Position numbers and translations under genes: made by a program. From Jannaschia sp. M317 (GTDB lineage: Bacteria > Pseudomonadota > Alphaproteobacteria > Rhodobacterales > Rhodobacteraceae): DNA of 64,000 nt. The stretch spans positions 654,001 through 718,000 of the forward strand of contig NZ_CP081155.1 of NCBI RefSeq assembly GCF_025141175.1, given 5' to 3'. The notes beneath the pieces were generated by a model that ran no database searches, was not told the origin of the DNA, and saw nothing but the letters and a program-made list of their open reading frames with translations. This document shows positions 1-64,000 of this stretch, piece by piece. Numbering within the stretch: the stretch's first letter is position 1; every line of letters starts with the position of its first letter.

Positions 1-30
1 ACGATAGAGAGTGAGGGTCACGGTCTGGAT
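1..30 (-). CDS. crtA: Spheroidene monooxygenase, N-terminus only (partial)
   Basis: Only the first ten or so codons lie in the window, read leftward. They would encode QTVTLTLYR after the first codon, which resembles the start of CrtA, the monooxygenase that adds the keto group of spheroidenone. A strong GGAGG ribosome binding site sits at 36-40, five bases before the codon at 28-30, but that codon is ATC rather than ATG. The nearest standard start would be the GTG at 16-18, too far from the ribosome binding site. Divergence of crtA from crtI-crtB is the usual order in Rhodobacter photosynthesis clusters and is the main support. Identity and start both need the sequence to the left. Confidence 0.45.
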   Translation of the reverse strand, partial: MQTVTLTLYR

Positions 31-102
31 GGTCGCCTCCCGGGGTTGCCGCGCTGATTGCCTTTTTGGCAAACAAACGTTTGGCGTTGGTTACATATTC
101 AG

Positions 103-120
103 TGTAAATCGAAGTGGACA
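103..120. promoter_or_regulatory. PpsR/CrtJ-type operator (TGT-N12-ACA)
   Basis: TGTAAATCGAAGTGGACA fits the TGT-N12-ACA palindrome bound by PpsR/CrtJ, the aerobic repressor of photosynthesis and carotenoid genes. It lies 20 bp before crtI in the 109-bp gap between the presumed crtA and crtI. A possible -35 (TTGGCG, 81-86) stands 16 bp before TGTAAA at 103, so the site would cover the -10 region of the crtI promoter. A 10-bp palindrome CAAACGTTTG lies at 74-83. Binding itself is inferred. Confidence 0.65.
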
Positions 121-139
121 GTCAAGGAAAGAGTCGCCG

Positions 140-1693
140 ATGACCCGACACCAGACCTTCGACAGGACCGACCGGTCCCATGCCATCGTGATCGGCGCGG
201 GGTTGGGCGGATTGGCTGCGGCCATGCGTCTGGGGGCCAAGGGGTGGCGCGTGACGGTGCTGGACCGGCTGGACATGCCCGGCGGGCGGGCGTCGTCCGT
301 CACCAGGGACGGGCACCGTTTCGACCTTGGTCCCACGATCGTCACCGCGCCCCAGGTGTTTCGCAAGCTGTTCACCGATTGCGGGCGGGATTTCGACGCA
401 GAGGTGACGCTGACCGCGCTGGACCCGTTCTATACGATTCGCTGGCCCGACGGCACCTACCTGGAGGCGCGCGCCCAGGACGCCGACATGGAATCGGAGA
501 TCGTGCGCCTGTCGCCCGGCGACCTGGACGGCTGGCGGCGGTTTCTGAAGGATGCCGAGGCGCGCTATAAGGTCGGTTACGAAGGCATGCTGACCAAGCC
601 GATGCACCGGCTGTGGGAAACCATCAAGGTGCTGCCGCGATTTGCCATGCTGCGCGCGGATCGGTCGATCCTGGCCTTGGCCCGGTCTCGGGTGCGCAAC
701 GAACGGCTGCGCATGGCGCTGTCGTTTCATCCGCTGTTCATCGGCGGCGACCCGGCGCGGGTGACCTCGATGTATGCATTGGTCAGTCATCTGGAAAAGA
801 CGTTCGGCGTCCATTATGCGCAGGGCGGTGTCGGCGCGATGGCGGCGGCCATGGCCCGTGTGGTGCGCGACCAGGGCGGGGTGCTGCGGTTCGGCACCAC
901 GGTCGACCATGTGCAACAGGACGCCGAAGGCCGCGCCAGTGGGGTGCGGTTGACCGATGGTCAGGTTCTGGATGCGGATATCGTCGTGTCGAACGCGGAC
1001 GCCGGGCACACCTATTCCAATTTGCTGCGCAACCGGCCCAAGCGGCGCTGGACCCCGAAAAAGCTGGATCGGTCGCGCTGGTCCATGGGTCTGTTCGTCT
1101 GGTATTTCGGCACCAAGGGCACGCGGGACATGTGGCCCGATCTGGGGCATCATACGATCCAGTCCGGTCCCCGCTATGAAGGGCTGCTGCGCGATATCTT
1201 TCGGCGCGGGACGCTTTCGGATGACATGAGCCTTTATATCCACCGCCCCTCGGTCACCGATCCGACCGCGGCCCCGGACGGTGACGATACGTTCTACGCC
1301 CTGTCGCCGGTGCCGCACTTGGGCCACGACGATCCGGTCGACTGGTCAACGATGGCCGAAACCTATCGCCTGAAGGTGCAGGCCGTCCTGGAAGAGACGG
1401 TGATGCCGGGACTGGGCAAGCATCTTGGCCCGTCCATGTGCCTGACACCCGAAGATTTCCGCGACCGGTATTTGTCGCCCCACGGTGCCGGGTTCTCGAT
1501 CGAGCCGCGCATCCTGCAAAGCGCCTGGTTCCGCCCGCACAACATCTCCGAAGAGGTGCCGGGCCTGTTCCTGGTCGGCGCGGGTACCCATCCGGGCGCG
1601 GGGCTGCCGGGGGTCGTCGCCTCGGCCGAAGTGCTGGAGCAGTTGGTGCCACCGGCCCGAACCGTCACCTCGATGATGCAGGCCGCAGAATGA
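140..1693 (+). CDS. crtI: Phytoene desaturase CrtI
   Basis: FAD-dependent desaturase that introduces double bonds into phytoene (to neurosporene or lycopene) at the membrane. The 517-residue product is the usual length. Near the N-terminus it has the dinucleotide-binding fold IVIGAGLGGLAAAMRL followed by MPGGRASS, and near the C-terminus the family motif GAGTHPGAGLPGVVASA. The reading frame is open further upstream to 11, but the ATG at 140 follows an AAGGAAAGAG ribosome binding site and gives the normal N-terminus, so the longer form is rejected. The stop overlaps the crtB start (ATGA), so the two are translationally coupled. A PpsR-like operator precedes it. Which number of desaturation steps it performs cannot be read from sequence. 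Confidence 0.95.
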   Translation: MTRHQTFDRTDRSHAIVIGAGLGGLAAAMRLGAKGWRVTVLDRLDMPGGRASSVTRDGHRFDLGPTIVTAPQVFRKLFTDCGRDFDAEVTLTALDPFYTIRWPDGTYLEARAQDADMESEIVRLSPGDLDGWRRFLKDAEARYKVGYEGMLTKPMHRLWETIKVLPRFAMLRADRSILALARSRVRNERLRMALSFHPLFIGGDPARVTSMYALVSHLEKTFGVHYAQGGVGAMAAAMARVVRDQGGVLRFGTTVDHVQQDAEGRASGVRLTDGQVLDADIVVSNADAGHTYSNLLRNRPKRRWTPKKLDRSRWSMGLFVWYFGTKGTRDMWPDLGHHTIQSGPRYEGLLRDIFRRGTLSDDMSLYIHRPSVTDPTAAPDGDDTFYALSPVPHLGHDDPVDWSTMAETYRLKVQAVLEETVMPGLGKHLGPSMCLTPEDFRDRYLSPHGAGFSIEPRILQSAWFRPHNISEEVPGLFLVGAGTHPGAGLPGVVASAEVLEQLVPPARTVTSMMQAAE

Positions 1694-2727
1694 GCGCCGC
1701 CACCGATCTGGACCATTGCCGTGCCGCGATCCGTACCGGGTCGCATTCGTTCCACGCCGCGTCCCGCCTGCTGCCTGGGTCGGTCCGGGATCCGGCGCTG
1801 GTGCTCTATGCTTTTTGCCGCCTGGCCGATGATGCCGTCGACGAGGTGGCCCTGGCCTGCGACAAGGCACCCGCTGTTCTGGCGCTCCGCGACCGGCTGG
1901 ATCGGGTCTATGCGGGCGCGCCGCGGGACACGCCCACGGACCGTGCCTTTGCGCGGGTGGTGGCCGATTTCGACATGCCCCGCGCCCTGCCCGAAGCCCT
2001 GTTGGAGGGGTTGGCCTGGGACGCGCAGGGGCGCACCTATGCCAGCCTGTCGGATCTGCGCGGCTATTCCGCCCGTGTGGCCGCCGCCGTGGGGGCGATG
2101 ATGTGCGTCTTGATGCGGGTGCGTGACGGCGATGCCCTGGCGCGGGCCTGTGACCTGGGCGTGGCGATGCAACTGACCAATATCGCCCGGGACGTCGGCG
2201 AAGATGCGCGTGCCGGGCGGCTGTATCTGCCAACCGATTGGTTCGCCGAGGCCGGGCTGGACCCCGCCGCCTTTCTGGACGATCCGCAGCCGACGCCGCA
2301 GATCCGCGCCATGACCCGGCGCCTGCTGGCCGAGGCGCAGCGGCTGTATCACCGATCCGAATCCGGGGTACGCGCGCTGCCGCCATCGGTGCGTCCCGGC
2401 ATTCTGGCGGCGCGGCATGTCTATGACGGCATCGGCGGACAGGTGCGCCGCGCCGGGTTCGACAGCATCACGACCCGCGCCCATACCTCGACGGCGCAGA
2501 AACTGGGCTGGCTGACGCAGAGCCTGGGACAGGCGGCGGTGCTGTCGGTTCTGCCCCGGTCCCCGATCCTGCATGCCCGCCCCTTGGACGAAGTCGCCTT
2601 TCTGGTTTCCGCCGCCGCCGACCCGCGCCCGGCGCGCGATGGCTGGCGCGACGAAGTGCTGGAGGTGTTCGCCCAACTTGCCGCGCAGGATCGCCTGTTG
2701 GATCGCGGCCCGCCGCAGTCTAGCTAA
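1690..2727 (+). CDS. crtB: Phytoene synthase CrtB
   Basis: Condenses two geranylgeranyl diphosphates to phytoene, the first committed carotenoid step. The 345-residue protein has both Asp-rich magnesium-diphosphate sites of squalene/phytoene synthases: DDAVDE (Asp47, Asp51) and RDVGED (Asp168, Asp172) preceded by QLTNIA. The start ATG overlaps the crtI stop by four bases (ATGA); a longer in-frame reading back to 1438 lies wholly inside crtI and is not used. With crtI directly upstream and tspO five bases downstream this is the standard crtI-crtB-tspO run of Rhodobacteraceae. Confidence 0.95.
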   Translation: MSAATDLDHCRAAIRTGSHSFHAASRLLPGSVRDPALVLYAFCRLADDAVDEVALACDKAPAVLALRDRLDRVYAGAPRDTPTDRAFARVVADFDMPRALPEALLEGLAWDAQGRTYASLSDLRGYSARVAAAVGAMMCVLMRVRDGDALARACDLGVAMQLTNIARDVGEDARAGRLYLPTDWFAEAGLDPAAFLDDPQPTPQIRAMTRRLLAEAQRLYHRSESGVRALPPSVRPGILAARHVYDGIGGQVRRAGFDSITTRAHTSTAQKLGWLTQSLGQAAVLSVLPRSPILHARPLDEVAFLVSAAADPRPARDGWRDEVLEVFAQLAAQDRLLDRGPPQSS

Positions 2728-2732
2728 GCGGT

Positions 2733-3188
2733 ATGGATTGGATTCTCTTCCTTGTGTTCCTCGGGGCCTGCGGCGCGGCGGCGGCCACCGGCGCGATGTT
2801 TTCGCCCGGTGCCTGGTACCGGGGTTTGTCTAAACCATCCTGGACGCCGCCCGACTGGGTGTTTCCGGTGGTGTGGACGACGCTCTATCTGGCGCTGGCC
2901 TTTGCGGGCGCGCGGGTCGCCCCGTTGGAGGGGTCGGCCTATGCCATGGCCTTCTGGGCCCTGCAGATCGCGCTGAATACCCTCTGGACGCCCGTGTTCT
3001 TCGGGTTGCAGCGGATGAAGGCGGGGCTGGTGGTGATCGTGCTGCTGTGGCTCGCCGTTGCGGGGTTGCTGGTCAGCCTCTGGCCGCTGGACAAGATCGC
3101 GTTCCTGGTGGTCGCGCCCTATCTGGTCTGGGTGACGATCGCTGCCGCCCTGAACGCCTCGGTCCTGCGGCGCAATCCGTCAGCCTAG
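2733..3188 (+). CDS. tspO: TspO/MBR family tryptophan-rich sensory protein
   Basis: Outer-membrane/membrane protein of the peripheral benzodiazepine receptor family that binds tetrapyrroles and, in Rhodobacter, modulates photosynthesis gene expression in response to oxygen (established for R. sphaeroides). At 151 residues it is typical, with five hydrophobic segments and the conserved SKPSWTPPDWVFPVVWTTLY stretch after the first one, and an NTLWTPVFFG motif in the third. It follows crtB by 5 bp and probably shares its transcript. Its last 9 bp overlap the convergent thiQ end. Confidence 0.93.
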   Translation: MDWILFLVFLGACGAAAATGAMFSPGAWYRGLSKPSWTPPDWVFPVVWTTLYLALAFAGARVAPLEGSAYAMAFWALQIALNTLWTPVFFGLQRMKAGLVVIVLLWLAVAGLLVSLWPLDKIAFLVVAPYLVWVTIAAALNASVLRRNPSA

Positions 3189-3872
3189 ATAGGCGCGCAG
3201 CGCGGGCGTCGGGTTCGCGAACAGCGGGCCGGTCGGCACCGGATCGGCCAGCACGCCATCCGCCAGAACGCAGGTGTGGTCCGCCACGGCCTGCGCATCG
3301 TCGGGGTCGTGCGTGACCATCAGAACCGACAGACCCTCGGCCCGCGCCGTGTCCCGCAACAGGGTCAGCATGTCGCGCCTGAGCGCGGGGCCAAGCGCCG
3401 AGAACGGTTCATCCAGCAAGAGCCAGGGCCGCCTGCGCAACAGGGCCCGCGCCAGGGCCGCGCGGCTTTGCTGTCCGCCCGACAGGTCGCGGGGCAGGCG
3501 CGTGTCCATGCCATCCAGCCCGACGCGGGCCAGAACGTCGCTGCGGGCCTGCCGCTGCGTCGCATCCAGCCGCAGGTCCGGGCGCAGGCCCAGGCCCACG
3601 TTCTCCGCGACGCTCAGGTGCGGGAACAGGTTGTTGTCCTGAAACAGAACCGACAGGGGCCGCGCGCCGGGTGCCAGGTCGGTCACATCCTGCTCGTCTA
3701 TGCGAATCCGTCCCTGCGCCGGCGTCAGGAAACCGGCGATGGCCGACAGGATCGTGGATTTTCCCGACCCGCTGGCCCCCATCAATGCGGTGATGCCACC
3801 GGTCGGCAAGGAGGTATCGGCCCGCAGGGTGAAGGTGCCCAGCGTGATGCGGATGGCATCCAGGTCAAGCAT
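3180..3872 (-). CDS. thiQ: Thiamine ABC transporter ATP-binding protein ThiQ
   Basis: ATPase that drives thiamine/TPP import through ThiP. The 230-residue product shows Walker A (GASGSGKST), the ABC signature (LSGGQQSRAALARAL) and Walker B (WLLLDEPFS) followed by a D-loop and switch His (MVTHD). The ATG at 3870-3872 follows a GAGGGGGAG ribosome binding site and overlaps the thiP stop by 8 bp, so it is preferred over the in-frame start 12 codons upstream. Last gene of thiBPQ; its end overlaps the convergent tspO by 9 bp. Confidence 0.92.
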   Translation of the reverse strand: MLDLDAIRITLGTFTLRADTSLPTGGITALMGASGSGKSTILSAIAGFLTPAQGRIRIDEQDVTDLAPGARPLSVLFQDNNLFPHLSVAENVGLGLRPDLRLDATQRQARSDVLARVGLDGMDTRLPRDLSGGQQSRAALARALLRRRPWLLLDEPFSALGPALRRDMLTLLRDTARAEGLSVLMVTHDPDDAQAVADHTCVLADGVLADPVPTGPLFANPTPALRAYLG

Positions 3873-5391
3873 CGCGGCTCCCCCTCTCGAAGATCCAGAA
3901 CAGGCCAAGCGACAGCAGCACGAGGAGCAAGGCGGCGGCCTTAGCCTCCTCCATCCGGTAGCTGCCCATGAGTTGATACAGCATCAGCGGCAGCGTTGCC
4001 TGATCCGGGGTGGCAAACAATGTGATCACACCCAGATCCCCCGCCGCCAGCGCCGCCGTTAGCCCGGCCGCAAAGCCCGCGGGACGGCGCAGGCGCGGCA
4101 GGCCGACAAGGCGCAGCCAGGACAGGCCACCGAGGCCGAGGGACGCAGATAACCTGCCATAGTCCCGGTCCAGGTCACGCATGGCAGGGATCAGGGCGCG
4201 CAGCGCAAAGGGTAGGCCCAGCACCACGTTCACGAACAAAGTTACCGGCAGGGCCAGCCCGATCGGGTTCACGAAAGGCAGGAGCAGCACATAGAGCCCG
4301 GTGCCCAGAACCAGCGGCGAGGCGGCGATGGACAGGGTGCCGATGACCTCGACCGCACCGCTGCGGATCGCGGCGCGCGCCATGGCCAGGGCTGTGGCCA
4401 CCGTCAGGATTGCGGCCAGCAGGGCGATGGTCAACGACCGCAGCGCCGCCCACCAGACCGATTCCGGCAGACGGTGCAGATGAAGGATGCCTTCGCCCAG
4501 CACCAGACCCATGGGCAGCAACAGGAAGGCACAAGCCAGCAGGATCGCGCCAGTGTCCTGAACCCGCAATCCCAGCCCGCGCGCGTCCCATCGCGGGACC
4601 ACCCGGTCCTGTCCCGCGCCAAAGCCCGAAGGCAGGGTCAGCCGCATGGACAACAGCGCCGCGCCCACGCCCAGGGCCAGTTGCATCGCCCCCAGCAATG
4701 CTGCCCGGCCCAAGTCGAAATCAAATCGGAACGCCTGATAGATTGCCAGCTCTACGGTGGTGGACCGGGGGCCGCCGCCAAGGGCCAGTGCCACTGCGAA
4801 AGAGGTCGTGCAGATCAGAAAGATCACCAGGAACACACCCGGCACGATGGCCCGTAGCATCGGCCATTCAAGGTATCGGGCCGTCTGGGCCGGGGCGAAA
4901 CCCAGCGAGGCGGCAAGGCGCAGGCGTTCGCCCGGAATTGCCTGCCAGCCCTGCAGGATCAGGCGCGTGGCAAGTGGCATGTTGAAAAAGACATGGGCCA
5001 GAATGACCCCATGTGCACCGTAGATCGACAGCGGCTCGAACCCAGCCCAGCCCAGCACGACACTGACCGGGCCGCTGCGCCCGAACAGCGCGACAAGGCC
5101 CAGGACCGCGACAATCACCGGCAGGATGAAGGGGGCGCCCAGCAGCAGGATCACCGCGCCGCGTCCCCGGAACCGGCGGCGCGACAAGGCGCGCGCAACC
5201 GGGATCGCCAGCAGGATCGACAGTGCCGCAGAGGCTGCGGCTTGCCAGAGGGTGAAGCGCAGCGCGCTCCAGTCCCCCGGTTTCAACCCGGCAAATCCCT
5301 CGGCCCGCCAGGCCACGGCGCCCAGCGGCAGCAACAGCGCCGCCGCCACGATTAACGTGGCGGCAAGACCGATGCGGATGCCGAGGGTCAC
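3865..5391 (-). CDS. thiP: Thiamine/TPP ABC transporter permease ThiP
   Basis: Inner-membrane permease made of two fused BPD-type halves, each with about six membrane segments, as usual for ThiP (508 residues, family usually about 530). A first transmembrane helix follows directly after the start, and EAA-like loops occur in each half (for example GERLRLAASLG and DYGRLSASLGL). The start is set at a GTG (5389-5391) preceded by CCGGAG at good spacing, 22 bp after thiB; the frame is open further into thiB but that part has no membrane character. It overlaps thiQ by 8 bp. Confidence 0.9.
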   Translation of the reverse strand: MTLGIRIGLAATLIVAAALLLPLGAVAWRAEGFAGLKPGDWSALRFTLWQAAASAALSILLAIPVARALSRRRFRGRGAVILLLGAPFILPVIVAVLGLVALFGRSGPVSVVLGWAGFEPLSIYGAHGVILAHVFFNMPLATRLILQGWQAIPGERLRLAASLGFAPAQTARYLEWPMLRAIVPGVFLVIFLICTTSFAVALALGGGPRSTTVELAIYQAFRFDFDLGRAALLGAMQLALGVGAALLSMRLTLPSGFGAGQDRVVPRWDARGLGLRVQDTGAILLACAFLLLPMGLVLGEGILHLHRLPESVWWAALRSLTIALLAAILTVATALAMARAAIRSGAVEVIGTLSIAASPLVLGTGLYVLLLPFVNPIGLALPVTLFVNVVLGLPFALRALIPAMRDLDRDYGRLSASLGLGGLSWLRLVGLPRLRRPAGFAAGLTAALAAGDLGVITLFATPDQATLPLMLYQLMGSYRMEEAKAAALLLVLLSLGLFWIFERGSRDA

Positions 5392-5413
5392 CGTGGGCTC
5401 CGGCCCTTTGGCC

Positions 5414-6388
5414 TTAGCGGCCCAGGCCTGCCTCGAACTCCGCCACGACGGTGTCGCGCAGGGCCTCTGCCTCGTCGGAGGAATAGAGCAGCGCGGTGTC
5501 CGGCAGGTCCAGCTGTGCAAAACCTGCGGGCATCTTGGCCGGGTCCAGCTTGGCCGGCAGGGACCAGTTGCCCTCGGGGATGATCGACTGGAACGCTTCG
5601 GTCAGGATGAAGTCGAGGAAGGCCTGCGCCAGCTCGGGCTGATCGGTGGTGGCGATCTGACCGGCGGTTTCGACCATGACATAGTGGCCTTCGTCGAAGA
5701 TGGCGGCCTTCTTGGTCAGGTCTTCCTCGGCGATGATGTGGTAGGCGGGCGAGGTGGTGTAGGACAGGACCATGTCGGCCTCGCCTTCGGTGAACATGCC
5801 GTAGGCCTCGGACCAGCCCTTGGTCACGGTCACGATCTTGGGGGCCAACGCCTCCCAGGCGGCTTCGGTGTCGTCACCGAAGATCGACTTCATCCACAGC
5901 GCAAGCGCCAGACCCGACACCGAGGTGCGGGGGTCCTGGACCACGATCCGCAAATCGTCGGGGGCGTCCAGCAGGGCCTGGAACGTGGTCGGCACGCTGT
6001 CCAGACGGGTGGTGTCGTAGACAAAGGCGGTGTGGCCCCAGTTGAACGGCACGAACGTTTCATCGGTCCAGGCGACGGGCATCGTCAGCCCCTCGATCGT
6101 GACGTTGTGGGGGGCGAACAGACCGGTCTGGCGGGCGCGTTCGGCGTCGTCTGTGTTCAGGCCGATGACGACATCAGCGCTGGTGCGCGCACCTTCCAGC
6201 CGCAGGCGCGGCAGCAGGTCGCCGGTGACGTATTCGATCTCGCAGGCGCAACCGGCCTCGAAGGCGGCCTTGATGGCCGGGCCGGGCCCCCATTCGGAGG
6301 CAAAGTAGTCGGGCGCATAGACCGTCAACGGCTCTGCCAATGCGGCAGGGGCGATCAGGGTCAGGGCCGTGGCGATGGTCAGTTTCAT
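5414..6388 (-). CDS. thiB: Thiamine-binding periplasmic protein ThiB
   Basis: Binds thiamine, its phosphates, in the periplasm and delivers them to ThiP. The 324-residue protein starts with a clear Sec signal peptide (MKLTIATALTLIAPAALA, cleavage before EP) and then the family-typical LTVYAPDYFASEWGPG. The ATG follows a GGGAG ribosome binding site seven bases upstream. It is the first gene of thiBPQ and lies directly behind a TPP riboswitch, so uptake should fall when intracellular TPP is high. Confidence 0.93.
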   Translation of the reverse strand: MKLTIATALTLIAPAALAEPLTVYAPDYFASEWGPGPAIKAAFEAGCACEIEYVTGDLLPRLRLEGARTSADVVIGLNTDDAERARQTGLFAPHNVTIEGLTMPVAWTDETFVPFNWGHTAFVYDTTRLDSVPTTFQALLDAPDDLRIVVQDPRTSVSGLALALWMKSIFGDDTEAAWEALAPKIVTVTKGWSEAYGMFTEGEADMVLSYTTSPAYHIIAEEDLTKKAAIFDEGHYVMVETAGQIATTDQPELAQAFLDFILTEAFQSIIPEGNWSLPAKLDPAKMPAGFAQLDLPDTALLYSSDEAEALRDTVVAEFEAGLGR

Positions 6389-6433
6389 GTCTCAACTCCC
6401 ATGGCGACGGACGGGGGTTCAGGCGAGACAGTC

Positions 6434-6519
6434 ACACCTTCCCTCCGCCGGTCTTAACCGGTTCAGGTTCAACGGGTCCGCTGTGACGCATCTCAGCCTG
6501 TAAGGCCCCCCGAGGTAGG
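6434..6519 (-). ncRNA. TPP riboswitch (THI element)
   Basis: Read leftward, this leader has the conserved parts of the thi box in order: a CTCGGGGGGCC P1/P2 strand, GGCTGAGATG, GACCCGTTGAACCTGA, CCGG...GACCGGCGGAGGGAAGG. These are the pyrimidine and pyrophosphate sensor helices. It ends about 45 bases before thiB. I see no U-rich terminator hairpin between aptamer and gene, so control is more likely by blocking the GGGAG ribosome binding site than by attenuation (inference). Confidence 0.96.
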
Positions 6520-6523
6520 GTGA

Positions 6524-6552
6524 TACATAGGAGGGACGCCGCATCACGTCCA
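6524..6552 (-). promoter_or_regulatory. Probable promoter of the thiBPQ leader
   Basis: On the minus strand TGGACG (6547-6552) and TATGTA (6524-6529) are separated by 17 bp. Transcription would begin about 7 bases further on, just at the 5' edge of the riboswitch aptamer, which supports the assignment. The boxes are imperfect matches to sigma-70 consensus. Confidence 0.5.
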
Positions 6553-6556
6553 GTCG

Positions 6557-7408
6557 TCAAAACGGGATGCGTAGCCCGTCACGACCCAGATGCAGCGGGC
6601 CGTCCCAATGGGGCCGTACCGCAGCCAGCCAATCGTCCGGGCCAAAATCCGGGTCGTCAGAAGGCAGCAGGTGGTGCAGGGCCAGCGCCTTGACGCCTGC
6701 CTGTGCCGCGATCCGCGCGGCATCGGCGGCAGAGGTATGGGACCGTTCGATGTGGCGCAGCAGGCGGTCGTCGCCATTGCCCACGCGGGCGACCAGGGCG
6801 CGGACTGCTTCGGGCAGCATAGCTTCGTGGATTAGAAGGTCGGCCCCGGCTGCGAAATCCGCCAAGGGCGGGTAATATGCGGTATCTGCCGAAAAGACGA
6901 CGCGCCTGGCCCCGGCAAACGACAGCGCGAAACACTCCGTCAGCGGTGGATGATCGACGCGCATCGCGGTCACCGAGATGCCGTCCAACCGGGTGACAGC
7001 CCCGGCGTCGATTGTCCGGATCGACACCAGTCCGCGCAGGTCGGGCCGCCCCTCGTCGACGATCCGCAGGTCGATGTCATCGGCCATGGACGCGAGGAAC
7101 CCGTCCCAATACCGGTCCAGGCCCGCAGGACCCCAGACCGTCACCGGCGTCTTCAGCCCCGCGGTCCAGGCCGTGTGCAGCAGAGGCCCTAGTTCCAGAT
7201 AGTGATCGGAATGCAGGTGCGTGATGAAGATGATCGACAGATCGGCCAGTGCCATTCCCTGATCGCAAAGACCCCGGGTCACCCCCAGCCCGCAATCCAC
7301 CACGATCCGCTGCCCCCCGATCACCAAGAGGCTGGAGGTCGGCATGGTCGAGCCCGGGCGGATCGCGGGTCCGCCCTTGGTGCCCAAAAGAGCTACGTGA
7401 TCCTGCAT
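6557..7408 (-). CDS. Metallo-beta-lactamase-fold hydrolase (RNase Z / phosphodiesterase type)
   Basis: A 283-residue MBL-fold enzyme. It has the zinc motif HLHSDH (FITHLHSDHYLELGPLLHTA), a later VVFSADTAYY with the bridging Asp, a HEAM motif, SHTSAADAARIA and a C-terminal ALHHLLP, an arrangement found in RNase Z/arylsulfatase-like hydrolases. The ATG at 7406-7408 has GGAGG seven bases upstream; the 16-codon longer reading is not used. The substrate cannot be read from sequence. It is monocistronic, ends 4 bp before the thi promoter region, and is divergent from the thioesterase gene. Confidence 0.82.
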   Translation of the reverse strand: MQDHVALLGTKGGPAIRPGSTMPTSSLLVIGGQRIVVDCGLGVTRGLCDQGMALADLSIIFITHLHSDHYLELGPLLHTAWTAGLKTPVTVWGPAGLDRYWDGFLASMADDIDLRIVDEGRPDLRGLVSIRTIDAGAVTRLDGISVTAMRVDHPPLTECFALSFAGARRVVFSADTAYYPPLADFAAGADLLIHEAMLPEAVRALVARVGNGDDRLLRHIERSHTSAADAARIAAQAGVKALALHHLLPSDDPDFGPDDWLAAVRPHWDGPLHLGRDGLRIPF

Positions 7409-7525
7409 GATGCCACCTCCGGAGGGCAGGCTGTCAGAGCGGGCGATGCTTGGCAATCGGTGCGGTGACGGGGGGCGCCGGGCTGTGCTAGGGCGGGGTC
7501 AGCACAGACCGAAGGACGCGCCACG

Positions 7526-7960
7526 ATGACCGAAGCAGTCGATGACCGCCTGGCCCGGGCCCGGGCGCGCGGATCCCACGGACGCCAGCAGGACGACGGC
7601 ATTCTGGTCATCCGCACCATCGCCATGCCTGCCGACACCAACCCTTCGGGTGATATCTTTGGCGGCTGGCTGATGAGCCAGATGGACCTGGCCGCCGGCA
7701 ATCTGGCCGCGCGGGTCAGTCAGGGGCGGGGCGCCACCGTGGCCGTCGAGGCGATGCAATTTTTGCGCCCGGTGAAGGTGGGGGACGAAGTCACGCTTTA
7801 TGCGACGCTCAAGTCGGTTGGGCGGACCTCGATGCGGATGCATGTAGACGTCTGGGCCCGCGCCCGGTTCGCGCAGGAGGGGGCCAAGGTCACCAGTGCG
7901 GATTTCGTTTTCGTCGCCTTGGACGAGGCTGGGGCCCCCCGCGAAATCCCCGACGCCTGA
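7526..7960 (+). CDS. Acyl-CoA thioesterase, YciA-type hotdog fold
   Basis: 144-residue single-hotdog protein that should hydrolyse acyl-CoA esters in the cytoplasm. It has the family core TNPSGDIFGGWLMSQMDLAAG with the catalytic Asp of YciA/ACOT enzymes, then AVEAMQFLRPVKVGDEV and SADFVFVALD. The N-terminal 25 residues (Arg/Ala rich) are a short extension. It stands alone between a divergent MBL hydrolase and aroC. Chain-length preference is unknown. Confidence 0.85.
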   Translation: MTEAVDDRLARARARGSHGRQQDDGILVIRTIAMPADTNPSGDIFGGWLMSQMDLAAGNLAARVSQGRGATVAVEAMQFLRPVKVGDEVTLYATLKSVGRTSMRMHVDVWARARFAQEGAKVTSADFVFVALDEAGAPREIPDA

Positions 7961-8017
7961 GCACCGCTTGCCGGGCCGGGCCCGACCGTCTAGACCCGCC
8001 CCCCGAGGAGAGCGCCC

Positions 8018-9121
8018 ATGTCCCTGAACACCTTCGGTCACCTGTTCCGCGTCACTACCTGGGGCGAAAGCCACGGCCCCGCGCTGGGGGCGACGGTCGA
8101 CGGCTGCCCGCCGGGCGTGCCGATCCGGGCCGAGGACATCCAGGTCTGGATGGACAAGCGCAAGCCGGGCCAGTCCAAGCACACGACTCAGCGCAAGGAA
8201 CCCGATCAGGTGGAAATCCTATCCGGTGTCTTCGATGGGGTCAGCACGGGCACGCCGATCCAGCTGATGATCCGCAACACCGATCAGCGGTCCAAGGACT
8301 ACGGCGAGATCGCCGAGAAATTCCGGCCCGGCCACGCCGATATCACCTATTGGCAGAAGTACGGGGTGCGGGACTATCGCGGCGGGGGCCGGTCTTCGGC
8401 GCGCGAGACGGCGGCGCGGGTGGCGGCCGGTGGTGTGGCGCGGGCGGCGCTGTCGGTTCTGGCACCGCAGGTGCAGGTGACGGGCTACATGACGGCCATG
8501 GGGCCGCTGGATATCGATCGGGACCGGTTCGACTGGGACGAGATCGCGCGCAACGATTTCTGGTGCCCGGACCCCGTCGCGGCGCAAAAATTCGCGGATC
8601 ACCTGGATTGGCTGCGCAAGGATGACCACAATTCGGTGGGCGCGATCATCGAATGCGTGGCGCGCGGCGTGCCCGCGGGGCTGGGCGCACCGATCTATGG
8701 CAAGCTGGACACCGACCTGGCCGCAGCGATGATGTCGATCAACGCGGTGAAGGGTGTCGAGATCGGCGAGGGCATGCACGCCGCCCGCCTGACCGGGCGG
8801 GACAACGCCGACGAGATTTCGATGGGGCCGGACGGGCCGGTCTATTCGTCGAACCACGCAGGCGGCGTGCTGGGCGGTATTTCCACCGGGCAGGATGTCG
8901 TGGTGCGGTTTTCGGTCAAGCCGACGTCGTCCATCCTGTCGGAGCGGCGCACGATCACCAAGTCCGGCGAGGATACCACGATCGTCACCAAGGGCCGCCA
9001 CGACCCCTGCGTCGGCATCCGTGCGGTGCCCGTGGCCGAGGCGATGATGGCCTGCGTCGTGCTGGATCATCTGCTTTTGCATCGCGGCCAGGTCGGTGAT
9101 GCGGGTGGTGTCATCGGGTAG
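8018..9121 (+). CDS. aroC: Chorismate synthase AroC
   Basis: Converts 5-enolpyruvylshikimate 3-phosphate to chorismate, the last shikimate-pathway step, needing reduced FMN. The 367-residue protein carries the three chorismate synthase signatures: [14 protein letters not shown] near residue 18, the [19 protein letters not shown] region near 125-145, and the C-terminal [16 protein letters not shown] region. The ATG has GAGGAG at ideal distance. Length is normal. It is followed by a GC-rich hairpin. Confidence 0.97.
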
Positions 9122-9160
9122 GGCGCGGGCCGCGCGGGGCATCGAGCCCCGCCCGACCCG

Positions 9161-9181
9161 GCAAGAGGCGCGGCCTCTTGC
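9161..9181. terminator. Hairpin between aroC and a convergent EamA gene
   Basis: GCAAGAGGC and GCCTCTTGC form a perfect 9-bp stem around a GCG loop, 40 bp after aroC and 39 bp after the convergent EamA gene. There is no T-run on either side, so it may act as a weak bidirectional terminator or mRNA end protector. Confidence 0.4.
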
Positions 9182-9219
9182 GCGCGACCGTATCGCCTGA
9201 TCCGGCATCCGCCATGGCG

Positions 9220-10089
9220 TCAGGGGCGTTTCAATCGGCTGAGTTGAACCGCCAAGATCCCGAGCGTCACCACAACCACGCCCAGGATATCCAGCGGCCC
9301 GAGGCGTTCGCCCAACAGCGCCCAGGCCACGACCACGCCAAAGAACGGGTTGAGAAAGTGGAAGGTGGCGGCCGGAGTGGCCCCGATGCGCGCGACCAGC
9401 AGGAACCAGATCCAGGTGGCGGCAAGGCCGGGCACCAGGGTCGTATAGGTCAGGGCCGCGACCAGGCGTGGCGTCCAGGTCACCGCCCAGGTTTCCAGCG
9501 CCAGGCCCACGGGCAGCAGTGCTGCGGACCCCACCAGCATCTGCAGGCCGACGACCATCAACAGATTGCCGCCGCCCGATGCCCCCCGGACCGACAGCGT
9601 CGCCACAGTCAGGGCAAGGACCCCCAGCATGCAAAGCGCGATGCCCGTCAGGTCGGCTCCGCCCTGCAACCGGGTGCCCATGATCAAAAGCACCCCGAAA
9701 GATCCCGCCAACAGGCCCGCGACGCCCAGCAGGCGGGTGCCTTCGCGAAAGATCACCCAGTTCGCCAAAGCCACCAAAAGCGGCAGGCAGGAAGCGATGA
9801 TGGCCGCGAGGCTGGCCTCGATCCACTGCATCGCGACGAAATTCAGCCCGAGATAAAGCGCGTTCTGGCAAATGCCGAAGATCACCACCGCCCGCCATTG
9901 TGCGCGCGTCAGGCGCATCCTTTGGCCGAGCGCATAGGCGATGGCGATGCCCAGCACCCCGGAGATGGCGAACCGCAGGGACAGCGACAGGATCGGCGGG
10001 GCCTCGGCCACGATGATCCGGGCCGAGGTGAAGGCCGAAGACCACATCAGGGCAAAGGCCAGCCCGTAGCAGAGTGCGCGAATATCCAT
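9220..10089 (-). CDS. EamA family (DMT superfamily) transporter
   Basis: 289-residue inner-membrane protein with ten hydrophobic segments arranged as two EamA repeats, opening with MDIRALCYGLAFALMWSSAF, the typical first helix; each half ends in a conserved loop (ILSLSLRFAISG; FHFLNPFFGVVVAWALLGE). Such proteins export amino acids or other small metabolites. The start ATG at 10087-10089 is chosen because the 27 codons before it are polar and overlap the HU terminator. Substrate unknown. One of three EamA genes within 13 kb. Confidence 0.85.
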   Translation of the reverse strand: MDIRALCYGLAFALMWSSAFTSARIIVAEAPPILSLSLRFAISGVLGIAIAYALGQRMRLTRAQWRAVVIFGICQNALYLGLNFVAMQWIEASLAAIIASCLPLLVALANWVIFREGTRLLGVAGLLAGSFGVLLIMGTRLQGGADLTGIALCMLGVLALTVATLSVRGASGGGNLLMVVGLQMLVGSAALLPVGLALETWAVTWTPRLVAALTYTTLVPGLAATWIWFLLVARIGATPAATFHFLNPFFGVVVAWALLGERLGPLDILGVVVVTLGILAVQLSRLKRP

Positions 10090-10138
10090 GCAGGGGTTGT
10101 GACGCCCGGCGCGCGGGGGCGCAATCTGCCACGCAACG

Positions 10139-10165
10139 AAAAAGGGCCGCCCCGGGGCGGCCCTT
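10139..10165 (-). terminator. Rho-independent terminator of the HU gene
   Basis: Two perfect 12-base arms (AAGGGCCGCCCC and its complement) form a strong hairpin 25 bp after the HU stop. Read leftward it runs into UUUUU, as expected for intrinsic termination. Confidence 0.85.
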
Positions 10166-10189
10166 GTCAAACTGTCAATCGCGGCGCGA

Positions 10190-10480
10190 TCACTCGTTCA
10201 CGGAATCCTTGAGCGCCTTGGCGATGGTCATCTTGACCACCTTGTCGGCCTCTTTCTTGAACTGCTCGCCCGTGGCGGGGTTGCGGACCATACGCTCGGG
10301 GCGTTCGCGGCACATGATCTTGCCGACGCCGGGCAGGGTCACGGCACCACCGGCGGACACTTCGTCGGTGATCACGGCGACGATCGCGTCGAGCGCCGTG
10401 GTCGCGGCCTTTTTGTCGGCATCCATCTTTTCGGCGAGTGCGGCGACCAGCTGGGTCTTGGTCATCGGTTTCTGAGCCAT
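10190..10480 (-). CDS. HU-family DNA-binding protein
   Basis: 96-residue basic nucleoid protein. It has the HU/IHF fold: an N-terminal helical part (TKTQLVAALAEKMD), the beta segment GGAVTLPGVGKI, and the DNA-clasping arm with the RNPATGE motif (family RNPxTG). It is longer and more divergent than the major HU subunit of these bacteria, so it is probably an accessory HU. It has its own promoter region and a strong terminator, so it is transcribed alone. Confidence 0.88.
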   Translation of the reverse strand: MAQKPMTKTQLVAALAEKMDADKKAATTALDAIVAVITDEVSAGGAVTLPGVGKIMCRERPERMVRNPATGEQFKKEADKVVKMTIAKALKDSVNE

Positions 10481-10550
10481 TGTTCGGTTCTCCCCATTGA
10501 GGCAGGTTTGGTGTTTCTCATCGGGCAGTTAACCCGCCCTAGTCTTGTGT

Positions 10551-10566
10551 CACAACAAATTGTGAA
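10551..10566. promoter_or_regulatory. Inverted repeat upstream of the HU gene
   Basis: TCACAACAAATTGTGA is a TCACAA-N4-TTGTGA palindrome about 70 bp before the HU start and 34 bp after the end of amn. It may be an operator in the HU promoter; no regulator can be named. Confidence 0.3.
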
Positions 10567-10599
10567 CGCGATGACCCAACGTACTATAGGTTTTTGGGG

Positions 10600-12081
10600 T
10601 CAGAGGAAGGCCGTTTCCTCGAAACTGCGCAACTTCCGCGAATGCAGTCGCGCCAGAGGCATTTCGCGAAGCGCCTCCATCGCCTTGATTCCGATTTGCA
10701 GGTGCCGGCTGACCTGGGTCTTGTAGAAAGCCGAGGCCATGCCCGGAAGCTTCAGCTCGCCGTGGAGCGGCTTGTCGCTGACGCAGAGCAGCGTGCCGTA
10801 GGGCACCCGGAAGCGAAACCCGTTGGCCGCGATTGTGGCCGATTCCATGTCCAGCGCCACGGCGCGGGATTGCGACAGGCGTTGCACCGGGCCCGCCTGT
10901 TCGCGCAGCTCCCAGTTGCGGTTGTCGATGGTGGCGACGGTGCCGGTGCGCATCAGGCGCTTCAACTCGTAGCCTTCCAGCTGCGTGACCTCGGCCACGG
11001 CGTCTTCCAGCGCGACCTGAACCTCGGCCAGGGCCGGGATCGGCACCCAGATCGGCAGATCGTCGTCGAGGACGTGATCCTCGCGCAGGTAGGCATGGGC
11101 CAGGACGAAATCGCCCAGGCTTTGCGAATTGCGCAGACCGGCGCAGTGGCCGACCATCAGCCAGACGTGGGGCCGCAGAACGGCGATGTGGTCGGTGGCC
11201 GTCTTGGCGTTGGATGGGCCGACGCCGATGTTGACCAGGGTGATCCCGGCCTCGTCCTCGCGCGTCAGGTGGTAGGACGGCATCTGCGGCATCTTGGGCG
11301 GGTCGACCATGGGGGCATCGGGGTCGGCGGCGGTGACACGCTGACCGTTGGGCCCGACCAGCGCGACATAGCCAGACGCCGGATCGCGCAGCATCTCGCG
11401 TCCGTAGGCGATGAACTCCTCGACGTAGAACTGGTAGTTGGTGAACAGAACGTGGTTCTGGAAATCGCTGGGATCGGTCGCGGTGTAATGCGCCAGCCGC
11501 GCCAGCGAATAGTCGATCCGCTGCGCCGTAAACGGGGCGAGCGGGCGGGCCCCGTCCTGGTAGGTGAAGCCGGTGCCGTTGACGATGGCGTCGTTCGTCG
11601 TCTCCAGGTCCGGCACGTCGAAGACGTCGCGCATCAGGAACGGCAGCACGCCGTCCTGCGGCACCGACAATTCGGCATCGTTGAGCACGGCGAAATGTAC
11701 CGGGATCGGCGTGTCCGAGGCCCCGACGATCACCGGGACCTCGTGCGAGGTGATCAACAGATCGATCTGCTGGGTCAGGTATTTCTCGAACAGATCGGGG
11801 CGGGTGATGGTGGCCGCGTAGTGGCCCGGTTCGGCCACGTGGCCAAAGCTGAGGCGGCTGTCCGTGCGCGCAAAGCTGGTCGTGACAATCCGCACCTCGG
11901 GGTAATAGGCGCGGTAACGGCAGTCGGGCATCCCGCCGGACAAGGCCTCCGAGAAGCAGCGGCGCAGATAGCCTGTGGCCTCGGCATAGAGACGTTGAAG
12001 TTCGGCCACCGCCTCGGCGGCGTTGTCGAAGACACGCGGCTCGCTGAAGCCGGGGGTGCAAATGGGGGTCAGGTCGGTCAT
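10600..12081 (-). CDS. amn: AMP nucleosidase
   Basis: Hydrolyses AMP to adenine and ribose 5-phosphate. The 493-residue protein has the family N-terminal regulatory domain and a C-terminal purine nucleoside phosphorylase-like catalytic domain, with VNIGVGPSNAKTATDHIAVLRP, MVGHCAGLRNSQ and the late ALDMESATIAANGFRF motif (base-binding DMES type). Length agrees with family. Its ATG overlaps the ade stop by four bases (ATGA), so adenine released here is passed to a coupled deaminase. Confidence 0.93.
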   Translation of the reverse strand: MTDLTPICTPGFSEPRVFDNAAEAVAELQRLYAEATGYLRRCFSEALSGGMPDCRYRAYYPEVRIVTTSFARTDSRLSFGHVAEPGHYAATITRPDLFEKYLTQQIDLLITSHEVPVIVGASDTPIPVHFAVLNDAELSVPQDGVLPFLMRDVFDVPDLETTNDAIVNGTGFTYQDGARPLAPFTAQRIDYSLARLAHYTATDPSDFQNHVLFTNYQFYVEEFIAYGREMLRDPASGYVALVGPNGQRVTAADPDAPMVDPPKMPQMPSYHLTREDEAGITLVNIGVGPSNAKTATDHIAVLRPHVWLMVGHCAGLRNSQSLGDFVLAHAYLREDHVLDDDLPIWVPIPALAEVQVALEDAVAEVTQLEGYELKRLMRTGTVATIDNRNWELREQAGPVQRLSQSRAVALDMESATIAANGFRFRVPYGTLLCVSDKPLHGELKLPGMASAFYKTQVSRHLQIGIKAMEALREMPLARLHSRKLRSFEETAFL

Positions 12082-13886
12082 GAAGTCTCGATCAGGTCGG
12101 TCAATGCGAATGTGGTCACGTCCACCAGTCCCAGGTCCGAGATCCGCAATTCGGGGATCACCACCAGGGCCAGCAGCGAATGTTGCATGTAGGCGTTGTT
12201 GAGGCGGCAGCCCGCGTCGCGCATGGCCGCCATCAGGACGTCGGCCTTTGCGGCCACCTCGGCGGCGGGGCTGTCGGACATCAGGCCTGCGATGGGCAAT
12301 TCGATCAGCGCCCGTTCCTCGCCGCCTTCAAACAGACAGACGCCGCCGCCCACGGCGCGCAATCGGTTGGCCGCCAGCGCCATCTGCGCGCGGTCGGTGC
12401 CCACAACGATCATGTGGTGGCTGTCATGCGCCACGGTCGAGGCCAGGGCCATGGGCCGGTCGTAGCCGAAGCCCGCGACAAAGGCGTTGGTCACGCCGCC
12501 GGTCGCACGATGCCGTTCCACCAGCGCGATCTGACAGGTGTCGCCGCCGGTCAGGGCATCGCCTTCAACCAGCCCGTTGCGGACCGGCAGGTCGCGGGTC
12601 AGCGCCTTGGTCGGGGCCTGGTTTTCGACCACGCCGATGACGCGGGCGGTGGCGGTGTTGGCGCCCTTGGGGGCGGGGATCTCATAATCGGTGGCGGTCA
12701 GATCGCGGGCCATGTTGACGGTGGACCGGGCATCGGCGGGCCAGGCGATATGGGGGCATTCTGCGGTCAAGCGACCGTCCTGGGCAACCCATTGGCCCAG
12801 GGCCATCACCCGCTCGACCGGCAGGTCGGTCAGGGACGAGGTCAGGATCAGGTCGGCGCGGCGACCGGGGGCGATGGACCCAAGCTCCCGCTCCAGGCCG
12901 AAATGGGTCGCCGTGTTGATCGTGCACATCTGCAGTGCCACCAGAGGATCGCAGCCGCAGGCAATGGCGTGGCGCAGCACCCGGTTCATATGCCCGTCGT
13001 TCACCAGCGTCCCGGCCATGCAATCGTCGGTGCACAGGATGAAGTTGCGCGGGTCGAGACCTTTTTCGGTGACCGCGGTGATCTGGGTCTCTACGTCGTA
13101 CCAGGCGCTGCCCAGTCGCATCATCGACCGCATGCCTTGCCGCACGCGGGCCACGGCATCCGTCTCGCAGGTGCCTTCGTGGTCGTCCGCCGGACCGCCT
13201 GCCACATAGGCGTGGAACGCGGGGCCCAGATCGGGCGACGCATAGTGTCCGCCGATGGTCTTGCCCGCCTGTGCCGTCGCGGCCATTTCGGCCAGCATCT
13301 TGGGGTCGCCCGCCGCCACGCCCGGAAAGTTCATCATCTCGCCCAGGCCGACGATGCCCGGCCAGGCCATCGCTTCGGCGACGTCTTCGGGCGTGATTTC
13401 ATGACCGGTGGTTTCCAGACCCGGTGCCGAGGGCGCGCAGGACGGCATCTGCACGAACATGCTGCACGGCAGGCCCCGTGCCTCGTCATGCATCAGACGG
13501 ACACCGCGCAGGCCCAGGACATTGGCGATCTCATGGGGGTCGGTGAACATGGCGGTGGTGCCATGGGGGATCACGGCGGCGGCAAATTCGGCTGGCGTCA
13601 GCATCCCCGATTCCACGTGCATATGCGCATCGCACAGGCCGGGGATGACATAGCGCCCGGCGGCGTCCACGACCTGCGTTTCCGCGCCGATGCAGTGGCT
13701 GGCGTCGGGCCCGACATAGGCAAAGCGTCCGCGGGCGATGGCGACCTGCCAATCGAGAACCTCGCGGGTGTGGACAAGGACAACCTTGCCGCCTGTCACA
13801 ACGGTGTCGGCCGGGGCACGGCCCGCCGCAATGGCGATCAGATCGGCGGCCGCGTCGGGCCAGGAAGGGAGCGTTTCGGGTGTCAT
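12078..13886 (-). CDS. ade: Adenine deaminase
   Basis: Amidohydrolase that converts adenine to hypoxanthine and ammonia. The product has the metal motif CDAHMHVESGML, the downstream GHYASPD and CTDD motifs, the amidohydrolase C-terminal GRRADL, and the C-terminal Ade domain (SHHMIVVGTDRAQMALAANRL). About 600 residues, the usual length. An in-frame ATG five codons upstream (13901) is also possible; the one chosen has an AGG at suitable distance. It is the first gene of the ade-amn pair. Together the two enzymes form an AMP-to-hypoxanthine route. Confidence 0.92.
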   Translation of the reverse strand: MTPETLPSWPDAAADLIAIAAGRAPADTVVTGGKVVLVHTREVLDWQVAIARGRFAYVGPDASHCIGAETQVVDAAGRYVIPGLCDAHMHVESGMLTPAEFAAAVIPHGTTAMFTDPHEIANVLGLRGVRLMHDEARGLPCSMFVQMPSCAPSAPGLETTGHEITPEDVAEAMAWPGIVGLGEMMNFPGVAAGDPKMLAEMAATAQAGKTIGGHYASPDLGPAFHAYVAGGPADDHEGTCETDAVARVRQGMRSMMRLGSAWYDVETQITAVTEKGLDPRNFILCTDDCMAGTLVNDGHMNRVLRHAIACGCDPLVALQMCTINTATHFGLERELGSIAPGRRADLILTSSLTDLPVERVMALGQWVAQDGRLTAECPHIAWPADARSTVNMARDLTATDYEIPAPKGANTATARVIGVVENQAPTKALTRDLPVRNGLVEGDALTGGDTCQIALVERHRATGGVTNAFVAGFGYDRPMALASTVAHDSHHMIVVGTDRAQMALAANRLRAVGGGVCLFEGGEERALIELPIAGLMSDSPAAEVAAKADVLMAAMRDAGCRLNNAYMQHSLLALVVIPELRISDLGLVDVTTFALTDLIETS

Positions 13887-13923
13887 GAGCAAGCCTGTCA
13901 TGGCTTGGCGGGGGGTGCAATGG

Positions 13924-13962
13924 GGGCTCTGCCCACCGGCCCCGCGCCGGAGGGCAGAGCCC
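13924..13962 (-). terminator. Hairpin after the HupE/UreJ gene
   Basis: GGGCTCTGCCC pairs with GGGCAGAGCCC (11 bp) around a GC-rich loop, directly after the hupE-like stop and before ade, both leftward. No T-run follows. A likely Rho-independent-like or processing hairpin separating the two transcripts. Confidence 0.5.
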
Positions 13963-13967
13963 GCGAT

Positions 13968-15140
13968 CTAGGTCAGGATCGGCAGGTCACCGACCCAGCC
14001 GATGCGGTTGAGAACCCAGTAAACCCCGATCGCGGCGATGATCAGCGATCCGGGAATGGCGATGGCAGGGCGATAGAGCGGCTTGGACCCGAACGGCAGG
14101 CCCAGCAGCAGGAAGGCCACCGCGATGACGGTCAGCTGCCCGATCTCGACGCCGACGTTGAACGAGATCAGCGAGGCCAGGAAATGCTGCCCCAGACCGA
14201 ATTCTCCCAGCACCGAGGCAAAGCCGAGCCCGTGCAGCAGACCGAAACCAAAGACGATGGCAATACGGCCCCACCCGATGTCGCGGCGGTTGCCTGCCCA
14301 GATGTTCTCGACCGCGACATAGACGATCGAGGCGGCGATGATCGTCTCGACCAGCCACATCATGTCGTCGGGAATGTTCACGATGCCGAGCGTCGCCAGC
14401 GCCAGCGTCACCGTATGCGCGGCGGTAAAGGCGGTCACCTGCCAAAGCATCGGACGCCAGGCGAGGGCGTAGAAGAACAGGCCCAGCACGAACAGGATAT
14501 GATCCAGCCCCTTGGGGATGATGTGGTCAAAGCCGGACACGACGTAACGCATCACCGCCTCGCCCAGCGTCTGTTCGGCGACGCCGCTGCGCGGCAGCGG
14601 ATCGGTCAGGCCACCGTCGGTCAGATAGACGTCGTAGCCTTCATCGCCCGACACCTGCCGCACGATCAACCCGCCCAGGGCACGGTCCCATCCCAGCACC
14701 ACGGGGGCGTCGCCTTCGGGCAGGAGAGCGGTGATCGTGAGTTGACTGTCGCGCCGCAGCTCCACGTCGCCGATCTCCGGCACGGTGACGGTGCCCAGCT
14801 GTGGTGTCAGGCGCTGTTCGGCGCTGGTCAGGTTGATGCGGCGCGCGATGTCGGGCCAGGCCTCGCGAAAGGCGGCCTCCAGCTCGGCGGGGGGCAGGGC
14901 GCGCAGGGCGTCGTTGCGGGCCGACAGAGGCGACTCGTCGGTGTCGGTCACGGCGCTCAGGTCGACGCCTGCGATCAGGGGCTCCAGCGCGGCGCGCAGG
15001 TCGATGGTGATTTCCGAGGCGGACACCGTCACATCGGCGACGGCTGGCTGTACCTCATGTGCGGAAACTGTGATCGCGCCGACCATTGACAGTATCGCAG
15101 CAAGGATCACTCTGCTGAGGATCCGGAGGGAGACAGACAT
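13968..15140 (-). CDS. HupE/UreJ family membrane protein
   Basis: 390-residue protein with a signal peptide ([15 protein letters not shown]...VSA), a periplasmic domain of about 150 residues that starts AHEVQPAV, as HupE/UreJ-2 proteins do, and then a six- to seven-helix membrane domain with GLDHILFVLGLF, AHTVTLALA and GFGLLHGLGFA, the His-containing helices typical of this family. Relatives are linked to nickel or cobalt uptake. The ATG at 15138-15140 follows AAAGGG and gives a good signal peptide; it overlaps the start codon of the divergent DUF4198 gene (CATG), which is unusual. Confidence 0.82.
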   Translation of the reverse strand: MSVSLRILSRVILAAILSMVGAITVSAHEVQPAVADVTVSASEITIDLRAALEPLIAGVDLSAVTDTDESPLSARNDALRALPPAELEAAFREAWPDIARRINLTSAEQRLTPQLGTVTVPEIGDVELRRDSQLTITALLPEGDAPVVLGWDRALGGLIVRQVSGDEGYDVYLTDGGLTDPLPRSGVAEQTLGEAVMRYVVSGFDHIIPKGLDHILFVLGLFFYALAWRPMLWQVTAFTAAHTVTLALATLGIVNIPDDMMWLVETIIAASIVYVAVENIWAGNRRDIGWGRIAIVFGFGLLHGLGFASVLGEFGLGQHFLASLISFNVGVEIGQLTVIAVAFLLLGLPFGSKPLYRPAIAIPGSLIIAAIGVYWVLNRIGWVGDLPILT

Positions 15141-15948
15141 GAAGACCCTTTCTAAAACGTTCCTGGCTGCACTGTGCATCTTGGCGGCCCCGCTTCAAGC
15201 GCATGAATTCTGGATAGAGCCCGAAGCTTACACTGTTGCGACAGGTGAGACCGTCAAGGCGACGTTTCGCAATGGGCAGGAATTCAAAGGCTCCAACCTC
15301 AGCTATATTCCGTCGCGGTCGGCACGGTTCGACATGGTGACGGGCGACACGGTCCAACCGGTGCCCGCGCGGATGGGCGACAATCCGGCGGTCGCGATCG
15401 ACACCGCGCCCGAGGGCCTGCTGACGGTTCTGCAGGAGACGACCGAGCAGAGGCTGACCTACAAGGAATGGGTGAAATGGGTCAATTTCGCCGAGCACAA
15501 GGATTTCACCGAAGTGCTGGAGGCGCACCGGGCGCGGGGTCTGCCTGACGAAGGGTTCCGCGAAGCCTACCTGCGGTTCGCCAAGGCGTTGATCGCCGTG
15601 GGTGACGGGGCCGGAGAGGATTCCGCGCGCGGGATGCGGGTCGAATTCGTGGCTGGGGCCAATCCCTATACCGACGATCTGTCCGGCGGATTGCCGGTCC
15701 AGATCCTGTTCGACGGCGCGCCCAAGGCCAACGCCCAGATCGAGATGTTCGAAAAGGCCCCCGACGACAGCGTCACCGTCACCCTGCACCGCGCCGATGC
15801 CGAAGGCCGCGCGACCCTGCCGGTCAGGCCGGGGCACGAATACCTGCTCGACTCGGTCACCATTCTGCCGCTTGAGCCGGAGGCCGAGAACGATCCCGTC
15901 TGGCTGACGCTCTGGGCTGCGTTGACCTTTGGGGTGCCGCAGGAGTAA
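15139..15948 (+). CDS. DUF4198 domain periplasmic protein (Co/Ni transport-associated)
   Basis: 269-residue exported protein with a signal peptide ending [10 protein letters not shown], which is typical of DUF4198/COG5266 proteins (periplasmic components connected with cobalt or nickel uptake). The mature part is beta-rich with [16 protein letters not shown] near the N-terminus and a C-terminal [17 protein letters not shown] section of an Ig-like fold. GGAGGG lies eight bases before the ATG. It is divergent from the HupE-like gene and shares bases of its start codon. Metal binding (His right after cleavage in both neighbours) is inference. Confidence 0.75.
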
Positions 15949-15974
15949 TCAACGCCGACCCTACGGAGGCCCCC

Positions 15975-16580
15975 ATGGACAAGTTCGACACCCTCACCGG
16001 CATCGCCGCCCCTCTGCCCCTGATCAATGTCGATACCGACATGATCATTCCCAAGCAGTTCCTGAAGACCATCAAACGGTCCGGTCTGGGCGTGAACCTG
16101 TTCGACGAGATGCGCTATCTCGACGACGGGTCCGAAAACCCGGACTTCGTGTTGAACAAGCCCGCCTATCGCGAGGCACAGATCATTGTGGCGGGCGACA
16201 ACTTCGGCTGCGGCTCGTCGCGCGAACATGCGCCCTGGGCGTTGCTCGACTTTGGCATCCGCGCGGTGATCGCGCCCAGCTATGCCGACATCTTCTACAA
16301 CAACTGCTTCAAGAACGGCATCCTGCCGATCGTCTTGCCGCAGGATCAGGTGGACGCCCTGATGGAAGATGCCAAGAACGGCGCCAACGCCCGCATCACC
16401 ATCGACCTGGACAGCCAGACGGTCACCGGGGCGGACGGTACAACCTATGCGTTTGCCGTGGACGCCTTCAAGAAGCACTGCCTGCTCAACGGTTTGGACG
16501 ACATCGGCCTGACGATGGAGAAGGGTGCCGCCATCGACACCTTTGAATCTGCCGCTGCACAGGCCCGTCCTTGGGTTTAG
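15975..16580 (+). CDS. leuD: 3-isopropylmalate dehydratase small subunit LeuD
   Basis: Small subunit of isopropylmalate isomerase (with LeuC) in leucine synthesis. The 201-residue protein has the conserved [14 protein letters not shown] near the N-terminus, the substrate-binding swivel segment [16 protein letters not shown] and the [18 protein letters not shown] motif. Length is typical. CGGAGG precedes the ATG. leuC is not in this window; leuB follows after two unrelated genes. Confidence 0.96.
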
Positions 16581-16612
16581 GTTAACGTCACATTGTAAGT
16601 ATCTGTATTAAA

Positions 16613-16641
16613 AGACCCTTCCTGATCATCAGGAAGGGTCT
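16613..16641. terminator. Terminator hairpin after leuD
   Basis: A perfect 13-bp stem (AGACCCTTCCTGA with its complement) around TCA, 33 bp after leuD. On the minus strand it runs into TTTTAATA, on the plus strand into GATGCTTTCT, so it looks like a termination signal in either direction. The 185 bp from here to the next start hold no gene that I can see. Confidence 0.6.
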
Positions 16642-16826
16642 GATGCTTTCTGGGCACAATTTTCTCAAGATGCCTTTTTGTTCGCAAACAGGAACTTGCG
16701 AGCCGAAGTTAAACAAGGCACATTCAAGGCAAGATTGAGGCAACCGCCCGGAAAACAGGGCGGCACGACAGGTGGAACAAGGGGGTGGCATCGTATCAGC
16801 CCCGTCCAACGAGGATCGATTAGGCA

Positions 16827-17672
16827 GTGATTTCGCAGCTTCCAGGTGCGTGCATTCGTGCGCTTTTGACCGTGGCGATGGTGTTGATGCCATCGCTGCT
16901 GTTGCCTGACGCCTCGCCGCAAGTCACCGATGCGATGGTTCTGATCGCGTTGTTCGCCGGTGCCTTCGTCTTTATCGAATACGCGGCCGTCTATCCCGGC
17001 CTGATCGAGTTCCGAGACGCTCCGCCGTTCAACACCGTCCGTTTTGCGATGCTTTTTGCCTTGCTGTTGTTGATCGGGCTGGCGGCGCGCGGCATCGCGG
17101 ACCCGTCGACCCTGACGCGTCTGGTGCATGCGGTGGGCATGTTGCTGGGGCAGTCCATGGACTTCCCGCTCAGCCCGATTCGGATGTTGCTGTGGCTGCT
17201 GCCCGAGGGGACGACCCTGACCGAGGCGCATATGGTTCGGGTGACGGCCGGGATCGCCTATCTGGTGTCGCTGCTCAGCCTCACGATTTTCGCCATCATC
17301 ATCCGGCTCAACAACTGGCCGTCGCCGACCGGGGCGTTCAACGTCTGGATCAATCTGCCTACCTTCGACCCGACGGCAGGGTCGGATGTGGTCAAACGGC
17401 TCAACCGGGACGGTGCCGTTAACATTCTGTTAGGCATTTTGCTGCCATACCTGACCCCACCGTTGGCGTTGTTCATCGCCCGATCCTATCAGATCTCGAT
17501 GTTCGAATCCCCGCTGCTGCTGGTCTGGACGATGACGCTATGGGCCTTCCTTCCTGCATCGCTATTCCTGCGCGGCATCGCGATGCGGCGGCTGGCCCTG
17601 ATGATCTCCAAAAAACGCCGTCGTTATGGCGAAGAGCTTGCCGCCGAGGACCCGGACTTCTTGCCGGCCTGA
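16827..17672 (+). CDS. Conserved integral membrane protein of unknown function
   Basis: 281 residues with six or seven hydrophobic segments, including ALLTVAMVLMPSLLLP, FAMLFALLLLIGLAA, VSLLSLTIFAIIIRL and ILLGILLPYLTPPLALFIA, and a short basic cytoplasmic tail (ISKKRRRYGEEL). No family recognised. The predicted start is a GTG with a weak ribosome binding site; an ATG 17 codons later is an alternative. It lies between leuD and leuB and overlaps the next gene, so all may form one transcript, but no link with leucine synthesis can be read from it. Confidence 0.7.
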   Translation: MISQLPGACIRALLTVAMVLMPSLLLPDASPQVTDAMVLIALFAGAFVFIEYAAVYPGLIEFRDAPPFNTVRFAMLFALLLLIGLAARGIADPSTLTRLVHAVGMLLGQSMDFPLSPIRMLLWLLPEGTTLTEAHMVRVTAGIAYLVSLLSLTIFAIIIRLNNWPSPTGAFNVWINLPTFDPTAGSDVVKRLNRDGAVNILLGILLPYLTPPLALFIARSYQISMFESPLLLVWTMTLWAFLPASLFLRGIAMRRLALMISKKRRRYGEELAAEDPDFLPA

Positions 17673-18664
17673 TCTTGTGCGCGGCTCCGGTCGCCGCCGA
17701 GACGATCCGCATCGCCACCTATCATGCAGAGCTGAGCCGCAAGGGCCCCGCCGTCCTGCTGCGCGACCTGACCGCGGGCAAGGACGCGCAGGTCGATGCC
17801 GTGCTGACGGTCATCGCGGCGGCGCAGGCGGATATCTTGCTGCTGCTGGATGTGGATTGGGATTTTGGCGGGGCGGCGGTCGCCGCGCTTGTCGACGGGC
17901 TGGGCGCCCGCGGGCTGGCCTATCCGCATCAGGTCGCGCTGGCCCCGAATGCGGGGGTGCCCAGCGGGTTCGACCTGGATGGCAACGGGAGGCTGGGCGA
18001 GGGGCGTGACGCCTTGGGTTATGGCCGGTTCACCGGCGATGGCGGCATGGCACTGCTGTCGCGGCTGCCGCTTGGGCAGATCACGGATCACTCTGCGGTG
18101 CTCTGGTCCGAGGTCAGCGCGGCGCCCGCCGCCGTTCTGCCTGTGGGCGCGGCGGCGGTGGTGCCCTTGGCTTCGGTCGCGCAGTGGGAAGTGTCGGTTC
18201 CCTTGGGCGATGGCGTGCTGACGCTTTTGACGTTGAATGCCAATACGCCGGTGTTCGACGGGCCCGAAGATCGCAACGGCCTGCGCAACGCCGACGAACT
18301 GGCCTTTGTCGCGGGATTGGCGGGTGCGGTCCCGCGGCCCGTGGTTCTGGGGCGTGCCAACATTGATCCCATGGACGGCGAAGGCGACCGCGCCGCGTTG
18401 CGCAGGCTTTTGGAACACCCGGCCTTGTCCGACCCGGAACCGACTGGGCAGGGGGGCGGGGGCGACCACGCGGGCGACCCGGCGCTGGACACCGTCGATT
18501 GGGAGGGGCCGGGCCCCCTGCGGGTGGATTACATCCTGCCGTCCCGTGATCTGCGGGTCATCGATTCGGGCGTGATCTGGCCTGCACCGGACGATCCCCT
18601 GGCCGACGTGGTTCGGACCGCCAGCCGGGGGCGGCTGGTCTGGGTCGATGTCTCGCTTCCTTGA
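17540..18664 (+). CDS. Endonuclease/exonuclease/phosphatase-fold exported protein, probably inactive
   Basis: Secreted member of the EEP superfamily: a hydrophobic export segment (GLLAGLILCAAPVAA) followed by TIRIATYHAELSRKGPAVLLRDL, DLDGNGRLGEGRDALGYGRF, GGMALLSRLPL, VFDGPEDRNGLRN and RVDYILPS. Three places that normally carry catalytic residues differ: LGRAN where GDxN is expected, LNANTPVF where a His-Pro-Thr type motif is expected, and ASRGRLVW where Asp/Ser-His is expected. The only standard in-frame start is the ATG at 17540, which overlaps the upstream gene by 133 bp and gives an odd N-terminus; a CTG at 17669 or TTG at 17675 would start just at or after the export segment. So the start is uncertain and the protein may be a non-catalytic relative. 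Confidence 0.65.
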   Translation: MGLPSCIAIPARHRDAAAGPDDLQKTPSLWRRACRRGPGLLAGLILCAAPVAAETIRIATYHAELSRKGPAVLLRDLTAGKDAQVDAVLTVIAAAQADILLLLDVDWDFGGAAVAALVDGLGARGLAYPHQVALAPNAGVPSGFDLDGNGRLGEGRDALGYGRFTGDGGMALLSRLPLGQITDHSAVLWSEVSAAPAAVLPVGAAAVVPLASVAQWEVSVPLGDGVLTLLTLNANTPVFDGPEDRNGLRNADELAFVAGLAGAVPRPVVLGRANIDPMDGEGDRAALRRLLEHPALSDPEPTGQGGGGDHAGDPALDTVDWEGPGPLRVDYILPSRDLRVIDSGVIWPAPDDPLADVVRTASRGRLVWVDVSLP

Positions 18665-18722
18665 CGGGCCGCGGGGCAGGGCCTAGTCCGTTGCGCGCAT
18701 CTTCATCGAAAGGCCCAGTGAC

Positions 18723-19826
18723 ATGGCAAACACCCTTCTGATCCTGCCCGGCGACGGCATCGGCCCCGAGGTCATGACCGAGGTGCGTCGCGTGATCGAC
18801 TGGTTCGGCGCCAATCGCGGTCTGGACTTTGAGGTTTCCGAGGATCTGGTCGGCGGGGCCGCCTATGACGCCCACGGCACGCCCCTGCACGATGACACCA
18901 TGGCCAAGGCTCAAGAGGTGGACGCCGTTCTGCTGGGTGCCGTTGGCGGGCCGAAGTACGACAACCTCGATTTCTCGGTCAAGCCGGAGCGGGGGCTGCT
19001 GCGTTTGCGCAAGGAAATGGACCTGTTCTCGAACCTGCGCCCGGCGCAGTGCTTTGACGCGCTGGCCGATTTTTCGTCGTTGAAGAAAGACATCGTCTCG
19101 GGCCTCGATATCATGATCGTGCGCGAACTGACGTCGGGCGTCTATTTCGGCGAGCCGCGCGGCATCCATACCGAGGGCAACGAACGCGTCGGCATCAACA
19201 CGCAGCGCTACACCGAATCCGAGATCGCGCGCGTTGCGCGGTCAGCTTTCGAACTGGCCAAGAAGCGCGGCAACAAGGTCTGCTCCATGGAGAAGGCCAA
19301 CGTGATGGAATCGGGTATCCTGTGGCGCGACGTGGTGCAGGAAATCCACGACGCCGAGTATCCCGAAGTCGAGCTGAGCCACATGTACGCCGACAACGGG
19401 GCCATGCAGCTGGTGCGCGCGCCCAAGCAGTTCGACGTCATCGTGACCGACAACCTGTTCGGCGACGTCCTGTCCGATTGTGCGGCGATGCTGACCGGGT
19501 CGCTGGGGATGCTGCCGTCTGCCTCGTTGGGTCTGCCCATGGAAAATGGCAAGCCGAAGGCGCTGTATGAGCCGGTCCACGGGTCCGCGCCCGACATCAC
19601 CGGGCAGGGCAAGGCCAACCCGATCGCCTGTATTCTCAGCTTTGCCATGGCGTTGCGCTATTCCTTCGACGAGGGCGCGAATGCCGACCTGTTGGAGGGC
19701 GCGGTCGAAAAGGTGCTGGCCGACGGCGTGCGCACGGCGGATCTGATGGGACCCGATGGCGGTACGGCGGTCAGCACGACCGGCATGGGCGATGCGATCC
19801 TGGCGGCCCTCGACGCGGCTGCCTGA
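18723..19826 (+). CDS. leuB: 3-isopropylmalate dehydrogenase LeuB
   Basis: Oxidatively decarboxylates 3-isopropylmalate with NAD in leucine synthesis. The 367-residue protein has [10 protein letters not shown] at the N-terminus, the substrate site [30 protein letters not shown], the Tyr/Lys catalytic region and the Mg site [19 protein letters not shown], and the C-terminal [18 protein letters not shown]. Usual length. Its ribosome binding site is AAAGG. Confidence 0.97.
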
Positions 19827-19852
19827 GGCGCGCGCCCGGATACTTTGATGGG

Positions 19853-19868
19853 GGCCGGTGCACCGGCC
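19853..19868 (+). terminator. Hairpin after leuB
   Basis: GGCCGGTGCACCGGCC is a perfect 16-base palindrome 26 bp after leuB without a following T-run. It may end or stabilise the leuB transcript. The rest of the 245-bp gap up to the EamA gene shows nothing else. Confidence 0.35.
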
Positions 19869-20071
19869 TCCGTCGCGGCAGAACTTGGCAGTCGTCTTGG
19901 AGAACCCGATGCCGGATCGTGGGCCGTTCCGCGAAATCCGCCGGAAAACCACGTGATCCGCACGCCCCCCTTGAGACATGCCCCCGGACCGCGCTAAGGC
20001 CGAAGAAACACCGATTCACAGCCGCACGTCCGGGGAGGGGCGTCGCGGTGCAGACCCCGCCCGGAGCGCCC

Positions 20072-21046
20072 ATGCCCGACCGTACCTCTCCGCTATCCGG
20101 TATTCTGCTGGCGCTTCTGGCGTTCGCTGCCTTTTCGACCCACGATATCGCGGTAAAGATGCTGGGCGGCGGCTATGCCGTTTTCCAGATCCTGTTCTTC
20201 AGCGTTCTGCTGACCTTTCCGTTGGTGGTGATGATGCTGCTGCGGGACAATCAGCAGGGAACCCTGATCCCGGTGCACCCATGGTGGACGGCGCTGCGAA
20301 CCGTGTCGGCGGTGATCACGGGCTTTTCCGCGTTTTATGCGTTCTCGGTCCTGCCGTTGGCGCAGGTCTATGCGATCATCTTTGCCTCGCCTCTGATCAT
20401 CACCTTGCTGTCGATCCCGATCCTCGGAGAGCGGGTCGGCCTGCATCGCGGTGGGGCGGTCATCGTTGGTCTGGCCGGCGTGATCATCGTCTTGCGCCCT
20501 GCCGATCTGGACCTTGGGCTGGGTCATATGGCGGCCCTGACCGCTGCCTTCTTTGGTGCATTGGCCGCCGTCATCATGCGCAAGATCGGGCGGGATGAGC
20601 GGACAGCGGTGATGATGCTCTATCCGATGATGGCGAATTTCGTGATCATGGGGGCGCTGATGCCCTTCGTCTATCGGCCGATGCCCCTGCCGGATCTGGG
20701 CCTGTGGGTGATGATGGCGGTTCTGGCCTTTGCCGCCTCTGTCGCGTTGATCCATGCCTATCGTCGCGCCGAAGCGGTCCTGGTCGCGCCGATGCAGTAT
20801 TCCCAGATCCTGTGGGCTGCGCTTTATGGCTGGTGGTTCTTTGACGAGACGATCGATCTGGTGACCGGTCTGGGCGCGGCGGTCATCATTGCATCGGGCC
20901 TGTATATCGTTCTGCGCGAGGGGCGGGGCCGGTCGAACAATTCGCCGGTGTTGCGGACACGGTCGCGGGCCGAAACCGGTACCGCGCCGCGCATCTCTCC
21001 GATGCTGTCGGACGAGGACCGGACAGTGCCGCAGGACCGCTCTTAA
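20072..21046 (+). CDS. EamA family (DMT superfamily) transporter
   Basis: 324-residue inner-membrane protein with ten helices in two EamA repeats (GILLALLAFAAFSTHDIAVK; VYAIIFASPLIITLLSIPILGE; AAVIIASGLYIVLRE), followed by a 45-residue polar C-terminal tail. The ATG chosen has CGGAG upstream; the open frame before it is non-hydrophobic. Likely a metabolite exporter of unknown substrate. Confidence 0.85.
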   Translation: MPDRTSPLSGILLALLAFAAFSTHDIAVKMLGGGYAVFQILFFSVLLTFPLVVMMLLRDNQQGTLIPVHPWWTALRTVSAVITGFSAFYAFSVLPLAQVYAIIFASPLIITLLSIPILGERVGLHRGGAVIVGLAGVIIVLRPADLDLGLGHMAALTAAFFGALAAVIMRKIGRDERTAVMMLYPMMANFVIMGALMPFVYRPMPLPDLGLWVMMAVLAFAASVALIHAYRRAEAVLVAPMQYSQILWAALYGWWFFDETIDLVTGLGAAVIIASGLYIVLREGRGRSNNSPVLRTRSRAETGTAPRISPMLSDEDRTVPQDRS

Positions 21047-21092
21047 CGTATTGTTAGGGGCAGTGGGCTATCCTTCGGAGGAAGGAGCGCCC

Positions 21093-21701
21093 ATGCCCGA
21101 ATCCCCTCGTACGGATTGGCGTCTTGATCCGCTGGTGCGGATCGAAAAGCGGCTTTATCCGCTTCAGGCGCGTCTGTTGTTGCAACTTGTGCGTGACCCA
21201 CCCGGGGATGCGGCGCTAGCCGGTGATCTACGGCAGACGGCGGGCGCGCTGCGCGACGTGCAGGCCAGGTATTTCGATGCCGCCGATGTGCGCCTGCCGG
21301 TCGACGTTCTGGGCGGCTGCCTCGCCCTTGCGCGCGCCTTCGAAGGACGCGCCGCAGAGCTGGAGGCTGAGGGACCGTTGGCCCGTGACTATGCGTCCTG
21401 GTGTTGCGATGTCTTCCCGAAGGCGATCGAAACCTTGATGGACGGCTTGCGAGGGGCCTTTCTCGCCGCGGTCCTTGCCCGGCAGGAAGACGCGCGTCAG
21501 CAGGCGGCCGATGCCGCGCGCGAGGTGCATGCGATTTCGCGTCAGATCCACTTCATCTCGATCAACGCCACGATCGAGGCGGCGCGCGTGGGCGAGATGG
21601 GGCGTGGGTTCGCCGTCATCGGCGATCAGATCCAGACATTGTCACGGGAAACCACGGTCGCGCTCGATCGTCTCAAAGAGACGGTGCAGATGCGGCGATA
21701 G
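21093..21701 (+). CDS. Short soluble MCP-signalling-tip protein
   Basis: 202 residues, no membrane segment and no HAMP domain. The first ~110 residues are helical with no recognised sensor fold. The C-terminal part (about 140-200) is a coiled coil with the methyl-accepting chemotaxis hairpin-tip consensus: FISINATIEAARVGEMGRGF followed by AVIGDQIQTLS, the CheA/CheW contact region. The protein ends soon after the tip, so the returning helix of a normal receptor is missing. It might interact with CheW/CheA or act as a regulator of that kind; function unknown. GAAGGAG precedes the ATG. Confidence 0.72.
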   Translation: MPESPRTDWRLDPLVRIEKRLYPLQARLLLQLVRDPPGDAALAGDLRQTAGALRDVQARYFDAADVRLPVDVLGGCLALARAFEGRAAELEAEGPLARDYASWCCDVFPKAIETLMDGLRGAFLAAVLARQEDARQQAADAAREVHAISRQIHFISINATIEAARVGEMGRGFAVIGDQIQTLSRETTVALDRLKETVQMRR

Positions 21702-21772
21702 GCCCTTGCCCTGCCGCGCGCCTGTCGATAAGTCCGGCGCATTCGATCCCGAGGATGTCGGGGTCGTCCGGT

Positions 21773-21849
21773 CGGGCAGTGGCGCAGCCTGGTAGCGCAC
21801 CTGCTTCGGGAGCAGGGGGTCGGAGGTTCGAATCCTCTCTGCCCGACCA
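21773..21849 (+). tRNA. tRNA-Pro (anticodon CGG)
   Basis: 77-nt cloverleaf: acceptor CGGGCAG/CTGCCCG, D-arm GCGCAGCCTGGTAGCGC, anticodon stem CCTGC/GCAGG with loop TTCGGGA (anticodon CGG), T-arm with GGTTCGAATCC, and encoded CCA end. Reads codon CCG. It ends 2 bp before the convergent EamA stop. Confidence 0.96.
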
Positions 21850-21851
21850 AT

Positions 21852-22715
21852 CTATCCCCCTTGTTTGCGATGCCCCGCGCTGTTGCGCGCCATAACGGTG
21901 CTGACCACGATCAGGCCTGCGCCGATCCAGAACCCGGCGCGCGGCACCTCTGCAAAGATCAGCCAACCCACGGTCGTCGACAGGATCAGGCTGCCGTACC
22001 CCAGGATCGCCAGCAGCCCGGCCTCGGCCAGGCGATGGGCCTGCAGAAAACAGACCTGCGCCGATTGTGCGAACAGGCCGATGGCCAGCAGGACGGGCCA
22101 GTCCGAGGGGCCCACAGGCGTCCAGCCGACCCAGGCCAGGGGCGCCGTCGCCAGGGCCAGCCCCGCCGTGTAGACCGTCATCAGAACCACTGTCGGTTGG
22201 TCGCGCAGCTTGCGCGTCACCACGATGGCGGCTGTACCCGCGAACACGGTCGTGGTCAGCGCCAGCAATGCCAGGGTCGAGGTCCCGCCGCCCGGCTCTA
22301 CCGCGATGACAACGCCGATCAGGCCCAGCCCTGCCGCCATCCACCGCCGTGGGCCCGCCCGTTCGGAAAGGAACAGCGCGGCGAGCGCGATCATCATCAA
22401 GGGGCGCGTGAAGTTGATGGCCGTGAACAGGGCAAAGGGCATCCGCGCGATGGCATAGAACGAACAAGTCAGCGCCGTCGTCGACAGGCCCACGCGCAGC
22501 AGGTGCAACCCCGGCGCGCGCGTCTCGGCGAAGCGGGCGCGCGCGAACCAGATCCAGGGTGCGATGACCAACAGGCCCGTCACCGCGCGCAGAAACACAA
22601 GCTGCGCCGCCGGGACGTCCGCGCCCCAGGCCTTGACGATGCTCAGCGCCCAGATGTTGAGCGCCATATCCGCAAACAGCCAGAGCCCGCCGCGCAGGCT
22701 CTCAGACAGGCGCAA
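21852..22715 (-). CDS. EamA family (DMT superfamily) transporter
   Basis: 287-residue membrane protein with ten helices in two EamA repeats (ALFTAINFTRPLMMIALAALFLSE; AILGYGSLILSTTVGWLIFAE). It overlaps the end of the PIG-L gene by 14 bp and belongs to the leftward ROK-PIG-L-EamA operon, so it may export a product of that pathway (inference). Its stop lies directly next to the convergent tRNA-Pro. Confidence 0.84.
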   Translation of the reverse strand: MRLSESLRGGLWLFADMALNIWALSIVKAWGADVPAAQLVFLRAVTGLLVIAPWIWFARARFAETRAPGLHLLRVGLSTTALTCSFYAIARMPFALFTAINFTRPLMMIALAALFLSERAGPRRWMAAGLGLIGVVIAVEPGGGTSTLALLALTTTVFAGTAAIVVTRKLRDQPTVVLMTVYTAGLALATAPLAWVGWTPVGPSDWPVLLAIGLFAQSAQVCFLQAHRLAEAGLLAILGYGSLILSTTVGWLIFAEVPRAGFWIGAGLIVVSTVMARNSAGHRKQGG

Positions 22716-24960
22716 CGAGATTGGCCATCAATCGGAACGCGCCGGGGACCAGCGCATTCATCTGGTGGTGCAGAATCAGGGCGCAATGGGTGTGCCGCCC
22801 CTTGCCGATGTCAGCCGATACCAGCGCGCCGTGCAGCGGCTGCTCATCCGGGTCCGACATCGACAAGAGCGGGGTGTAGGCCGCATCCCAGGACGAGGCG
22901 AAGTACAGCCCGCGTTCCTTGTGCCATCCCTGCCAATCCTGCGGACCAATCGGGTTCGGACCATTCAGTACCGGATGATCCGGAACCAGATGGGTTACGA
23001 CCGCAGCTTCGTCTGTGACCCGCCAGCGCAGCGAAGGTTGACCGACCTGCAGCCGCGCCGGAGGTGCCGCCTCCGGATCCCAGTTGTCCCAGGGGCGGTG
23101 GTAAAGCGTCGTCAGGTTTCCGCCCGCACGCGTCCAGGCGTGGATTGCGGGCATCCGTTCCAACAACCCGGGGCGGAAGCGGAGCGCGAAGATCCCGATC
23201 ACGAGACTGTCGAACTGTGCCAGGGCCGCATCGTCGGCCAGCTGAGCATCCGACAACTCGGTCACGCCCATCCCGATCCGCCTCAGCCAATGGGCCACCC
23301 GGTCGCGTCCGGCACCGATATAGCCGACCCGCGCAGGGGCCAGCGCGACCTCCAACATGGCCAGTCGCAGGATGGCGGGCTGCGCCAGAACGCGGGGTGC
23401 CGTGTGTGCGGCCTGGATCTGTTGGACCGTCAGGGCAGGGGCGTCGTTCAGCAGGACGGGAATCTCATGCAGACCAGGGCGCGCATCGTCTGGGATGGCC
23501 AGTTTGCCGTCGACGATCCGCCAGCCGTCCAGGGTCGCCGCGTCGGGTGACAGGCGCACATCCGGGGCGGGTGCTTTGGTCGAAAGGTTCACGACCTCTG
23601 CCTGAGGGCTCAGGGTCACCGCATCGCCCGGCAGGGCTGCGGGCGTGCGGTCGAAGGGAAGGACCATCGAGATCGCCTCACCCGCAACCTCGGCCATGAC
23701 CGACAGCGCGGGGGCGGGGGGCGACAAAGGCAACCAGGCCTCCGGATAGGGGTCAGAGGTGGTCCCGGGCGCGACCGACAGCCTGTCGCCCTCGGCCGAC
23801 CAGCCAGGGTCCAGCAGCGGCGACACGCTGACCGCTTCGGCGGCCCCTTCGCTGACCTCAAGGATCAGCTGCGCGGGGTCCCCGGGCGCGATCCAGTCGC
23901 GATCCACGGTCGCCCGCACCTCGGTCCCCGAGGCGAGCCAGAGAACGCGGTGCAGTTGCGCGATCTTGGTGGCGACGCGGTGGGCGTGTTCGGGGGCCAC
24001 GGTCGCGTGGCGCAACAGGGCCGTGGCGCGCGCGGCCTCCGGCAGAATTCGGGTGGTGTCCGGAAAGGCGGCGATGGCGGCGTCGCAGGCGGCCTGCGCC
24101 GGGCCAAGGTCCAGATCGGCCAACGACGTTGGCAGGCCGTTGGTCACCGCGGTCTCAACCCCGCCGCCGACCAGATGCAGAGGCCAGTCGTGGGGCACCT
24201 CGGACGGCCAGCGGCCCATCCCCTGTGTGCGGTGCATCGCGCGGGAGTGTTGCCCCATCCGCCCCCAGGTCCAGCCGCTGACCGGGTCGCGGTCGGTTCC
24301 ATGCACCTTGACCGTCGCCTCGGGCGGCGGCAGGTCGTCGTCATAGGCCTGGCCGGCCCCGGACCAGGCCGGCAGGTACAGCTTGGCCACCTGCCAGACC
24401 GGACCCAGATCGGACCCGAACGCGGGATCGGCGGCGGCTTGCATGACCTCATGGGCCAGCAACGTCATGGCGCGGTGGTGGCCATGCTGACCCGGGACGT
24501 CCAGAAACGTCGGGCACAGGATATCTGGCCTGGCCCGCCGCACCACCTGAACGAACCGCGCCAGTGTCCGGTCGCGGCCCCAGCGGTCCAGGGTTTCTTC
24601 GCCGTGTTTGGAAAAGCCGAAGTCGGCGATGTCGCCAGGCCGTTGGCTGAGCCAATACATATCCATGTCGAGACGGGCGGCGGCGGCCTCCATCTCGGCG
24701 GTGCGGAGCGTGCCCAATGCGGCCCCGGCTTCCTGGCCGATATCGTTCTGTCCGCCTTCGCCACGGGTAGAGCAGACATAAGCGATGTGCAGCCCGTCCC
24801 GGAACCGCAACGCGGCCAGCATCGCCGATATCTCATCGTCGGGATGGGCCCCGGACTGCAAGAAGGTGAGCGGCGAGCGCAGGGCGGTCAACGCCTGCCA
24901 AAGTGCCAGGATACGTGGCGCGGCGCGGTCGGCTTCCAGCCGGGTCTGGTCGGGGGTCAT
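22702..24960 (-). CDS. PIG-L family deacetylase with long C-terminal region
   Basis: 752 residues. The N-terminal third is a zinc-dependent N-deacetylase of the PIG-L/LmbE family (de-N-acetylates GlcNAc-type substrates, as in mycothiol and bacillithiol synthesis): AHPDDE near residue 38, CSTRGEGGQNDIGQ and the distal HGHH metal ligand. The middle is beta-rich, and about residues 560-740 look like a Rossmann/GATase-like domain (VGYIGAGRDRVAHWL, FDSLVIGIFALR, GGNLTTLYHRPWD). No signal peptide, so cytoplasmic. The ATG at 24958-24960 has AAAGG upstream and lies 11 bp after the ROK gene. It is a long version compared with single-domain PIG-L proteins (about 230 residues). Confidence 0.85.
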   Translation of the reverse strand: MTPDQTRLEADRAAPRILALWQALTALRSPLTFLQSGAHPDDEISAMLAALRFRDGLHIAYVCSTRGEGGQNDIGQEAGAALGTLRTAEMEAAAARLDMDMYWLSQRPGDIADFGFSKHGEETLDRWGRDRTLARFVQVVRRARPDILCPTFLDVPGQHGHHRAMTLLAHEVMQAAADPAFGSDLGPVWQVAKLYLPAWSGAGQAYDDDLPPPEATVKVHGTDRDPVSGWTWGRMGQHSRAMHRTQGMGRWPSEVPHDWPLHLVGGGVETAVTNGLPTSLADLDLGPAQAACDAAIAAFPDTTRILPEAARATALLRHATVAPEHAHRVATKIAQLHRVLWLASGTEVRATVDRDWIAPGDPAQLILEVSEGAAEAVSVSPLLDPGWSAEGDRLSVAPGTTSDPYPEAWLPLSPPAPALSVMAEVAGEAISMVLPFDRTPAALPGDAVTLSPQAEVVNLSTKAPAPDVRLSPDAATLDGWRIVDGKLAIPDDARPGLHEIPVLLNDAPALTVQQIQAAHTAPRVLAQPAILRLAMLEVALAPARVGYIGAGRDRVAHWLRRIGMGVTELSDAQLADDAALAQFDSLVIGIFALRFRPGLLERMPAIHAWTRAGGNLTTLYHRPWDNWDPEAAPPARLQVGQPSLRWRVTDEAAVVTHLVPDHPVLNGPNPIGPQDWQGWHKERGLYFASSWDAAYTPLLSMSDPDEQPLHGALVSADIGKGRHTHCALILHHQMNALVPGAFRLMANLVAPV

Positions 24961-24971
24961 GAACGGGCCTT

Positions 24972-26138
24972 TCAGGCGGCAAGCGCCGGGGTGAAGGTTC
25001 GGTTGAGCACCAGTGCCGCGGCACCCAGCGTCGCCGCCGTCCGCGAACAGCGACCGACGCGCAGCGCAGGCTGCGGATTGTCGCCGCGCCGCGCGACGGA
25101 CCGCGCGGGCAGGGCGACCGTTTCGGTCAGGTGACGGACGATGCCCTCGGGCATGGCCCCACACAGCAGGATCGTCTGAGGATCCAGCAGGTTTTCGAGG
25201 ATCGCGATGGCCTGTCCGAACGGGTCGCGCGCCGCATCGAGCCAGGCCATCAACGCCGGGTCCCCCGCATCGAACAACGCCTGCAACGCCGGCATGTCGC
25301 GCACGACGCGGCCATGTGCGGCCAGGTGACGTTCGACGGACAGGCGGCTGAGGCATTCCTCCAGGGGTTGCATCCCCTGGGGGGTGGCGACGGGAATGTG
25401 ACCGATTTCCCCGGCGTTTCCAAAGGCACCGGGGACGATCCTGCCGTCCTGCACGATGGCAAGGCCCAGGCCGGTCCCGAAATAGAGGGTCGCAAAGGTG
25501 GTCACGCCTTCGGGCGCCAGCGCGATACGTTCAGAGATCGCGGCGGCGTTGGCGTCGTTTTCAACGGTCACGGCCAGGTCCAGCGCCTGTGCAAAGACCG
25601 CGCGTGCGTCCACGTCTTCCCATCCGGGCAGGTCCGATCCGTCGCCGCGCAGGCCGGTGCGCCCGAATGGACCAGGAAGCGCCACCCCCGCGCCCAACAG
25701 TCGATTGCGGGCCGAGGGTGCGGCGGCCAGGGCCGCGGCCTTCAGGTCGGGCAGGATGGCGGTCACCGCCTGCGGGGTGGCCCGGTCCAGCGGGCGGCGG
25801 TCATGCCAGACAGGCTGGCCGCTCAGATCCATCAAGGCGGCCAGAATCGCACCGGGCCGCACCTCGATCCCCAGGGCAAAGGCCCCGGTCGCGTTCACTG
25901 CATATTGTCGCGCGGGCAGTCCGCGCTTGCCTTGTTGCAGGCCTTCGTCGCGCAAAAGGCCGTCTTGTTCCAACTCGGCGATGATGTTGCTGACGGCCTG
26001 AGTCGACAGACCGGATCGCCGCGCCAGTTCCGCCCGGCCCAAGGCCCCGCCCGCGTGCAGGTGGCCCAGAACAAGCTGTCGGTTATGGTCGCGAGAGCGG
26101 GCGGGCGTGACGCCGCGAGAGGGGGCCTGAGAGGTCAT
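24972..26138 (-). CDS. ROK family transcriptional repressor
   Basis: 388 residues: an N-terminal winged helix (about 15-75; LGRAELARRSGLSTQAVSNI, recognition helix) and a ROK sugar-sensing domain (LGAGVALPGPF; VENDANAAAISE; FGTGLGLAIVQDGRI; GEIGHIPV). The usual zinc motif CxCGxxGC that follows GEIGH in ROK proteins is absent; the sequence there is PQGMQPLEECLS. It is divergent from the sugar ABC importer and shares an operon with the PIG-L deacetylase. It probably senses the imported sugar or a phosphorylated product. The ATG is preferred over an in-frame TTG at 26154-26156. Confidence 0.88.
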   Translation of the reverse strand: MTSQAPSRGVTPARSRDHNRQLVLGHLHAGGALGRAELARRSGLSTQAVSNIIAELEQDGLLRDEGLQQGKRGLPARQYAVNATGAFALGIEVRPGAILAALMDLSGQPVWHDRRPLDRATPQAVTAILPDLKAAALAAAPSARNRLLGAGVALPGPFGRTGLRGDGSDLPGWEDVDARAVFAQALDLAVTVENDANAAAISERIALAPEGVTTFATLYFGTGLGLAIVQDGRIVPGAFGNAGEIGHIPVATPQGMQPLEECLSRLSVERHLAAHGRVVRDMPALQALFDAGDPALMAWLDAARDPFGQAIAILENLLDPQTILLCGAMPEGIVRHLTETVALPARSVARRGDNPQPALRVGRCSRTAATLGAAALVLNRTFTPALAA

Positions 26139-26167
26139 GGGTCGGGAATAACTCAAGACGGTTGTAT

Positions 26168-26184
26168 ACTCAACAATGTTGAGT
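26168..26184. promoter_or_regulatory. 17-bp palindromic operator for the ROK regulator
   Basis: ACTCAACAATGTTGAGT is a perfect palindrome (8-bp arms around one A), lying 30 bp before the ROK start and 76 bp before the ABC binding-protein gene. A half site, AACTCAA, recurs at 26150-26156. Its place between the divergent genes suggests that the ROK protein controls both operons here. Binding is not shown. Confidence 0.65.
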
Positions 26185-26259
26185 TAACCCTTGGTCAGAA
26201 TGTTCGCCCGGCCATGGATCGGGCGGCGCGCCATGCCACGCCAACGGGAGATGACCTTT

Positions 26260-27510
26260 ATGACGTTCCTAAGACAGACTGCTTTCGCTGCCCTCGCTTC
26301 GCTTGGGCTCGGAGGTGCCGCGCAAGCGGTTGAAATCGAATACTGGCAATACTTCTTCGACGCGCGTGTCGACGCGATGGAGCAGTTGATCGAGAATTTT
26401 CAGGCTGCGAACCCCGACATCACCGTCACGATGACGCATTTCCCCTACGCCGACTATCGCACCAAGGTCGCCGCCGCGATTCCCGCAGGCGAAGGCCCGG
26501 ACGTTGTGCAGCTGTTCTACGGATGGCTGAACGACTACGTCGAAGCAGAGCTGATCCAGCCGCTTCCGTCGGACGTTTTCCCGGCGGCAAAGATCGACGC
26601 AGAGTTCTTCCCGATGGTTCAGGCCATGAAGGACGGCGAAAACTACTGGGCGCTGCCGACAGCCGTGCGTTCGCTCGCTTTGTTCTACAACGAGCGTCTG
26701 TTCGAAGAGGCTGGCATCGAAAGCCCGCCCGAAACCCTGGAAGAGATGATGGAGGTCGCCGCCGCCCTGACCAAGAAGGACGGGGCCGGGAACATCACTC
26801 AGGTCGGTATCACCGCCGGCATGACCGCGCAGGATCATCATTGGTGGCGCGAAGGTCTGGTCCGTCAGATGGGCGGAGAGCCTTACGTCGACGACTACAA
26901 GACCGTGAACTACAATTCGGACGCCGGCCGCATGGCCGCCGAGTTCTATACGAACATGTTCATGGGTGAAGACCCGGTCACCGGTATCGGTTTCATGGAC
27001 GAGCCGCAGGCCGCCTTCAAGGCCGGGCGCGCGGGCATGCACATCGATGGGTCGTTCCGTATCGGGTCGCTGAACGGGGTGCGCGGTCTGAACTGGGGCG
27101 TCACCGAGTTGCCCGCGAATGCGGACGGGGTGCGGTCCAACTACTCCTCCTACTGGGTGAACGCGATCACCACCAAGGCAGAGGGCGAGAAGTACGACGC
27201 CGCCGTCAAGTTCATGGAATACGTCACCTCTGACGAGGCGATGCAGATCTGGCTGGACGTGGTCGGCGAACTGCCTGCCAAGCCGTCGGTGGGTATGACC
27301 GACGCCAACGCCAACGACGACACCTTCGGGCCGTTCATCCGGGGGCTCGCCTATGCCAACACCACCAAATTCGCCAACGAAAGCGCGCAGCGCCAGCTGA
27401 TGGTCGAAATGGTGGAGCGGGTGCAGCTGGAGGGGATGACCCCTGCCGACAGCCTGGCCATCGCCGCCGAGGCCGAACAGAAGATTCTCGACGAGTACTA
27501 CTCCGAGTAA
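26260..27510 (+). CDS. Sugar ABC transporter substrate-binding protein (CUT1)
   Basis: 416-residue periplasmic binding protein of family 1 (MalE/UgpB type). It has a signal peptide (MTFLRQTAFAALASLGLGGAAQA) and then VEIEYWQYFFDARVDAMEQL, later AGRAGMHIDGSFRIGSL and NYSSYWVNAITTKAEG typical of CUT1 proteins. The chosen ATG is nine bases after GGGAG. First gene of a probable eight-gene operon. The ligand is unknown; the partner enzymes suggest an amino-sugar derivative. Confidence 0.9.
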   Translation: MTFLRQTAFAALASLGLGGAAQAVEIEYWQYFFDARVDAMEQLIENFQAANPDITVTMTHFPYADYRTKVAAAIPAGEGPDVVQLFYGWLNDYVEAELIQPLPSDVFPAAKIDAEFFPMVQAMKDGENYWALPTAVRSLALFYNERLFEEAGIESPPETLEEMMEVAAALTKKDGAGNITQVGITAGMTAQDHHWWREGLVRQMGGEPYVDDYKTVNYNSDAGRMAAEFYTNMFMGEDPVTGIGFMDEPQAAFKAGRAGMHIDGSFRIGSLNGVRGLNWGVTELPANADGVRSNYSSYWVNAITTKAEGEKYDAAVKFMEYVTSDEAMQIWLDVVGELPAKPSVGMTDANANDDTFGPFIRGLAYANTTKFANESAQRQLMVEMVERVQLEGMTPADSLAIAAEAEQKILDEYYSE

Positions 27511-27520
27511 TCCGATACCG

Positions 27521-27546
27521 GGTCCGGCCCCATGACGGGCCGGACC
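27521..27546 (+). terminator. Intercistronic hairpin after the binding-protein gene
   Basis: GGTCCGGCCC and GGGCCGGACC form a 10-bp stem around CATGAC, 10 bp after the stop. No T-run follows. Such hairpins usually protect the binding-protein part of the mRNA and lower expression of the permease genes that follow. Confidence 0.5.
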
Positions 27547-27610
27547 TGTCATCCCATCGTTTCCAACTCTACGTGGTTCGGGCCTGATGCCGGACCCGAA
27601 AGGGACCGTC

Positions 27611-28507
27611 ATGACCGCCTACCGCAACCTGACCATCCGCCAGAAGCAGATCGTCTGGGCCTGGATCTTTCTTGCGGTTCCGGTCCTGTTCTATGTGGTT
27701 ATCCGGTTCTATCCGACGGGCAACGCGGTCCTGATCTCGTTCCAGGACTGGAACCTGTTGGGGGCACGGACATGGACCGGCCTCGACAACTACGAAAAGC
27801 TCTGGAACGATCCGACATTCTGGAAGGTCTTCGTCAATACCTTCGAATATCTGATCATCGGCACGCCGGTCTCGTTGGTGCTGTCCTTTGTGATTGCCTA
27901 CCACCTCGATAAACTGCGGTTCGCGCATTCGTTCATCCGAATGCTCTATTTCCTGCCTTTCATGACGTCGGCTGTTGCAATGGCCTGGGTCTGGCGGTGG
28001 TTCTATCAGGGGGTGCCTATCGGGTTGTTCAACAACCTGCTGGCCTCGGTCGGGATCGCCCAGATCGAGTTCCTGAATTCGACCACCAATGCCCTGCCCG
28101 CCGTTCTGGCCCCTGCAATCTGGGCCGGGCTGGGGTTTCAGATCATCATCTTCATGGCCGGCCTGCGCGCCATTCCCGTCAGCTACTATGAGGCGGCGCG
28201 GATCGACGGGGTCGGCTGGTGGACGGTCCTGACCGAGATCACCATCCCGCTCTTGCGTCCGACAATCGTGTTCATCGTCGTGTTTTCGTCCATCGGGTTC
28301 CTGCGGATCTTCGATCACGTCTTCAACATGACGACGAACAATCCGGGCGGACCGCTCAATTCCACGAAACCCTTGGTGCTGATGATTTATGACACGGCGT
28401 TCAACGCCTTCGACATGGGCTATGCGGCGGCGCAGACGGTGGTTCTGTTCACCATCCTGCTGATCGTCTCGCTGCTGCAACTCTGGATTCTGAGGTCCGA
28501 CCGATGA
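27611..28507 (+). CDS. Sugar ABC transporter permease (MalF type)
   Basis: 298 residues, six membrane segments and the EAA loop YYEAARIDGVGWWTVLTEITIPLLRP contacting the ATPase. The ATG at 27611 has AAAGGG at good distance. It overlaps the next permease by four bases (ATGA) and would form a heterodimer with it. Confidence 0.92.
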   Translation: MTAYRNLTIRQKQIVWAWIFLAVPVLFYVVIRFYPTGNAVLISFQDWNLLGARTWTGLDNYEKLWNDPTFWKVFVNTFEYLIIGTPVSLVLSFVIAYHLDKLRFAHSFIRMLYFLPFMTSAVAMAWVWRWFYQGVPIGLFNNLLASVGIAQIEFLNSTTNALPAVLAPAIWAGLGFQIIIFMAGLRAIPVSYYEAARIDGVGWWTVLTEITIPLLRPTIVFIVVFSSIGFLRIFDHVFNMTTNNPGGPLNSTKPLVLMIYDTAFNAFDMGYAAAQTVVLFTILLIVSLLQLWILRSDR

Positions 28508-29400
28508 CCGATGCGACCCTGACTGATGTGCCTGACCGGGTGAAACCCTCGTCCGAGGCATTGCTGGCCAAGCCCACCGGGCGCGGCCCCCGCGACAATG
28601 TGCAGATCATCCGCTGGATCCTGCTGTTCCTGGGCGGCATCCTGATGGTGATGCCCATCGCCTACATGATCTCCACCTCGTTGAAGTGGCCGCATGAGGT
28701 CTACAACGTCAATCTGATCCCCGATGAGCCGACGATCGAGAACTATACCTATGTTCTGGAGGATGGGCGGTTCTTCAACTGGTTCATCAATTCGATCATC
28801 ATCGCGACGATCACCACGATCTCGAACCTCTTTTTCGACAGTCTCGTGGGCTACACCCTGTGCAAGTTCAAGTTTCCGGGCCGCACGCTGGTCTTCATCG
28901 CGATCCTGTCGACCCTGATGATCCCGACCGAGATGCTGGTGATCCCCTGGTATCTGATGAGTCAGCAATTCGGTTGGCTGGACAGCTATTGGGGCATCAT
29001 GTTCCCCGGTCTGATGACCGCCTTCGGGACCTTCCTGATGAAGCAGTTCTTCGAAAGCGTGCCCGACGATTTCATCGAGGCGGCGCGGATCGACGGGTTG
29101 AACGAGTTCCAGATCTGGTGGGAAGTGGCGATGCCGCTGGTCAAACCCGCGCTTGCCGCGCTGGCGATCTTCGTCTTCCTCGGCAACTGGACCGCGTTCC
29201 TCTGGCCGCTGATCGTGACCAATTCGCCGGACATGTATACGCTGCCCGTCGGGCTGGCGGGCTTTGGCGACGAGGCGGATGTCGCCTGGGAGCTGATCAT
29301 GACCGGTGCCGCGATCTCGACCATTCCGACGCTCGTGGTGTTCCTGATCTTCCAACGTTTCATCATCCGCGGCGTCGTCATGGCGGGGCTGAAGGGATGA
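28504..29400 (+). CDS. Sugar ABC transporter permease (MalG type)
   Basis: 298 residues with an N-terminal polar tail of about 35 residues, six membrane segments and the EAA loop FIEAARIDGLNEFQIWWEVAMP. The ATGA overlap couples it to the first permease. A 196-bp stretch without any recognisable gene follows before the lyase gene. Confidence 0.92.
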   Translation: MTDATLTDVPDRVKPSSEALLAKPTGRGPRDNVQIIRWILLFLGGILMVMPIAYMISTSLKWPHEVYNVNLIPDEPTIENYTYVLEDGRFFNWFINSIIIATITTISNLFFDSLVGYTLCKFKFPGRTLVFIAILSTLMIPTEMLVIPWYLMSQQFGWLDSYWGIMFPGLMTAFGTFLMKQFFESVPDDFIEAARIDGLNEFQIWWEVAMPLVKPALAALAIFVFLGNWTAFLWPLIVTNSPDMYTLPVGLAGFGDEADVAWELIMTGAAISTIPTLVVFLIFQRFIIRGVVMAGLKG

Positions 29401-29596
29401 TCGGGCATGCCGGAAAAGGTCCAGTGGATCGTTCAATCCGCGACTGCGCGCAGCGGCGGTCGTTCGCAACGTCCGGTCTTCTTGCCAGAATGACGCTGAC
29501 ACGACGCCTTTCCGCAGGTCACGCGGTGGGGTGGCGTTCGATCAGCCAGGGCTCGGCCCCGGAACGGAGCTTGAGGCCCGTGACGAGAGGTGCATC

Positions 29597-31081
29597 ATGA
29601 CCGATCTGGAAACCTTCCCCCACCCGGTCTATCGCGACACCGTGCTTGCCCCGCTGTTCGAAGGGGTCAAGGCGCATTACGCCGCCGGAATGGACACGAT
29701 CAACCGGGCGCATCTGGTGATGCTGGTCGAGACCGGGATCCTGTCACCGGATGACGGTGGCGCCATCGCTGTGGCGCTGGATGGAATTGCAACGGACCTA
29801 GATCATTCGCAACTGAACTATACGGGCGAATACGAAGACTGGTTCTTCCTCGTCGAGGCGGAGCTGCGCAAGCGGCTGGGCGATCTTGGCGGGGCCTTGC
29901 ACACCGCGCGGTCGCGCAACGACATGGATCACACGCTGTTCAAGCTGGCGCTTCGGGGCCGTGTCGCACGCCTGGAGGCGCAGGTGCAGGATCTGGCGCA
30001 GGCCCTGCTGACCAAGGCGCGGGCGGAACGCGATACCTTGATCGTGGCCTATACCCACGGCCAACCGGCGCAGCCCTCGACCTTTGGGCATTACCTGGCC
30101 GCCGCGTTGGAGGTTCTGCTGCGCGACGCCGCACGCCTGTCGGAGGCGGCAGACGGCCTGGAGCATAGCCCCATGGGGGCCGCCGCGATCACGACCAGTG
30201 GCTTTCCCATCGACCGCGCCCGCATGGCGGACCTGCTGGGGTTCGAGGGGGTTCTGGTCAATTCCTACGGCTGTATCGCGTCGGTCGACTATGTCACCGG
30301 GCTCTATTCCGCGATGAAGCTTCCGTTCGTGCATCTGGGCCGTCTGGTGCAGGATTTCGCCTTTTGGTCGGCCTTTGAGGTCGGGCAGCTGCATTTGCCG
30401 GGCGGGCTGGTGCAGATCAGTTCCATCATGCCGCAGAAACGGAATCCGGTGCCGATCGAACATATGCGCCATCTGGCTGCCGTCACCGCCGGGCGCTGCG
30501 ACGTGATGGTCGATACCATGCGCAACACGCCCTTTACCGACATGAACGACAGCGAAGGCGAGGTGCAGCAGGCCGGCTATGCCGCCTTCGAAAGCGGGGG
30601 CCGGATGCTGGACCTGTTGGCCGCCGTGGTCTCGGCGGCACGGGTCGACGGGACCCGCGTGCGCCGGACCGCCGATGCGGCCTGCGTCACGATCACCGAA
30701 CTGGCTGATACCTTGGTGCGCGATGAGGGGCTGACGTTCCGCGCCGCCCATCATGTGGCCGCCGTCACTGCGAAATCCGTCATCGCGCGGGGCGTGCCCC
30801 TGGGCGAGGGCTTCGACGCGTTCCGCGCGGCCTTTGCCGATCAGGCGGGGCGCGAGGCGGCGATGGACGCCGCGACCTTTGCACAGACGGTGGCGATGGA
30901 AACCTTCGTCGCCCGTCGCGACCGGATCGGTGGGCCCGCGCCTGCCGCGCTGGATGCCGCCTTCGAGGGCTACGCCGAAACGCTCGTCGATCTGCGCACC
31001 CGCACCGACCTGCGCGCCCGCCGCCATGCCCGCGCGGACCAGGACCTGACCCGCGCTTTTAACGATCTGAAAGGGGCCTGA
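29597..31081 (+). CDS. Argininosuccinate lyase-like enzyme (fumarase/ASL superfamily)
   Basis: 494 residues. It keeps the superfamily signatures: RSRND near residue 112, THGQPAQPSTFGHYLAA (family THxQxAQP) and the flexible catalytic loop SSIMPQKRNP. Members remove fumarate or a similar acid by beta-elimination from a C-N or C-O bond. It differs from biosynthetic ArgH at several usually fixed places (TARSRND instead of TGRSRND, ISSIMPQKRNPVPIEH). It stands between sugar-permease and ATPase genes, 3 bp before the latter, which argues for a catabolic role on the imported compound rather than arginine synthesis. The true substrate is unknown. Confidence 0.82.
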   Translation: MTDLETFPHPVYRDTVLAPLFEGVKAHYAAGMDTINRAHLVMLVETGILSPDDGGAIAVALDGIATDLDHSQLNYTGEYEDWFFLVEAELRKRLGDLGGALHTARSRNDMDHTLFKLALRGRVARLEAQVQDLAQALLTKARAERDTLIVAYTHGQPAQPSTFGHYLAAALEVLLRDAARLSEAADGLEHSPMGAAAITTSGFPIDRARMADLLGFEGVLVNSYGCIASVDYVTGLYSAMKLPFVHLGRLVQDFAFWSAFEVGQLHLPGGLVQISSIMPQKRNPVPIEHMRHLAAVTAGRCDVMVDTMRNTPFTDMNDSEGEVQQAGYAAFESGGRMLDLLAAVVSAARVDGTRVRRTADAACVTITELADTLVRDEGLTFRAAHHVAAVTAKSVIARGVPLGEGFDAFRAAFADQAGREAAMDAATFAQTVAMETFVARRDRIGGPAPAALDAAFEGYAETLVDLRTRTDLRARRHARADQDLTRAFNDLKGA

Positions 31082-31084
31082 CCC

Positions 31085-32134
31085 ATGGCCAATCTGAGCC
31101 TCCGCAATCTGGTGAAGCGCTATGGCGACACCGAGGTGCTGCACGGTATCAACCTGGACGTCGCAGACGGGGAGTTCGTGGTTTTTGTCGGGCCATCGGG
31201 CTGCGGCAAGTCGACGACCTTGCGCCTGATTGCGGGGTTGGAGGACGTCACCGACGGTGCCATCGAAATCGCTGGCCGCGACGTCGCCCGATTGGAGCCG
31301 AAGGACCGGGACATCGCCATGGTGTTCCAGAACTACGCCATCTACCCGCACATGACGGTGCGCAAGAACATCGGATTCGGCCTTCGGTCGTCCAAGCTGC
31401 CGAAGGCGGACAAGGAACGCCGCATCGACGAAGTGGCCGAGATCCTGGACATGACACCGCTGTTGTCGCGCAAGCCGAACCAACTGTCCGGTGGACAGCG
31501 GCAGCGGGTCGCCATCGGTCGCGCGATGGTCCGTGACCCCGCAGTGTTCCTGTTCGACGAGCCGCTCAGCAATCTGGACGCGCAATTGCGCACGCAAATG
31601 CGGCTGGAGATCAAGAAGCTGCACCAACGCGTCGGCAACACCATCGTTTTCGTCACCCACGACCAGGTGGAGGCGATGACAATGGCCGACCGCATCGTGA
31701 TCATGAAGGACGGCCATATTCAGCAGGTCGGTACCCCCGCCGAGGTCTATCGCAACCCGGCCAACACCTTTGTCGCCCGCTTTATCGGGGCGCCGTCCAT
31801 GAACATGTTGGAGGGGGTTGCACAGAACGGAACCGTGACGCTGGCCTCTGGCGGGGTGATCGGCACCGGGTCGAATGCGGGCGGCGATATCCTGCTGGGC
31901 GTGCGGCCCGACGATTTGCACCCGGTGGCCGAGAACGCCCTGATCGAGGGGCGCGTGACCGTGCGCGAACCGCTGGGCCCCGAAACCCTGATCTATGTGG
32001 ACACCAAGGGCGGTGAAATCATCGCTAAGGCCGACGGGCGCACGCCACCTGATGTCGGCGCGACCGTTCTGCTGGGGGCCAATCCGCAGGATGTGCATCT
32101 GTTCGACAAGGCGAGCGGGGTGGCGCTGGGATGA
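31085..32134 (+). CDS. Sugar ABC transporter ATP-binding protein (MalK/UgpC type)
   Basis: 349 residues with Walker A (GPSGCGKST), Q-loop (FQNYAIYPHMTV), signature LSGGQRQRVAIGRAMVRDP, Walker B (VFLFDEPLSNLD), H-loop VTHDQ and a C-terminal TOBE/OB regulatory domain (GVRPDDLHPV). It powers the two permeases upstream. Tightly packed between the ASL-like gene (3 bp) and the kinase gene (ATGA overlap). Confidence 0.93.
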   Translation: MANLSLRNLVKRYGDTEVLHGINLDVADGEFVVFVGPSGCGKSTTLRLIAGLEDVTDGAIEIAGRDVARLEPKDRDIAMVFQNYAIYPHMTVRKNIGFGLRSSKLPKADKERRIDEVAEILDMTPLLSRKPNQLSGGQRQRVAIGRAMVRDPAVFLFDEPLSNLDAQLRTQMRLEIKKLHQRVGNTIVFVTHDQVEAMTMADRIVIMKDGHIQQVGTPAEVYRNPANTFVARFIGAPSMNMLEGVAQNGTVTLASGGVIGTGSNAGGDILLGVRPDDLHPVAENALIEGRVTVREPLGPETLIYVDTKGGEIIAKADGRTPPDVGATVLLGANPQDVHLFDKASGVALG

Positions 32135-33033
32135 CAGCCGCGGCGGACAGGCCAGGGGTTCTATGCGTGGGGCGGGTCTATTGCGACCTGGTCTTCACCG
32201 ATTTGCCGCGTCTGCCGACCCTGGGGACAGAGACCTTCGCCGGTGGTCTGTCCCTGCATCCCGGCGGGGGGGCCGCGATCACGGCGGCCTATCTGGCGGC
32301 GCTGGGTCGCCCCGCGTTCCTTGGTGCCTTTCTGCCCGCTGATCCCTTTGGCACGCAGGTCGCGCAGGAGCTGTCGCGCCTTGCGGTGGATTGCAGTTTC
32401 GCACGTTTCGCCGCCGCCGGACTGGACCCACAGGTCACGGTGGCCATGGCAACCGGGGGCGACCGGGCGTTCGTGACGCGGGATGCGGGACCTGCGGCGC
32501 CTGCCTTCGATGCCGCCGCCCTGCGGGATGCGGGAATCGGGCACTTGCACGTGGGAGAGTTGAAGACCCTGGCGGAACGGCCCGACCTTCTGGATCTGGC
32601 AGAGGCGGCGGGGCTGACCGTCTCGCTTGATTGTGGGTGGGACGACGGCCTGACCACACAGGCCGCCGCCCTGATCGAGAGGGTCGCCGTCTTTCTGCCC
32701 AACGCCGACGAATTGGACCGGCTGGAGGCCATGGGCCTGACCCCGCGCGGGCAGATGGTGACCGCCGTGAAACGCGGGGCCGAAGGCGCGCGTGCCTTGG
32801 TAGGCGACACCATGACCGAGGCCTGCGCCCACCCGGCCAAAGTGGTCGATACCACCGGGGCCGGAGACGCCTTCAACGGTGGCTTTCTGCATGGCTGGCT
32901 GGAGGGGTTGCCCCTGGCAGAGTGTCTGGCCGAGGGGATCGCCTGCGGCACGCAGGCGGTGTCGGCGGCTGGCGGCACGACCGGCGCGCTGGCGATCCGT
33001 CAGGACCGGCTGGGACTGGCGGCGGCACAGTGA
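32131..33033 (+). CDS. PfkB/ribokinase family carbohydrate kinase
   Basis: 300 residues. It has the N-terminal GG signature region LHPGGGAAITAAYLAALG and the C-terminal catalytic motif VDTTGAGDAFNGGFLHGWL with the base Asp. The acceptor sugar is unknown; in context it may phosphorylate the freed amino sugar before the SIS enzyme acts. Overlaps both neighbours (ATGA, TGATG). Confidence 0.9.
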   Translation: MTAAADRPGVLCVGRVYCDLVFTDLPRLPTLGTETFAGGLSLHPGGGAAITAAYLAALGRPAFLGAFLPADPFGTQVAQELSRLAVDCSFARFAAAGLDPQVTVAMATGGDRAFVTRDAGPAAPAFDAAALRDAGIGHLHVGELKTLAERPDLLDLAEAAGLTVSLDCGWDDGLTTQAAALIERVAVFLPNADELDRLEAMGLTPRGQMVTAVKRGAEGARALVGDTMTEACAHPAKVVDTTGAGDAFNGGFLHGWLEGLPLAECLAEGIACGTQAVSAAGGTTGALAIRQDRLGLAAAQ

Positions 33034-33560
33034 TGGGCTTCACGTTGGAGGCCTTCGTCGCGGATGCGCGCGCCGCCGCTGCGGCTGCTGATCCGCTGGC
33101 TGCGGTGACGCGGTTGATGGCCGATACGCTGGCCGATCCGGCCCGTGTGGCCGCCGGGGCCCCCACGCCGGACCGGGACGAGACCTGTCTGTTTGAGGAT
33201 GCCACCGTGTCGGTCTGGCATGAACGATTTCAGCCGGACGTGGAATTGCCGCCCCATGATCATGCCATGCCCGCCGTTCTGGGGGTCTATCAGGGCCGCG
33301 AACGCAATCGCCTGTGGCATCGCGTCGATGGTCTTGCCCGCCCTGGCGGTGCCCTCGTCCTCGAGGCCGGCGGCTTTCATGTCTTTGGTCCCGACGACAT
33401 CCATTCCGTCCATGCGGAAGACGGCGCGCCCAGTCTGGGGCTGCATGTCTACCTTGGCCCGCTGACCACGGTGCCCCGATCCCTGTTCGACTGGGAAACG
33501 GGCGCTGCAATCCCCCTGACGGGGGCAAATTTCGAAACGCTGTTGAGGCCCCTTTCATGA
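33033..33560 (+). CDS. Cupin, cysteine-dioxygenase-like metal enzyme (COG5553 type)
   Basis: 175 residues. After an ~60-residue helical part it has a single cupin barrel with PPHDHAMPAVLGVYQGRE and FGPDDIHSVHAEDG plus GLHVYLG, giving the three His of the thiol-dioxygenase group (HxH...H). Related proteins are described as predicted metal-dependent enzymes, near cysteine and mercaptopropionate dioxygenases. The substrate here is unknown. The start ATG overlaps the kinase stop and the stop overlaps the SIS gene (ATGA). Confidence 0.72.
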   Translation: MGFTLEAFVADARAAAAAADPLAAVTRLMADTLADPARVAAGAPTPDRDETCLFEDATVSVWHERFQPDVELPPHDHAMPAVLGVYQGRERNRLWHRVDGLARPGGALVLEAGGFHVFGPDDIHSVHAEDGAPSLGLHVYLGPLTTVPRSLFDWETGAAIPLTGANFETLLRPLS

Positions 33561-34501
33561 GCATCCTGTCACGGGAAATTGCAGAAATCCCCGAGGCCGC
33601 CGCCCGCCTGCTTGACCGCGGCGCGCCCGCCCTGGCCGAGGCCGGTGCACGGCTGCGCGCGCAGGATCCTTCGATCCTGGCCACCATCGCGCGGGGCAGT
33701 TCGGACCATGCGGCCACGGTGCTGGCCTATGGGGCCGGGGCGTTGTCGGGGGTCGTCCCGCTCAGCTATCCGCCGTCGCTGGCGTCGCTGCACCACCAGG
33801 TGCCGCGTTTGTCCGGACAGGTCGCCGTCGCCATCAGCCAATCAGGTCGCAGCGAGGATCTGTTGGCCGCCGGGCGAGCCGTGGTTGCCGGGGGCGGACA
33901 CCTGATCGTTCTGACGAACCGGTTCGATAGCCCTCTGGCCAGAGCGGCGGGCGACGCGCTCGATATCCATGCCGGGCCGGAGCATGCCGTCGCGGCCACG
34001 AAGAGCTTTGTCAATTCGGTGCTGGCTGGCGCGATGTTGCTGGCAGAGTGGCAGGACGACGATGCCCTGCGCGCGGCCCTTGTGCGGATGCCCGAAGCAT
34101 TGTCGCAGCCGCGTCGGATCGACGGGCTGGACGCCGTGCTGACAGGCGGTGACCGGTTGATGGTGCTGGGCCGCAGTGCGTCGCTGGGGATCGCGGGCGA
34201 GGTGGCGCTGAAGGCGATGGAACTGTGTGGGATGACCGCGCTGGCCTATTCCTCGGCCGAGGTGCGCCACGGACCGATGCAGATCCTGCGCGATGGCTAT
34301 CCGGTGTTGGACCTGACGCGCGGCGCGGCATTGCCCGACACGCGGACCCTGCACCCGCCGGCGCCGACGGGGCTGCATCCGCTGCTGGATCCCTTGCTGG
34401 ATCTGGTGCCGATCTACGTGGCCTTGGAACAGGCGGCGCGGGCGCGGGGGCTGAACCCTGACGTGCCCGATCGTCTCAAGAAGGAAACCGTGACCGTCTG
34501 A
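33557..34501 (+). CDS. SIS-domain amino-sugar phosphate isomerase/deaminase (NagB-II/GlmS type)
   Basis: 314 residues with two SIS domains, like the isomerase half of GlmS. Visible motifs are EIAEIPEA (N-terminal), ARGSSDHA, AISQSGRSEDLL (phosphosugar Ser loop), AGPEHAVAATKSFVNS, GRSASLGIAGEVALKAMEL, SAEVRHGPMQI and the C-terminal ARGLNPDVPDRLKKETVTV. No glutaminase domain, so it resembles type-II glucosamine-6-phosphate deaminases and AgaS rather than full GlmS. It ends the importer operon. Confidence 0.85.
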   Translation: MSILSREIAEIPEAAARLLDRGAPALAEAGARLRAQDPSILATIARGSSDHAATVLAYGAGALSGVVPLSYPPSLASLHHQVPRLSGQVAVAISQSGRSEDLLAAGRAVVAGGGHLIVLTNRFDSPLARAAGDALDIHAGPEHAVAATKSFVNSVLAGAMLLAEWQDDDALRAALVRMPEALSQPRRIDGLDAVLTGGDRLMVLGRSASLGIAGEVALKAMELCGMTALAYSSAEVRHGPMQILRDGYPVLDLTRGAALPDTRTLHPPAPTGLHPLLDPLLDLVPIYVALEQAARARGLNPDVPDRLKKETVTV

Positions 34502-34596
34502 GGTGCGCTTGCACCCGATCAAAAAGGATGGTCCAGTTCCGCCACCGCCGGGCGCGCTGAACGACGCCTGGCATCTTTCCAACCGGGAGACTCCGA

Positions 34597-36171
34597 ATGC
34601 TGAGAACAACCGCAATTCTGACCATTGCCGCATTGGCCGCAGGTGCCGCCAATGCCGAAACCCTGCGTTGGGCGCGGGCGGGCGACAGCCTGACGCTGGA
34701 CCCGCACGCCCAGAACGAGGGCCCGACCCACACGCTGGCCCATCAGATCTATGAGCCGCTGATCATCCGCGACACCTCTGGTGCATTTCAGGCCGCGTTG
34801 GCGACCGATTGGGCCCCCAAGGCCGATGATCCCAACGTCTGGGTGTTCAACCTGCGCCAGGGTGTCAAATTCCATGACGGGGCTGACATGACCGCCGAAG
34901 ACGTCGTCTTCAGCTTTGAGCGGGCCAAGTCCGAAACCTCGGCGATGAAAGAACTGCTGACCTCCATCGTCGAGGTGCGCGCCGTGGACGACCACACCGT
35001 CGAATTCGTCACCGACGGTCCGAACCCGATCCTGCCGAACAACTTCACCAACCTGTTCATCATGGACAAGGGCTGGACCGAGGCCAATGGCGTCGAAAAG
35101 GTGCAGGATATCGCCAACGGCGAGACGACCTTTGCCGCGACCAACGTCAACGGCACCGGCGCCTATACGCTGATCAGCCGCGAACCCGATGTTCGCACCG
35201 TGCTGGAGGCGAACCCCGAGTATTGGGGCAAGGACGACTTCGCCCTGGAAGTGACGCGCATCGAATACACGCCGATCCAGAACGCCGCGACGCGGGTTGC
35301 CGCGCTGCTGTCGGGTGAGGTGGACTTCATCCAGGATGTGCCGGTGCAGGATCTGGGCCGCGTGGATGCGACCGACGGCCTGGTGGTCAAGACCGCGCCG
35401 CAGAACCGGACCATCTTTTTCGGGATGAACATCGGTGCCGATGATCTGTCGTCGGACAATGTCGACGGCGCCAACCCGCTGTCCGACGTGCGTGTGCGTC
35501 AGGCGATGAACATGGCCATCAACCGGGATGCCATCAAACAGGTCGTCATGCGCGGCCAGTCGCAGCCCACCGGCGTCATCATGCCGCCCTTCGTCAACGG
35601 CTGGACCGAGGCGCTGGACGCCGTGCCCGCCACGGATGTCGAGGCCGCCAAGGGTCTCTTGACCGAAGCCGGCTATGGTGACGGCTTCTCGATCCAGCTG
35701 GATTGCCCGAACGACCGCTACGTCAACGACGAGGCGATCTGTCAGGCGGCTGTCGGCATGTTGGGCCAGATCGGCATCACCGCCAATCTGAACGCGCAGT
35801 CCAAGGCGCTGCACTTCCCGCTGATCCAGAACGGCACGACCGATTTCTACATGCTGGGCTGGGGCGTGCCGACCTACGATTCGGAGTACATCTTCAACTT
35901 CCTGGTCCACTCCAAGGACGGGGAACGTGGGTCCTGGAACCCGACCGGGTTCTCTGATGCGGATACGGATGCGGCCATCGTCAGCCTTGCCTCCGAGACG
36001 GATCTGGATGCGCGCAACGCCTCCATCGCCGGGATCTGGCAGACCGTGCAGGACGAGCAGCTGTATATCCCGCTGCACCACCAGGTCCTGAACTGGGGCA
36101 TGTCCGACAAGGTGGGCATCGAGGTTTCGCCCGAGGATGACCCGAAGATCAAATTCTTCGAGATGAACTGA
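34597..36171 (+). CDS. OppA/DppA-type peptide ABC binding protein
   Basis: 524-residue periplasmic binding protein of family 5. It has a signal peptide (MLRTTAILTIAALAAGAANA), then LRWARAGDSLTLDPHAQNEG and the late PNDRYVNDEAICQA loop. It has its own ribosome binding site (CGGGAG) and a strong terminator, so it is probably monocistronic. No permease genes lie next to it; a paralogue is encoded at 40126. Ligand (peptide, opine, nickel chelate or other) cannot be told. Confidence 0.88.
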   Translation: MLRTTAILTIAALAAGAANAETLRWARAGDSLTLDPHAQNEGPTHTLAHQIYEPLIIRDTSGAFQAALATDWAPKADDPNVWVFNLRQGVKFHDGADMTAEDVVFSFERAKSETSAMKELLTSIVEVRAVDDHTVEFVTDGPNPILPNNFTNLFIMDKGWTEANGVEKVQDIANGETTFAATNVNGTGAYTLISREPDVRTVLEANPEYWGKDDFALEVTRIEYTPIQNAATRVAALLSGEVDFIQDVPVQDLGRVDATDGLVVKTAPQNRTIFFGMNIGADDLSSDNVDGANPLSDVRVRQAMNMAINRDAIKQVVMRGQSQPTGVIMPPFVNGWTEALDAVPATDVEAAKGLLTEAGYGDGFSIQLDCPNDRYVNDEAICQAAVGMLGQIGITANLNAQSKALHFPLIQNGTTDFYMLGWGVPTYDSEYIFNFLVHSKDGERGSWNPTGFSDADTDAAIVSLASETDLDARNASIAGIWQTVQDEQLYIPLHHQVLNWGMSDKVGIEVSPEDDPKIKFFEMN

Positions 36172-36192
36172 TCCGATCTACTGACGGATGCG

Positions 36193-36218
36193 AACGGGGG
36201 CCTTCTGGCCCCCGTTTT
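36193..36218 (+). terminator. Rho-independent terminator
   Basis: AACGGGGGCC and GGCCCCCGTT form a 10-bp stem around TTCT followed by TTTT-type bases, 21 bp after the OppA-like gene. Confidence 0.85.
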
Positions 36219-36240
36219 GCTGTGCACCGTGCGCCGATGG

Positions 36241-36735
36241 CTACTTCGAGATTATCAGACATCGAAGAGAGAGCTCCGAATGTGACGCGGTCGGTGCGAT
36301 CTGAACGTCGAAATCCCTGAAACTGTCCAGGATCAGCGTCTGCGCGCAGTCGCTGCCGCTGCGGGTTTCCCAGACTTCCAGCGTTGTATCGTTGATCGCG
36401 CTGACCGACCAATCCGGCGCACGTCCGATGCCCGCCACCCGCGGATAGAAGTTCAGGCGGATTCCGAAAGAGATCGGGGACACGACATGCATCCATCCCG
36501 CCTTGTGTTCGACGCGCGAGCCGGGAACCGACCAGATGACACTTGCCGAATGGCGGTTCTGACCAACAAAGCTCAGGAAATCCTGCGAGACGGCGAGCGT
36601 CCCCTGTCCGCCCCCCGAGAGGAGCGTGTCGGGCGGGATCTCGGTGAAGCTGGTGACGGAATTGAATCCATCATGGTCGACCTTGCCGTGAAACTCGGTC
36701 GAAGACAGGTTCTCGAAGCTGCAGGACATTTCCAT
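36241..36735 (-). CDS. Hypothetical protein, no family recognised
   Basis: 164 residues, beta-rich with many Ser/Thr, aromatic residues and two Cys; no signal peptide or membrane segment. Stretches such as HSASVIWSVPGSRVEHKAGW and SPISFGIRLNFYPRVAG suggest a compact beta-sandwich. Its base composition is lower in GC at codon third positions than neighbours, and it lies alone between a terminator and the YcaQ-type gene, so it may be an acquired gene. Function unknown. Confidence 0.6.
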   Translation of the reverse strand: MEMSCSFENLSSTEFHGKVDHDGFNSVTSFTEIPPDTLLSGGGQGTLAVSQDFLSFVGQNRHSASVIWSVPGSRVEHKAGWMHVVSPISFGIRLNFYPRVAGIGRAPDWSVSAINDTTLEVWETRSGSDCAQTLILDSFRDFDVQIAPTASHSELSLRCLIISK

Positions 36736-36844
36736 GGGGTCGTCCCTCCGGGGCCGATGGTTGCGATTTCCGCCACGTCAAGATGACCTGACGGTGGGCG
36801 ATCACGCAAGGGCGCGGGCCCGGGTATCGGCGATATGCCGGGCG

Positions 36845-38062
36845 TCAGGTGCCGGGGGGCTGAGTGGCTCGCAGCCAATCGGCGGCAAAGTTTACGGTGC
36901 CTACCGCCGCCAGACGGGCGCTGCGGGCCAGCGCCGCCTCCAGCCGTGCCTGTCGTCCGGCACCCCATCGCACCCCCGCCTCGGGCCAGAGCGCGCGGAC
37001 AGCCAAGACATCCGCTCCCCGCTCCGCCTTCATGTCGATGCGCCCGATCAGGCGGTCGCCTTCGAGAATCGGAAAGACGTAGTAGCCATAGCGTCGCTGC
37101 GCCTCGGGCACGAAAACCTCGATCCGGTAGTGGAAGCCGAACAGCCGTTCCGCCCGCGCCCGGTCGCGGAGCGCCGGGTCAAAGGGGCTGAGGATGCGCA
37201 GGCGGGGCGTGACGCGAGGCGTAGGCCGGTCCAGGGTTTCGGGCCGCAGAACGACGCGGCGTCGGGCCCCGTCGGCCAAGCCGATCTCCGCCTCGGTCAG
37301 GGTGCCCCCCGCCAGCCCATCCGCGACCCAGCGTTTTGCCTCGTCCGGGGTGATCAAGGCCCAAAAGGCCGCCAGCTCCCCCGAGGTGGCGAAACCCAGT
37401 CGGTCCAGCGCACTGCCGCAGGCCCAGTCCACGGTCGTCTCTGTGTCCACAGAGGCGGCGCGCGTGGCCTGGGGAATCACGTTTTCCGTCACGTCATAGA
37501 TCTTGCGGAACCCGTCGCGCCGGGTCACCGACAGCGCGCCCGTCCGCCACAGATGTTCCATCGCGGCCTTGGACGGGTGCCAATCCCACCACCCACCCGA
37601 AGACCGCGCCTCCGTCGCGCCCACGTCCCCCGATCCGCAAGGGCCGTCGTCGGCGATCCGGCGCAGCACCTCGTCCATTTTGGTCAGCCAGTCGGGCCGG
37701 CCCTTGTGCTGCCAGCGCCGCTCCGCTGTTGCCTGATGGCGCGCGAACTTAAGGCGCCAGTGCGGGAAATGGGCCATGTCGATCATGCTGGCGTCATGGG
37801 TCCAATGTTCGAACAAGGCGCGGTCGGTGTCGTGCAACCGGTGCAGGGCCGCGGGCCGATAGCTGGGCCGCCTGGCGTGCAGGATCATGTGATGCGCGCG
37901 GGCGACGGTATTGATTGAATCCAGCTGCACGAAACCCAAATCTTGCAGCACGCCGCGCAGATCCTCCCCGCGCCCCGTGCCGGACGGCGTTTCGGCCAGC
38001 CCGTGACGGTCAAGGAACAGTGCACGGGCGCGGGCGTTGTCGAGGAAGGGGCTGCGTGTCAT
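36845..38062 (-). CDS. YcaQ-type winged-helix DNA glycosylase (DUF1006/HTH_42)
   Basis: 405 residues. The family's catalytic QxD motif is present in VQLDSINTVARAHHMILHAR (Gln46-Asp48), with the YcaQ-like RYGYYVFPILEGDRLIGRIDMKAERG near the C-terminus. YcaQ/AlkX opens interstrand crosslinks caused by alkylating agents by excising damaged bases. Length is typical (about 400). Single gene, divergent from ytoQ. Confidence 0.85.
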   Translation of the reverse strand: MTRSPFLDNARARALFLDRHGLAETPSGTGRGEDLRGVLQDLGFVQLDSINTVARAHHMILHARRPSYRPAALHRLHDTDRALFEHWTHDASMIDMAHFPHWRLKFARHQATAERRWQHKGRPDWLTKMDEVLRRIADDGPCGSGDVGATEARSSGGWWDWHPSKAAMEHLWRTGALSVTRRDGFRKIYDVTENVIPQATRAASVDTETTVDWACGSALDRLGFATSGELAAFWALITPDEAKRWVADGLAGGTLTEAEIGLADGARRRVVLRPETLDRPTPRVTPRLRILSPFDPALRDRARAERLFGFHYRIEVFVPEAQRRYGYYVFPILEGDRLIGRIDMKAERGADVLAVRALWPEAGVRWGAGRQARLEAALARSARLAAVGTVNFAADWLRATQPPGT

Positions 38063-38164
38063 GAAACCAGACTACAAGTCCCAGTCCCCCGGCACAGCCC
38101 GAAACCGGCTTGATTGCACAGACCCCGGCGGCGATACCCCAAACCGACCCAAAGGAGACCCGCC

Positions 38165-38620
38165 ATGACCCTGTCCGTCTATCTGTCCGGCGAAATCCAC
38201 ACCGACTGGCGAGAAGAGATCATCACCGGTTGCAGGGCTGCCGGGTTGGATGTCACCTTTTCCGCGCCGGTGACCGATCATGCTGCGTCGGACGATTGCG
38301 GCGTTGCCATCATGGGGGCAGAGCCGTCGAAATTCTGGCACGATCACAAAGGCGCCAAGCTGAACGCCATCCGCACGCGGCATGCCCTGGCTGCGGCCGA
38401 CGTTGTGGTTGTGCGTTTTGGCGAGAAATACAAGCAGTGGAACGCGGCCTTTGATGCGGGACAGGCGGCGGCGCTGGGCAAGTCGTTGATCGTCATGCAC
38501 GGGGCCGACCATCAGCATGCCCTCAAAGAGGTCGACGCCGCCGCGCTGGCCGTGGTGGAAACACCCGAACAGATTGTCCAGATCCTGCGCTACGTGATGT
38601 CGGGCCAGTTGCCCGGCTAG
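38165..38620 (+). CDS. YtoQ family protein
   Basis: 151 residues, starting MTLSVYLSGEIHTDWREEI. It belongs to the YtoQ family, related in fold to nucleoside 2-deoxyribosyltransferases; characteristic SGEIHTDWR, IMGAEPSKFWHDHKGAKLNAIRT and VRFGEKYKQWNAAFDAG motifs. Activity is not established. AAAGGAG lies just before the ATG. It overlaps the convergent AraC gene by 4 bp. Confidence 0.8.
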   Translation: MTLSVYLSGEIHTDWREEIITGCRAAGLDVTFSAPVTDHAASDDCGVAIMGAEPSKFWHDHKGAKLNAIRTRHALAAADVVVVRFGEKYKQWNAAFDAGQAAALGKSLIVMHGADHQHALKEVDAAALAVVETPEQIVQILRYVMSGQLPG

Positions 38621-39366
38621 CGCGCCATCCGCGCCAGCAGCGCGCGCAAGGCGTAGGGGCTGGCATACCCCAGATCGCGGGCGACGCGGGTCTCGGCCTC
38701 GCCTGCCGCCAGTCGGGTCATGGCCACCTGAGCCCGCAGCCGCCCGCGCCACTGCCCGAACGACAGTCCGGTCTGAGCCTGGAACGTGCGGGTAAACGAC
38801 CGCCGACTGCGCCCTGCCTGAACGGCCCACGCGTCCAATCCACGCGGATTGGCCGGATCGGCGGTCAAGGCGGCGCAGACCCGGCGCAGAGCCACATCCC
38901 GCGGCGTCGGGAGAGACAGCGCCTCGGTCGGGGCCGCGCGCAATTCGATCAAGGCCAGCGCGCGCAGATGTGCGTTGCGCACGGTGTCCTCCTCGGCCCG
39001 GCACAGCGCGGCAATCAAAAGCGACAGCAGGGGCGTGACGGAGATCATGCGCGGGGTGTCGAACCCGTCGACCTGGCGGGCGACATACAGCGTCTCGACC
39101 CGGACATCGCCGACCATCCGGACCCGGTGTGCCCGTCCGGCAGGCATCAACAGCCCACTGCCCGGCGGGACGACCCAATTGGCGTCCGCTGTGCGCACCC
39201 GCATCAGGCCCGCGACCGCATGGATCAGTTGATGGCGGGGGTGATCGTGCCAGTCCGACAGATGCCCGCAGGCATAGCTTTTGCGAAAGGCCACCACCTC
39301 GTGCGGCAGATCCTGCACTGCGTCCGATGAGGTGGCGCGCAACGGCGAGGTGTCGGTTTGGCCCAT
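38617..39366 (-). CDS. AraC family transcriptional regulator
   Basis: 249 residues: an N-terminal cupin-like sensing domain (SDWHDHPRHQLIHAVAGLM; PPGSGLLMPAGRAHRVRMVG) and a C-terminal pair of helix-turn-helices (LDAWAVQAGRSRRSFTRTFQ; LGYASPYALRALLARM). The ATG at 39364-39366 is chosen as the nearest to the family's usual N-terminus; two upstream in-frame ATGs are possible. Divergent from the PPOX-type flavoprotein, which it may control. Confidence 0.85.
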   Translation of the reverse strand: MGQTDTSPLRATSSDAVQDLPHEVVAFRKSYACGHLSDWHDHPRHQLIHAVAGLMRVRTADANWVVPPGSGLLMPAGRAHRVRMVGDVRVETLYVARQVDGFDTPRMISVTPLLSLLIAALCRAEEDTVRNAHLRALALIELRAAPTEALSLPTPRDVALRRVCAALTADPANPRGLDAWAVQAGRSRRSFTRTFQAQTGLSFGQWRGRLRAQVAMTRLAAGEAETRVARDLGYASPYALRALLARMAR

Positions 39367-39430
39367 TTCGCGATTTTCTGGCCCCATTTGTGGATCGGGA
39401 CAAGGTATGACGGATCCAAAAGGAACACCG

Positions 39431-40033
39431 ATGCCCCAGATCACCACCCTCGCCGCGCTGGACGCGCTTTATGGACCCCCCGTACCCGCCGCACTGACCA
39501 AGGTGTCAGATCATCTGACGCCGCTTTATCGGCAATGGATCGGCGCGGCGCGATTCGTCGTTCTGTCGACCGTCGGGCCAGGGGGCACCCATGGCAGCCC
39601 GCGCGGAGACGATGGACCCGTGGTCGAGATCGCCGATGGCCGTACTCTGTTGTTACCGGACTGGCGCGGCAACAATCGGCTGGACTGCCTGCGCGACATC
39701 GTGGCGGATGGGCGTATCAGCCTGATGTTCCTGGTGCCGGGCGCGGACAATGTCGTGCGGGTGAACGGGCAGGCCGTGCTGGTGGACGATGCGGACATGT
39801 GCGCGCGTTTCGACAAGGCGGGCAAACACCCCCGCACCGTGATCGTCGTCACCCTGCATGAGGCTTACTTTCAATGCGCCAAGGCGCTCCTTCGGTCTGG
39901 TTTGTGGTCGGCGGACACGCCGCGCCCGCAGGTGCCCAGTGCGGGGGATTTTCTGCGTGAACAAATCCCGGCGTTCGATGGGGCCAGCTATGATGCAACC
40001 TACCCCGACTATGCGCGCAATCGGATGTGGTGA
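39431..40033 (+). CDS. Pyridoxamine 5'-phosphate oxidase-like FMN-binding protein (MSMEG_1061 type)
   Basis: 200 residues in the split-barrel flavin-binding fold: PLYRQWIGAARFVVLSTVGPGGTHGSPRGD, LLLPDWRGNNRLDCLRDIV and VRVNGQAVLVDD. Members often bind FMN or F420 and reduce or scavenge small molecules; the substrate is unknown. AAAAGGA sits before the ATG. Divergent from an AraC regulator. Confidence 0.8.
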   Translation: MPQITTLAALDALYGPPVPAALTKVSDHLTPLYRQWIGAARFVVLSTVGPGGTHGSPRGDDGPVVEIADGRTLLLPDWRGNNRLDCLRDIVADGRISLMFLVPGADNVVRVNGQAVLVDDADMCARFDKAGKHPRTVIVVTLHEAYFQCAKALLRSGLWSADTPRPQVPSAGDFLREQIPAFDGASYDATYPDYARNRMW

Positions 40034-40125
40034 TGCCTGCGGGGCGGACCTGCGACACTCGTGATTTGACCTCGGCGGAAACTGCTCCATGGTGAGACGT
40101 GCACAATCAATTCCGGGGATCCCTC

Positions 40126-41676
40126 ATGAAACTAACCTTGACCGCGCTGCTTTTGGCGACGGCCCTTCCCGCATCTGCGGCAGAGCTGCGTTACGCGTCG
40201 ACGACCGATCCGAACACGCTGGACCCGAACGCGGGCAACTCTGCCCCGGTGTTCAGCCTGTTGGGCAACATCTACGAAGGTCTGGTGCGGCGCGGGCGCG
40301 ACATGTCGATCGAACCCGCGCTGGCGACATCGTGGGAGCCGATTGGCGCGGGCGAGGGCTGGCGCTTCACCCTGCGGCAGGGCGTGACCTTCCACGGGGG
40401 CGAAACCTTCGACGCCGATGATGTGATCTTCAGCTATGAGCGCGCCGCGTCCGAGCAGTCCGACACCTCCAGCTGGTTTGCGCCCGTGTCAGAGGTGATC
40501 AAGGTCGACGACTTCACCGTCGACATCATGACCTCTGCCCCGAACCCGATCTTCCCCGACAGCATCGCCAACTGGATGATGATGGACGCGGGCTGGGCCG
40601 CCGCCAATGGCGCGGAACGTCCGAACATCGAACAGGGCAACTATGCCACGCTCAACGCCAACGGCACCGGGCCGTACATGGTCACGGAACGTCAGCCGGG
40701 CCTGAAAACCGTGCTGACCTCCTATGACGGCTGGTGGGGCGACGACCGGGGCAACGTGACCACGGCGACCTTTACGCCTGTCCAGAACTCCGCCACCTCG
40801 GTTGCGGCGCTGCTGTCCGGAGAGTTGGACCTGATCGAGCCGGTGCCGGTGCAGGATGCCAATCGCGTCGACGCCGCCGAGGGCGTCGATGTCGTGCGCG
40901 GGATCGAGGCGCGGGTGATCATGCTGGGCTTCCCTCATGATGCCGACGGCCTGATCGCGGGTGGCGAGGGCAATCCCTTTACCGATGCGCGCGTCCGTCA
41001 GGCCGTCGCCCAGGCGATCAACGTGCCCGCCATTCTGCAGACCGTCATGCGCGGATCTGCCGAGCCGGTGGCGCAATTGGTGGGGGCCGGCATGCGCGGC
41101 TACACCGAAGGGCTGGAGCGTCCGGCCTACGACCTGGAAGGGGCCAAGGCCCTGCTGGCCGAGGCGGGCTATGCCGATGGCTTCCGGTTCTCGCTCAAGT
41201 GCCCGAACGACCGCTATCTGAACGACGAAGCGGTCTGCACGGCGATCAACGCGATGCTGGCGCAACTGGGGCTGGAGCCTCTGCTGGAGACGATGCCGGT
41301 CGCGAACTACTGGCCGGTTCTGCGGTCCGAGGATCACGACATGTACATGCTGGGTTGGTCGCCCGGCACCTTCGACGCCGAGCATCCGATCCGCTTCCTG
41401 CTGAGCACGCCCAACGAAGAAAAGCGCTTGGGGTCCTGGAACTTCGGCGGCTATTCCAACGCGCGCATCGACGAGCTGTTGCCGATGATCCAGTCGGAAA
41501 TCGACGACACCAAGCGTCAGGCGATGCTGGACGAGGTGGCGAATATCCAGCTGGACGACGTGGCCTATGTGCCGCTGTATGTGCAGCCCCTGGTTTGGGG
41601 CGTGAAGGAAGGCGTCGAGGTCGTGCAGCGGCCCGACAACTTCCTTGTCCTGCGCTGGATCGAAATGGCCGAGTGA
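40126..41676 (+). CDS. OppA/DppA-type peptide ABC binding protein
   Basis: 516 residues with a signal peptide (MKLTLTALLLATALPASA) and family-5 features close to those of the 34597 protein (CPNDRYLNDEAVCTA, MDAGWAAANGAE). It probably serves the dppBC-oppDF importer at 43.8-48.4 kb, although a leftward two-gene block lies between. A hairpin follows at 41685. Confidence 0.88.
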   Translation: MKLTLTALLLATALPASAAELRYASTTDPNTLDPNAGNSAPVFSLLGNIYEGLVRRGRDMSIEPALATSWEPIGAGEGWRFTLRQGVTFHGGETFDADDVIFSYERAASEQSDTSSWFAPVSEVIKVDDFTVDIMTSAPNPIFPDSIANWMMMDAGWAAANGAERPNIEQGNYATLNANGTGPYMVTERQPGLKTVLTSYDGWWGDDRGNVTTATFTPVQNSATSVAALLSGELDLIEPVPVQDANRVDAAEGVDVVRGIEARVIMLGFPHDADGLIAGGEGNPFTDARVRQAVAQAINVPAILQTVMRGSAEPVAQLVGAGMRGYTEGLERPAYDLEGAKALLAEAGYADGFRFSLKCPNDRYLNDEAVCTAINAMLAQLGLEPLLETMPVANYWPVLRSEDHDMYMLGWSPGTFDAEHPIRFLLSTPNEEKRLGSWNFGGYSNARIDELLPMIQSEIDDTKRQAMLDEVANIQLDDVAYVPLYVQPLVWGVKEGVEVVQRPDNFLVLRWIEMAE

Positions 41677-41684
41677 TCACAACG

Positions 41685-41710
41685 GGCCGGGGGCGATGGC
41701 GCTCCCGGCC
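41685..41710. terminator. Hairpin between convergent genes
   Basis: GGCCGGG (41685-41691) and CCCGGCC (41704-41710) pair around a GC-rich loop, between the OppA-like gene and a convergent small gene. No T-run. Probable terminator or stability element. Confidence 0.4.
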
Positions 41711-41713
41711 AAT

Positions 41714-42115
41714 TCAGGACCGTACGATCAGGTGTGGCACGCCGTCCGAGGTCTGCTCCGCCGTGGTGCCCTTTGGGCCGATGGTTGCCGTGATGCGTTT
41801 GCGCATCGCCGAGAAACTGTCGAACCGGACCACGTCGACCGCTTCGTCCAGGTCCAGCGTCAGGCGCGTCCAGCCGGTCGGCAGCACCTGCGCCGTCAGG
41901 ACGGTGGCGTCAAAATCCCGACCCAGATACTGTCCGCGCACCCGGTCCCCGACCTGCCAACCGTCCGTCAGGCTGGCCGACATCGTGTTCCAGTCGCGAA
42001 ACCCCTCGGCGCGGGCCACGCGTTCCAAAGCGGCGGCGTGACTGATCTCCTCGCCCTGCGCGGCGAGGTCGGTGCGCAGGGTGCGGGCGCGGCCCTTGGC
42101 GTCGCGGCGGTTCAT
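41714..42115 (-). CDS. Small protein with Glyoxalase_8-type N-terminal domain
   Basis: 133 residues. The N-terminal third (RDAKGRARTLRTDLAAQGEE, then ISHAAALERVARAEGFRDWNT) matches a module that precedes glyoxalase superfamily proteins; the rest is a beta-rich part (VGDRVRGQYLGRDFDATVL) with no catalytic residues recognised. Function unknown. It overlaps the MATE gene by 4 bp (ATGA), so the two are transcribed together. Confidence 0.65.
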   Translation of the reverse strand: MNRRDAKGRARTLRTDLAAQGEEISHAAALERVARAEGFRDWNTMSASLTDGWQVGDRVRGQYLGRDFDATVLTAQVLPTGWTRLTLDLDEAVDVVRFDSFSAMRKRITATIGPKGTTAEQTSDGVPHLIVRS

Positions 42116-43470
42116 GCCCGTGCCCCCGTGAACAGACCCCAGCCAAGCCCGCGCCGCGCCGACTGCATCAGCACCGCCAATGCGACCAGCGCCAGCAGCG
42201 CCTCGGCTGCGGGGCCAGCCAACCAGATGCCCGCCTCTCCGAACAGGTCGGCCAGCAGGAACGTCAACGGAATTGCGAACAGGTAGGGTCGCGTCAGAGA
42301 CAGTATCGCCGCCCGTGTCGCGTCGCCAATCGCCTGGAAATAGGCCGAAATCATCATGATCGGCCCGGCCAGAACGAACAGCGCAACGATGACCGGCAGG
42401 ATCCGCGCCACCTGGTCGATGACGGCAGGATCATCGACAAAGATCGCCCCCAGGTCCCTTGCGTAGACCGTCAGTCCCAGCTGCATCGCGGCGCAATAGC
42501 CCAAGGCCAGCATCAAGGCGACCCGCAGGCTGGCGTCCGAACGGGTCCAGGCCTGCGCGCCATAGTTGTTGCCGGTGATGGTCTGCATCGCAAAGCTCAG
42601 CCCCAGAAGCGGCAGATAGACGAAGGTCATGACCCGCGTGACGATGCCATAGGCCCCGATCGTATCCGCATAGCCCGGCGCGCCCACCCATTGCAGCGCC
42701 ACCACGATGGCGCCCGAACCAAGGGCCAGGCCGACAAATGTCAGGCTCTGCGGTGCGCCTAGGGCGAGGATGCGACCCCAGTGGCCGGTGCCGATGCCGG
42801 GGGGCAACGCCCCGCCCCGCAGGCGGAAGGCGACGATCATCGCAAGCGCCACCGCCTGCGCCGCCGCGGTGCCCCAGGCCGACCCGGCCACGCCCCAGCC
42901 AAGGCCCGCGATCAGAACCCAGTTGAACCCGATATTGGCGAGCGAGACGAACAGGCTCATGGCGGCCATGAAGCCGACGCGCCCTTCGGACCTCAGGGCA
43001 TCCGAATTGACCGACAGAACGAACATCATCGGCGCGGTCAGAACCGTGATCCGCAGATAGATCAGCCCCAGATCCGCCAACAGCGGTTCTCCTCCGGCGG
43101 CGATCAGGGCGACGGTCGGACCGGCGGCGAGAAAGGCCAGGATCACCACCACCCCGCTGATCAGGGCCAGCCCGTGCGCCCCGTGAAAGACGCTGCGCGC
43201 ACCGGCCATGTCTCCCGCCCCCACCCGGCGCGCCAGCACAGAGGACATGCCGCTGGACACGAGCGTCGCCAGCGAAACGATCAGCATGTAGGCGGGGAAC
43301 ATCAGGGTCACGGCGGCCAGCGCCTCGGGCCCCACATAGCGGCCCAGGAACAGCGCATCGGTGACGGCCAGAACGCCGTTCATCCCCATCACGAGAATGA
43401 TCGGCAAAGCGGTGCGCGCATAGATGACGGGCAGAGGCCCGTGCAGAAATGGATTGTGGTCGGCGGACAT
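42112..43470 (-). CDS. MATE family multidrug efflux transporter
   Basis: 452 residues with twelve membrane segments in two MATE repeats (MGMNGVLAVTDALFLGRYVG; LGLSFAMQTITGNNYGAQAW), the typical length. It exports cationic drugs or metabolites in exchange for Na+ or H+. AAAGGAG precedes the chosen ATG; an upstream 16-codon extension is rejected. First gene of the two-gene leftward operon that interrupts the peptide importer. Confidence 0.9.
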   Translation of the reverse strand: MSADHNPFLHGPLPVIYARTALPIILVMGMNGVLAVTDALFLGRYVGPEALAAVTLMFPAYMLIVSLATLVSSGMSSVLARRVGAGDMAGARSVFHGAHGLALISGVVVILAFLAAGPTVALIAAGGEPLLADLGLIYLRITVLTAPMMFVLSVNSDALRSEGRVGFMAAMSLFVSLANIGFNWVLIAGLGWGVAGSAWGTAAAQAVALAMIVAFRLRGGALPPGIGTGHWGRILALGAPQSLTFVGLALGSGAIVVALQWVGAPGYADTIGAYGIVTRVMTFVYLPLLGLSFAMQTITGNNYGAQAWTRSDASLRVALMLALGYCAAMQLGLTVYARDLGAIFVDDPAVIDQVARILPVIVALFVLAGPIMMISAYFQAIGDATRAAILSLTRPYLFAIPLTFLLADLFGEAGIWLAGPAAEALLALVALAVLMQSARRGLGWGLFTGARA

Positions 43471-43814
43471 GGCCCCGGCTCCTTTGGTCGTGTCGCGCGT
43501 TCTGGTCGGGGTCCGCATTGCCGTCCGTGCGACGGACGAAAAGATCGTGGGCTAGATTGCCGAAAACTCAGGACTTCACCGGGGCCCGATGGCCTGCGGA
43601 CGGCGGGCGCCTGGTGCCCGTGGCGCGGGGCTACCCCCGACGAGGAGATCGGTCAAGCCCCTGGGCGGCGCGCCCTCCTCGGCCGACCACCCGAGGTCGG
43701 TGTGGAATGATTGAAAATTTCGATCAACCCTGCCTGTTGCAGTTGCTCGGCCATATCGCGTCCGAGGCGCGGATCGGGCCTTGACCATTCGGTCAGGAAA
43801 CGCACTATCGCCGG
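43471..43814. other. Gene-free 344-bp gap between MATE and dppB
   Basis: No convincing gene in either strand. It contains a perfect inverted repeat GTCCGTGCGACGGAC, several GC-rich inverted stretches and TTGACCATTCGGTCA about 35 bp before dppB. Probably the divergent promoter region of the MATE gene and the importer. Confidence 0.5.
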
Positions 43815-44789
43815 ATGCTCGCCTACATCATTCGCCGCATCTTCCAGTCCGTCGTCGTCCTGCTGGCCGTCGGCCTCGTGGCTTTTTCCATGTTCCGGTT
43901 CGTCGGTGATCCGATCGAGCAGTTGCTGGGCCAGGAGCGCACCGTCCAGGACGTGGAACGTCTGCGCGAGGCGCTGGGCCTGAACGACCCCTTCCCGGTG
44001 CAATACGCCAAGTTTCTGGCCCGTGCGGCGACCGGTGATTTCGGCATTTCCTACCGGCAGTCGCGCCCCGTGGCCGAAATCATCGCCGAACGCGCGCCCG
44101 CCACGCTGGAACTGGCGCTGGTGTCCGGGGTTCTGGCCCTGACGGTCGGGATCGGCCTGGGCGTCTTTACCGCGATCCGGCGGGACGGTTGGGGGGCGAA
44201 CCTGATCATGTCGGCGTCTCTGATCGGGGTCAGTCTGCCGACCTTCCTGATCGGGATATTGTTGATCTACGTCTTTGGCGTCCAGCTGAGATGGCTGCCG
44301 ACCTTCGGCAGGGGAGAGGTCGTTGACCTTGGCTGGTGGACGACTGGTTTCCTGACGACCTCGGGGCTGAAGTCCTTGATCTTGCCGTCGATCACGCTGG
44401 GCCTGTTCCAGATGACGCTGATCATGCGCCTGGTTCGGTCCGAAATGCTCGAGGTGCTGCGCCAGGACTATATCCGCTTTGCCCGTGCGCGGGGGCTGTC
44501 GGCACGGGCGGTGAATTTCCGCCACGCGCTAAAGAACACCATGGTGCCCGTGATCACGGTCACCGGCCTGCAGCTGGGTGCCATCATCGCCTTTGCGATC
44601 ATCACCGAGACGGTGTTCCAATGGCCCGGCGTCGGTCTGTTGTTCATCAACGCCGTGCAATTCGTCGATATCCCCGTCATGGCGGCCTATCTGATGCTGA
44701 TCTCGGTGATGTTCGTGATGATCAACTTGCTGGTCGATATCCTTTATGTCTGGGTTGACCCCCGCTTGCGCATCGACGGGAGGCATTGA
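43815..44789 (+). CDS. Oligopeptide ABC transporter permease (DppB/OppB type)
   Basis: 324 residues, six membrane segments, starting MLAYIIRRIFQSVVVLLAVG, the typical first helix, with the conserved loop DYIRFARARGLSARAVNFRHALKN facing the ATPases. Stop and dppC start overlap (TGATG). Forms a heterodimer with the next permease. Confidence 0.93.
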   Translation: MLAYIIRRIFQSVVVLLAVGLVAFSMFRFVGDPIEQLLGQERTVQDVERLREALGLNDPFPVQYAKFLARAATGDFGISYRQSRPVAEIIAERAPATLELALVSGVLALTVGIGLGVFTAIRRDGWGANLIMSASLIGVSLPTFLIGILLIYVFGVQLRWLPTFGRGEVVDLGWWTTGFLTTSGLKSLILPSITLGLFQMTLIMRLVRSEMLEVLRQDYIRFARARGLSARAVNFRHALKNTMVPVITVTGLQLGAIIAFAIITETVFQWPGVGLLFINAVQFVDIPVMAAYLMLISVMFVMINLLVDILYVWVDPRLRIDGRH

Positions 44790-45739
44790 TGACCGACACG
44801 CCCGACACCACACCCGAGGCCGCCCCGTCCCGCCTGCGCATGGCCTGGGACAGCGACATCGCCTATTCTTTCCGCCGGTCGCCGGTGGCCATGATCGCGA
44901 CGTTCGTGACGCTGTTGATGGTACTGGCGGCGATCTTTGCGCCCCTGGTGGCGACGACCAACCCCTTTGACCCTGCATCCCTGAATCTGATGAACGGGTT
45001 TTCGCAGCCCGGCGTGCCCAATGCCTTTACCGGCGAAAGCTTCTGGCTGGGCACCGACGATCAGGGCCGCGACGTCTATTCGACGATCCTCTACGGCTTG
45101 CGGATATCGCTGTTCGTGGGGGTCATGGCGGTGATGTTCTCGATGGTTTTGGGCGTTCTGCTGGGCTTGCTGGCGGGCTATCTGGGCGGCTGGACCGAGA
45201 CGATCATCATGCGCGTGGCGGATGTGCAGCTGACGTTTCCGTCGATCCTTGTGGCGCTGTTGATCTTTGGGGTGGCGCGGGGCGTGATCCCGATCGAATA
45301 CCGCGATCAGATGGCGATCTGGGTGCTGATCATCGCGATCGGCCTGTCGGACTGGGTGCAATTCGCCCGCGTCGTGCGCGGGGCCACCCTGGTCGAGAAG
45401 AACAAGGAATACGTGCAGGCCGCACGCCTGATCGGGCGCAAGCCGGCTGCGATCATGTTGCGGCACATCCTGCCCAATGTTCTGTCGCCGGTGCTGGTCA
45501 TCGCGACCATTTCCCTGGCGCTGGCGATCATCGCCGAGGCGACGCTGTCGTTCCTGGGCGTGGGGGCACCGCCGACGCAGCCTTCGCTGGGGACGCTCAT
45601 CCGGATCGGACAGGATTTCCTGTTCTCGGGCGAATGGTGGATCCTGTTTTTCCCGGCGCTGACCTTGCTGGCGCTGGCGCTGTCGGTGAACCTGCTGGGT
45701 GACTGGCTGCGGGATGCGCTGAACCCGAGGCTGCGCTGA
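44789..45739 (+). CDS. Oligopeptide ABC transporter permease (DppC/OppC type)
   Basis: 316 residues with the OppC-type N-terminal domain (DSDIAYSFRRSPVAMIATF), GTDDQGRDVYSTILYGLRISL and the EAA-like loop EYVQAARLIGRKPAAIMLRHILPN. GGGAGG lies before the ATG. It is followed after 2 bp by a small gene and then by two ATPase genes further on. Confidence 0.93.
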   Translation: MTDTPDTTPEAAPSRLRMAWDSDIAYSFRRSPVAMIATFVTLLMVLAAIFAPLVATTNPFDPASLNLMNGFSQPGVPNAFTGESFWLGTDDQGRDVYSTILYGLRISLFVGVMAVMFSMVLGVLLGLLAGYLGGWTETIIMRVADVQLTFPSILVALLIFGVARGVIPIEYRDQMAIWVLIIAIGLSDWVQFARVVRGATLVEKNKEYVQAARLIGRKPAAIMLRHILPNVLSPVLVIATISLALAIIAEATLSFLGVGAPPTQPSLGTLIRIGQDFLFSGEWWILFFPALTLLALALSVNLLGDWLRDALNPRLR

Positions 45740-45741
45740 TC

Positions 45742-46050
45742 ATGGGCGGCGACCCCTATCGCGGCACCGGGTTCTGGCAGCCCAAACCGGAGGAGCGGGC
45801 CGCCCTGCGCCAGCATCTGCTGGCCGAGCTTCCGCCGGGGCACGTGCTCTATCCTCGCCGCGATACACTCGAGGTGGAGGCGCGGGCGCAGGACGGGGAC
45901 GATGTCATCGTGCGCACCGGCTGCGTCCGCAATCCGCTGGCCTTGGTGCAGATGACCTGGCGTGGCCGTCCGGAAATTGCGCCGTTTCTGCCGGAAACAA
46001 CGCTTTTTGCGTCTGACGATGCGCTGCGGATGCAGCTGGGGGGGGCGTGA
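45742..46050 (+). CDS. Small conserved hypothetical protein
   Basis: 102 residues, start 2 bp after the dppC stop, so it is translated with the importer. It looks globular and mixed (YPRRDTLEVEARAQDGDDVI, CVRNPLALVQMTWRGRPEIAPF). No motif recognised. It may be an unrelated passenger or a helper of the uptake pathway. Confidence 0.6.
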   Translation: MGGDPYRGTGFWQPKPEERAALRQHLLAELPPGHVLYPRRDTLEVEARAQDGDDVIVRTGCVRNPLALVQMTWRGRPEIAPFLPETTLFASDDALRMQLGGA

Positions 46051-46055
46051 TGCCC

Positions 46056-46250
46056 CTATTTCGCGGCGACACTGGCAAAGCGCAGGCGGCGATCCTGCTG
46101 CGGACCATCGGTGCACCAGGTTTCGCCCGACGCGATCCAGTGAACGTCCCGCGTGTCCGACCGGATGGTATAGCGACCCGGTTCAGCGGAGATGACCTCC
46201 GGCCCGATCAGGGTCAGAAACATTGCGAGGGCAGAAGCAGTAAGGCACAT
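46056..46250 (-). CDS. Small secreted protein, unknown function
   Basis: 64 residues read leftward: a signal peptide (MCLTASALAMFLTLIGPEVISA) followed by a short mature part with EPGRYTIRSDTRDVHW, one Trp-Cys and a polar tail. AAGG precedes the ATG at good distance. It lies inside the rightward peptide-importer block, between the small hypothetical gene and oppD, so it has its own transcription. No family recognised. The 173 bp to oppD show no other gene. Confidence 0.5.
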   Translation of the reverse strand: MCLTASALAMFLTLIGPEVISAEPGRYTIRSDTRDVHWIASGETWCTDGPQQDRRLRFASVAAK

Positions 46251-46423
46251 GTCTTGGTTCCTTGTCCTTGTGTGGCCCTCCCGCGCCGATGCGCCCCAGG
46301 CTACGCGCAGCGCCGCCCCGATCAACGGTTTGTGCCGCGTCGCGGCATGACATCACGCCGCAGCGCAGCAAGCGCGCACTTTGACGGCGCTTCTGCCGAA
46401 TATCTGACCTGTCGGAGACTGCC

Positions 46424-47404
46424 TTGACCCCTGTTCTCTCGCTCCGCGACCTGACGGTCGACATCCCCACGCGCCACGGCACCCTGCGCCCGGTCGACAA
46501 GGTCAGTTGGGACATCGCCGCCGGCGAGATCCTGGGCGTGGTCGGTGAATCCGGCGCGGGCAAGTCGATGACGGGCAACGCGGTCATCGGCCTGCTGGAC
46601 CCGCCCGCCCATATCTCCGGCGGAGAGGTCCTGCTGGAAGGCGAGCGGATCGACCACTACACCCTGCCGCAGATGCGCAAGATCCGGGGCAAGCGGATCG
46701 GGATGGTGTTCCAGGATCCCCTGACGTCTTTGAACCCGTTGCTCACGGTGGGCGAACAGCTGACCGAAACGATCCTGCGCCATCTCGACGTGTCGGACGA
46801 AGAGGCGAAGGCGCGGGCCATTCAAGGTCTGGATGAGGTCGGCATTCCGGCGGCCAAGGATCGGTTGGGCGCCTATCCGCATGAATTCTCGGGCGGGATG
46901 CGGCAACGGGTGGTGATCGCGCTGGCGCTATGTGCCGAGCCGACCCTGTTGATCGCGGATGAACCGACGACCGCGCTGGACGTATCGGTTCAGGCGCAGA
47001 TCATCGCGTTGCTCAAACGGTTGTGTCGCGAACGGGGAATGGCTGCGATGCTGGTGACCCATGACATGGGGGTGATCGCGGAAACCGCCGATCGCGTGGC
47101 CGTCATGTATGCCGGGCGCCTGGCCGAGATCGGGCCCGTCAGCCAGATCGTGGGCCAGCCGCGCCATCCCTATACCGACGGCCTGATGGCTTCGACGCCT
47201 GCGGCATCTGCCGGCCAACACCGATTGCGTCAGATCCCGGGTGCGATGCCCCGTCTGGGGCGGTTGCCGGACGGCTGCGCCTTTCATCCCCGTTGTCCGC
47301 GCGCGCAGGATCGTTGCCGACAGAACCCCGGTCCCAAGGTCGGCGAGGCCGACGCCCGCGCCGCCTGCTGGTTCCCCATCGATGCAGAGGAGAGCGCCGC
47401 ATGA
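46424..47404 (+). CDS. Oligopeptide ABC transporter ATP-binding protein (DppD/OppD type)
   Basis: 326 residues with Walker A (GESGAGKS), FQDPLTSLNPLLTVGEQ, signature FSGGMRQRVVIALALC, Walker B (TLLIADEPTTALD), and the C-terminal oligopeptide module with the Cys cluster CAFHPRCPRAQDRC. The start is a TTG behind CGGAG. The stop overlaps oppF (ATGA). Confidence 0.94.
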   Translation: MTPVLSLRDLTVDIPTRHGTLRPVDKVSWDIAAGEILGVVGESGAGKSMTGNAVIGLLDPPAHISGGEVLLEGERIDHYTLPQMRKIRGKRIGMVFQDPLTSLNPLLTVGEQLTETILRHLDVSDEEAKARAIQGLDEVGIPAAKDRLGAYPHEFSGGMRQRVVIALALCAEPTLLIADEPTTALDVSVQAQIIALLKRLCRERGMAAMLVTHDMGVIAETADRVAVMYAGRLAEIGPVSQIVGQPRHPYTDGLMASTPAASAGQHRLRQIPGAMPRLGRLPDGCAFHPRCPRAQDRCRQNPGPKVGEADARAACWFPIDAEESAA

Positions 47405-48399
47405 GCCCGTCCCGAACCCTCGTCTCGGTGCAGCGGCTCACCCGTGTTTTCGACGTCTCGAAACCCTGGTTGAACCGGCTGATCGAACGCCTGCCCAAAC
47501 GGATGCTGACCGCCGTGTCCGATGTCAGTTTCGACATCCCCGAACGCACGACCTATGCGCTGGTGGGTGAAAGCGGGTCGGGCAAGTCCACTATCGGCAA
47601 GATGGTGGTGGGCCTGCTGACCCCGTCCGAGGGGCATGTGGATATCGACGGCGTCGATCTGGTGACCGAACGCGACCCGGAGGTCATCGACCGCATCCGC
47701 ACCGACATCCAGATGATCTTTCAGGATCCCTTTGCGTCCCTGAACCCGCGCTGGCGTGTACGGGACATCATCACGGAACCGGTGGTGGCACGGGGGGGCA
47801 AGGTCGACGGCCTGGCCGAACGGTTGCTGGAACAGGTGGGCCTGGCCGCCGAAGACGCGAGCAAATACCCGCACCAGTTCTCCGGCGGACAGCGGCAGCG
47901 GCTGTGCGTGGCGCGGGCCCTTGCGTCAGAGCCGAAGCTGATTGTCTGCGATGAACCGACCAGCGCGCTGGACGTCTCGGTTCAGGCACAGGTTCTGAAC
48001 CTGATGAGCGATCTGAAGGATGAGCACGGGCTGACCTACCTGTTCATCAGCCATGATCTGACGGTCGTGCGGCACATGGCCGATACCATCGGCGTGCTGT
48101 ATCTGGGCCGCCTGGTCGAGGAGGCACCGCCCGAGGCGCTGTTTACCCAACCCGCGCATCCCTACACGGCGATGCTGATCGATGCGGCCCCGAAGCTGGA
48201 CGCCTTCGGGCGCGAGGTGATCCCCCCCGAGGGTGAGATCCCCGACCCAATCGACCCGCCCAAGGGCTGCGCCTTCCACCCACGTTGCCCACTGGCCACC
48301 GATATCTGCAAGCAGGAACGTCCGCCGTTGGAGGCCTTCGGTGCCGGTCGTGTCGCCTGTCACCACGCGGGCGAGATCAAGTTGGAGAGCGCCGCCTGA
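47401..48399 (+). CDS. Oligopeptide ABC transporter ATP-binding protein (DppF/OppF type)
   Basis: 332 residues; Walker A (GESGSGKS), FQDPFASLNPRWRVRDI, signature FSGGQRQRLCVARAL, Walker B (KLIVCDEPTSALD), C-terminal CAFHPRCPLATDIC. An earlier in-frame start lies inside oppD and is not used. Last gene of the importer; two palindromes follow it. Confidence 0.94.
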   Translation: MSPSRTLVSVQRLTRVFDVSKPWLNRLIERLPKRMLTAVSDVSFDIPERTTYALVGESGSGKSTIGKMVVGLLTPSEGHVDIDGVDLVTERDPEVIDRIRTDIQMIFQDPFASLNPRWRVRDIITEPVVARGGKVDGLAERLLEQVGLAAEDASKYPHQFSGGQRQRLCVARALASEPKLIVCDEPTSALDVSVQAQVLNLMSDLKDEHGLTYLFISHDLTVVRHMADTIGVLYLGRLVEEAPPEALFTQPAHPYTAMLIDAAPKLDAFGREVIPPEGEIPDPIDPPKGCAFHPRCPLATDICKQERPPLEAFGAGRVACHHAGEIKLESAA

Positions 48400-48426
48400 A
48401 CTGGCCGCCCGGTGGCGGGCGGGCGA

Positions 48427-48470
48427 TCATTTTCTTCGAAGAAAATGACCAGATCCTTCGAAGGATCTGG
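48427..48470. repeat. Two abutting perfect 22-bp palindromes
   Basis: The first (48427-48448) has arms TCATTTTCTTC and its complement; the second (48449-48470) has arms CCAGATCCTTC and its complement. Both are centred on TTCGAA and follow each other without a gap. They lie between the convergent oppF and Lin0512 genes and should fold as strong hairpins in either transcript, so they probably act as a bidirectional terminator. The first, AT-rich one stands out from the GC-rich surroundings. Confidence 0.85.
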
Positions 48471-48482
48471 CTGCGGACCGGG

Positions 48483-48848
48483 TCAGTCGCCTTGCAAGGT
48501 GAAGGGGCTGTTGCCGGTTTCCAGGAAGGCCCGAACGCCTGCGATGACCAAGGTTGTGTCGGCGCTGCCGCCCATGCCCTCGTCGGTCAGGCCCCCTGCC
48601 TCGCAGATCACCTCGACCGTGCCATAAGGCAGCGCCGCTGCGACCGCTGCGCGATCCACGGCTTCGGGGTCCGGGCAGGCGATGGTCACCTCGATCCGCA
48701 TCTTGTGCGGCACCTTCCAGGTCGCGAACACCGACAGCGACGAATGGCGGATCGCGTCAGACACGGCACGCAACGCGGCCTTGGTCATGTCGCGGCCATG
48801 GACGTCCGCACCCATGCCGATTTCCAGGATCAATTGCTGTTCGCTCAT
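48483..48848 (-). CDS. Lin0512 family protein (copy 1)
   Basis: 121 residues, starting with the Lin0512 signature LILEIGMGADVHGRDMTKAA, then VSDAIRHSSLS and RIEVTIACPDPEAVDRAAVAAALPYGTV. Small uncharacterised family. Overlaps the second copy by 4 bp and lies in the ureide-degradation operon, which suggests a role near purine-ring or ureide hydrolysis. No catalytic residues can be assigned. Confidence 0.8.
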   Translation of the reverse strand: MSEQQLILEIGMGADVHGRDMTKAALRAVSDAIRHSSLSVFATWKVPHKMRIEVTIACPDPEAVDRAAVAAALPYGTVEVICEAGGLTDEGMGGSADTTLVIAGVRAFLETGNSPFTLQGD

Positions 48849-49189
48849 CGTGCGATCTCCACGTCGAAGCTGACCGAGATGATGGCATTGGCCACCACGA
48901 CATGCTTGTCCCGCGACGGCAGGCGCGCGCCGCCCTTTACGGCCGCGACGGTCACGGTGCCATAGGGCGCTTCGGCGGCCACGCGGGCGGTATCGACGGC
49001 CCCCGGATCGGGCACGCCCACGCGGATATCCACCAGCATGGCGTCACGTGGGAACCCGAAGGCCGGGCCGATGGTCAGGGAATTGCGGTGCAGCGCATCA
49101 AAGACGGCACGACAGGCGGCCTTGGTCTGATCCTCGCCGGTCAGGTCGGTGCCCATCCCCATTTCGATGGCGAATTGCGTCTTTGGCAT
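48845..49189 (-). CDS. Lin0512 family protein (copy 2)
   Basis: 114 residues, the same build as the neighbour (FAIEMGMGTDLTGEDQTKAACRAV; VDIRVGVPDPGAVDTARVAAEAPYGTV), clearly a paralogue. It starts 3 bp after allA and is joined to copy 1 by ATGA. Two copies suggest that they form a hetero-oligomer (inference). Confidence 0.8.
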   Translation of the reverse strand: MPKTQFAIEMGMGTDLTGEDQTKAACRAVFDALHRNSLTIGPAFGFPRDAMLVDIRVGVPDPGAVDTARVAAEAPYGTVTVAAVKGGARLPSRDKHVVVANAIISVSFDVEIAR

Positions 49190-49192
49190 GTC

Positions 49193-49669
49193 TCAGCGCT
49201 CCACTGTCCAAGGGATGTCGTAGTGATGTTCGTCCAGATTGTCCGCCGTCGCCTCGCGGTCAATGACCGCGAACAGGCCGGGGGCCTGCAGCGGCGTCAG
49301 CACCCCGTGCCAGGTGCCCCGGTGGAACTGGATGCCTTGGTGCGGGGCGGTCAGGAAGGCGCGCGGCGCGCTGTCGGGGGCGTCGGCCACGATCACCAGA
49401 AACGGGTGCTCGGTCATCGGCAGGAATGCCTGCGATCCCTTGGGGTGCCGTTCGATCAGGTCGAGACGGTACGGCAGGGTGCGGGGGATGGCGTCAAACA
49501 GGCTGATGGACGCCGGGCCGTCCACATCCGGGCGGCAGCGGTCGTGCCAGCGGGTGCACATGTCCGCGTTGATGCGCCGCGCCTCGCCCGTGCCGCAGGC
49601 GATGACGGTGCCGTAGGGGGCAAAGGCGGCGGCGGTCAGCGGTTCGGCCCGGATTACCCGGTCTACCAT
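49193..49669 (-). CDS. allA: Ureidoglycolate lyase
   Basis: Splits ureidoglycolate to glyoxylate and urea, the last ureide step. 158 residues, typical for AllA, with FAPYGTVIACG, the IERHPKGSQAFLPM core and FHRGTWHGVLTPL. It overlaps the PuuE-UraD gene by 7 bp. Confidence 0.93.
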   Translation of the reverse strand: MVDRVIRAEPLTAAAFAPYGTVIACGTGEARRINADMCTRWHDRCRPDVDGPASISLFDAIPRTLPYRLDLIERHPKGSQAFLPMTEHPFLVIVADAPDSAPRAFLTAPHQGIQFHRGTWHGVLTPLQAPGLFAVIDREATADNLDEHHYDIPWTVER

Positions 49670-51135
49670 TGCAGCGCCTCCAACCGCAGGCGGGCGATGC
49701 GTTCGACCTGACGACAGGCCTCGGCGAATTCCACCTCGCGGTCGTTCGCGATACGCCGGTGAAAGGCATCCAGGATGCCGGCCTTGTCGTGATCCTTGAC
49801 CGCGATGATGAAGGGAAACCCGAAGCGGGCCACGTAATCGGCGTTGAGCCTCTGGAACGTCTCCCGCTCGTTGTCGGTCAAATGGTCGAGACCAGCGCTG
49901 GCCTGTTCGGCCGTGCTTTCGTTGGTGAGCCGTCCGGCGGCGGCCAGTTTGCCAGCCAGGTCCGGATGCGCGGTCAGGACGGCCAGGCGCGCGTCCTCCG
50001 ACCCGGCGCGGAAAGCGCGGGACATGGCGGCGGACAGGCCGGCGGGATGGTGGTGGGCGGGGCCCAGTTCTGCCTCCCAGGTGTGTTCGGCCACCCAGGG
50101 GGAATGTTCGAAGATGCCGCCGAAGCGGGCAACGAAGGCGTCGCGGTCCATCTCGTGCACCATGTCACCGGAGGAGACGTCGCGGTCCGACAGGGCGGGC
50201 ACCGCATCGCGCACCAGATCGCGGGCACCTCGGGCCGATTGCACGACCGGCGGGTGGACCTTGGCCCAATGCGCGGCAATCTGTTCGCGGGTGGCGACCC
50301 AGACGCCTTCGTGGCTGCGCACGTGATCGAGAAACCGTTTCAGCGCCTGTGCCCGTCCGGGACGACCAGCCAGGCGGCAATGCAGACCCACCGACATCAT
50401 CCGCCCCCCTTCGGCATAGAGACAGTCGAAACTGTCGCGCAGATACTGCTCCCACGAGGCGCCATCGGCATGGCCTGCCTGGATCGCGAACCGCATGTCA
50501 TTGGCGTCCAGCGTGTAGGGCAGGATCATCTGGGGCCGGTCGCCGATGCGCACGTAATACGGCAGATCGTCGGCATAGCTGTCGGAGATATAGGCCAGCT
50601 CTCCTTCTTCTGCGGCCAGCCGCACGGTGTTCTGGGAACAACGCCCGGTGTACCAGCCACGCGGAGGTGTGCCGGTCAGATCGGTGTGCAGGTCCAGTGC
50701 GGCCCGAATTGCCGCGCGTTCCTCAGCCTCGGGCATGTCCTTGTGCTCGACCCATTTCAGGCCGTGGGACGCGATTTCCCATCCCGCCCCCTGCATCGCC
50801 TCCAGTTGGAGCGGCGAGCGGGCGAGGGCGGTCGCCACGCCGTAGACCGTGACGGGCAGGTCGCGCAGCATCCGGTGCAGACGCCAGAACCCGGCGCGCG
50901 ACCCGTATTCATAGATCGATTCCATGTTCCAGTGCCGTTGACCGGGCCAGGGTTGGGCCCCGGTGATTTCCGACAGGAACGCTTCGGAAGCAGGGTCGCC
51001 GTGCAGGATGTTGTTCTCGCCCCCCTCTTCGTAGTTCAGCACAAGGGACAGGGCGATACGGGCACCGCCCGGCCAATGGGCGTCGGGCGGGGTGGGGCCG
51101 TGGCCCAGCATGTCGCGGGGATAGCGGTCGGGCAT
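49663..51135 (-). CDS. puuE: Fused allantoinase PuuE and OHCU decarboxylase UraD
   Basis: 490 residues in two parts. Residues 1 to about 315 are PuuE, an allantoinase of the polysaccharide-deacetylase fold (LVLNYEEGGENNIL, EIASHGLKWVEHKDM, GWYTGRCSQNTVRLA). The rest is 2-oxo-4-hydroxy-4-carboxy-5-ureidoimidazoline decarboxylase (HSPWVAEHTWEAE, LTAHPDLAGKLA, FGFPFIIAVKDH). So one polypeptide makes allantoin and opens its ring, giving allantoate. Such fusions are known from alphaproteobacteria. Upstream urate oxidase is not here. Confidence 0.93.
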   Translation of the reverse strand: MPDRYPRDMLGHGPTPPDAHWPGGARIALSLVLNYEEGGENNILHGDPASEAFLSEITGAQPWPGQRHWNMESIYEYGSRAGFWRLHRMLRDLPVTVYGVATALARSPLQLEAMQGAGWEIASHGLKWVEHKDMPEAEERAAIRAALDLHTDLTGTPPRGWYTGRCSQNTVRLAAEEGELAYISDSYADDLPYYVRIGDRPQMILPYTLDANDMRFAIQAGHADGASWEQYLRDSFDCLYAEGGRMMSVGLHCRLAGRPGRAQALKRFLDHVRSHEGVWVATREQIAAHWAKVHPPVVQSARGARDLVRDAVPALSDRDVSSGDMVHEMDRDAFVARFGGIFEHSPWVAEHTWEAELGPAHHHPAGLSAAMSRAFRAGSEDARLAVLTAHPDLAGKLAAAGRLTNESTAEQASAGLDHLTDNERETFQRLNADYVARFGFPFIIAVKDHDKAGILDAFHRRIANDREVEFAEACRQVERIARLRLEALQW

Positions 51136-51201
51136 GGAAACTCCGGGATGCGTGGGTCGGTTGCCCGACCATGACGCGCAGCGCCCCGAGGGTCCAGTCG
51201 A

Positions 51202-51966
51202 TCAATCCGTCGACAGCAGCGACAATTCGGCGGCGGCGGCCTTCAACTCGGGCAGGCGGGCAATCGCCTCGGTCACGGACATGCGCTGCACCGGCGCATG
51301 AACCGACAGCGTCGCCAAAAGCCGGTCGTTGGCATCGAGGATGGGTACGGCCACGGCGACCATATCCTCCATGAACTCGCCCCGGTCGGTGGCATGGCCG
51401 TCACGGCGGATGCACTCGATCTCCAGCTTCAGGTCTTCGGGATCGGTGAAGGTATGTGCGGCCAGTGGTTTCAGCGTGGCCGTGTTCAGATAGCCGCGCA
51501 GGGACCGGTCGGGCATCGTCGACAGGAACATCTTGCCCGCAGCCGTGGCATAAAGCGGGACGCGCGTGCCGATGGGCAACTGGATGCGCAGCGGCCACTC
51601 CGTCTCGACCCGTTCGATATAGACCATGTTCTCGCCGTCCGGCAGAGAGATGTTGCAAGTCTCGCCGAAGGTGCGACTAAGCCGGGTCAGAATGCTGCGC
51701 CGCGCGCTTTGCAGATGCGACGTCGACAGCACCCCGCCGGCCATCCGGCGCAGGCGCGGGCCGGGCAGATAGGCGCGCTCGCCAATATCGCGTTGCAGGA
51801 AGCCTTCGGCCTCCAAGGTCGCAAACAGCCTGTGGATCGTGGGCTTGGGAAGGCCCAAGCGCGCGTTGACGGACGTCGGCGTCACCGGAGCACCGCTGCG
51901 CGACATCTCTTCCAGGACCAGCACGAGCCGGAGGTTCGTCGGAATGGTCTCGTTCTGACCGTCCAT
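51202..51966 (-). CDS. IclR family regulator of ureide degradation
   Basis: 254 residues: N-terminal winged helix (TPTSVNARLGLPKPTIHRLFATLEAEGFL) and C-terminal IclR ligand-binding domain (GETCNISLPDGENMVYIERV; LYATAAGKMFLSTM; VAVPILDANDRLLATLSV). It reads into the puuE-uraD genes 66 bp downstream. A second start at 52005 (behind GGGAGG) would add 13 residues; the one chosen has AAAGGG. Likely sensor of a ureide such as allantoin or glyoxylate (inference). Confidence 0.86.
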   Translation of the reverse strand: MDGQNETIPTNLRLVLVLEEMSRSGAPVTPTSVNARLGLPKPTIHRLFATLEAEGFLQRDIGERAYLPGPRLRRMAGGVLSTSHLQSARRSILTRLSRTFGETCNISLPDGENMVYIERVETEWPLRIQLPIGTRVPLYATAAGKMFLSTMPDRSLRGYLNTATLKPLAAHTFTDPEDLKLEIECIRRDGHATDRGEFMEDMVAVAVPILDANDRLLATLSVHAPVQRMSVTEAIARLPELKAAAAELSLLSTD

Positions 51967-52121
51967 GGAAGGCACCCTTTCTGCCCCGGTCGCATCAACG
52001 GGCATCCGGCCTCCCGAACCGATGCCCGGAGGAGGGCCGGGTGGCCCGTCGCCGGATGACAGCCGATATAGGACAGGTCACCGGAATTTGAAAGCGCTTC
52101 GGTGTGGCTCCCTTGGCGGGG

Positions 52122-55073
52122 TCAGCCGGTGCTGACCTCCGCCATGGCGATCAGACTGGCGTTGCCCCCTGCCGCGGTGGTGTCCGTGGATACGACGCGT
52201 TCGGTCGCGAAACGCGGCAGGTAAAGCGGCCCGCCCGCCTTTGGTCCCGTCCCCGACAGGCCATGTCCGCCGAATGGCTGTGACCCGACAATCGCCCCGA
52301 TCTGATTGCGGTTCACATAGACATTGCCCGCGCCCACCGCCGCCGTCACCTTGGCGATGGTTGCGTCAATCCGGCTGTGCAGCCCAAAGGTCAGGCCGTA
52401 GCCGGTGCCATTCACCTCTGCCAGAACCTTGTCCAACGTGCCTGCCTTGTATCGTTTGACGTGCAGAATGGGGCCGAACACCTCTTCCGTCAGGGTTTGG
52501 TCGGGGGCCAGTTCGATGATCGTGGGCGCCAGGAACAGACCTTCGGGGGCCGCACCCTGAAACGCGATCTTGTGGCGGGCAACGTGAGCGGTCAGCCGGT
52601 CCAACGCGGGCTGGTCGATGATCGGTCCCACGTCGGTGGCGGTGTCCATCGGGTCGCCCAGGCGCAGGGTCGCGGCATTGCCGGCGATCATCTCGATCAT
52701 CCGGTCGGCGACGTCTTCCTGCACATAAAGAATCCGGCAGGCCGAACACCGTTGCCCGGCCGAGCGGAAGGCCGACATGACCACGGCATCGGCCACCTGT
52801 TCGGGCAGGGCGGTCGCATCGGCAATCATGGCGTTGATGCCACCGGTTTCCGCGATCAGCGGGACGATGGGCCCGTCGCTGGCCGCCAGCGCCCGGTTGA
52901 TGGCGCGCGCCGTTCCTGTGGACCCTGTAAAGGCCACTCCGGCCAGACGGGGGTCCGAGGTCAGTTTCTGTCCCACCTCCGGCCCGCCGGGCACCAGGAC
53001 CAACGCGTCTGCGGGCACGCCCGCCTGGTGCAACAGCGCCACGGCCTGCGCGGCGATGCGCGGGGTCTGGGGCGCGGGCTTGGCGACGACGGTATTGCCC
53101 ACGGCCAGGGCGGCGGCACATTGCCCCAAGAAGATCGCCAGGGGAAAGTTCCAGGGCGCGATGGTCAGGAACACGCCCCGCCCCTGAACCTGCCAGCGGT
53201 TCGATTCGCCGGTGGGGCCGGGCAAGGCCCGCGGGGTGCACAGCGGTTCGGCTTCGTCGGCATAGTAGCGCAGGAAATCCACCGCCTCGCGCACTTCGGC
53301 GATGCCGTCGTCGATGGTCTTGCCGGCCTCGTGGGCCAAGGTCGCCATCAATGGGGCGCGATGCTCCTCCAACAGGTCGGCGGCGCGGCGCAGGGCCTGG
53401 GCGCGGGTTTGCACCGGGGTGGCGGACCAGGCGGGAAAGGCACGGGCGGCGCGGGTCATGGCGTCTGTTGGGTCGACCTGCGGGGCGGCGGGTGCCGTCG
53501 ACGCGCGGGCCATGGCCTGGCCCAGCATGTCCAGGTCCACCCGGTCGCCAAAGGTCATGCCGCGCGAATTGACCCGCGCGCCGAACAACGCACCGGGCAA
53601 GGCGATGCGCGGATGTCGTGGCGCAGTGCGCAGATCATCCGGGATCGACAGCAGGTCGGCAACCGGCACATCGTCGTCCCCCGCCTTGGCCACAAAGGAG
53701 GTGGAGGCCCCGTTTTCCAGCAGGCGGCGCACCAGATAGGCCAGCAGGTCGCGGTGCCCGCCCACGGGCGCATAGATCCGGCAGGGCACATCGCTGATGC
53801 GGCGCAGTCCGGCATAAAGCGCTTCGCCCATGCCGTGCAGGCGCTGGAACTCGTACCCATCCTCCCGCCCCGAGGTCGCGGCCATGTCGAGGATCGCCGC
53901 GATGCTCAGGGCGTTGTGGGTCGCGAACTGCGGGTAGAGCACGGGGCGCAGCGCCAGCATCCGTTCGGCGCAGGCCAGATAGTTGAGGTCCGTGACGGCC
54001 TTGCGGGTAAAGACGGGGAAATCGGTCTGACCCTCGACCTGGGCGTGTTTGACCTCCGTGTCCCAGTAGGCCCCTTTGACGAGCCGCACCATCAGGGTCT
54101 GGCCATGCTGCCGTGCCAATGCGCCGATCCGGTCGATCAGTGGCAGGGCGCGTTTGCCATAGGCCTGGATCGCCAGGCCGAACCCGTTCCACCCGCGCAG
54201 CCGGTCGTCGGCAAAGGCGGCCTCGATCACATCTATTGACAGCTCCAGCCGCTCCTGCTCCTCCGCGTCGACGGTGAAGTTCAGGTTGTGGGCCTTGGCC
54301 TGTGTGGCCAGCTCGATCAGGACGGGCACCAGCTCTGCCAGGACGGCGGCGCGGTTGCGGGCCTCGTATCGGGGGTGCAGGGCGGACAGCTTGACCGAGA
54401 TACCGGGGCGGTGGGGCAGGGCCCGCGTCCCGGCGGCGCGACCGATGGCTGCGATGGCGCGCGCATAGCTGTCGGCATACCGGCGGGCATCGCCCCAGGT
54501 CCGCGCGCCTTCGCCCAGCATGTCGTAGGAATGCAGCGCACCCTTCGCCTCGCTTTCGCGGGCGCGTTTCAGGGCGGCCTCGATGCTTTCGCCCAGGACG
54601 AACTGGTGCCCCATGAAGCGCATTGCCTGTTGCACACCGGCGCGCACGGCAGGGGCCCCGATCCGGCGGGTCAAACCGCCGACCACGCCCTCGACCGTGT
54701 CGCCGGGCCGCAGCAGGCGAGAGGACAGGCCCAGCCCCCAGGTCGCGGCCGACACGAGCCAGGCTTCGGACGGCTCCTGCCCCGACCAGTCGCCCGCCCC
54801 GATCTTGTCGGCGATCAACGCATCCTGCGTCGCCTTGTCCGGCACCCGCAGCAGCGCCTCGGCCATTGCCATCAGCGCCAGCCCCTCGCGCGTGCTCAGG
54901 TCATAGTCCCGCAGGAAGTCTTCGAGCCCGCCGATACGGGTGTGGGCCTTGCGAATGGCCTGGATCAACTGGGTCGCGGCGGCCTGCACCTTTGGCTGGA
55001 TCTGCGCGTGTTTCATCAGCGGCGCGATCAGGGTTTCGTCGGCGGGTGCATAGGGGGCGGAAAAGGCGGGCAT
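52122..55073 (-). CDS. putA: Bifunctional proline dehydrogenase / P5C dehydrogenase PutA
   Basis: 983 residues. The N-terminal half is the FAD-dependent proline dehydrogenase barrel (ISVKLSALHPRYEA; VRLVKGAYWDTEVK; YAPVGGHRDLLAYLVRRLLENG); the C-terminal half is an aldehyde dehydrogenase (IAPWNFPLAIFLGQ; the GSTGTARA fold; LIAETGGIN with the catalytic Glu; AGQRCSACR with the catalytic Cys). It turns proline to glutamate. No ribbon-helix-helix DNA-binding region at the N-terminus, so it is not an autoregulator. The ATG at 55073 (GAGG before it) is chosen over longer readings. Confidence 0.96.
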   Translation of the reverse strand: MPAFSAPYAPADETLIAPLMKHAQIQPKVQAAATQLIQAIRKAHTRIGGLEDFLRDYDLSTREGLALMAMAEALLRVPDKATQDALIADKIGAGDWSGQEPSEAWLVSAATWGLGLSSRLLRPGDTVEGVVGGLTRRIGAPAVRAGVQQAMRFMGHQFVLGESIEAALKRARESEAKGALHSYDMLGEGARTWGDARRYADSYARAIAAIGRAAGTRALPHRPGISVKLSALHPRYEARNRAAVLAELVPVLIELATQAKAHNLNFTVDAEEQERLELSIDVIEAAFADDRLRGWNGFGLAIQAYGKRALPLIDRIGALARQHGQTLMVRLVKGAYWDTEVKHAQVEGQTDFPVFTRKAVTDLNYLACAERMLALRPVLYPQFATHNALSIAAILDMAATSGREDGYEFQRLHGMGEALYAGLRRISDVPCRIYAPVGGHRDLLAYLVRRLLENGASTSFVAKAGDDDVPVADLLSIPDDLRTAPRHPRIALPGALFGARVNSRGMTFGDRVDLDMLGQAMARASTAPAAPQVDPTDAMTRAARAFPAWSATPVQTRAQALRRAADLLEEHRAPLMATLAHEAGKTIDDGIAEVREAVDFLRYYADEAEPLCTPRALPGPTGESNRWQVQGRGVFLTIAPWNFPLAIFLGQCAAALAVGNTVVAKPAPQTPRIAAQAVALLHQAGVPADALVLVPGGPEVGQKLTSDPRLAGVAFTGSTGTARAINRALAASDGPIVPLIAETGGINAMIADATALPEQVADAVVMSAFRSAGQRCSACRILYVQEDVADRMIEMIAGNAATLRLGDPMDTATDVGPIIDQPALDRLTAHVARHKIAFQGAAPEGLFLAPTIIELAPDQTLTEEVFGPILHVKRYKAGTLDKVLAEVNGTGYGLTFGLHSRIDATIAKVTAAVGAGNVYVNRNQIGAIVGSQPFGGHGLSGTGPKAGGPLYLPRFATERVVSTDTTAAGGNASLIAMAEVSTG

Positions 55074-55202
55074 GGCATCCTCGGGTTGGCTTGCGCGGAT
55101 CATAACGCGGTCCCGGGCGCGGATCTCACTGAATCGCGGGTGGTTTGCGGTGTGTTTTGGGGGTAAAATCCGTGAAAACGGGTAATCTCGGGGGATTTGG
55201 CA

Positions 55203-55667
55203 GTGACGATGTCTTTGGACCGGCAAGATCGCAGCATTCTACGCCTTTTGCAGCAGGATGGTCGGATCAGCGTGACGGCGTTGGCGGATCAGATCGGTCT
55301 GTCCGCCAACGCCACGGCAGAGAGGATACGCCGCCTGCAGCGGGACGGTGTGATCGAGGGGTTCCACGCGCGCCTGTCCGCCAAGGCGCTGGGCCGCGAC
55401 CTGCTTGCCTTCGTCGAGGTGAAACTGGATCGCACCAGTGCGGATGTCTTCGAGGCTTTCGCCGAGGCGATTCGTCAGGCCGAAGACGTGGAGGAATGCC
55501 ACATGGTCGCGGGCGGTTTCGATTACCTGCTCAAGACGCGCCACCGCGATATGGCGGCCTATCGCGCCTTTCTGTCCGAGACCCTTCTGACCCTGCCGGG
55601 GGTGCGCGAAACCCATACCTACGCAGTCATGGAAGAGGTGCGCAGCGGCGCGGGCCTGCCCGTCTAA
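55203..55667 (+). CDS. Lrp/AsnC family regulator, probable putA activator
   Basis: 154 residues: helix-turn-helix (ISVTALADQIGLSANATAER) and RAM effector domain (MVAGGFDYLLKTRHRDMAAYRAFLSE). It is divergent from putA with a 129-bp gap, the arrangement of PutR, the proline-responsive activator of putA in alphaproteobacteria. The GTG start has GGGGGA seven bases before it; an ATG two codons on is an alternative. Confidence 0.88.
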   Translation: MTMSLDRQDRSILRLLQQDGRISVTALADQIGLSANATAERIRRLQRDGVIEGFHARLSAKALGRDLLAFVEVKLDRTSADVFEAFAEAIRQAEDVEECHMVAGGFDYLLKTRHRDMAAYRAFLSETLLTLPGVRETHTYAVMEEVRSGAGLPV

Positions 55668-55807
55668 TGGGCTGAATTTTCGAAAAGAAGCGTCAAATGC
55701 TCCGTGCTTTGGGGGCAGAAATTCGTAGGTTGTTAGGATAGGACCAGTAGCTGGAAGTGGCCAAGAATGGCACCCGTGGGCCCAGCCCAAAGACAGAATG
55801 TCATGTC

Positions 55808-55820
55808 GTCCCGTCGGGAC
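55808..55820 (+). promoter_or_regulatory. Palindrome in the flagellin gene leader
   Basis: GTCCCGTCGGGAC is a perfect inverted repeat about 39 bp before the fliC start. As an RNA hairpin it lies where FlbT is known to act on the flagellin mRNA leader in Caulobacter, and flbT is encoded 1.8 kb downstream. Role inferred. Confidence 0.4.
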
Positions 55821-55858
55821 CAATTGCCTGCGAAGCGGGCGCATTCAAAGGAACTGAA

Positions 55859-57148
55859 ATGTCCAGCATTCTGACCAACAACGGCGCGATGGTCGCGCTT
55901 CAGACTCTGCAATCCATCAACAAGAACCTGGGTATGACCCAGTCCGAAATCTCCACCGGCAAGTCGGTGGCGAACGCCAAGGACAACTCTGCCGTCTGGG
56001 CCATCTCCAAGCAGATGGAATCCGACGTGAAAGGCTTCAAGGCCATTCAGGAAAGCCTGTCGCTGGGTGAATCCACCGTCGCCGTCGCACGCAATGCGTC
56101 CGAGACGGTCACCGACCTGCTGACGGAAATCAAAGGCAAGATCGTCGCCTCGCAGGAAGAGAACGTCGACCGCGCCAAGATCCAGGCCGACGTGGCCGCC
56201 CTGCGCGATCAGATCGGATCGGTTGTCGGTGCCGCGCAGTTCAACGGTCTGAACCTGCTCAACAATACCGAAACCGATGTCGATTCGCGCAACGTTGACG
56301 TGCTGTCGTCGCTGGATCGCTCGGGCAGCGGTGTGGCTGCGTCGAACATCAGCGTTGGCAAGCAGGATCTGGGAACGGGCGCCGCGGCAGCCGGCACCGT
56401 GGGTCTGGATCAATCCGTCAACAGCGCGGCCGTTGCCGTCGGGGCCTCGGCCGAATTCGTGACCTTCGACGGTGTTGGTGCGGACGACAACCTGGTCGCT
56501 GGTGCCAGCTTTCTCGTCACCGGGTCAGCGAACTTCGAAGGCGACGACTCGGGCGATACTTACGACTTCTCCGAGGATGTGACCTATGTCGCCCGTGATG
56601 GGGATACGTTGACCGACGTCGTGAACAACATGGTCGAGCGGCTGAACTACCAGGCCGAGAAGGACGGCCTGGACATCACCTTTGCCGCCAACACGGCAAC
56701 CGCGGGCCGGATCGATTTCACCAACAACTACGACGAAGCGATCTCCGACTCCAACAGCGTGGTCGAGCAGTCTGATATTGCCGACCAGGCCACCCTGGAA
56801 ACCGAAGCCGACGGCACCATCGGCGGCGGGCTGGAACTGCTCGAAGATTTCGATGTGACCACGGACGAAGGTTCGGCCGCGGCGCTTCAGGCCATCGAAG
56901 GTTTGATCCAGTCCTCCATCGACTCGGCTGCGTCGTTCGGCTCCGTTCAGGGCCGCATCGAAACTCAGTCGGATTTTGTGTCCAAGCTTTCGGACTCCCT
57001 GACATCGGGTATCGGCTCCCTCGTGGATGCCAATATGGAAGAAGCCTCGGCCCGTCTGCAGGCGCTTCAGGTGCAGCAGCAGCTGGCAACGCAGTCGCTG
57101 TCGATCGCCAACCAGGCGCCGCAGTCGATCCTGTCGCTGTTCCGCTAA
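55859..57148 (+). CDS. fliC: Flagellin
   Basis: 429 residues. Terminal D0/D1 helices are conserved (SSILTNNGAMVALQTLQSIN; KNLGMTQSEISTGKSVANAK; C-terminal LQVQQQLATQSLSIANQAPQ and SILSLFR); the middle (about 150-330) is a variable, acidic surface domain low in Cys. This is the usual roseobacter size. AAAGGAAC lies before the ATG. A strong hairpin follows, then flaF and flbT, the flagellin regulators. Confidence 0.96.
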   Translation: MSSILTNNGAMVALQTLQSINKNLGMTQSEISTGKSVANAKDNSAVWAISKQMESDVKGFKAIQESLSLGESTVAVARNASETVTDLLTEIKGKIVASQEENVDRAKIQADVAALRDQIGSVVGAAQFNGLNLLNNTETDVDSRNVDVLSSLDRSGSGVAASNISVGKQDLGTGAAAAGTVGLDQSVNSAAVAVGASAEFVTFDGVGADDNLVAGASFLVTGSANFEGDDSGDTYDFSEDVTYVARDGDTLTDVVNNMVERLNYQAEKDGLDITFAANTATAGRIDFTNNYDEAISDSNSVVEQSDIADQATLETEADGTIGGGLELLEDFDVTTDEGSAAALQAIEGLIQSSIDSAASFGSVQGRIETQSDFVSKLSDSLTSGIGSLVDANMEEASARLQALQVQQQLATQSLSIANQAPQSILSLFR

Positions 57149-57155
57149 GATCAGC

Positions 57156-57188
57156 GGCCGCCCCGGAGCTGAAAGGTCCGGGGCGGCC
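57156..57188 (+). terminator. Terminator hairpin after fliC
   Basis: GGCCGCCCCGGA and TCCGGGGCGGCC form a 12-bp stem around GCTGAAAGG, 7 bp after fliC, followed by TTGCC. Probably ends most flagellin transcripts before flaF. Confidence 0.7.
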
Positions 57189-57256
57189 TTGCCGTCACAC
57201 CGGCCTCTGGTCGACCGCCGCTGAAACGCGGCACGCCTTGCAGAAAGTAAGCCCTC

Positions 57257-57631
57257 ATGCTGAACGTTCATGCTGCCGCCGCCGCCGCCTATGGCGCGCT
57301 GGATGCGCAGATCGTCGATCCGACCCGCGCCGAAGCGATGGTCTTTGCCAAAGTCACCCGCCGGTTGGAGGCGATTTTCGCCGATCCCGCCAGCAGCCAT
57401 GCCGCCCGGGTCGGCGTGCTCCACGATAATCGTCGCCTCTGGCTGGCCGCTGCCGCAGCTGTCGCCGACGACGGCAACGAACTGACCCCGCAGCTGCGGG
57501 CCTCACTCCTGGGTCTTTCCGGTTTCGTTGAACGTCATACCCGCGCCGTCCTCAAGGGGGAGGCGAAGGCCGATGTCCTGTCGGAAATCAACCGCCGGGT
57601 GGTCGGCGGCCTGTCGCACGGGGCCCGCTGA
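57257..57631 (+). CDS. flaF: Flagellar biosynthesis regulator FlaF
   Basis: 124 residues in the FlaF family: NVHAAAAAAYGALDAQ, VTRRLEAIFADP and NRRLWLAAAAAV. In Caulobacter it is required for flagellin translation or secretion. It precedes flbT by 1 bp and follows the flagellin gene, the usual arrangement in alphaproteobacteria. Confidence 0.9.
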   Translation: MLNVHAAAAAAYGALDAQIVDPTRAEAMVFAKVTRRLEAIFADPASSHAARVGVLHDNRRLWLAAAAAVADDGNELTPQLRASLLGLSGFVERHTRAVLKGEAKADVLSEINRRVVGGLSHGAR

Positions 57632-57632
57632 C

Positions 57633-58037
57633 ATGGCCGGGCTCATGCTCAAGTTTCCGGCCGGTGACCGCATCGTTCTCAACGGGGCCGTCATCGAAAA
57701 CGTGGGTCGGGGCGCGCGGCTGCGGGTCTTGACGCCCGATACGCAACTGCTGCGGCTGCGCGATGCCATCAACCCCGAAGAGGCGGGCACGCCGGTCGGG
57801 CGGTTGGCGCATTCGGTGCAGCTGATGCTGGTTGGTGAATGCGATGTGGCAAAGGTCCTGCCGGACACGTTGGCGGCCTTTGCGCCCTTGCGCCTGGCCT
57901 TTGTCGACGACGAGGACCGCCTTTGCATCGACGAGGTGACCGGCCATCTCGAAGCGATGCAGTTTTACCAAGCGCTGCGGGCCCTGGGCCGCCTCCGCAA
58001 GCGGGAGGCGGCCATACTTTCCCGCGGTCTGCCATGA
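57633..58037 (+). CDS. flbT: Flagellar biosynthesis repressor FlbT
   Basis: 134 residues, FlbT family: LMLKFPAGDRIVLNGAVIEN, FLAP-type LRVLTPDTQLLRLRDAI and HSVQLMLVGECDVAKVLPD. It is a post-transcriptional regulator of flagellin mRNA. Its stop overlaps the DUF1217 gene (ATGA). An internal ATG 4 codons later is also possible. Confidence 0.9.
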   Translation: MAGLMLKFPAGDRIVLNGAVIENVGRGARLRVLTPDTQLLRLRDAINPEEAGTPVGRLAHSVQLMLVGECDVAKVLPDTLAAFAPLRLAFVDDEDRLCIDEVTGHLEAMQFYQALRALGRLRKREAAILSRGLP

Positions 58038-58825
58038 CCTTCCAGCCGTTCATTCCAAGCGGCGGGCTGGCGGGCTGGCGTTTTCTGCAGAACACCCTGG
58101 ATGCGCAGAAGGCGGCGCATGGGGCGTCTCCGATCGTGCAGCGGGATCTGGATTATTTCGCCGCCAATATCGGCAAGGTGGAAACGGCAGAACAGCTCGT
58201 CTCTGACTTCCGTCTTCTATCTGTGGCACTGGGGGCTTTCGGTCTGTCCGAGGACGTCGGCAGCAAGTTCCTGATCCGACGTGTTCTGGAAGAGGGGACG
58301 ATTGATCCCGAATCTCTCGCCAACAAGCTGTCCGACAAACGGTACCGAGATCTATCGCGCGCCTTTGGTTTCGGCGACTTTCCGGTCGCGAATACCGCGC
58401 TTAGCGACTTTCCCGAAAAGATTGCTGCGCGCTACCGTGATCAAAGCTTTGAGCAGGCGCTGGGTCAGACCGACAACACCATGCGGCTTGCGCTTAACGC
58501 CCGCAGAGAGTTGGCCACCATCTCCGAGGGAGAGGGGTCCAACAAGACGAAATGGTTCACAATCATGGGCACGCCGCCGCTACGGTCGGTCTTTGAGGGG
58601 GCGCTGAACCTGCCGACCAGCTTTGCGACCCTGGACCTCGACCGTCAGTTGAAAGTCCTGCAGGAGCGGAGCCTGTCTGCCTTTGGGTCCGATCAGGTCG
58701 TTGACCTGGCAGAGCCGAAAACGATGGAGAAGATCCTCGACCGCTATACCGCGATGGCAGGCCTGCGGGGCCAAAGCGCCAGCACGGTTACATCGCCCGC
58801 CCTGTTCTTGCTGCGCGGCTTCTAG
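58034..58825 (+). CDS. DUF1217 flagellar-cluster protein
   Basis: 263 residues; starts FQPFIPSGGLAGWRFLQNTL. Visible family marks are FRLLSVALGAFGLSEDVGSKF, LIRRVLEEGT and DKRYRDLSRAFGFGDF. Found beside flagellar genes in many alphaproteobacteria, function not established. It ends convergently 97 bp from fliI. Confidence 0.82.
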   Translation: MTFQPFIPSGGLAGWRFLQNTLDAQKAAHGASPIVQRDLDYFAANIGKVETAEQLVSDFRLLSVALGAFGLSEDVGSKFLIRRVLEEGTIDPESLANKLSDKRYRDLSRAFGFGDFPVANTALSDFPEKIAARYRDQSFEQALGQTDNTMRLALNARRELATISEGEGSNKTKWFTIMGTPPLRSVFEGALNLPTSFATLDLDRQLKVLQERSLSAFGSDQVVDLAEPKTMEKILDRYTAMAGLRGQSASTVTSPALFLLRGF

Positions 58826-58922
58826 CCGTCATGCTATCCTCACAGACCCGGCAGGGAGGTCGGGTCGCTAGCCTGGTCTTGCCGTTGGCTGGCAGGCGAT
58901 CCCCGCGACCTGTGCAGACCGG

Positions 58923-60263
58923 TCATAGGCGTCCCGAATACCCCCGGCCCAGAATTTCGGCGAGCCTTGCAAAGGACGCTTCGCAGCTGTCCACCCCGAC
59001 CTGAGCAAAGAGTTCGTGCAGCAGCGGCAGGACCGATTGCGCGCGGTCGATGCCGGCGTCCGACCCCCGGTCATAGAGGCCGGAACTGACCATGAGTTCG
59101 CTGCGGTCAGCGACGGCGAGCAATTTGCGGGCTTCCTTGATCAAGGCGTTTTCCTCTGGCGTAGCTGCTTCGGGCAGGCTGCGGGACACGGATCGCAGGA
59201 CGTCCACCGCAGGAAAGCGTCCTGCCTCCGCGATTTCCCTCGACAGGACGACGTGACCATCCAACTGGCCGCGCACGATGTCGGCCACCGGCTCTTCCAT
59301 GTCGGAGCCTGCCACCAGGACCGAAAAGATCGCCGTGATATCGCCCTGTCCGGACTCCCCGGGGCCCGCCCGCTCGGCCAAGGCGGCCAGCAGAGGCGTC
59401 AGGCTGGCCGGGTGCCCGCGCAGATCCGCCCCTTCGCCCGCTGCGGTCGCGATTTCGCGGTGCGCCTCGGCGAGGCGCGAAACACTGTCGAGCAGGAACA
59501 GCACGCGCAGGCCCCGGTCGCGAAAATATTCGGCCACCCCCATCGCCGCAAAGGCACAGCGTCGTCGAAGGGGCGCGGGCTGGTCTGATGTGGCGGCCAT
59601 GACCACTGTGCGGGCCATTCCGTCTGGGCCCAGCACGTCATTTACGAACCCGGTGACCTCGCGCCCGCGCTCCCCCACGAGGGCCAGCACACAGACATCG
59701 GCCTGCATCCGCTGCGCCAGCAGTCCCAGCAACGTTGATTTCCCCACCCCCGATCCGGCGAACAGGCCGATCCGCTGTCCGGCGACGATCGGCAACATCG
59801 TGTCGAGCACCGCGACCCCGGTGCATTGCCGCGTGCCCATGGCGCGCCGTTGGCCGGCACCCGGGGGGCCGGCATGCAACGGCCGGGCCAGGCCCCCGCC
59901 GATGGGCCAACCGTCCAGGGGCCGCCCAAAGGGATCGACCACGCGGCCGATCCAACTGGCATCCGGGCACAGTGACGGTTGCCCCTTGGGCTGCACCGTC
60001 AACCCGATCCGCAACCCCGTTGCAGGCCCAAAGGGTGTCGCGCGCAGGCTGTCGCGGTCCAGGCGCACGACCTCGGCGCGATGCGGCGTGCCGTCGGCAT
60101 CCCGGTACACAACCTCGTCGCCCAGACCCGCGTGATCGGACAGACCCTCGACCGCGAACCCGGTTGGATCCAGGTGAGTGATGCGGCCCACGGGCTGCGT
60201 CCGCGCGATACCGACAAGGCTGTCGCGGATCGCGGCAAACGGGTCGAACGTCTGAATGTCCAT
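58923..60263 (-). CDS. fliI: Flagellum-specific ATPase FliI
   Basis: 446 residues. ATPase of the flagellar type III export apparatus. Walker A (GLFAGSGVGKSTLLGLLA), Walker B (LRVLFLLDSVSRLAEAHRE), and LVGERGREVTGFVND of the F1-type beta fold. Usual length. AGAGGAG precedes the ATG. Encoded alone on the opposite strand; fliH, the partner, is not seen near. Confidence 0.95.
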   Translation of the reverse strand: MDIQTFDPFAAIRDSLVGIARTQPVGRITHLDPTGFAVEGLSDHAGLGDEVVYRDADGTPHRAEVVRLDRDSLRATPFGPATGLRIGLTVQPKGQPSLCPDASWIGRVVDPFGRPLDGWPIGGGLARPLHAGPPGAGQRRAMGTRQCTGVAVLDTMLPIVAGQRIGLFAGSGVGKSTLLGLLAQRMQADVCVLALVGERGREVTGFVNDVLGPDGMARTVVMAATSDQPAPLRRRCAFAAMGVAEYFRDRGLRVLFLLDSVSRLAEAHREIATAAGEGADLRGHPASLTPLLAALAERAGPGESGQGDITAIFSVLVAGSDMEEPVADIVRGQLDGHVVLSREIAEAGRFPAVDVLRSVSRSLPEAATPEENALIKEARKLLAVADRSELMVSSGLYDRGSDAGIDRAQSVLPLLHELFAQVGVDSCEASFARLAEILGRGYSGRL

Positions 60264-60281
60264 GGTGTCATCTCCTCTGGT

Positions 60282-60323
60282 TGAAACGATTTCTAAAGGA
60301 ATCAGTCTTAAGGCTTCGTTTCA
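60282..60323. promoter_or_regulatory. Inverted repeat in the fliI/flgB divergent promoter region
   Basis: TGAAACGA (60282-60289) and TCGTTTCA (60316-60323) are exact inverted copies 26 bp apart in the 63-bp gap between fliI and flgB. They may be a shared regulatory site for both operons. No regulator can be named. Confidence 0.35.
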
Positions 60324-60326
60324 GGA

Positions 60327-60713
60327 ATGACGGAGAATCCGCCTGTGACCGAAATTGCCTTGCTCAGCCTGGCGTCGAACGCTGCGCGCCACGCAGCCAC
60401 CCGACAGTCAGTGATCGCCACCAATGTCGCCAATGCCGACACCCCCGGGTTTCGCGCCCGCGATGTCGCCCCTTTCAGCGCGGGTGAGGATGGGTTCGCC
60501 CTGCGCCGTAGCCAGGCGGGGCATTTCGCTGGAACCCCCCGAACCGCCCAGATCTTTGATGAAATCGGGACCGCCGCCGACCCCAACGGCAACACAGTGT
60601 CGTTGGAGGATCAGGTTCTGCGCGGGATCGAGACGTCGCGCGCCCACAATCGGGCGCTGACCGTCTACAAGGCGTCGCTCGACATTCTGCGCGCCAGCAT
60701 CGGGCAGCGGTAA
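60327..60713 (+). CDS. flgB: Flagellar basal-body rod protein FlgB
   Basis: 128 residues with the rod-protein N-terminal motif IATNVANADTPGFRARDV. Proximal rod component exported by the flagellar apparatus. First gene of the run flgB-flgC-fliE-fliQ-flgF-flgG-flgA-flgH. Confidence 0.93.
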   Translation: MTENPPVTEIALLSLASNAARHAATRQSVIATNVANADTPGFRARDVAPFSAGEDGFALRRSQAGHFAGTPRTAQIFDEIGTAADPNGNTVSLEDQVLRGIETSRAHNRALTVYKASLDILRASIGQR

Positions 60714-60714
60714 G

Positions 60715-61107
60715 ATGGCGGGCTTTTCCAATACGATGGCGATCCTCAGCTCTGGCATGCGCAGTCAGAGCCAGCGCCTGACCCATGTGGCCGAGAACAT
60801 CGCCAACGCCGACACGCCCGGCTATCGCCGCAAGGTCGTCGATTTCCGCGCCGAAGTGGCCGAAGGCCAGCGCACCGGGGCGGTTCAGGTCGGGCCCGTG
60901 CGTTTGGACCGGGCCGAGTTGGACCAGATCCATGACCCTGCGCACCCAATGGCCGACAACGAAGGCTACTATCAGGGGTCCAACGTCAACTTGATGACCG
61001 AACTGACGGACGCCCGCGAGGCGCAGCGCACCTACGAAGCCAACCTCAAGATGTTCGAACAGGTCCGCCGCATGTCGTCGGCGATCCTCGATATTCTCAG
61101 ACGATAG
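60715..61107 (+). CDS. flgC: Flagellar basal-body rod protein FlgC
   Basis: 130 residues, N-terminal VAENIANADTPGYRRKVVDF and C-terminal helix (NLMTELTDAREAQRTYEANL) of rod proteins. It starts 1 bp after flgB. Confidence 0.94.
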   Translation: MAGFSNTMAILSSGMRSQSQRLTHVAENIANADTPGYRRKVVDFRAEVAEGQRTGAVQVGPVRLDRAELDQIHDPAHPMADNEGYYQGSNVNLMTELTDAREAQRTYEANLKMFEQVRRMSSAILDILRR

Positions 61108-61116
61108 GAGACCAGA

Positions 61117-61398
61117 ATGGACATGTCCCAACTCTCGGCGCTGGTACGCGGTGCCGGTGCCGGTGCCAGCCCCGCCTCTGCCACGCCCACGGGGTCCGCC
61201 GCGATGGAGGCGGTCAGTGGGTTCGCCAAGGCCCTGACCGAGGCCGAGACCCAGGCCCAGGCCGCCCTGACCACGGGGGCCGATCCTCATGATCTCGTCT
61301 CGGCCCTGGCCGAAAGCAAATTGGCGGTCGATACCGTCGTGACGGTGCGCGACCGCGTGGTCGAGGCCTATCAGGAAATCCTGCGGATGCCGGTCTAG
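61117..61398 (+). CDS. fliE: Flagellar hook-basal body complex protein FliE
   Basis: 93 residues; small rod adapter joining MS ring and rod. C-terminal half fits FliE (DLVSALAESKLAVDTVVTVR, DRVVEAYQEILRMPV). N-terminal part is Ala/Gly-rich. Confidence 0.9.
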   Translation: MDMSQLSALVRGAGAGASPASATPTGSAAMEAVSGFAKALTEAETQAQAALTTGADPHDLVSALAESKLAVDTVVTVRDRVVEAYQEILRMPV

Positions 61399-61402
61399 AC
61401 GC

Positions 61403-61669
61403 ATGTCCGACGCGCTGTTCTTCGACACGTTGCGACAGGGGCTTTGGATTGCGGTGATGATCTCCGCACCGATCCTGCTTGTGGCGTTGGTGGTGGGCCT
61501 CGCGATCGGGCTGTTCCAGGCGCTGACCTCCATTCAGGAAATGACGCTGACCTTCGTGCCGAAGATGGCTGCGATCCTCGTCGCTTTCTGGGCATCCATG
61601 AGCTTCATGACGCTGACGCTCGCCCGCTATTTCACGGACACGCTTGTCCCGATCATCGAAGGGTTCTGA
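61403..61669 (+). CDS. fliQ: Flagellar export apparatus protein FliQ
   Basis: 88 residues, two membrane helices, with VGLAIGLFQALTSIQEMTL typical of FliQ/SctS. Part of the export gate with FliP and FliR, which are not in this window. It starts 4 bp after fliE. Confidence 0.93.
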   Translation: MSDALFFDTLRQGLWIAVMISAPILLVALVVGLAIGLFQALTSIQEMTLTFVPKMAAILVAFWASMSFMTLTLARYFTDTLVPIIEGF

Positions 61670-61670
61670 C

Positions 61671-62387
61671 ATGACCGACGGCATCTATCCCACGCTGGGC
61701 CGCCAGTCCGGCCTGATCCGGGAAATGAACCATATCGCCCAGAACATCGCCAATGCCTCGACCACGGGATACCGCGCTGGCGGGATGATCTTTAGCGAGC
61801 ATGTGGTCGATACCGGCAATGGGAACCCGTCGGTGTCCATTGCCCATGCCAACGTCGAGACAACGCGTTTCGCCCAAGGTGCCATGGAACAGACCGGTGG
61901 CACGCTGGATCTGGCCATCGAAGGCGACGGGTATTTCCTGATCGACCGGGGCGGGGCCCCGTTTCTGACCCGCGCCGGATCCTTTCTGACCGGTCCCAAT
62001 GGCGGGGTTGTCACGGCCGAGGGCGACGCGGTTCTGGACGCGGGCGGTGCGCCCGTCTTCGTGCCTCCGGGCACCGGGTCGATCCATGTCGGCCTCGATG
62101 GCACCGTCTCGGCGGACGGACAGCCGGTGTCGCAGATCGGCATCGTCATGCCCGAAGCGCCCGACCGGATGGAGCGGGCCGCCGGCACCTTTTTCGATGC
62201 GGGTGACGATTGGTTCGCGGTGGATCAACCGCGCGTCCTGCAAGGCTTCCTCGAGGGGTCGAACGTCAACCCGGTCGAAGAAATCGCGCGCATGGTGTCG
62301 GTCCAGAACGCCTACGAACTCGGCCAGAGCTTTATGGAGAAGGAGGATGAACGCCTCCGCTCCGTCTTCAGATTGATGGAACAATAG
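61671..62387 (+). CDS. flgF: Flagellar basal-body rod protein FlgF
   Basis: 238 residues; N-terminal GRQSGLIREMNHIAQNIANA, STTGYRAGGMIF, central DLAIEGDGYFLID and C-terminal EGSNVNPVEEIARMVSVQNA. Distal-side rod protein. It starts 1 bp after fliQ. Confidence 0.92.
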   Translation: MTDGIYPTLGRQSGLIREMNHIAQNIANASTTGYRAGGMIFSEHVVDTGNGNPSVSIAHANVETTRFAQGAMEQTGGTLDLAIEGDGYFLIDRGGAPFLTRAGSFLTGPNGGVVTAEGDAVLDAGGAPVFVPPGTGSIHVGLDGTVSADGQPVSQIGIVMPEAPDRMERAAGTFFDAGDDWFAVDQPRVLQGFLEGSNVNPVEEIARMVSVQNAYELGQSFMEKEDERLRSVFRLMEQ

Positions 62388-62397
62388 GAGGTCCGCC

Positions 62398-63183
62398 ATG
62401 CGCGCCCTGAGTATCGCCGCCACCGGAATGTCGGCCCAGCAGATGCGGGTGGAGGTCATCTCCAACAACCTCGCCAACATGAACACGACCGCCTACAACG
62501 CCCGCCGCGCCGAATTCGCGGATCTGCACTATCAACAGGCCACCCGCGCCGGGTCCATCGCCGCCTCGACCGGGGCCGTGATCCCCACCGGGGTTCAACT
62601 GGGCCTGGGCGTGCGTGCCGCCGCCGTGTCTATGGACGTCGCCCAAGGGACGCTGGCCCAGACCAATGGTGACCTGGACATCGCCATCGAAGGGCGCGGC
62701 TATCTGGAGGTGACGCTGCCCTCGGGCAATTCCGCCTATACCCGCGACGGCGCGATGAAACGGACGGGCGACGGCCTTCTGGTTACGTCGGACGGGCACC
62801 CCATCGTGCCCGATATCACCATCCCCGACGATGCCCGCTCCATCAGCATCAACCCCGATGGGGAGGTCTACGCCTATTTCATTGACCGGACCGAGCCGGA
62901 GCAGCTGGGCCAGCTGACCCTCGTCGGGTTCTCCAATGAGAAGGGGTTGGAAGCGCTTGGATCGAACCTCTACGCCGAAACCAACGGGTCCGGCGCGCCG
63001 ATCGTCGGGTTCGCTGGCGAGGACGGGCTGGGCATGTTCCGCCAAGGCTATCTGGAGGACAGCTCCGTCGATGCCGTGCGCGAAATCACCGACCTGATCG
63101 AGGCGCAGCGGGGCTATGAGATGAACGCCAAGGTCATCACCGCCGCCGACCAGATGATGTCGGCCACAACGCAGATCCGCTGA
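62398..63183 (+). CDS. flgG: Flagellar basal-body rod protein FlgG
   Basis: 261 residues, distal rod protein. Motifs: ALSIAATGMSAQQMRVEVIS, NNLANMNTTAYNARRAEFAD, DLDIAIEGRGYLEV, and C-terminal DLIEAQRGYEMNAKVITAAD. AGGAGG precedes the ATG. Confidence 0.96.
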   Translation: MRALSIAATGMSAQQMRVEVISNNLANMNTTAYNARRAEFADLHYQQATRAGSIAASTGAVIPTGVQLGLGVRAAAVSMDVAQGTLAQTNGDLDIAIEGRGYLEVTLPSGNSAYTRDGAMKRTGDGLLVTSDGHPIVPDITIPDDARSISINPDGEVYAYFIDRTEPEQLGQLTLVGFSNEKGLEALGSNLYAETNGSGAPIVGFAGEDGLGMFRQGYLEDSSVDAVREITDLIEAQRGYEMNAKVITAADQMMSATTQIR

Positions 63184-63184
63184 G

Positions 63185-63595
63185 ATGATCCGCGCACTCT
63201 TCCTCATGCTATTGGCGACGCCGGTTTCGGCCCAATCGGTCATGGTCCTGCAACCCGTCCGCGCGGGTCAGATGTTGACCGCCGACGTGCTGGCCTTTGC
63301 AGATACGACCATTGCCGACGGCTTCGACGACCCACGAGACATGCTGGGAATGGAGGCGCGGGTGAACCTTTACCCCGGACGTCCGGTCCGTTTGCGCGAT
63401 GTGGGTTTGCCGACAGTGATCCGTCGCAACACCGTCGTGCCGCTGATTTTCCAGCGAGGCGGCCTGACCATCACGTTGGAAGGGCGCGCTCTGGGGCGTG
63501 CCGGCGACGGAGAGCCGGTGCGCGTCATGAACCTTAGCTCCCGGTCCACGGTGACCGGCATCGCGACCGCCTCTGGCGCGGTCGTGGTCAACTGA
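63185..63595 (+). CDS. flgA: Flagellar basal body P-ring formation protein FlgA
   Basis: 136 residues with a signal peptide (MIRALFLMLLATPVSA). The SAF domain covers most of the mature part (LQPVRAGQMLTADVLAFADT; NLYPGRPVRLRDVGLPTVIR). Periplasmic chaperone for FlgI. Shorter than enterobacterial FlgA (about 220), as usual in this group. Confidence 0.9.
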   Translation: MIRALFLMLLATPVSAQSVMVLQPVRAGQMLTADVLAFADTTIADGFDDPRDMLGMEARVNLYPGRPVRLRDVGLPTVIRRNTVVPLIFQRGGLTITLEGRALGRAGDGEPVRVMNLSSRSTVTGIATASGAVVVN

Positions 63596-63611
63596 TCGAA
63601 TCGGAGAGAGC

Positions 63612-64000
63612 ATGCCCCTACGCACCGCCATTCTCGTGACCTTCTGTGGCCTGGCCGCGACCGGTTGTTCGCGCATCACCGAGGTCGGGAAGGCCCCCGA
63701 ACTGACACCCATCGCGCAGGGCACCGAACATGTGGCGATGGCCTTTCCCGCGCCGGTCCCCCTGTTGGTCGATCGGGATCCGGTCATGGAGGCTTCGCTG
63801 TGGACGGCGGGGCGGCAATCCCTGCTTGGCGACCGCAGGGCCCGCGACCGCGGTGACATCCTGACCGTCGTGATCGAAATCGACGAGAACGCCGAGATCC
63901 GAAACAGCACTAATCGCAGTCGCTCCGGGTCCGAAAGCCTGTCGATCCCCGATTTCTTTGGCCTGCCGCAAAGCCTGTCGGACGAGGTCCCTGCCGGGAC
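63612..64000 (+). CDS. flgH: Flagellar L-ring protein FlgH (partial, C-terminus outside)
   Basis: The first 129 codons, cut by the window end. Lipoprotein signal with lipobox LAATGC at residues 14-19, then the FlgH-typical SLWTAGRQSLLGDRRARDRG and DILTVVIEIDENAEIRNSTN. It forms the outer-membrane L ring. The ATG follows GGAGAGAGC. Confidence 0.92.
   Translation, partial: MPLRTAILVTFCGLAATGCSRITEVGKAPELTPIAQGTEHVAMAFPAPVPLLVDRDPVMEASLWTAGRQSLLGDRRARDRGDILTVVIEIDENAEIRNSTNRSRSGSESLSIPDFFGLPQSLSDEVPAG

Follow-up and report, generated by a model that had tools for sequence, protein, structure and literature searches.

Which compound is taken up and broken down by a set of genes that combines a sugar importer with a long metallohydrolase of the PIG-L (LmbE) type and a lyase of the ASL/fumarase superfamily? 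This question is raised by a locus of Jannaschia sp. M317, for which a stretch of 64,000 nucleotides, here called the window, was analysed (contig NZ_CP081155.1, positions 654,001 to 718,000; positions below are those of the window). Our data suggest that the genes quite probably serve the catabolism of an N-acyl-glucosamine dicarboxylate conjugate and include a new type of lyase.

Organization of the locus

The genes form two divergent operons around a palindromic operator candidate, an arrangement that a first-pass annotation had claimed and that direct reading of the open reading frames (ORFs) and their junctions bears out. On the minus strand lie a ROK-family regulator with a winged helix-turn-helix, probably a repressor (24972..26156; PF00480 at 100 bits, with MarR_2/HTH_24), the long PIG-L metallohydrolase of 752 amino acids (22702..24960; ORF, Pfam and NCBIfam) and, as the third gene of this PIG-L operon, an EamA/DMT-type transporter (21852..22715; ORF reading), whose reading frame overlaps that of PIG-L by 14 bases. 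The regulator starts with TTG as listed, and an in-frame ATG follows 18 bases further in. On the plus strand are found a CUT1-type solute-binding protein (SBP, 26260..27510; SBP_bac_8 and SBP_bac_1 matches), the CUT1 permeases PermF (27611..28507; ORF, with an alternative upstream start at 27587) and PermG (28504..29400; ORF and NCBIfam), the ASL/fumarase-superfamily lyase (29597..31081), which family models, tree and residues assign to a module clade separate from ArgH, a UgpC/MalK-like CUT1 ATPase (31085..32134; PRK11650, 483 bits against a cut-off of 432), a PfkB sugar kinase (32131..33033; Pfam and NCBIfam), an accessory thiol-dioxygenase-like cupin (33033..33560; PDB sequence matches) and a SIS-domain protein resembling glucosamine-6-phosphate (GlcN6P) deaminase of the NagB-II type (33557..34501; NCBIfam best match). 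The ATGA overlaps claimed earlier can be read directly at PermF/PermG, ABC/PfkB and cupin/SIS, and the TGATG overlap at PfkB/cupin. Ten of the eleven genes originally counted lie inside 22702..34501, and EamA, almost wholly outside, is the eleventh; the families named for them (ROK, PIG-L, CUT1, ASL, PfkB, SIS) are recovered by Pfam and NCBIfam models, the cupin through PDB matches only.

The region between the operons, about 100-120 bp long, holds a perfect 8+1+8 palindrome of 17 bp, ACTCAACAATGTTGAGT (26168..26184), with another ACTCAA half-site nearby. The window contains no other match with three or fewer mismatches; 0.07 are expected, and 7 of 100 shuffled sequences contained one. Among 34 other loci tried, 28 ROK-SBP regions could be measured, and 25 of them contain ACTCAA or TTGAGT, a raw count over regions that include some coding sequence; the operator is therefore likely conserved.

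A DppA/OppA-type binding-protein gene (34597-36171) starts 95 bases past the SIS gene; the ORFs flanking it do not resemble its permeases, and it was dropped as a member of the system, the similarity being only generic. Further downstream, a minus-strand ORF of 405 amino acids (36845-38062) presumably encodes a YcaQ/winged-helix AlkZ-like protein.

Conservation of the module

The gene set is a real, conserved module. With E-value limits of 1e-30 for the long PIG-L and 1e-70 for the lyase, the lyase was found in 31 of 198 genomes of the same family, the long PIG-L in 30, and both in 30, the genome with a lyase and without a long PIG-L being G026. In carrier genomes the two sit in one cluster, and their joint occurrence (hypergeometric 1e-34, a value that ignores relatedness among the genomes) is thus not due to chance. 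By tblastn, the SBP, both permeases, the ATPase and the lyase are present at all 30 other loci of the family, PIG-L at 29, the ROK regulator at 24, an EamA homologue at 16 and the cupin at none. PfkB (19 loci) and a ROK kinase (five) never occur together. The SIS gene is found at six loci, in L090 on the opposite strand and within an adjoining nag-like group, and a NagB-like gene at three (L112, L115, L118), so that a GlcN6P-deaminase-like gene from either of two unrelated families lies near 9 of the 30. The neighbourhood comparison, with 30 genomes holding lyase and PIG-L together, supports the earlier proposal of a conserved catabolic module. Beyond the family, the lyase (at least 51% identity) was present in 12 of 385 genomes sampled from the class, which gave six further, weaker ArgH-like matches, and in 6 of 398 sampled from the phylum, all of the same class as the window genome.

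The lyase and its relatives

The lyase scores 140.6 bits with PF00206 (Lyase_1) and possesses the SSxMPxKxN loop and the T-H and N of the fumarate site; by these features it belongs to the ASL/fumarase superfamily. One could take it for an additional argininosuccinate lyase and explain the cluster as an annotation accident: its score of 292.7 bits is narrowly over the TIGR00838 argH cut-off of 279.5 (the module lyase of Deinococcus ficus, at 265.6 bits, is under it), and many relatives carry the name argH in plasmid records. However, the window genome has another, canonical ArgH at L002, recognised by its motif and grouped with E. coli ArgH in the tree, and 52 module lyases are split by a single branch (99/96) from the 12 remaining sequences, which are ArgH and further proteins of the ASL type; this tree of 64 hand-picked rows has long branches on the module side (L224, L213) and outside it (Rcaps_pl, L158), and several rows are of odd composition.

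The residues likewise argue against a second ArgH. Module lyases and ArgH share N109, T154, H155, S276, S277, K282, N284 and E289 (E. coli numbering). In 131 module lyases compared with seven ArgH sequences, N19 is changed to V in 118, D286 to V in 128, L290 to H and Y316 to D in all 131, and Q321 to E in 123, so that the ArgH-conserved Y316, Q321, D286 and L290 are replaced in 94-100%. As 79 of the 131 were recovered through two catalytic-loop patterns, conservation within those loops is partly a result of how the sequences were selected; Y316, Q321, L290 and N19 fall outside the patterns. We take the changed positions to be those that hold the arginine part in ArgH. MPQKRNP was tried as a marker against ArgH and proved wrong, since KRNP is also found in alphaproteobacterial ArgH-like proteins. 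Judged from the alignments, the useful differences are the subsequent V and EH together with N.PF.D..D: module lyases have NPV..EH and N.PF.D..D, in contrast to NPD..EL and LP..Y.KD.Q in ArgH. With a canonical ArgH elsewhere in the genome and the genes co-occurring in others, the initial claim that the lyase is no true ArgH holds, and a second argininosuccinate lyase is hardly credible.

ArgH and EDDS lyase belong to the same ASL-type sequence family as the module lyases and have the same fumarate-handling residues. PDB matches to EDDS lyase (165.9-169.9 bits) are lower than those to ArgH of Thermus (196.9) and E. coli (179), and EDDS lyase lacks the N.PF.D..D motif when aligned to the D. ficus module lyase; by score or motif, the window lyase is not close to it. 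In the literature, the word argininosuccinate does not occur in the text, as far as available, of a paper on Ruegeria transporters (PMC10130141), and an argH mutant is listed for arginine crossfeeding in another (PMC10041152).

Hydrolase, importer and accessory genes

The long PIG-L consists of an LmbE domain (about residues 28-280), a beta-rich middle and a C-terminal GATase1/ThuA-like domain (541-752). The AHPDD zinc motif, a third His and the LmbE fold place it in the LmbE/PIG-L superfamily, the fold comparison covering mainly residues 29-268 and 541-752. By eye it has no signal peptide, the NCBIfam BshB1/2 models gave no match, and a PADLOC run on it likewise gave none. The importer has the components of a CUT1 system, namely a sugar-type SBP, two permeases and a UgpC/MalK-type ATPase; the SBP is 43% identical to that of the D. 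ficus module, and the permeases are best matched by UgpA/UgpE, below those equivalog cut-offs.

The cupin had been read as a sign of thiol chemistry. It resembles thiol dioxygenases in its PDB matches, which include mercaptosuccinate dioxygenase (8vni, E=6.4e-7), with an HxH and a third His aligned by eye; no Pfam or NCBIfam family model matched. It was seen neither at the 45 other loci of the same class nor at the 80 named ones (the best 80 of 584), some loci being truncated at contig edges; homologues (E<=1e-5) occur in 12 of the 198 family genomes, and none of the other 11 lies at the lyase locus. As the cupin was found at none of the 125 other loci searched, it was dropped as a core enzyme, and the inference of a thiol is weaker for it. 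The EamA gene has a weak NCBIfam match only (2A78, 50.8 bits against a cut-off of 230); it may conceivably export cysteine, but family matches are only weak.

The sugar side of the pathway

The window SIS protein is best matched by NagB-II (NF046059, 191.3 bits, under the cut-off of 430). FrlB gave 22.4 of 430 bits, and the window PfkB scored 73 of 247 with FrlD; like the BshB1/2 models, none of these equivalog cut-offs is reached by a window protein. In relatives, both functions pass to other families. The NagB-like proteins of L112, L115 and L118 are best matched by glucosamine-6-phosphate deaminase models, all under cut-off: that of L112 is 40% identical to E. coli NagB and scores 222 bits (nagB cut-off 237), the other two being weaker. 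The kinase slot is filled by PfkB, a ROK kinase or a NagK-like BadF protein, the latter scoring 108 bits in Paenibacillus L191 and 247 in L144 against a cut-off of 370. In L144 the lyase lies beside a NagB-II-like SIS protein (311 of 430 bits), a NagA over its cut-off and the NagK-like kinase; no PIG-L was seen there, on a contig that ends upstream. L090 and L153 likewise have nag-like genes next to the module. Since kinase and deaminase are swapped for other hexosamine-type families, these comparisons point to glucosamine as the sugar of the pathway, entering as GlcN6P. The amino-sugar end route through GlcN6P, already part of the first proposal, is supported by the NagB-II-like SIS and by the NagB- and NagK-like replacements.

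Distribution across phyla

Plasmid carriers among the alphaproteobacteria include Qingshengfaniella, Parasedimentitalea, Loktanella, Aminobacter, Rhizobium and Thalassospira, besides others. Deinococcus plasmid loci L155 and L156 contain ROK, lyase, SBP, permeases, a short PIG-L and a carbohydrate kinase, and L157 the lyase and importer genes only. The short PIG-L of D. ficus matches MshB, Mca and BshB models, all under cut-off, and the species has a further PIG-L of 754 amino acids with NEW3 and CBM9, which by eye appears to be secreted.

Genome contigs were scanned with a Deinococcus-plus-alphaproteobacteria lyase alignment and the patterns S[IV]MPQKRN and Y[TS]H[GH]QPAQ, and the best 80 of 584 confirmed stretches were used. 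These best 80 of 584 comprise 26 loci from Pseudomonadota, 24 from Bacillota, 16 from Acidobacteriota, four from Deinococcota, three from Chloroflexota, two from Actinomycetota, one each from Thermomicrobiota and a Myxococcota-labelled source, and three unplaced. Within them, PIG-L is present at 37 (20 Pseudomonadota, 10 Bacillota, 6 Acidobacteriota, 1 Myxococcota-labelled), a PfkB/BadF kinase at 27 (13 Pseudomonadota, 11 Bacillota, 2 Deinococcota, 1 unplaced; none of the 16 Acidobacteriota loci), a ROK protein at 32 and a query-matched transporter gene at 65. Restricting the count to the 51 of these best 80 that have 8 kb or more of sequence on either side leaves 29 loci with PIG-L, 23 with the kinase and 44 with the transporter. 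The association is thus strong, though not universal.

The importer varies in type: CUT1, ABC systems with a 2-aminoethylphosphonate (2-AEP)-type binding protein, SSF symporters, an amino-acid permease and Dpp-type ABC systems were found. Paenibacillus L191 and L199 contain the lyase, a BadF kinase and a short PIG-L, that of L191 having BshB2 as its best model (114.7 bits, cut-off 195.25).

Several further arrangements were observed. The lyase adjoins an ABC system in the Bacillota loci L191, L181, L183, L189, L193, L197 and L199; the binding protein of L191 best matches 2-aminoethylphosphonate-type models, under cut-off, and such names may mislead. In L172, L180, L186, L190, L192, L196, L204 and L208 it adjoins an SSF-type sodium symporter (by Pfam in L204, by similarity in the others), and some of these loci have a long PIG-L with, by eye, a start like that of secreted proteins. 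A creatininase-family protein lies between the long PIG-L and the lyase in Paenibacillus L191 (9178-9960) and L199. L213 (bacterium 1XD42-54) combines a divergent lyase with adjacent genes for a Dpp-type importer and with an ORF resembling, by eye, the enolase superfamily, and L139, L140 and L143 combine PIG-L and lyase with Dpp-type peptide importer genes, without CUT1 genes.

Proposed pathway and alternatives

The substrate taken up and broken down under ROK control may well be GlcNAc-malate or a bacillithiol-type compound (Cys-GlcN-malate, its disulfide or an S-conjugate), a reading that we hold at slightly less than even confidence. The CUT1 importer would bring the conjugate into the cell, where the long PIG-L would hydrolyse the N-acyl group, releasing acetate or cysteine and leaving GlcN-malate. 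The lyase would then take a proton from the succinyl CH2 and expel the anomeric oxygen of the sugar, giving fumarate and free glucosamine; PfkB would convert the latter to GlcN6P, and the SIS enzyme would deaminate this to fructose 6-phosphate and NH3. What was observed directly is the gene set, its co-occurrence, a lyase clade apart from ArgH, conserved catalytic motifs and the replacement of kinase and deaminase by members of other hexosamine-type families; every reaction, the sequence of steps and the identity of the substrate are inferred, and malate is the least certain of these.

On the one hand, the dicarboxylate might be N-linked, as aspartate or succinate on glucosamine or GlcNAc, with the lyase cleaving a C-N bond. 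ArgH and EDDS lyase, the top ASL-type relatives of the lyase in the PDB, both cleave C-N bonds, the evidence on the sugar side is equal, and the Dpp-type importers of L139, L140 and L143, which have no CUT1 genes, would fit an amino-acid-like substrate; we know of no abundant natural N-linked dicarboxylate metabolite that also carries an N-acyl-glucosamine, which counts against this linkage, and we consider it unlikely. On the other hand, the glycated aspartate that the first-pass annotation had offered as an alternative would imply an Amadori route, in which the cell takes up fructosyl-aspartate or -asparagine, PIG-L serves as an amidase, fumarate and fructosamine are the products of the lyase, and PfkB and SIS have the roles of FrlD and FrlB. 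The best match of the window PfkB is indeed fructoselysine 6-kinase (73 bits), and on R. capsulatus pRCB133 a different lyase type adjoins an FrlB-like SIS (80.6 bits), a BadF kinase and CUT1 genes. However, that lyase sits on a long branch and does not belong to the module group, the window SIS is far closer to NagB-II (191 bits) than to FrlB (22), and NagB-, NagA- and NagK-like genes replace or adjoin the SIS gene in relatives; PIG-L has, to our knowledge, no role in known fra/frl routes. With a NagB-II-like SIS in the window, and with NagB-like proteins in its stead in three relatives, the Amadori alternative has become less likely, and we regard it as quite improbable. A chito-oligosaccharide route like that of Thermococcales, with deacetylase, kinase and SIS deaminase and the lyase as an unrelated passenger, is more improbable again: the window genes include no identified glycosidase, and the lyase, the search handle for the loci, keeps importer genes beside it where PIG-L or kinase is unseen.

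The cluster in Rhodobacter capsulatus SB 1003 pRCB133 (L248, 122595-132929), with ROK regulator, CUT1 importer, BadF kinase, GlmS-like SIS, FrlB-like SIS and ASL-type lyase, possibly represents a separate Amadori or aspartate-conjugate route.

A possible link to bacillithiol

Bacillithiol is Cys-GlcN-malate and, according to PMC4360819, millimolar in B. subtilis. Carriers outside the alphaproteobacteria were tested for BshC, 41 of them, selected among 55 named loci whose titles do not point to that class: 35 have it, as do 3 of 14 control genomes and none of 31 carriers of the same family, window genome included. This distribution fits producers plus scavengers, but the link is weak because the 41 carriers come mostly from phyla in which BshC is usual; as proof it was rejected, being confounded by phylum. 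Against bacillithiol also speak the window PIG-L without a BshB match and the thiol-suggesting cupin, seen in the module nowhere else. We propose only tentatively, and with more doubt than belief, a widespread undescribed route that feeds on bacillithiol-type compounds through a glucosaminyl-malate lyase, a new enzyme activity that would cleave the glycosidic C-O bond by beta-elimination to fumarate and glucosamine.

If such a route exists, it would serve scavenging in non-producers (alphaproteobacteria, Chloroflexota) and scavenging or recycling in producers (Bacillota, Deinococcota, Acidobacteriota). Proteins that in several phyla often bear the annotation argininosuccinate lyase would then have a different function, a role would be found for a family of long LmbE proteins, and the environmental fate of a major bacterial thiol would become testable. 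The open-licence PMC papers searched contain no description of the gene cluster or of bacillithiol catabolism. Even with a different exact substrate, the module supplies enzyme names and a short list of conjugates.

Comparison with known systems

The frl/fra Amadori pathways employ a sugar kinase and a SIS protein, sometimes with an ABC importer. The module shares the kinase and SIS pair, but its SIS is NagB-II-like, and PIG-L and lyase have no counterpart there. Bacillithiol biosynthesis and recycling (BshA/BshB/BshC, Bca) likewise involve LmbE-type chemistry on GlcNAc-malate or Cys-GlcN-malate; in contrast to them, the module has a catabolic set with importer, lyase, kinase and deaminase.

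Archaeal chitobiose catabolism consists of the deacetylase Dac, the glucosaminidase GlmA, the SIS deaminase GlmD and a kinase, and resembles the proposed pathway in import, LmbE-type N-deacetylation, phosphorylation of glucosamine and SIS-type deamination. It differs at the bond-breaking step, where the window genes include no glycosidase or GlmA and an ASL-superfamily lyase stands instead, which implies release of fumarate, not of a sugar. In MurNAc catabolism, which proceeds through the etherase MurQ, NagA and NagB, a carboxylate is likewise taken off an amino sugar non-hydrolytically before the NagB route; there, the lactyl ether is cleaved by MurQ, a SIS protein, whereas here the cleaving enzyme would be a lyase of the ASL family.
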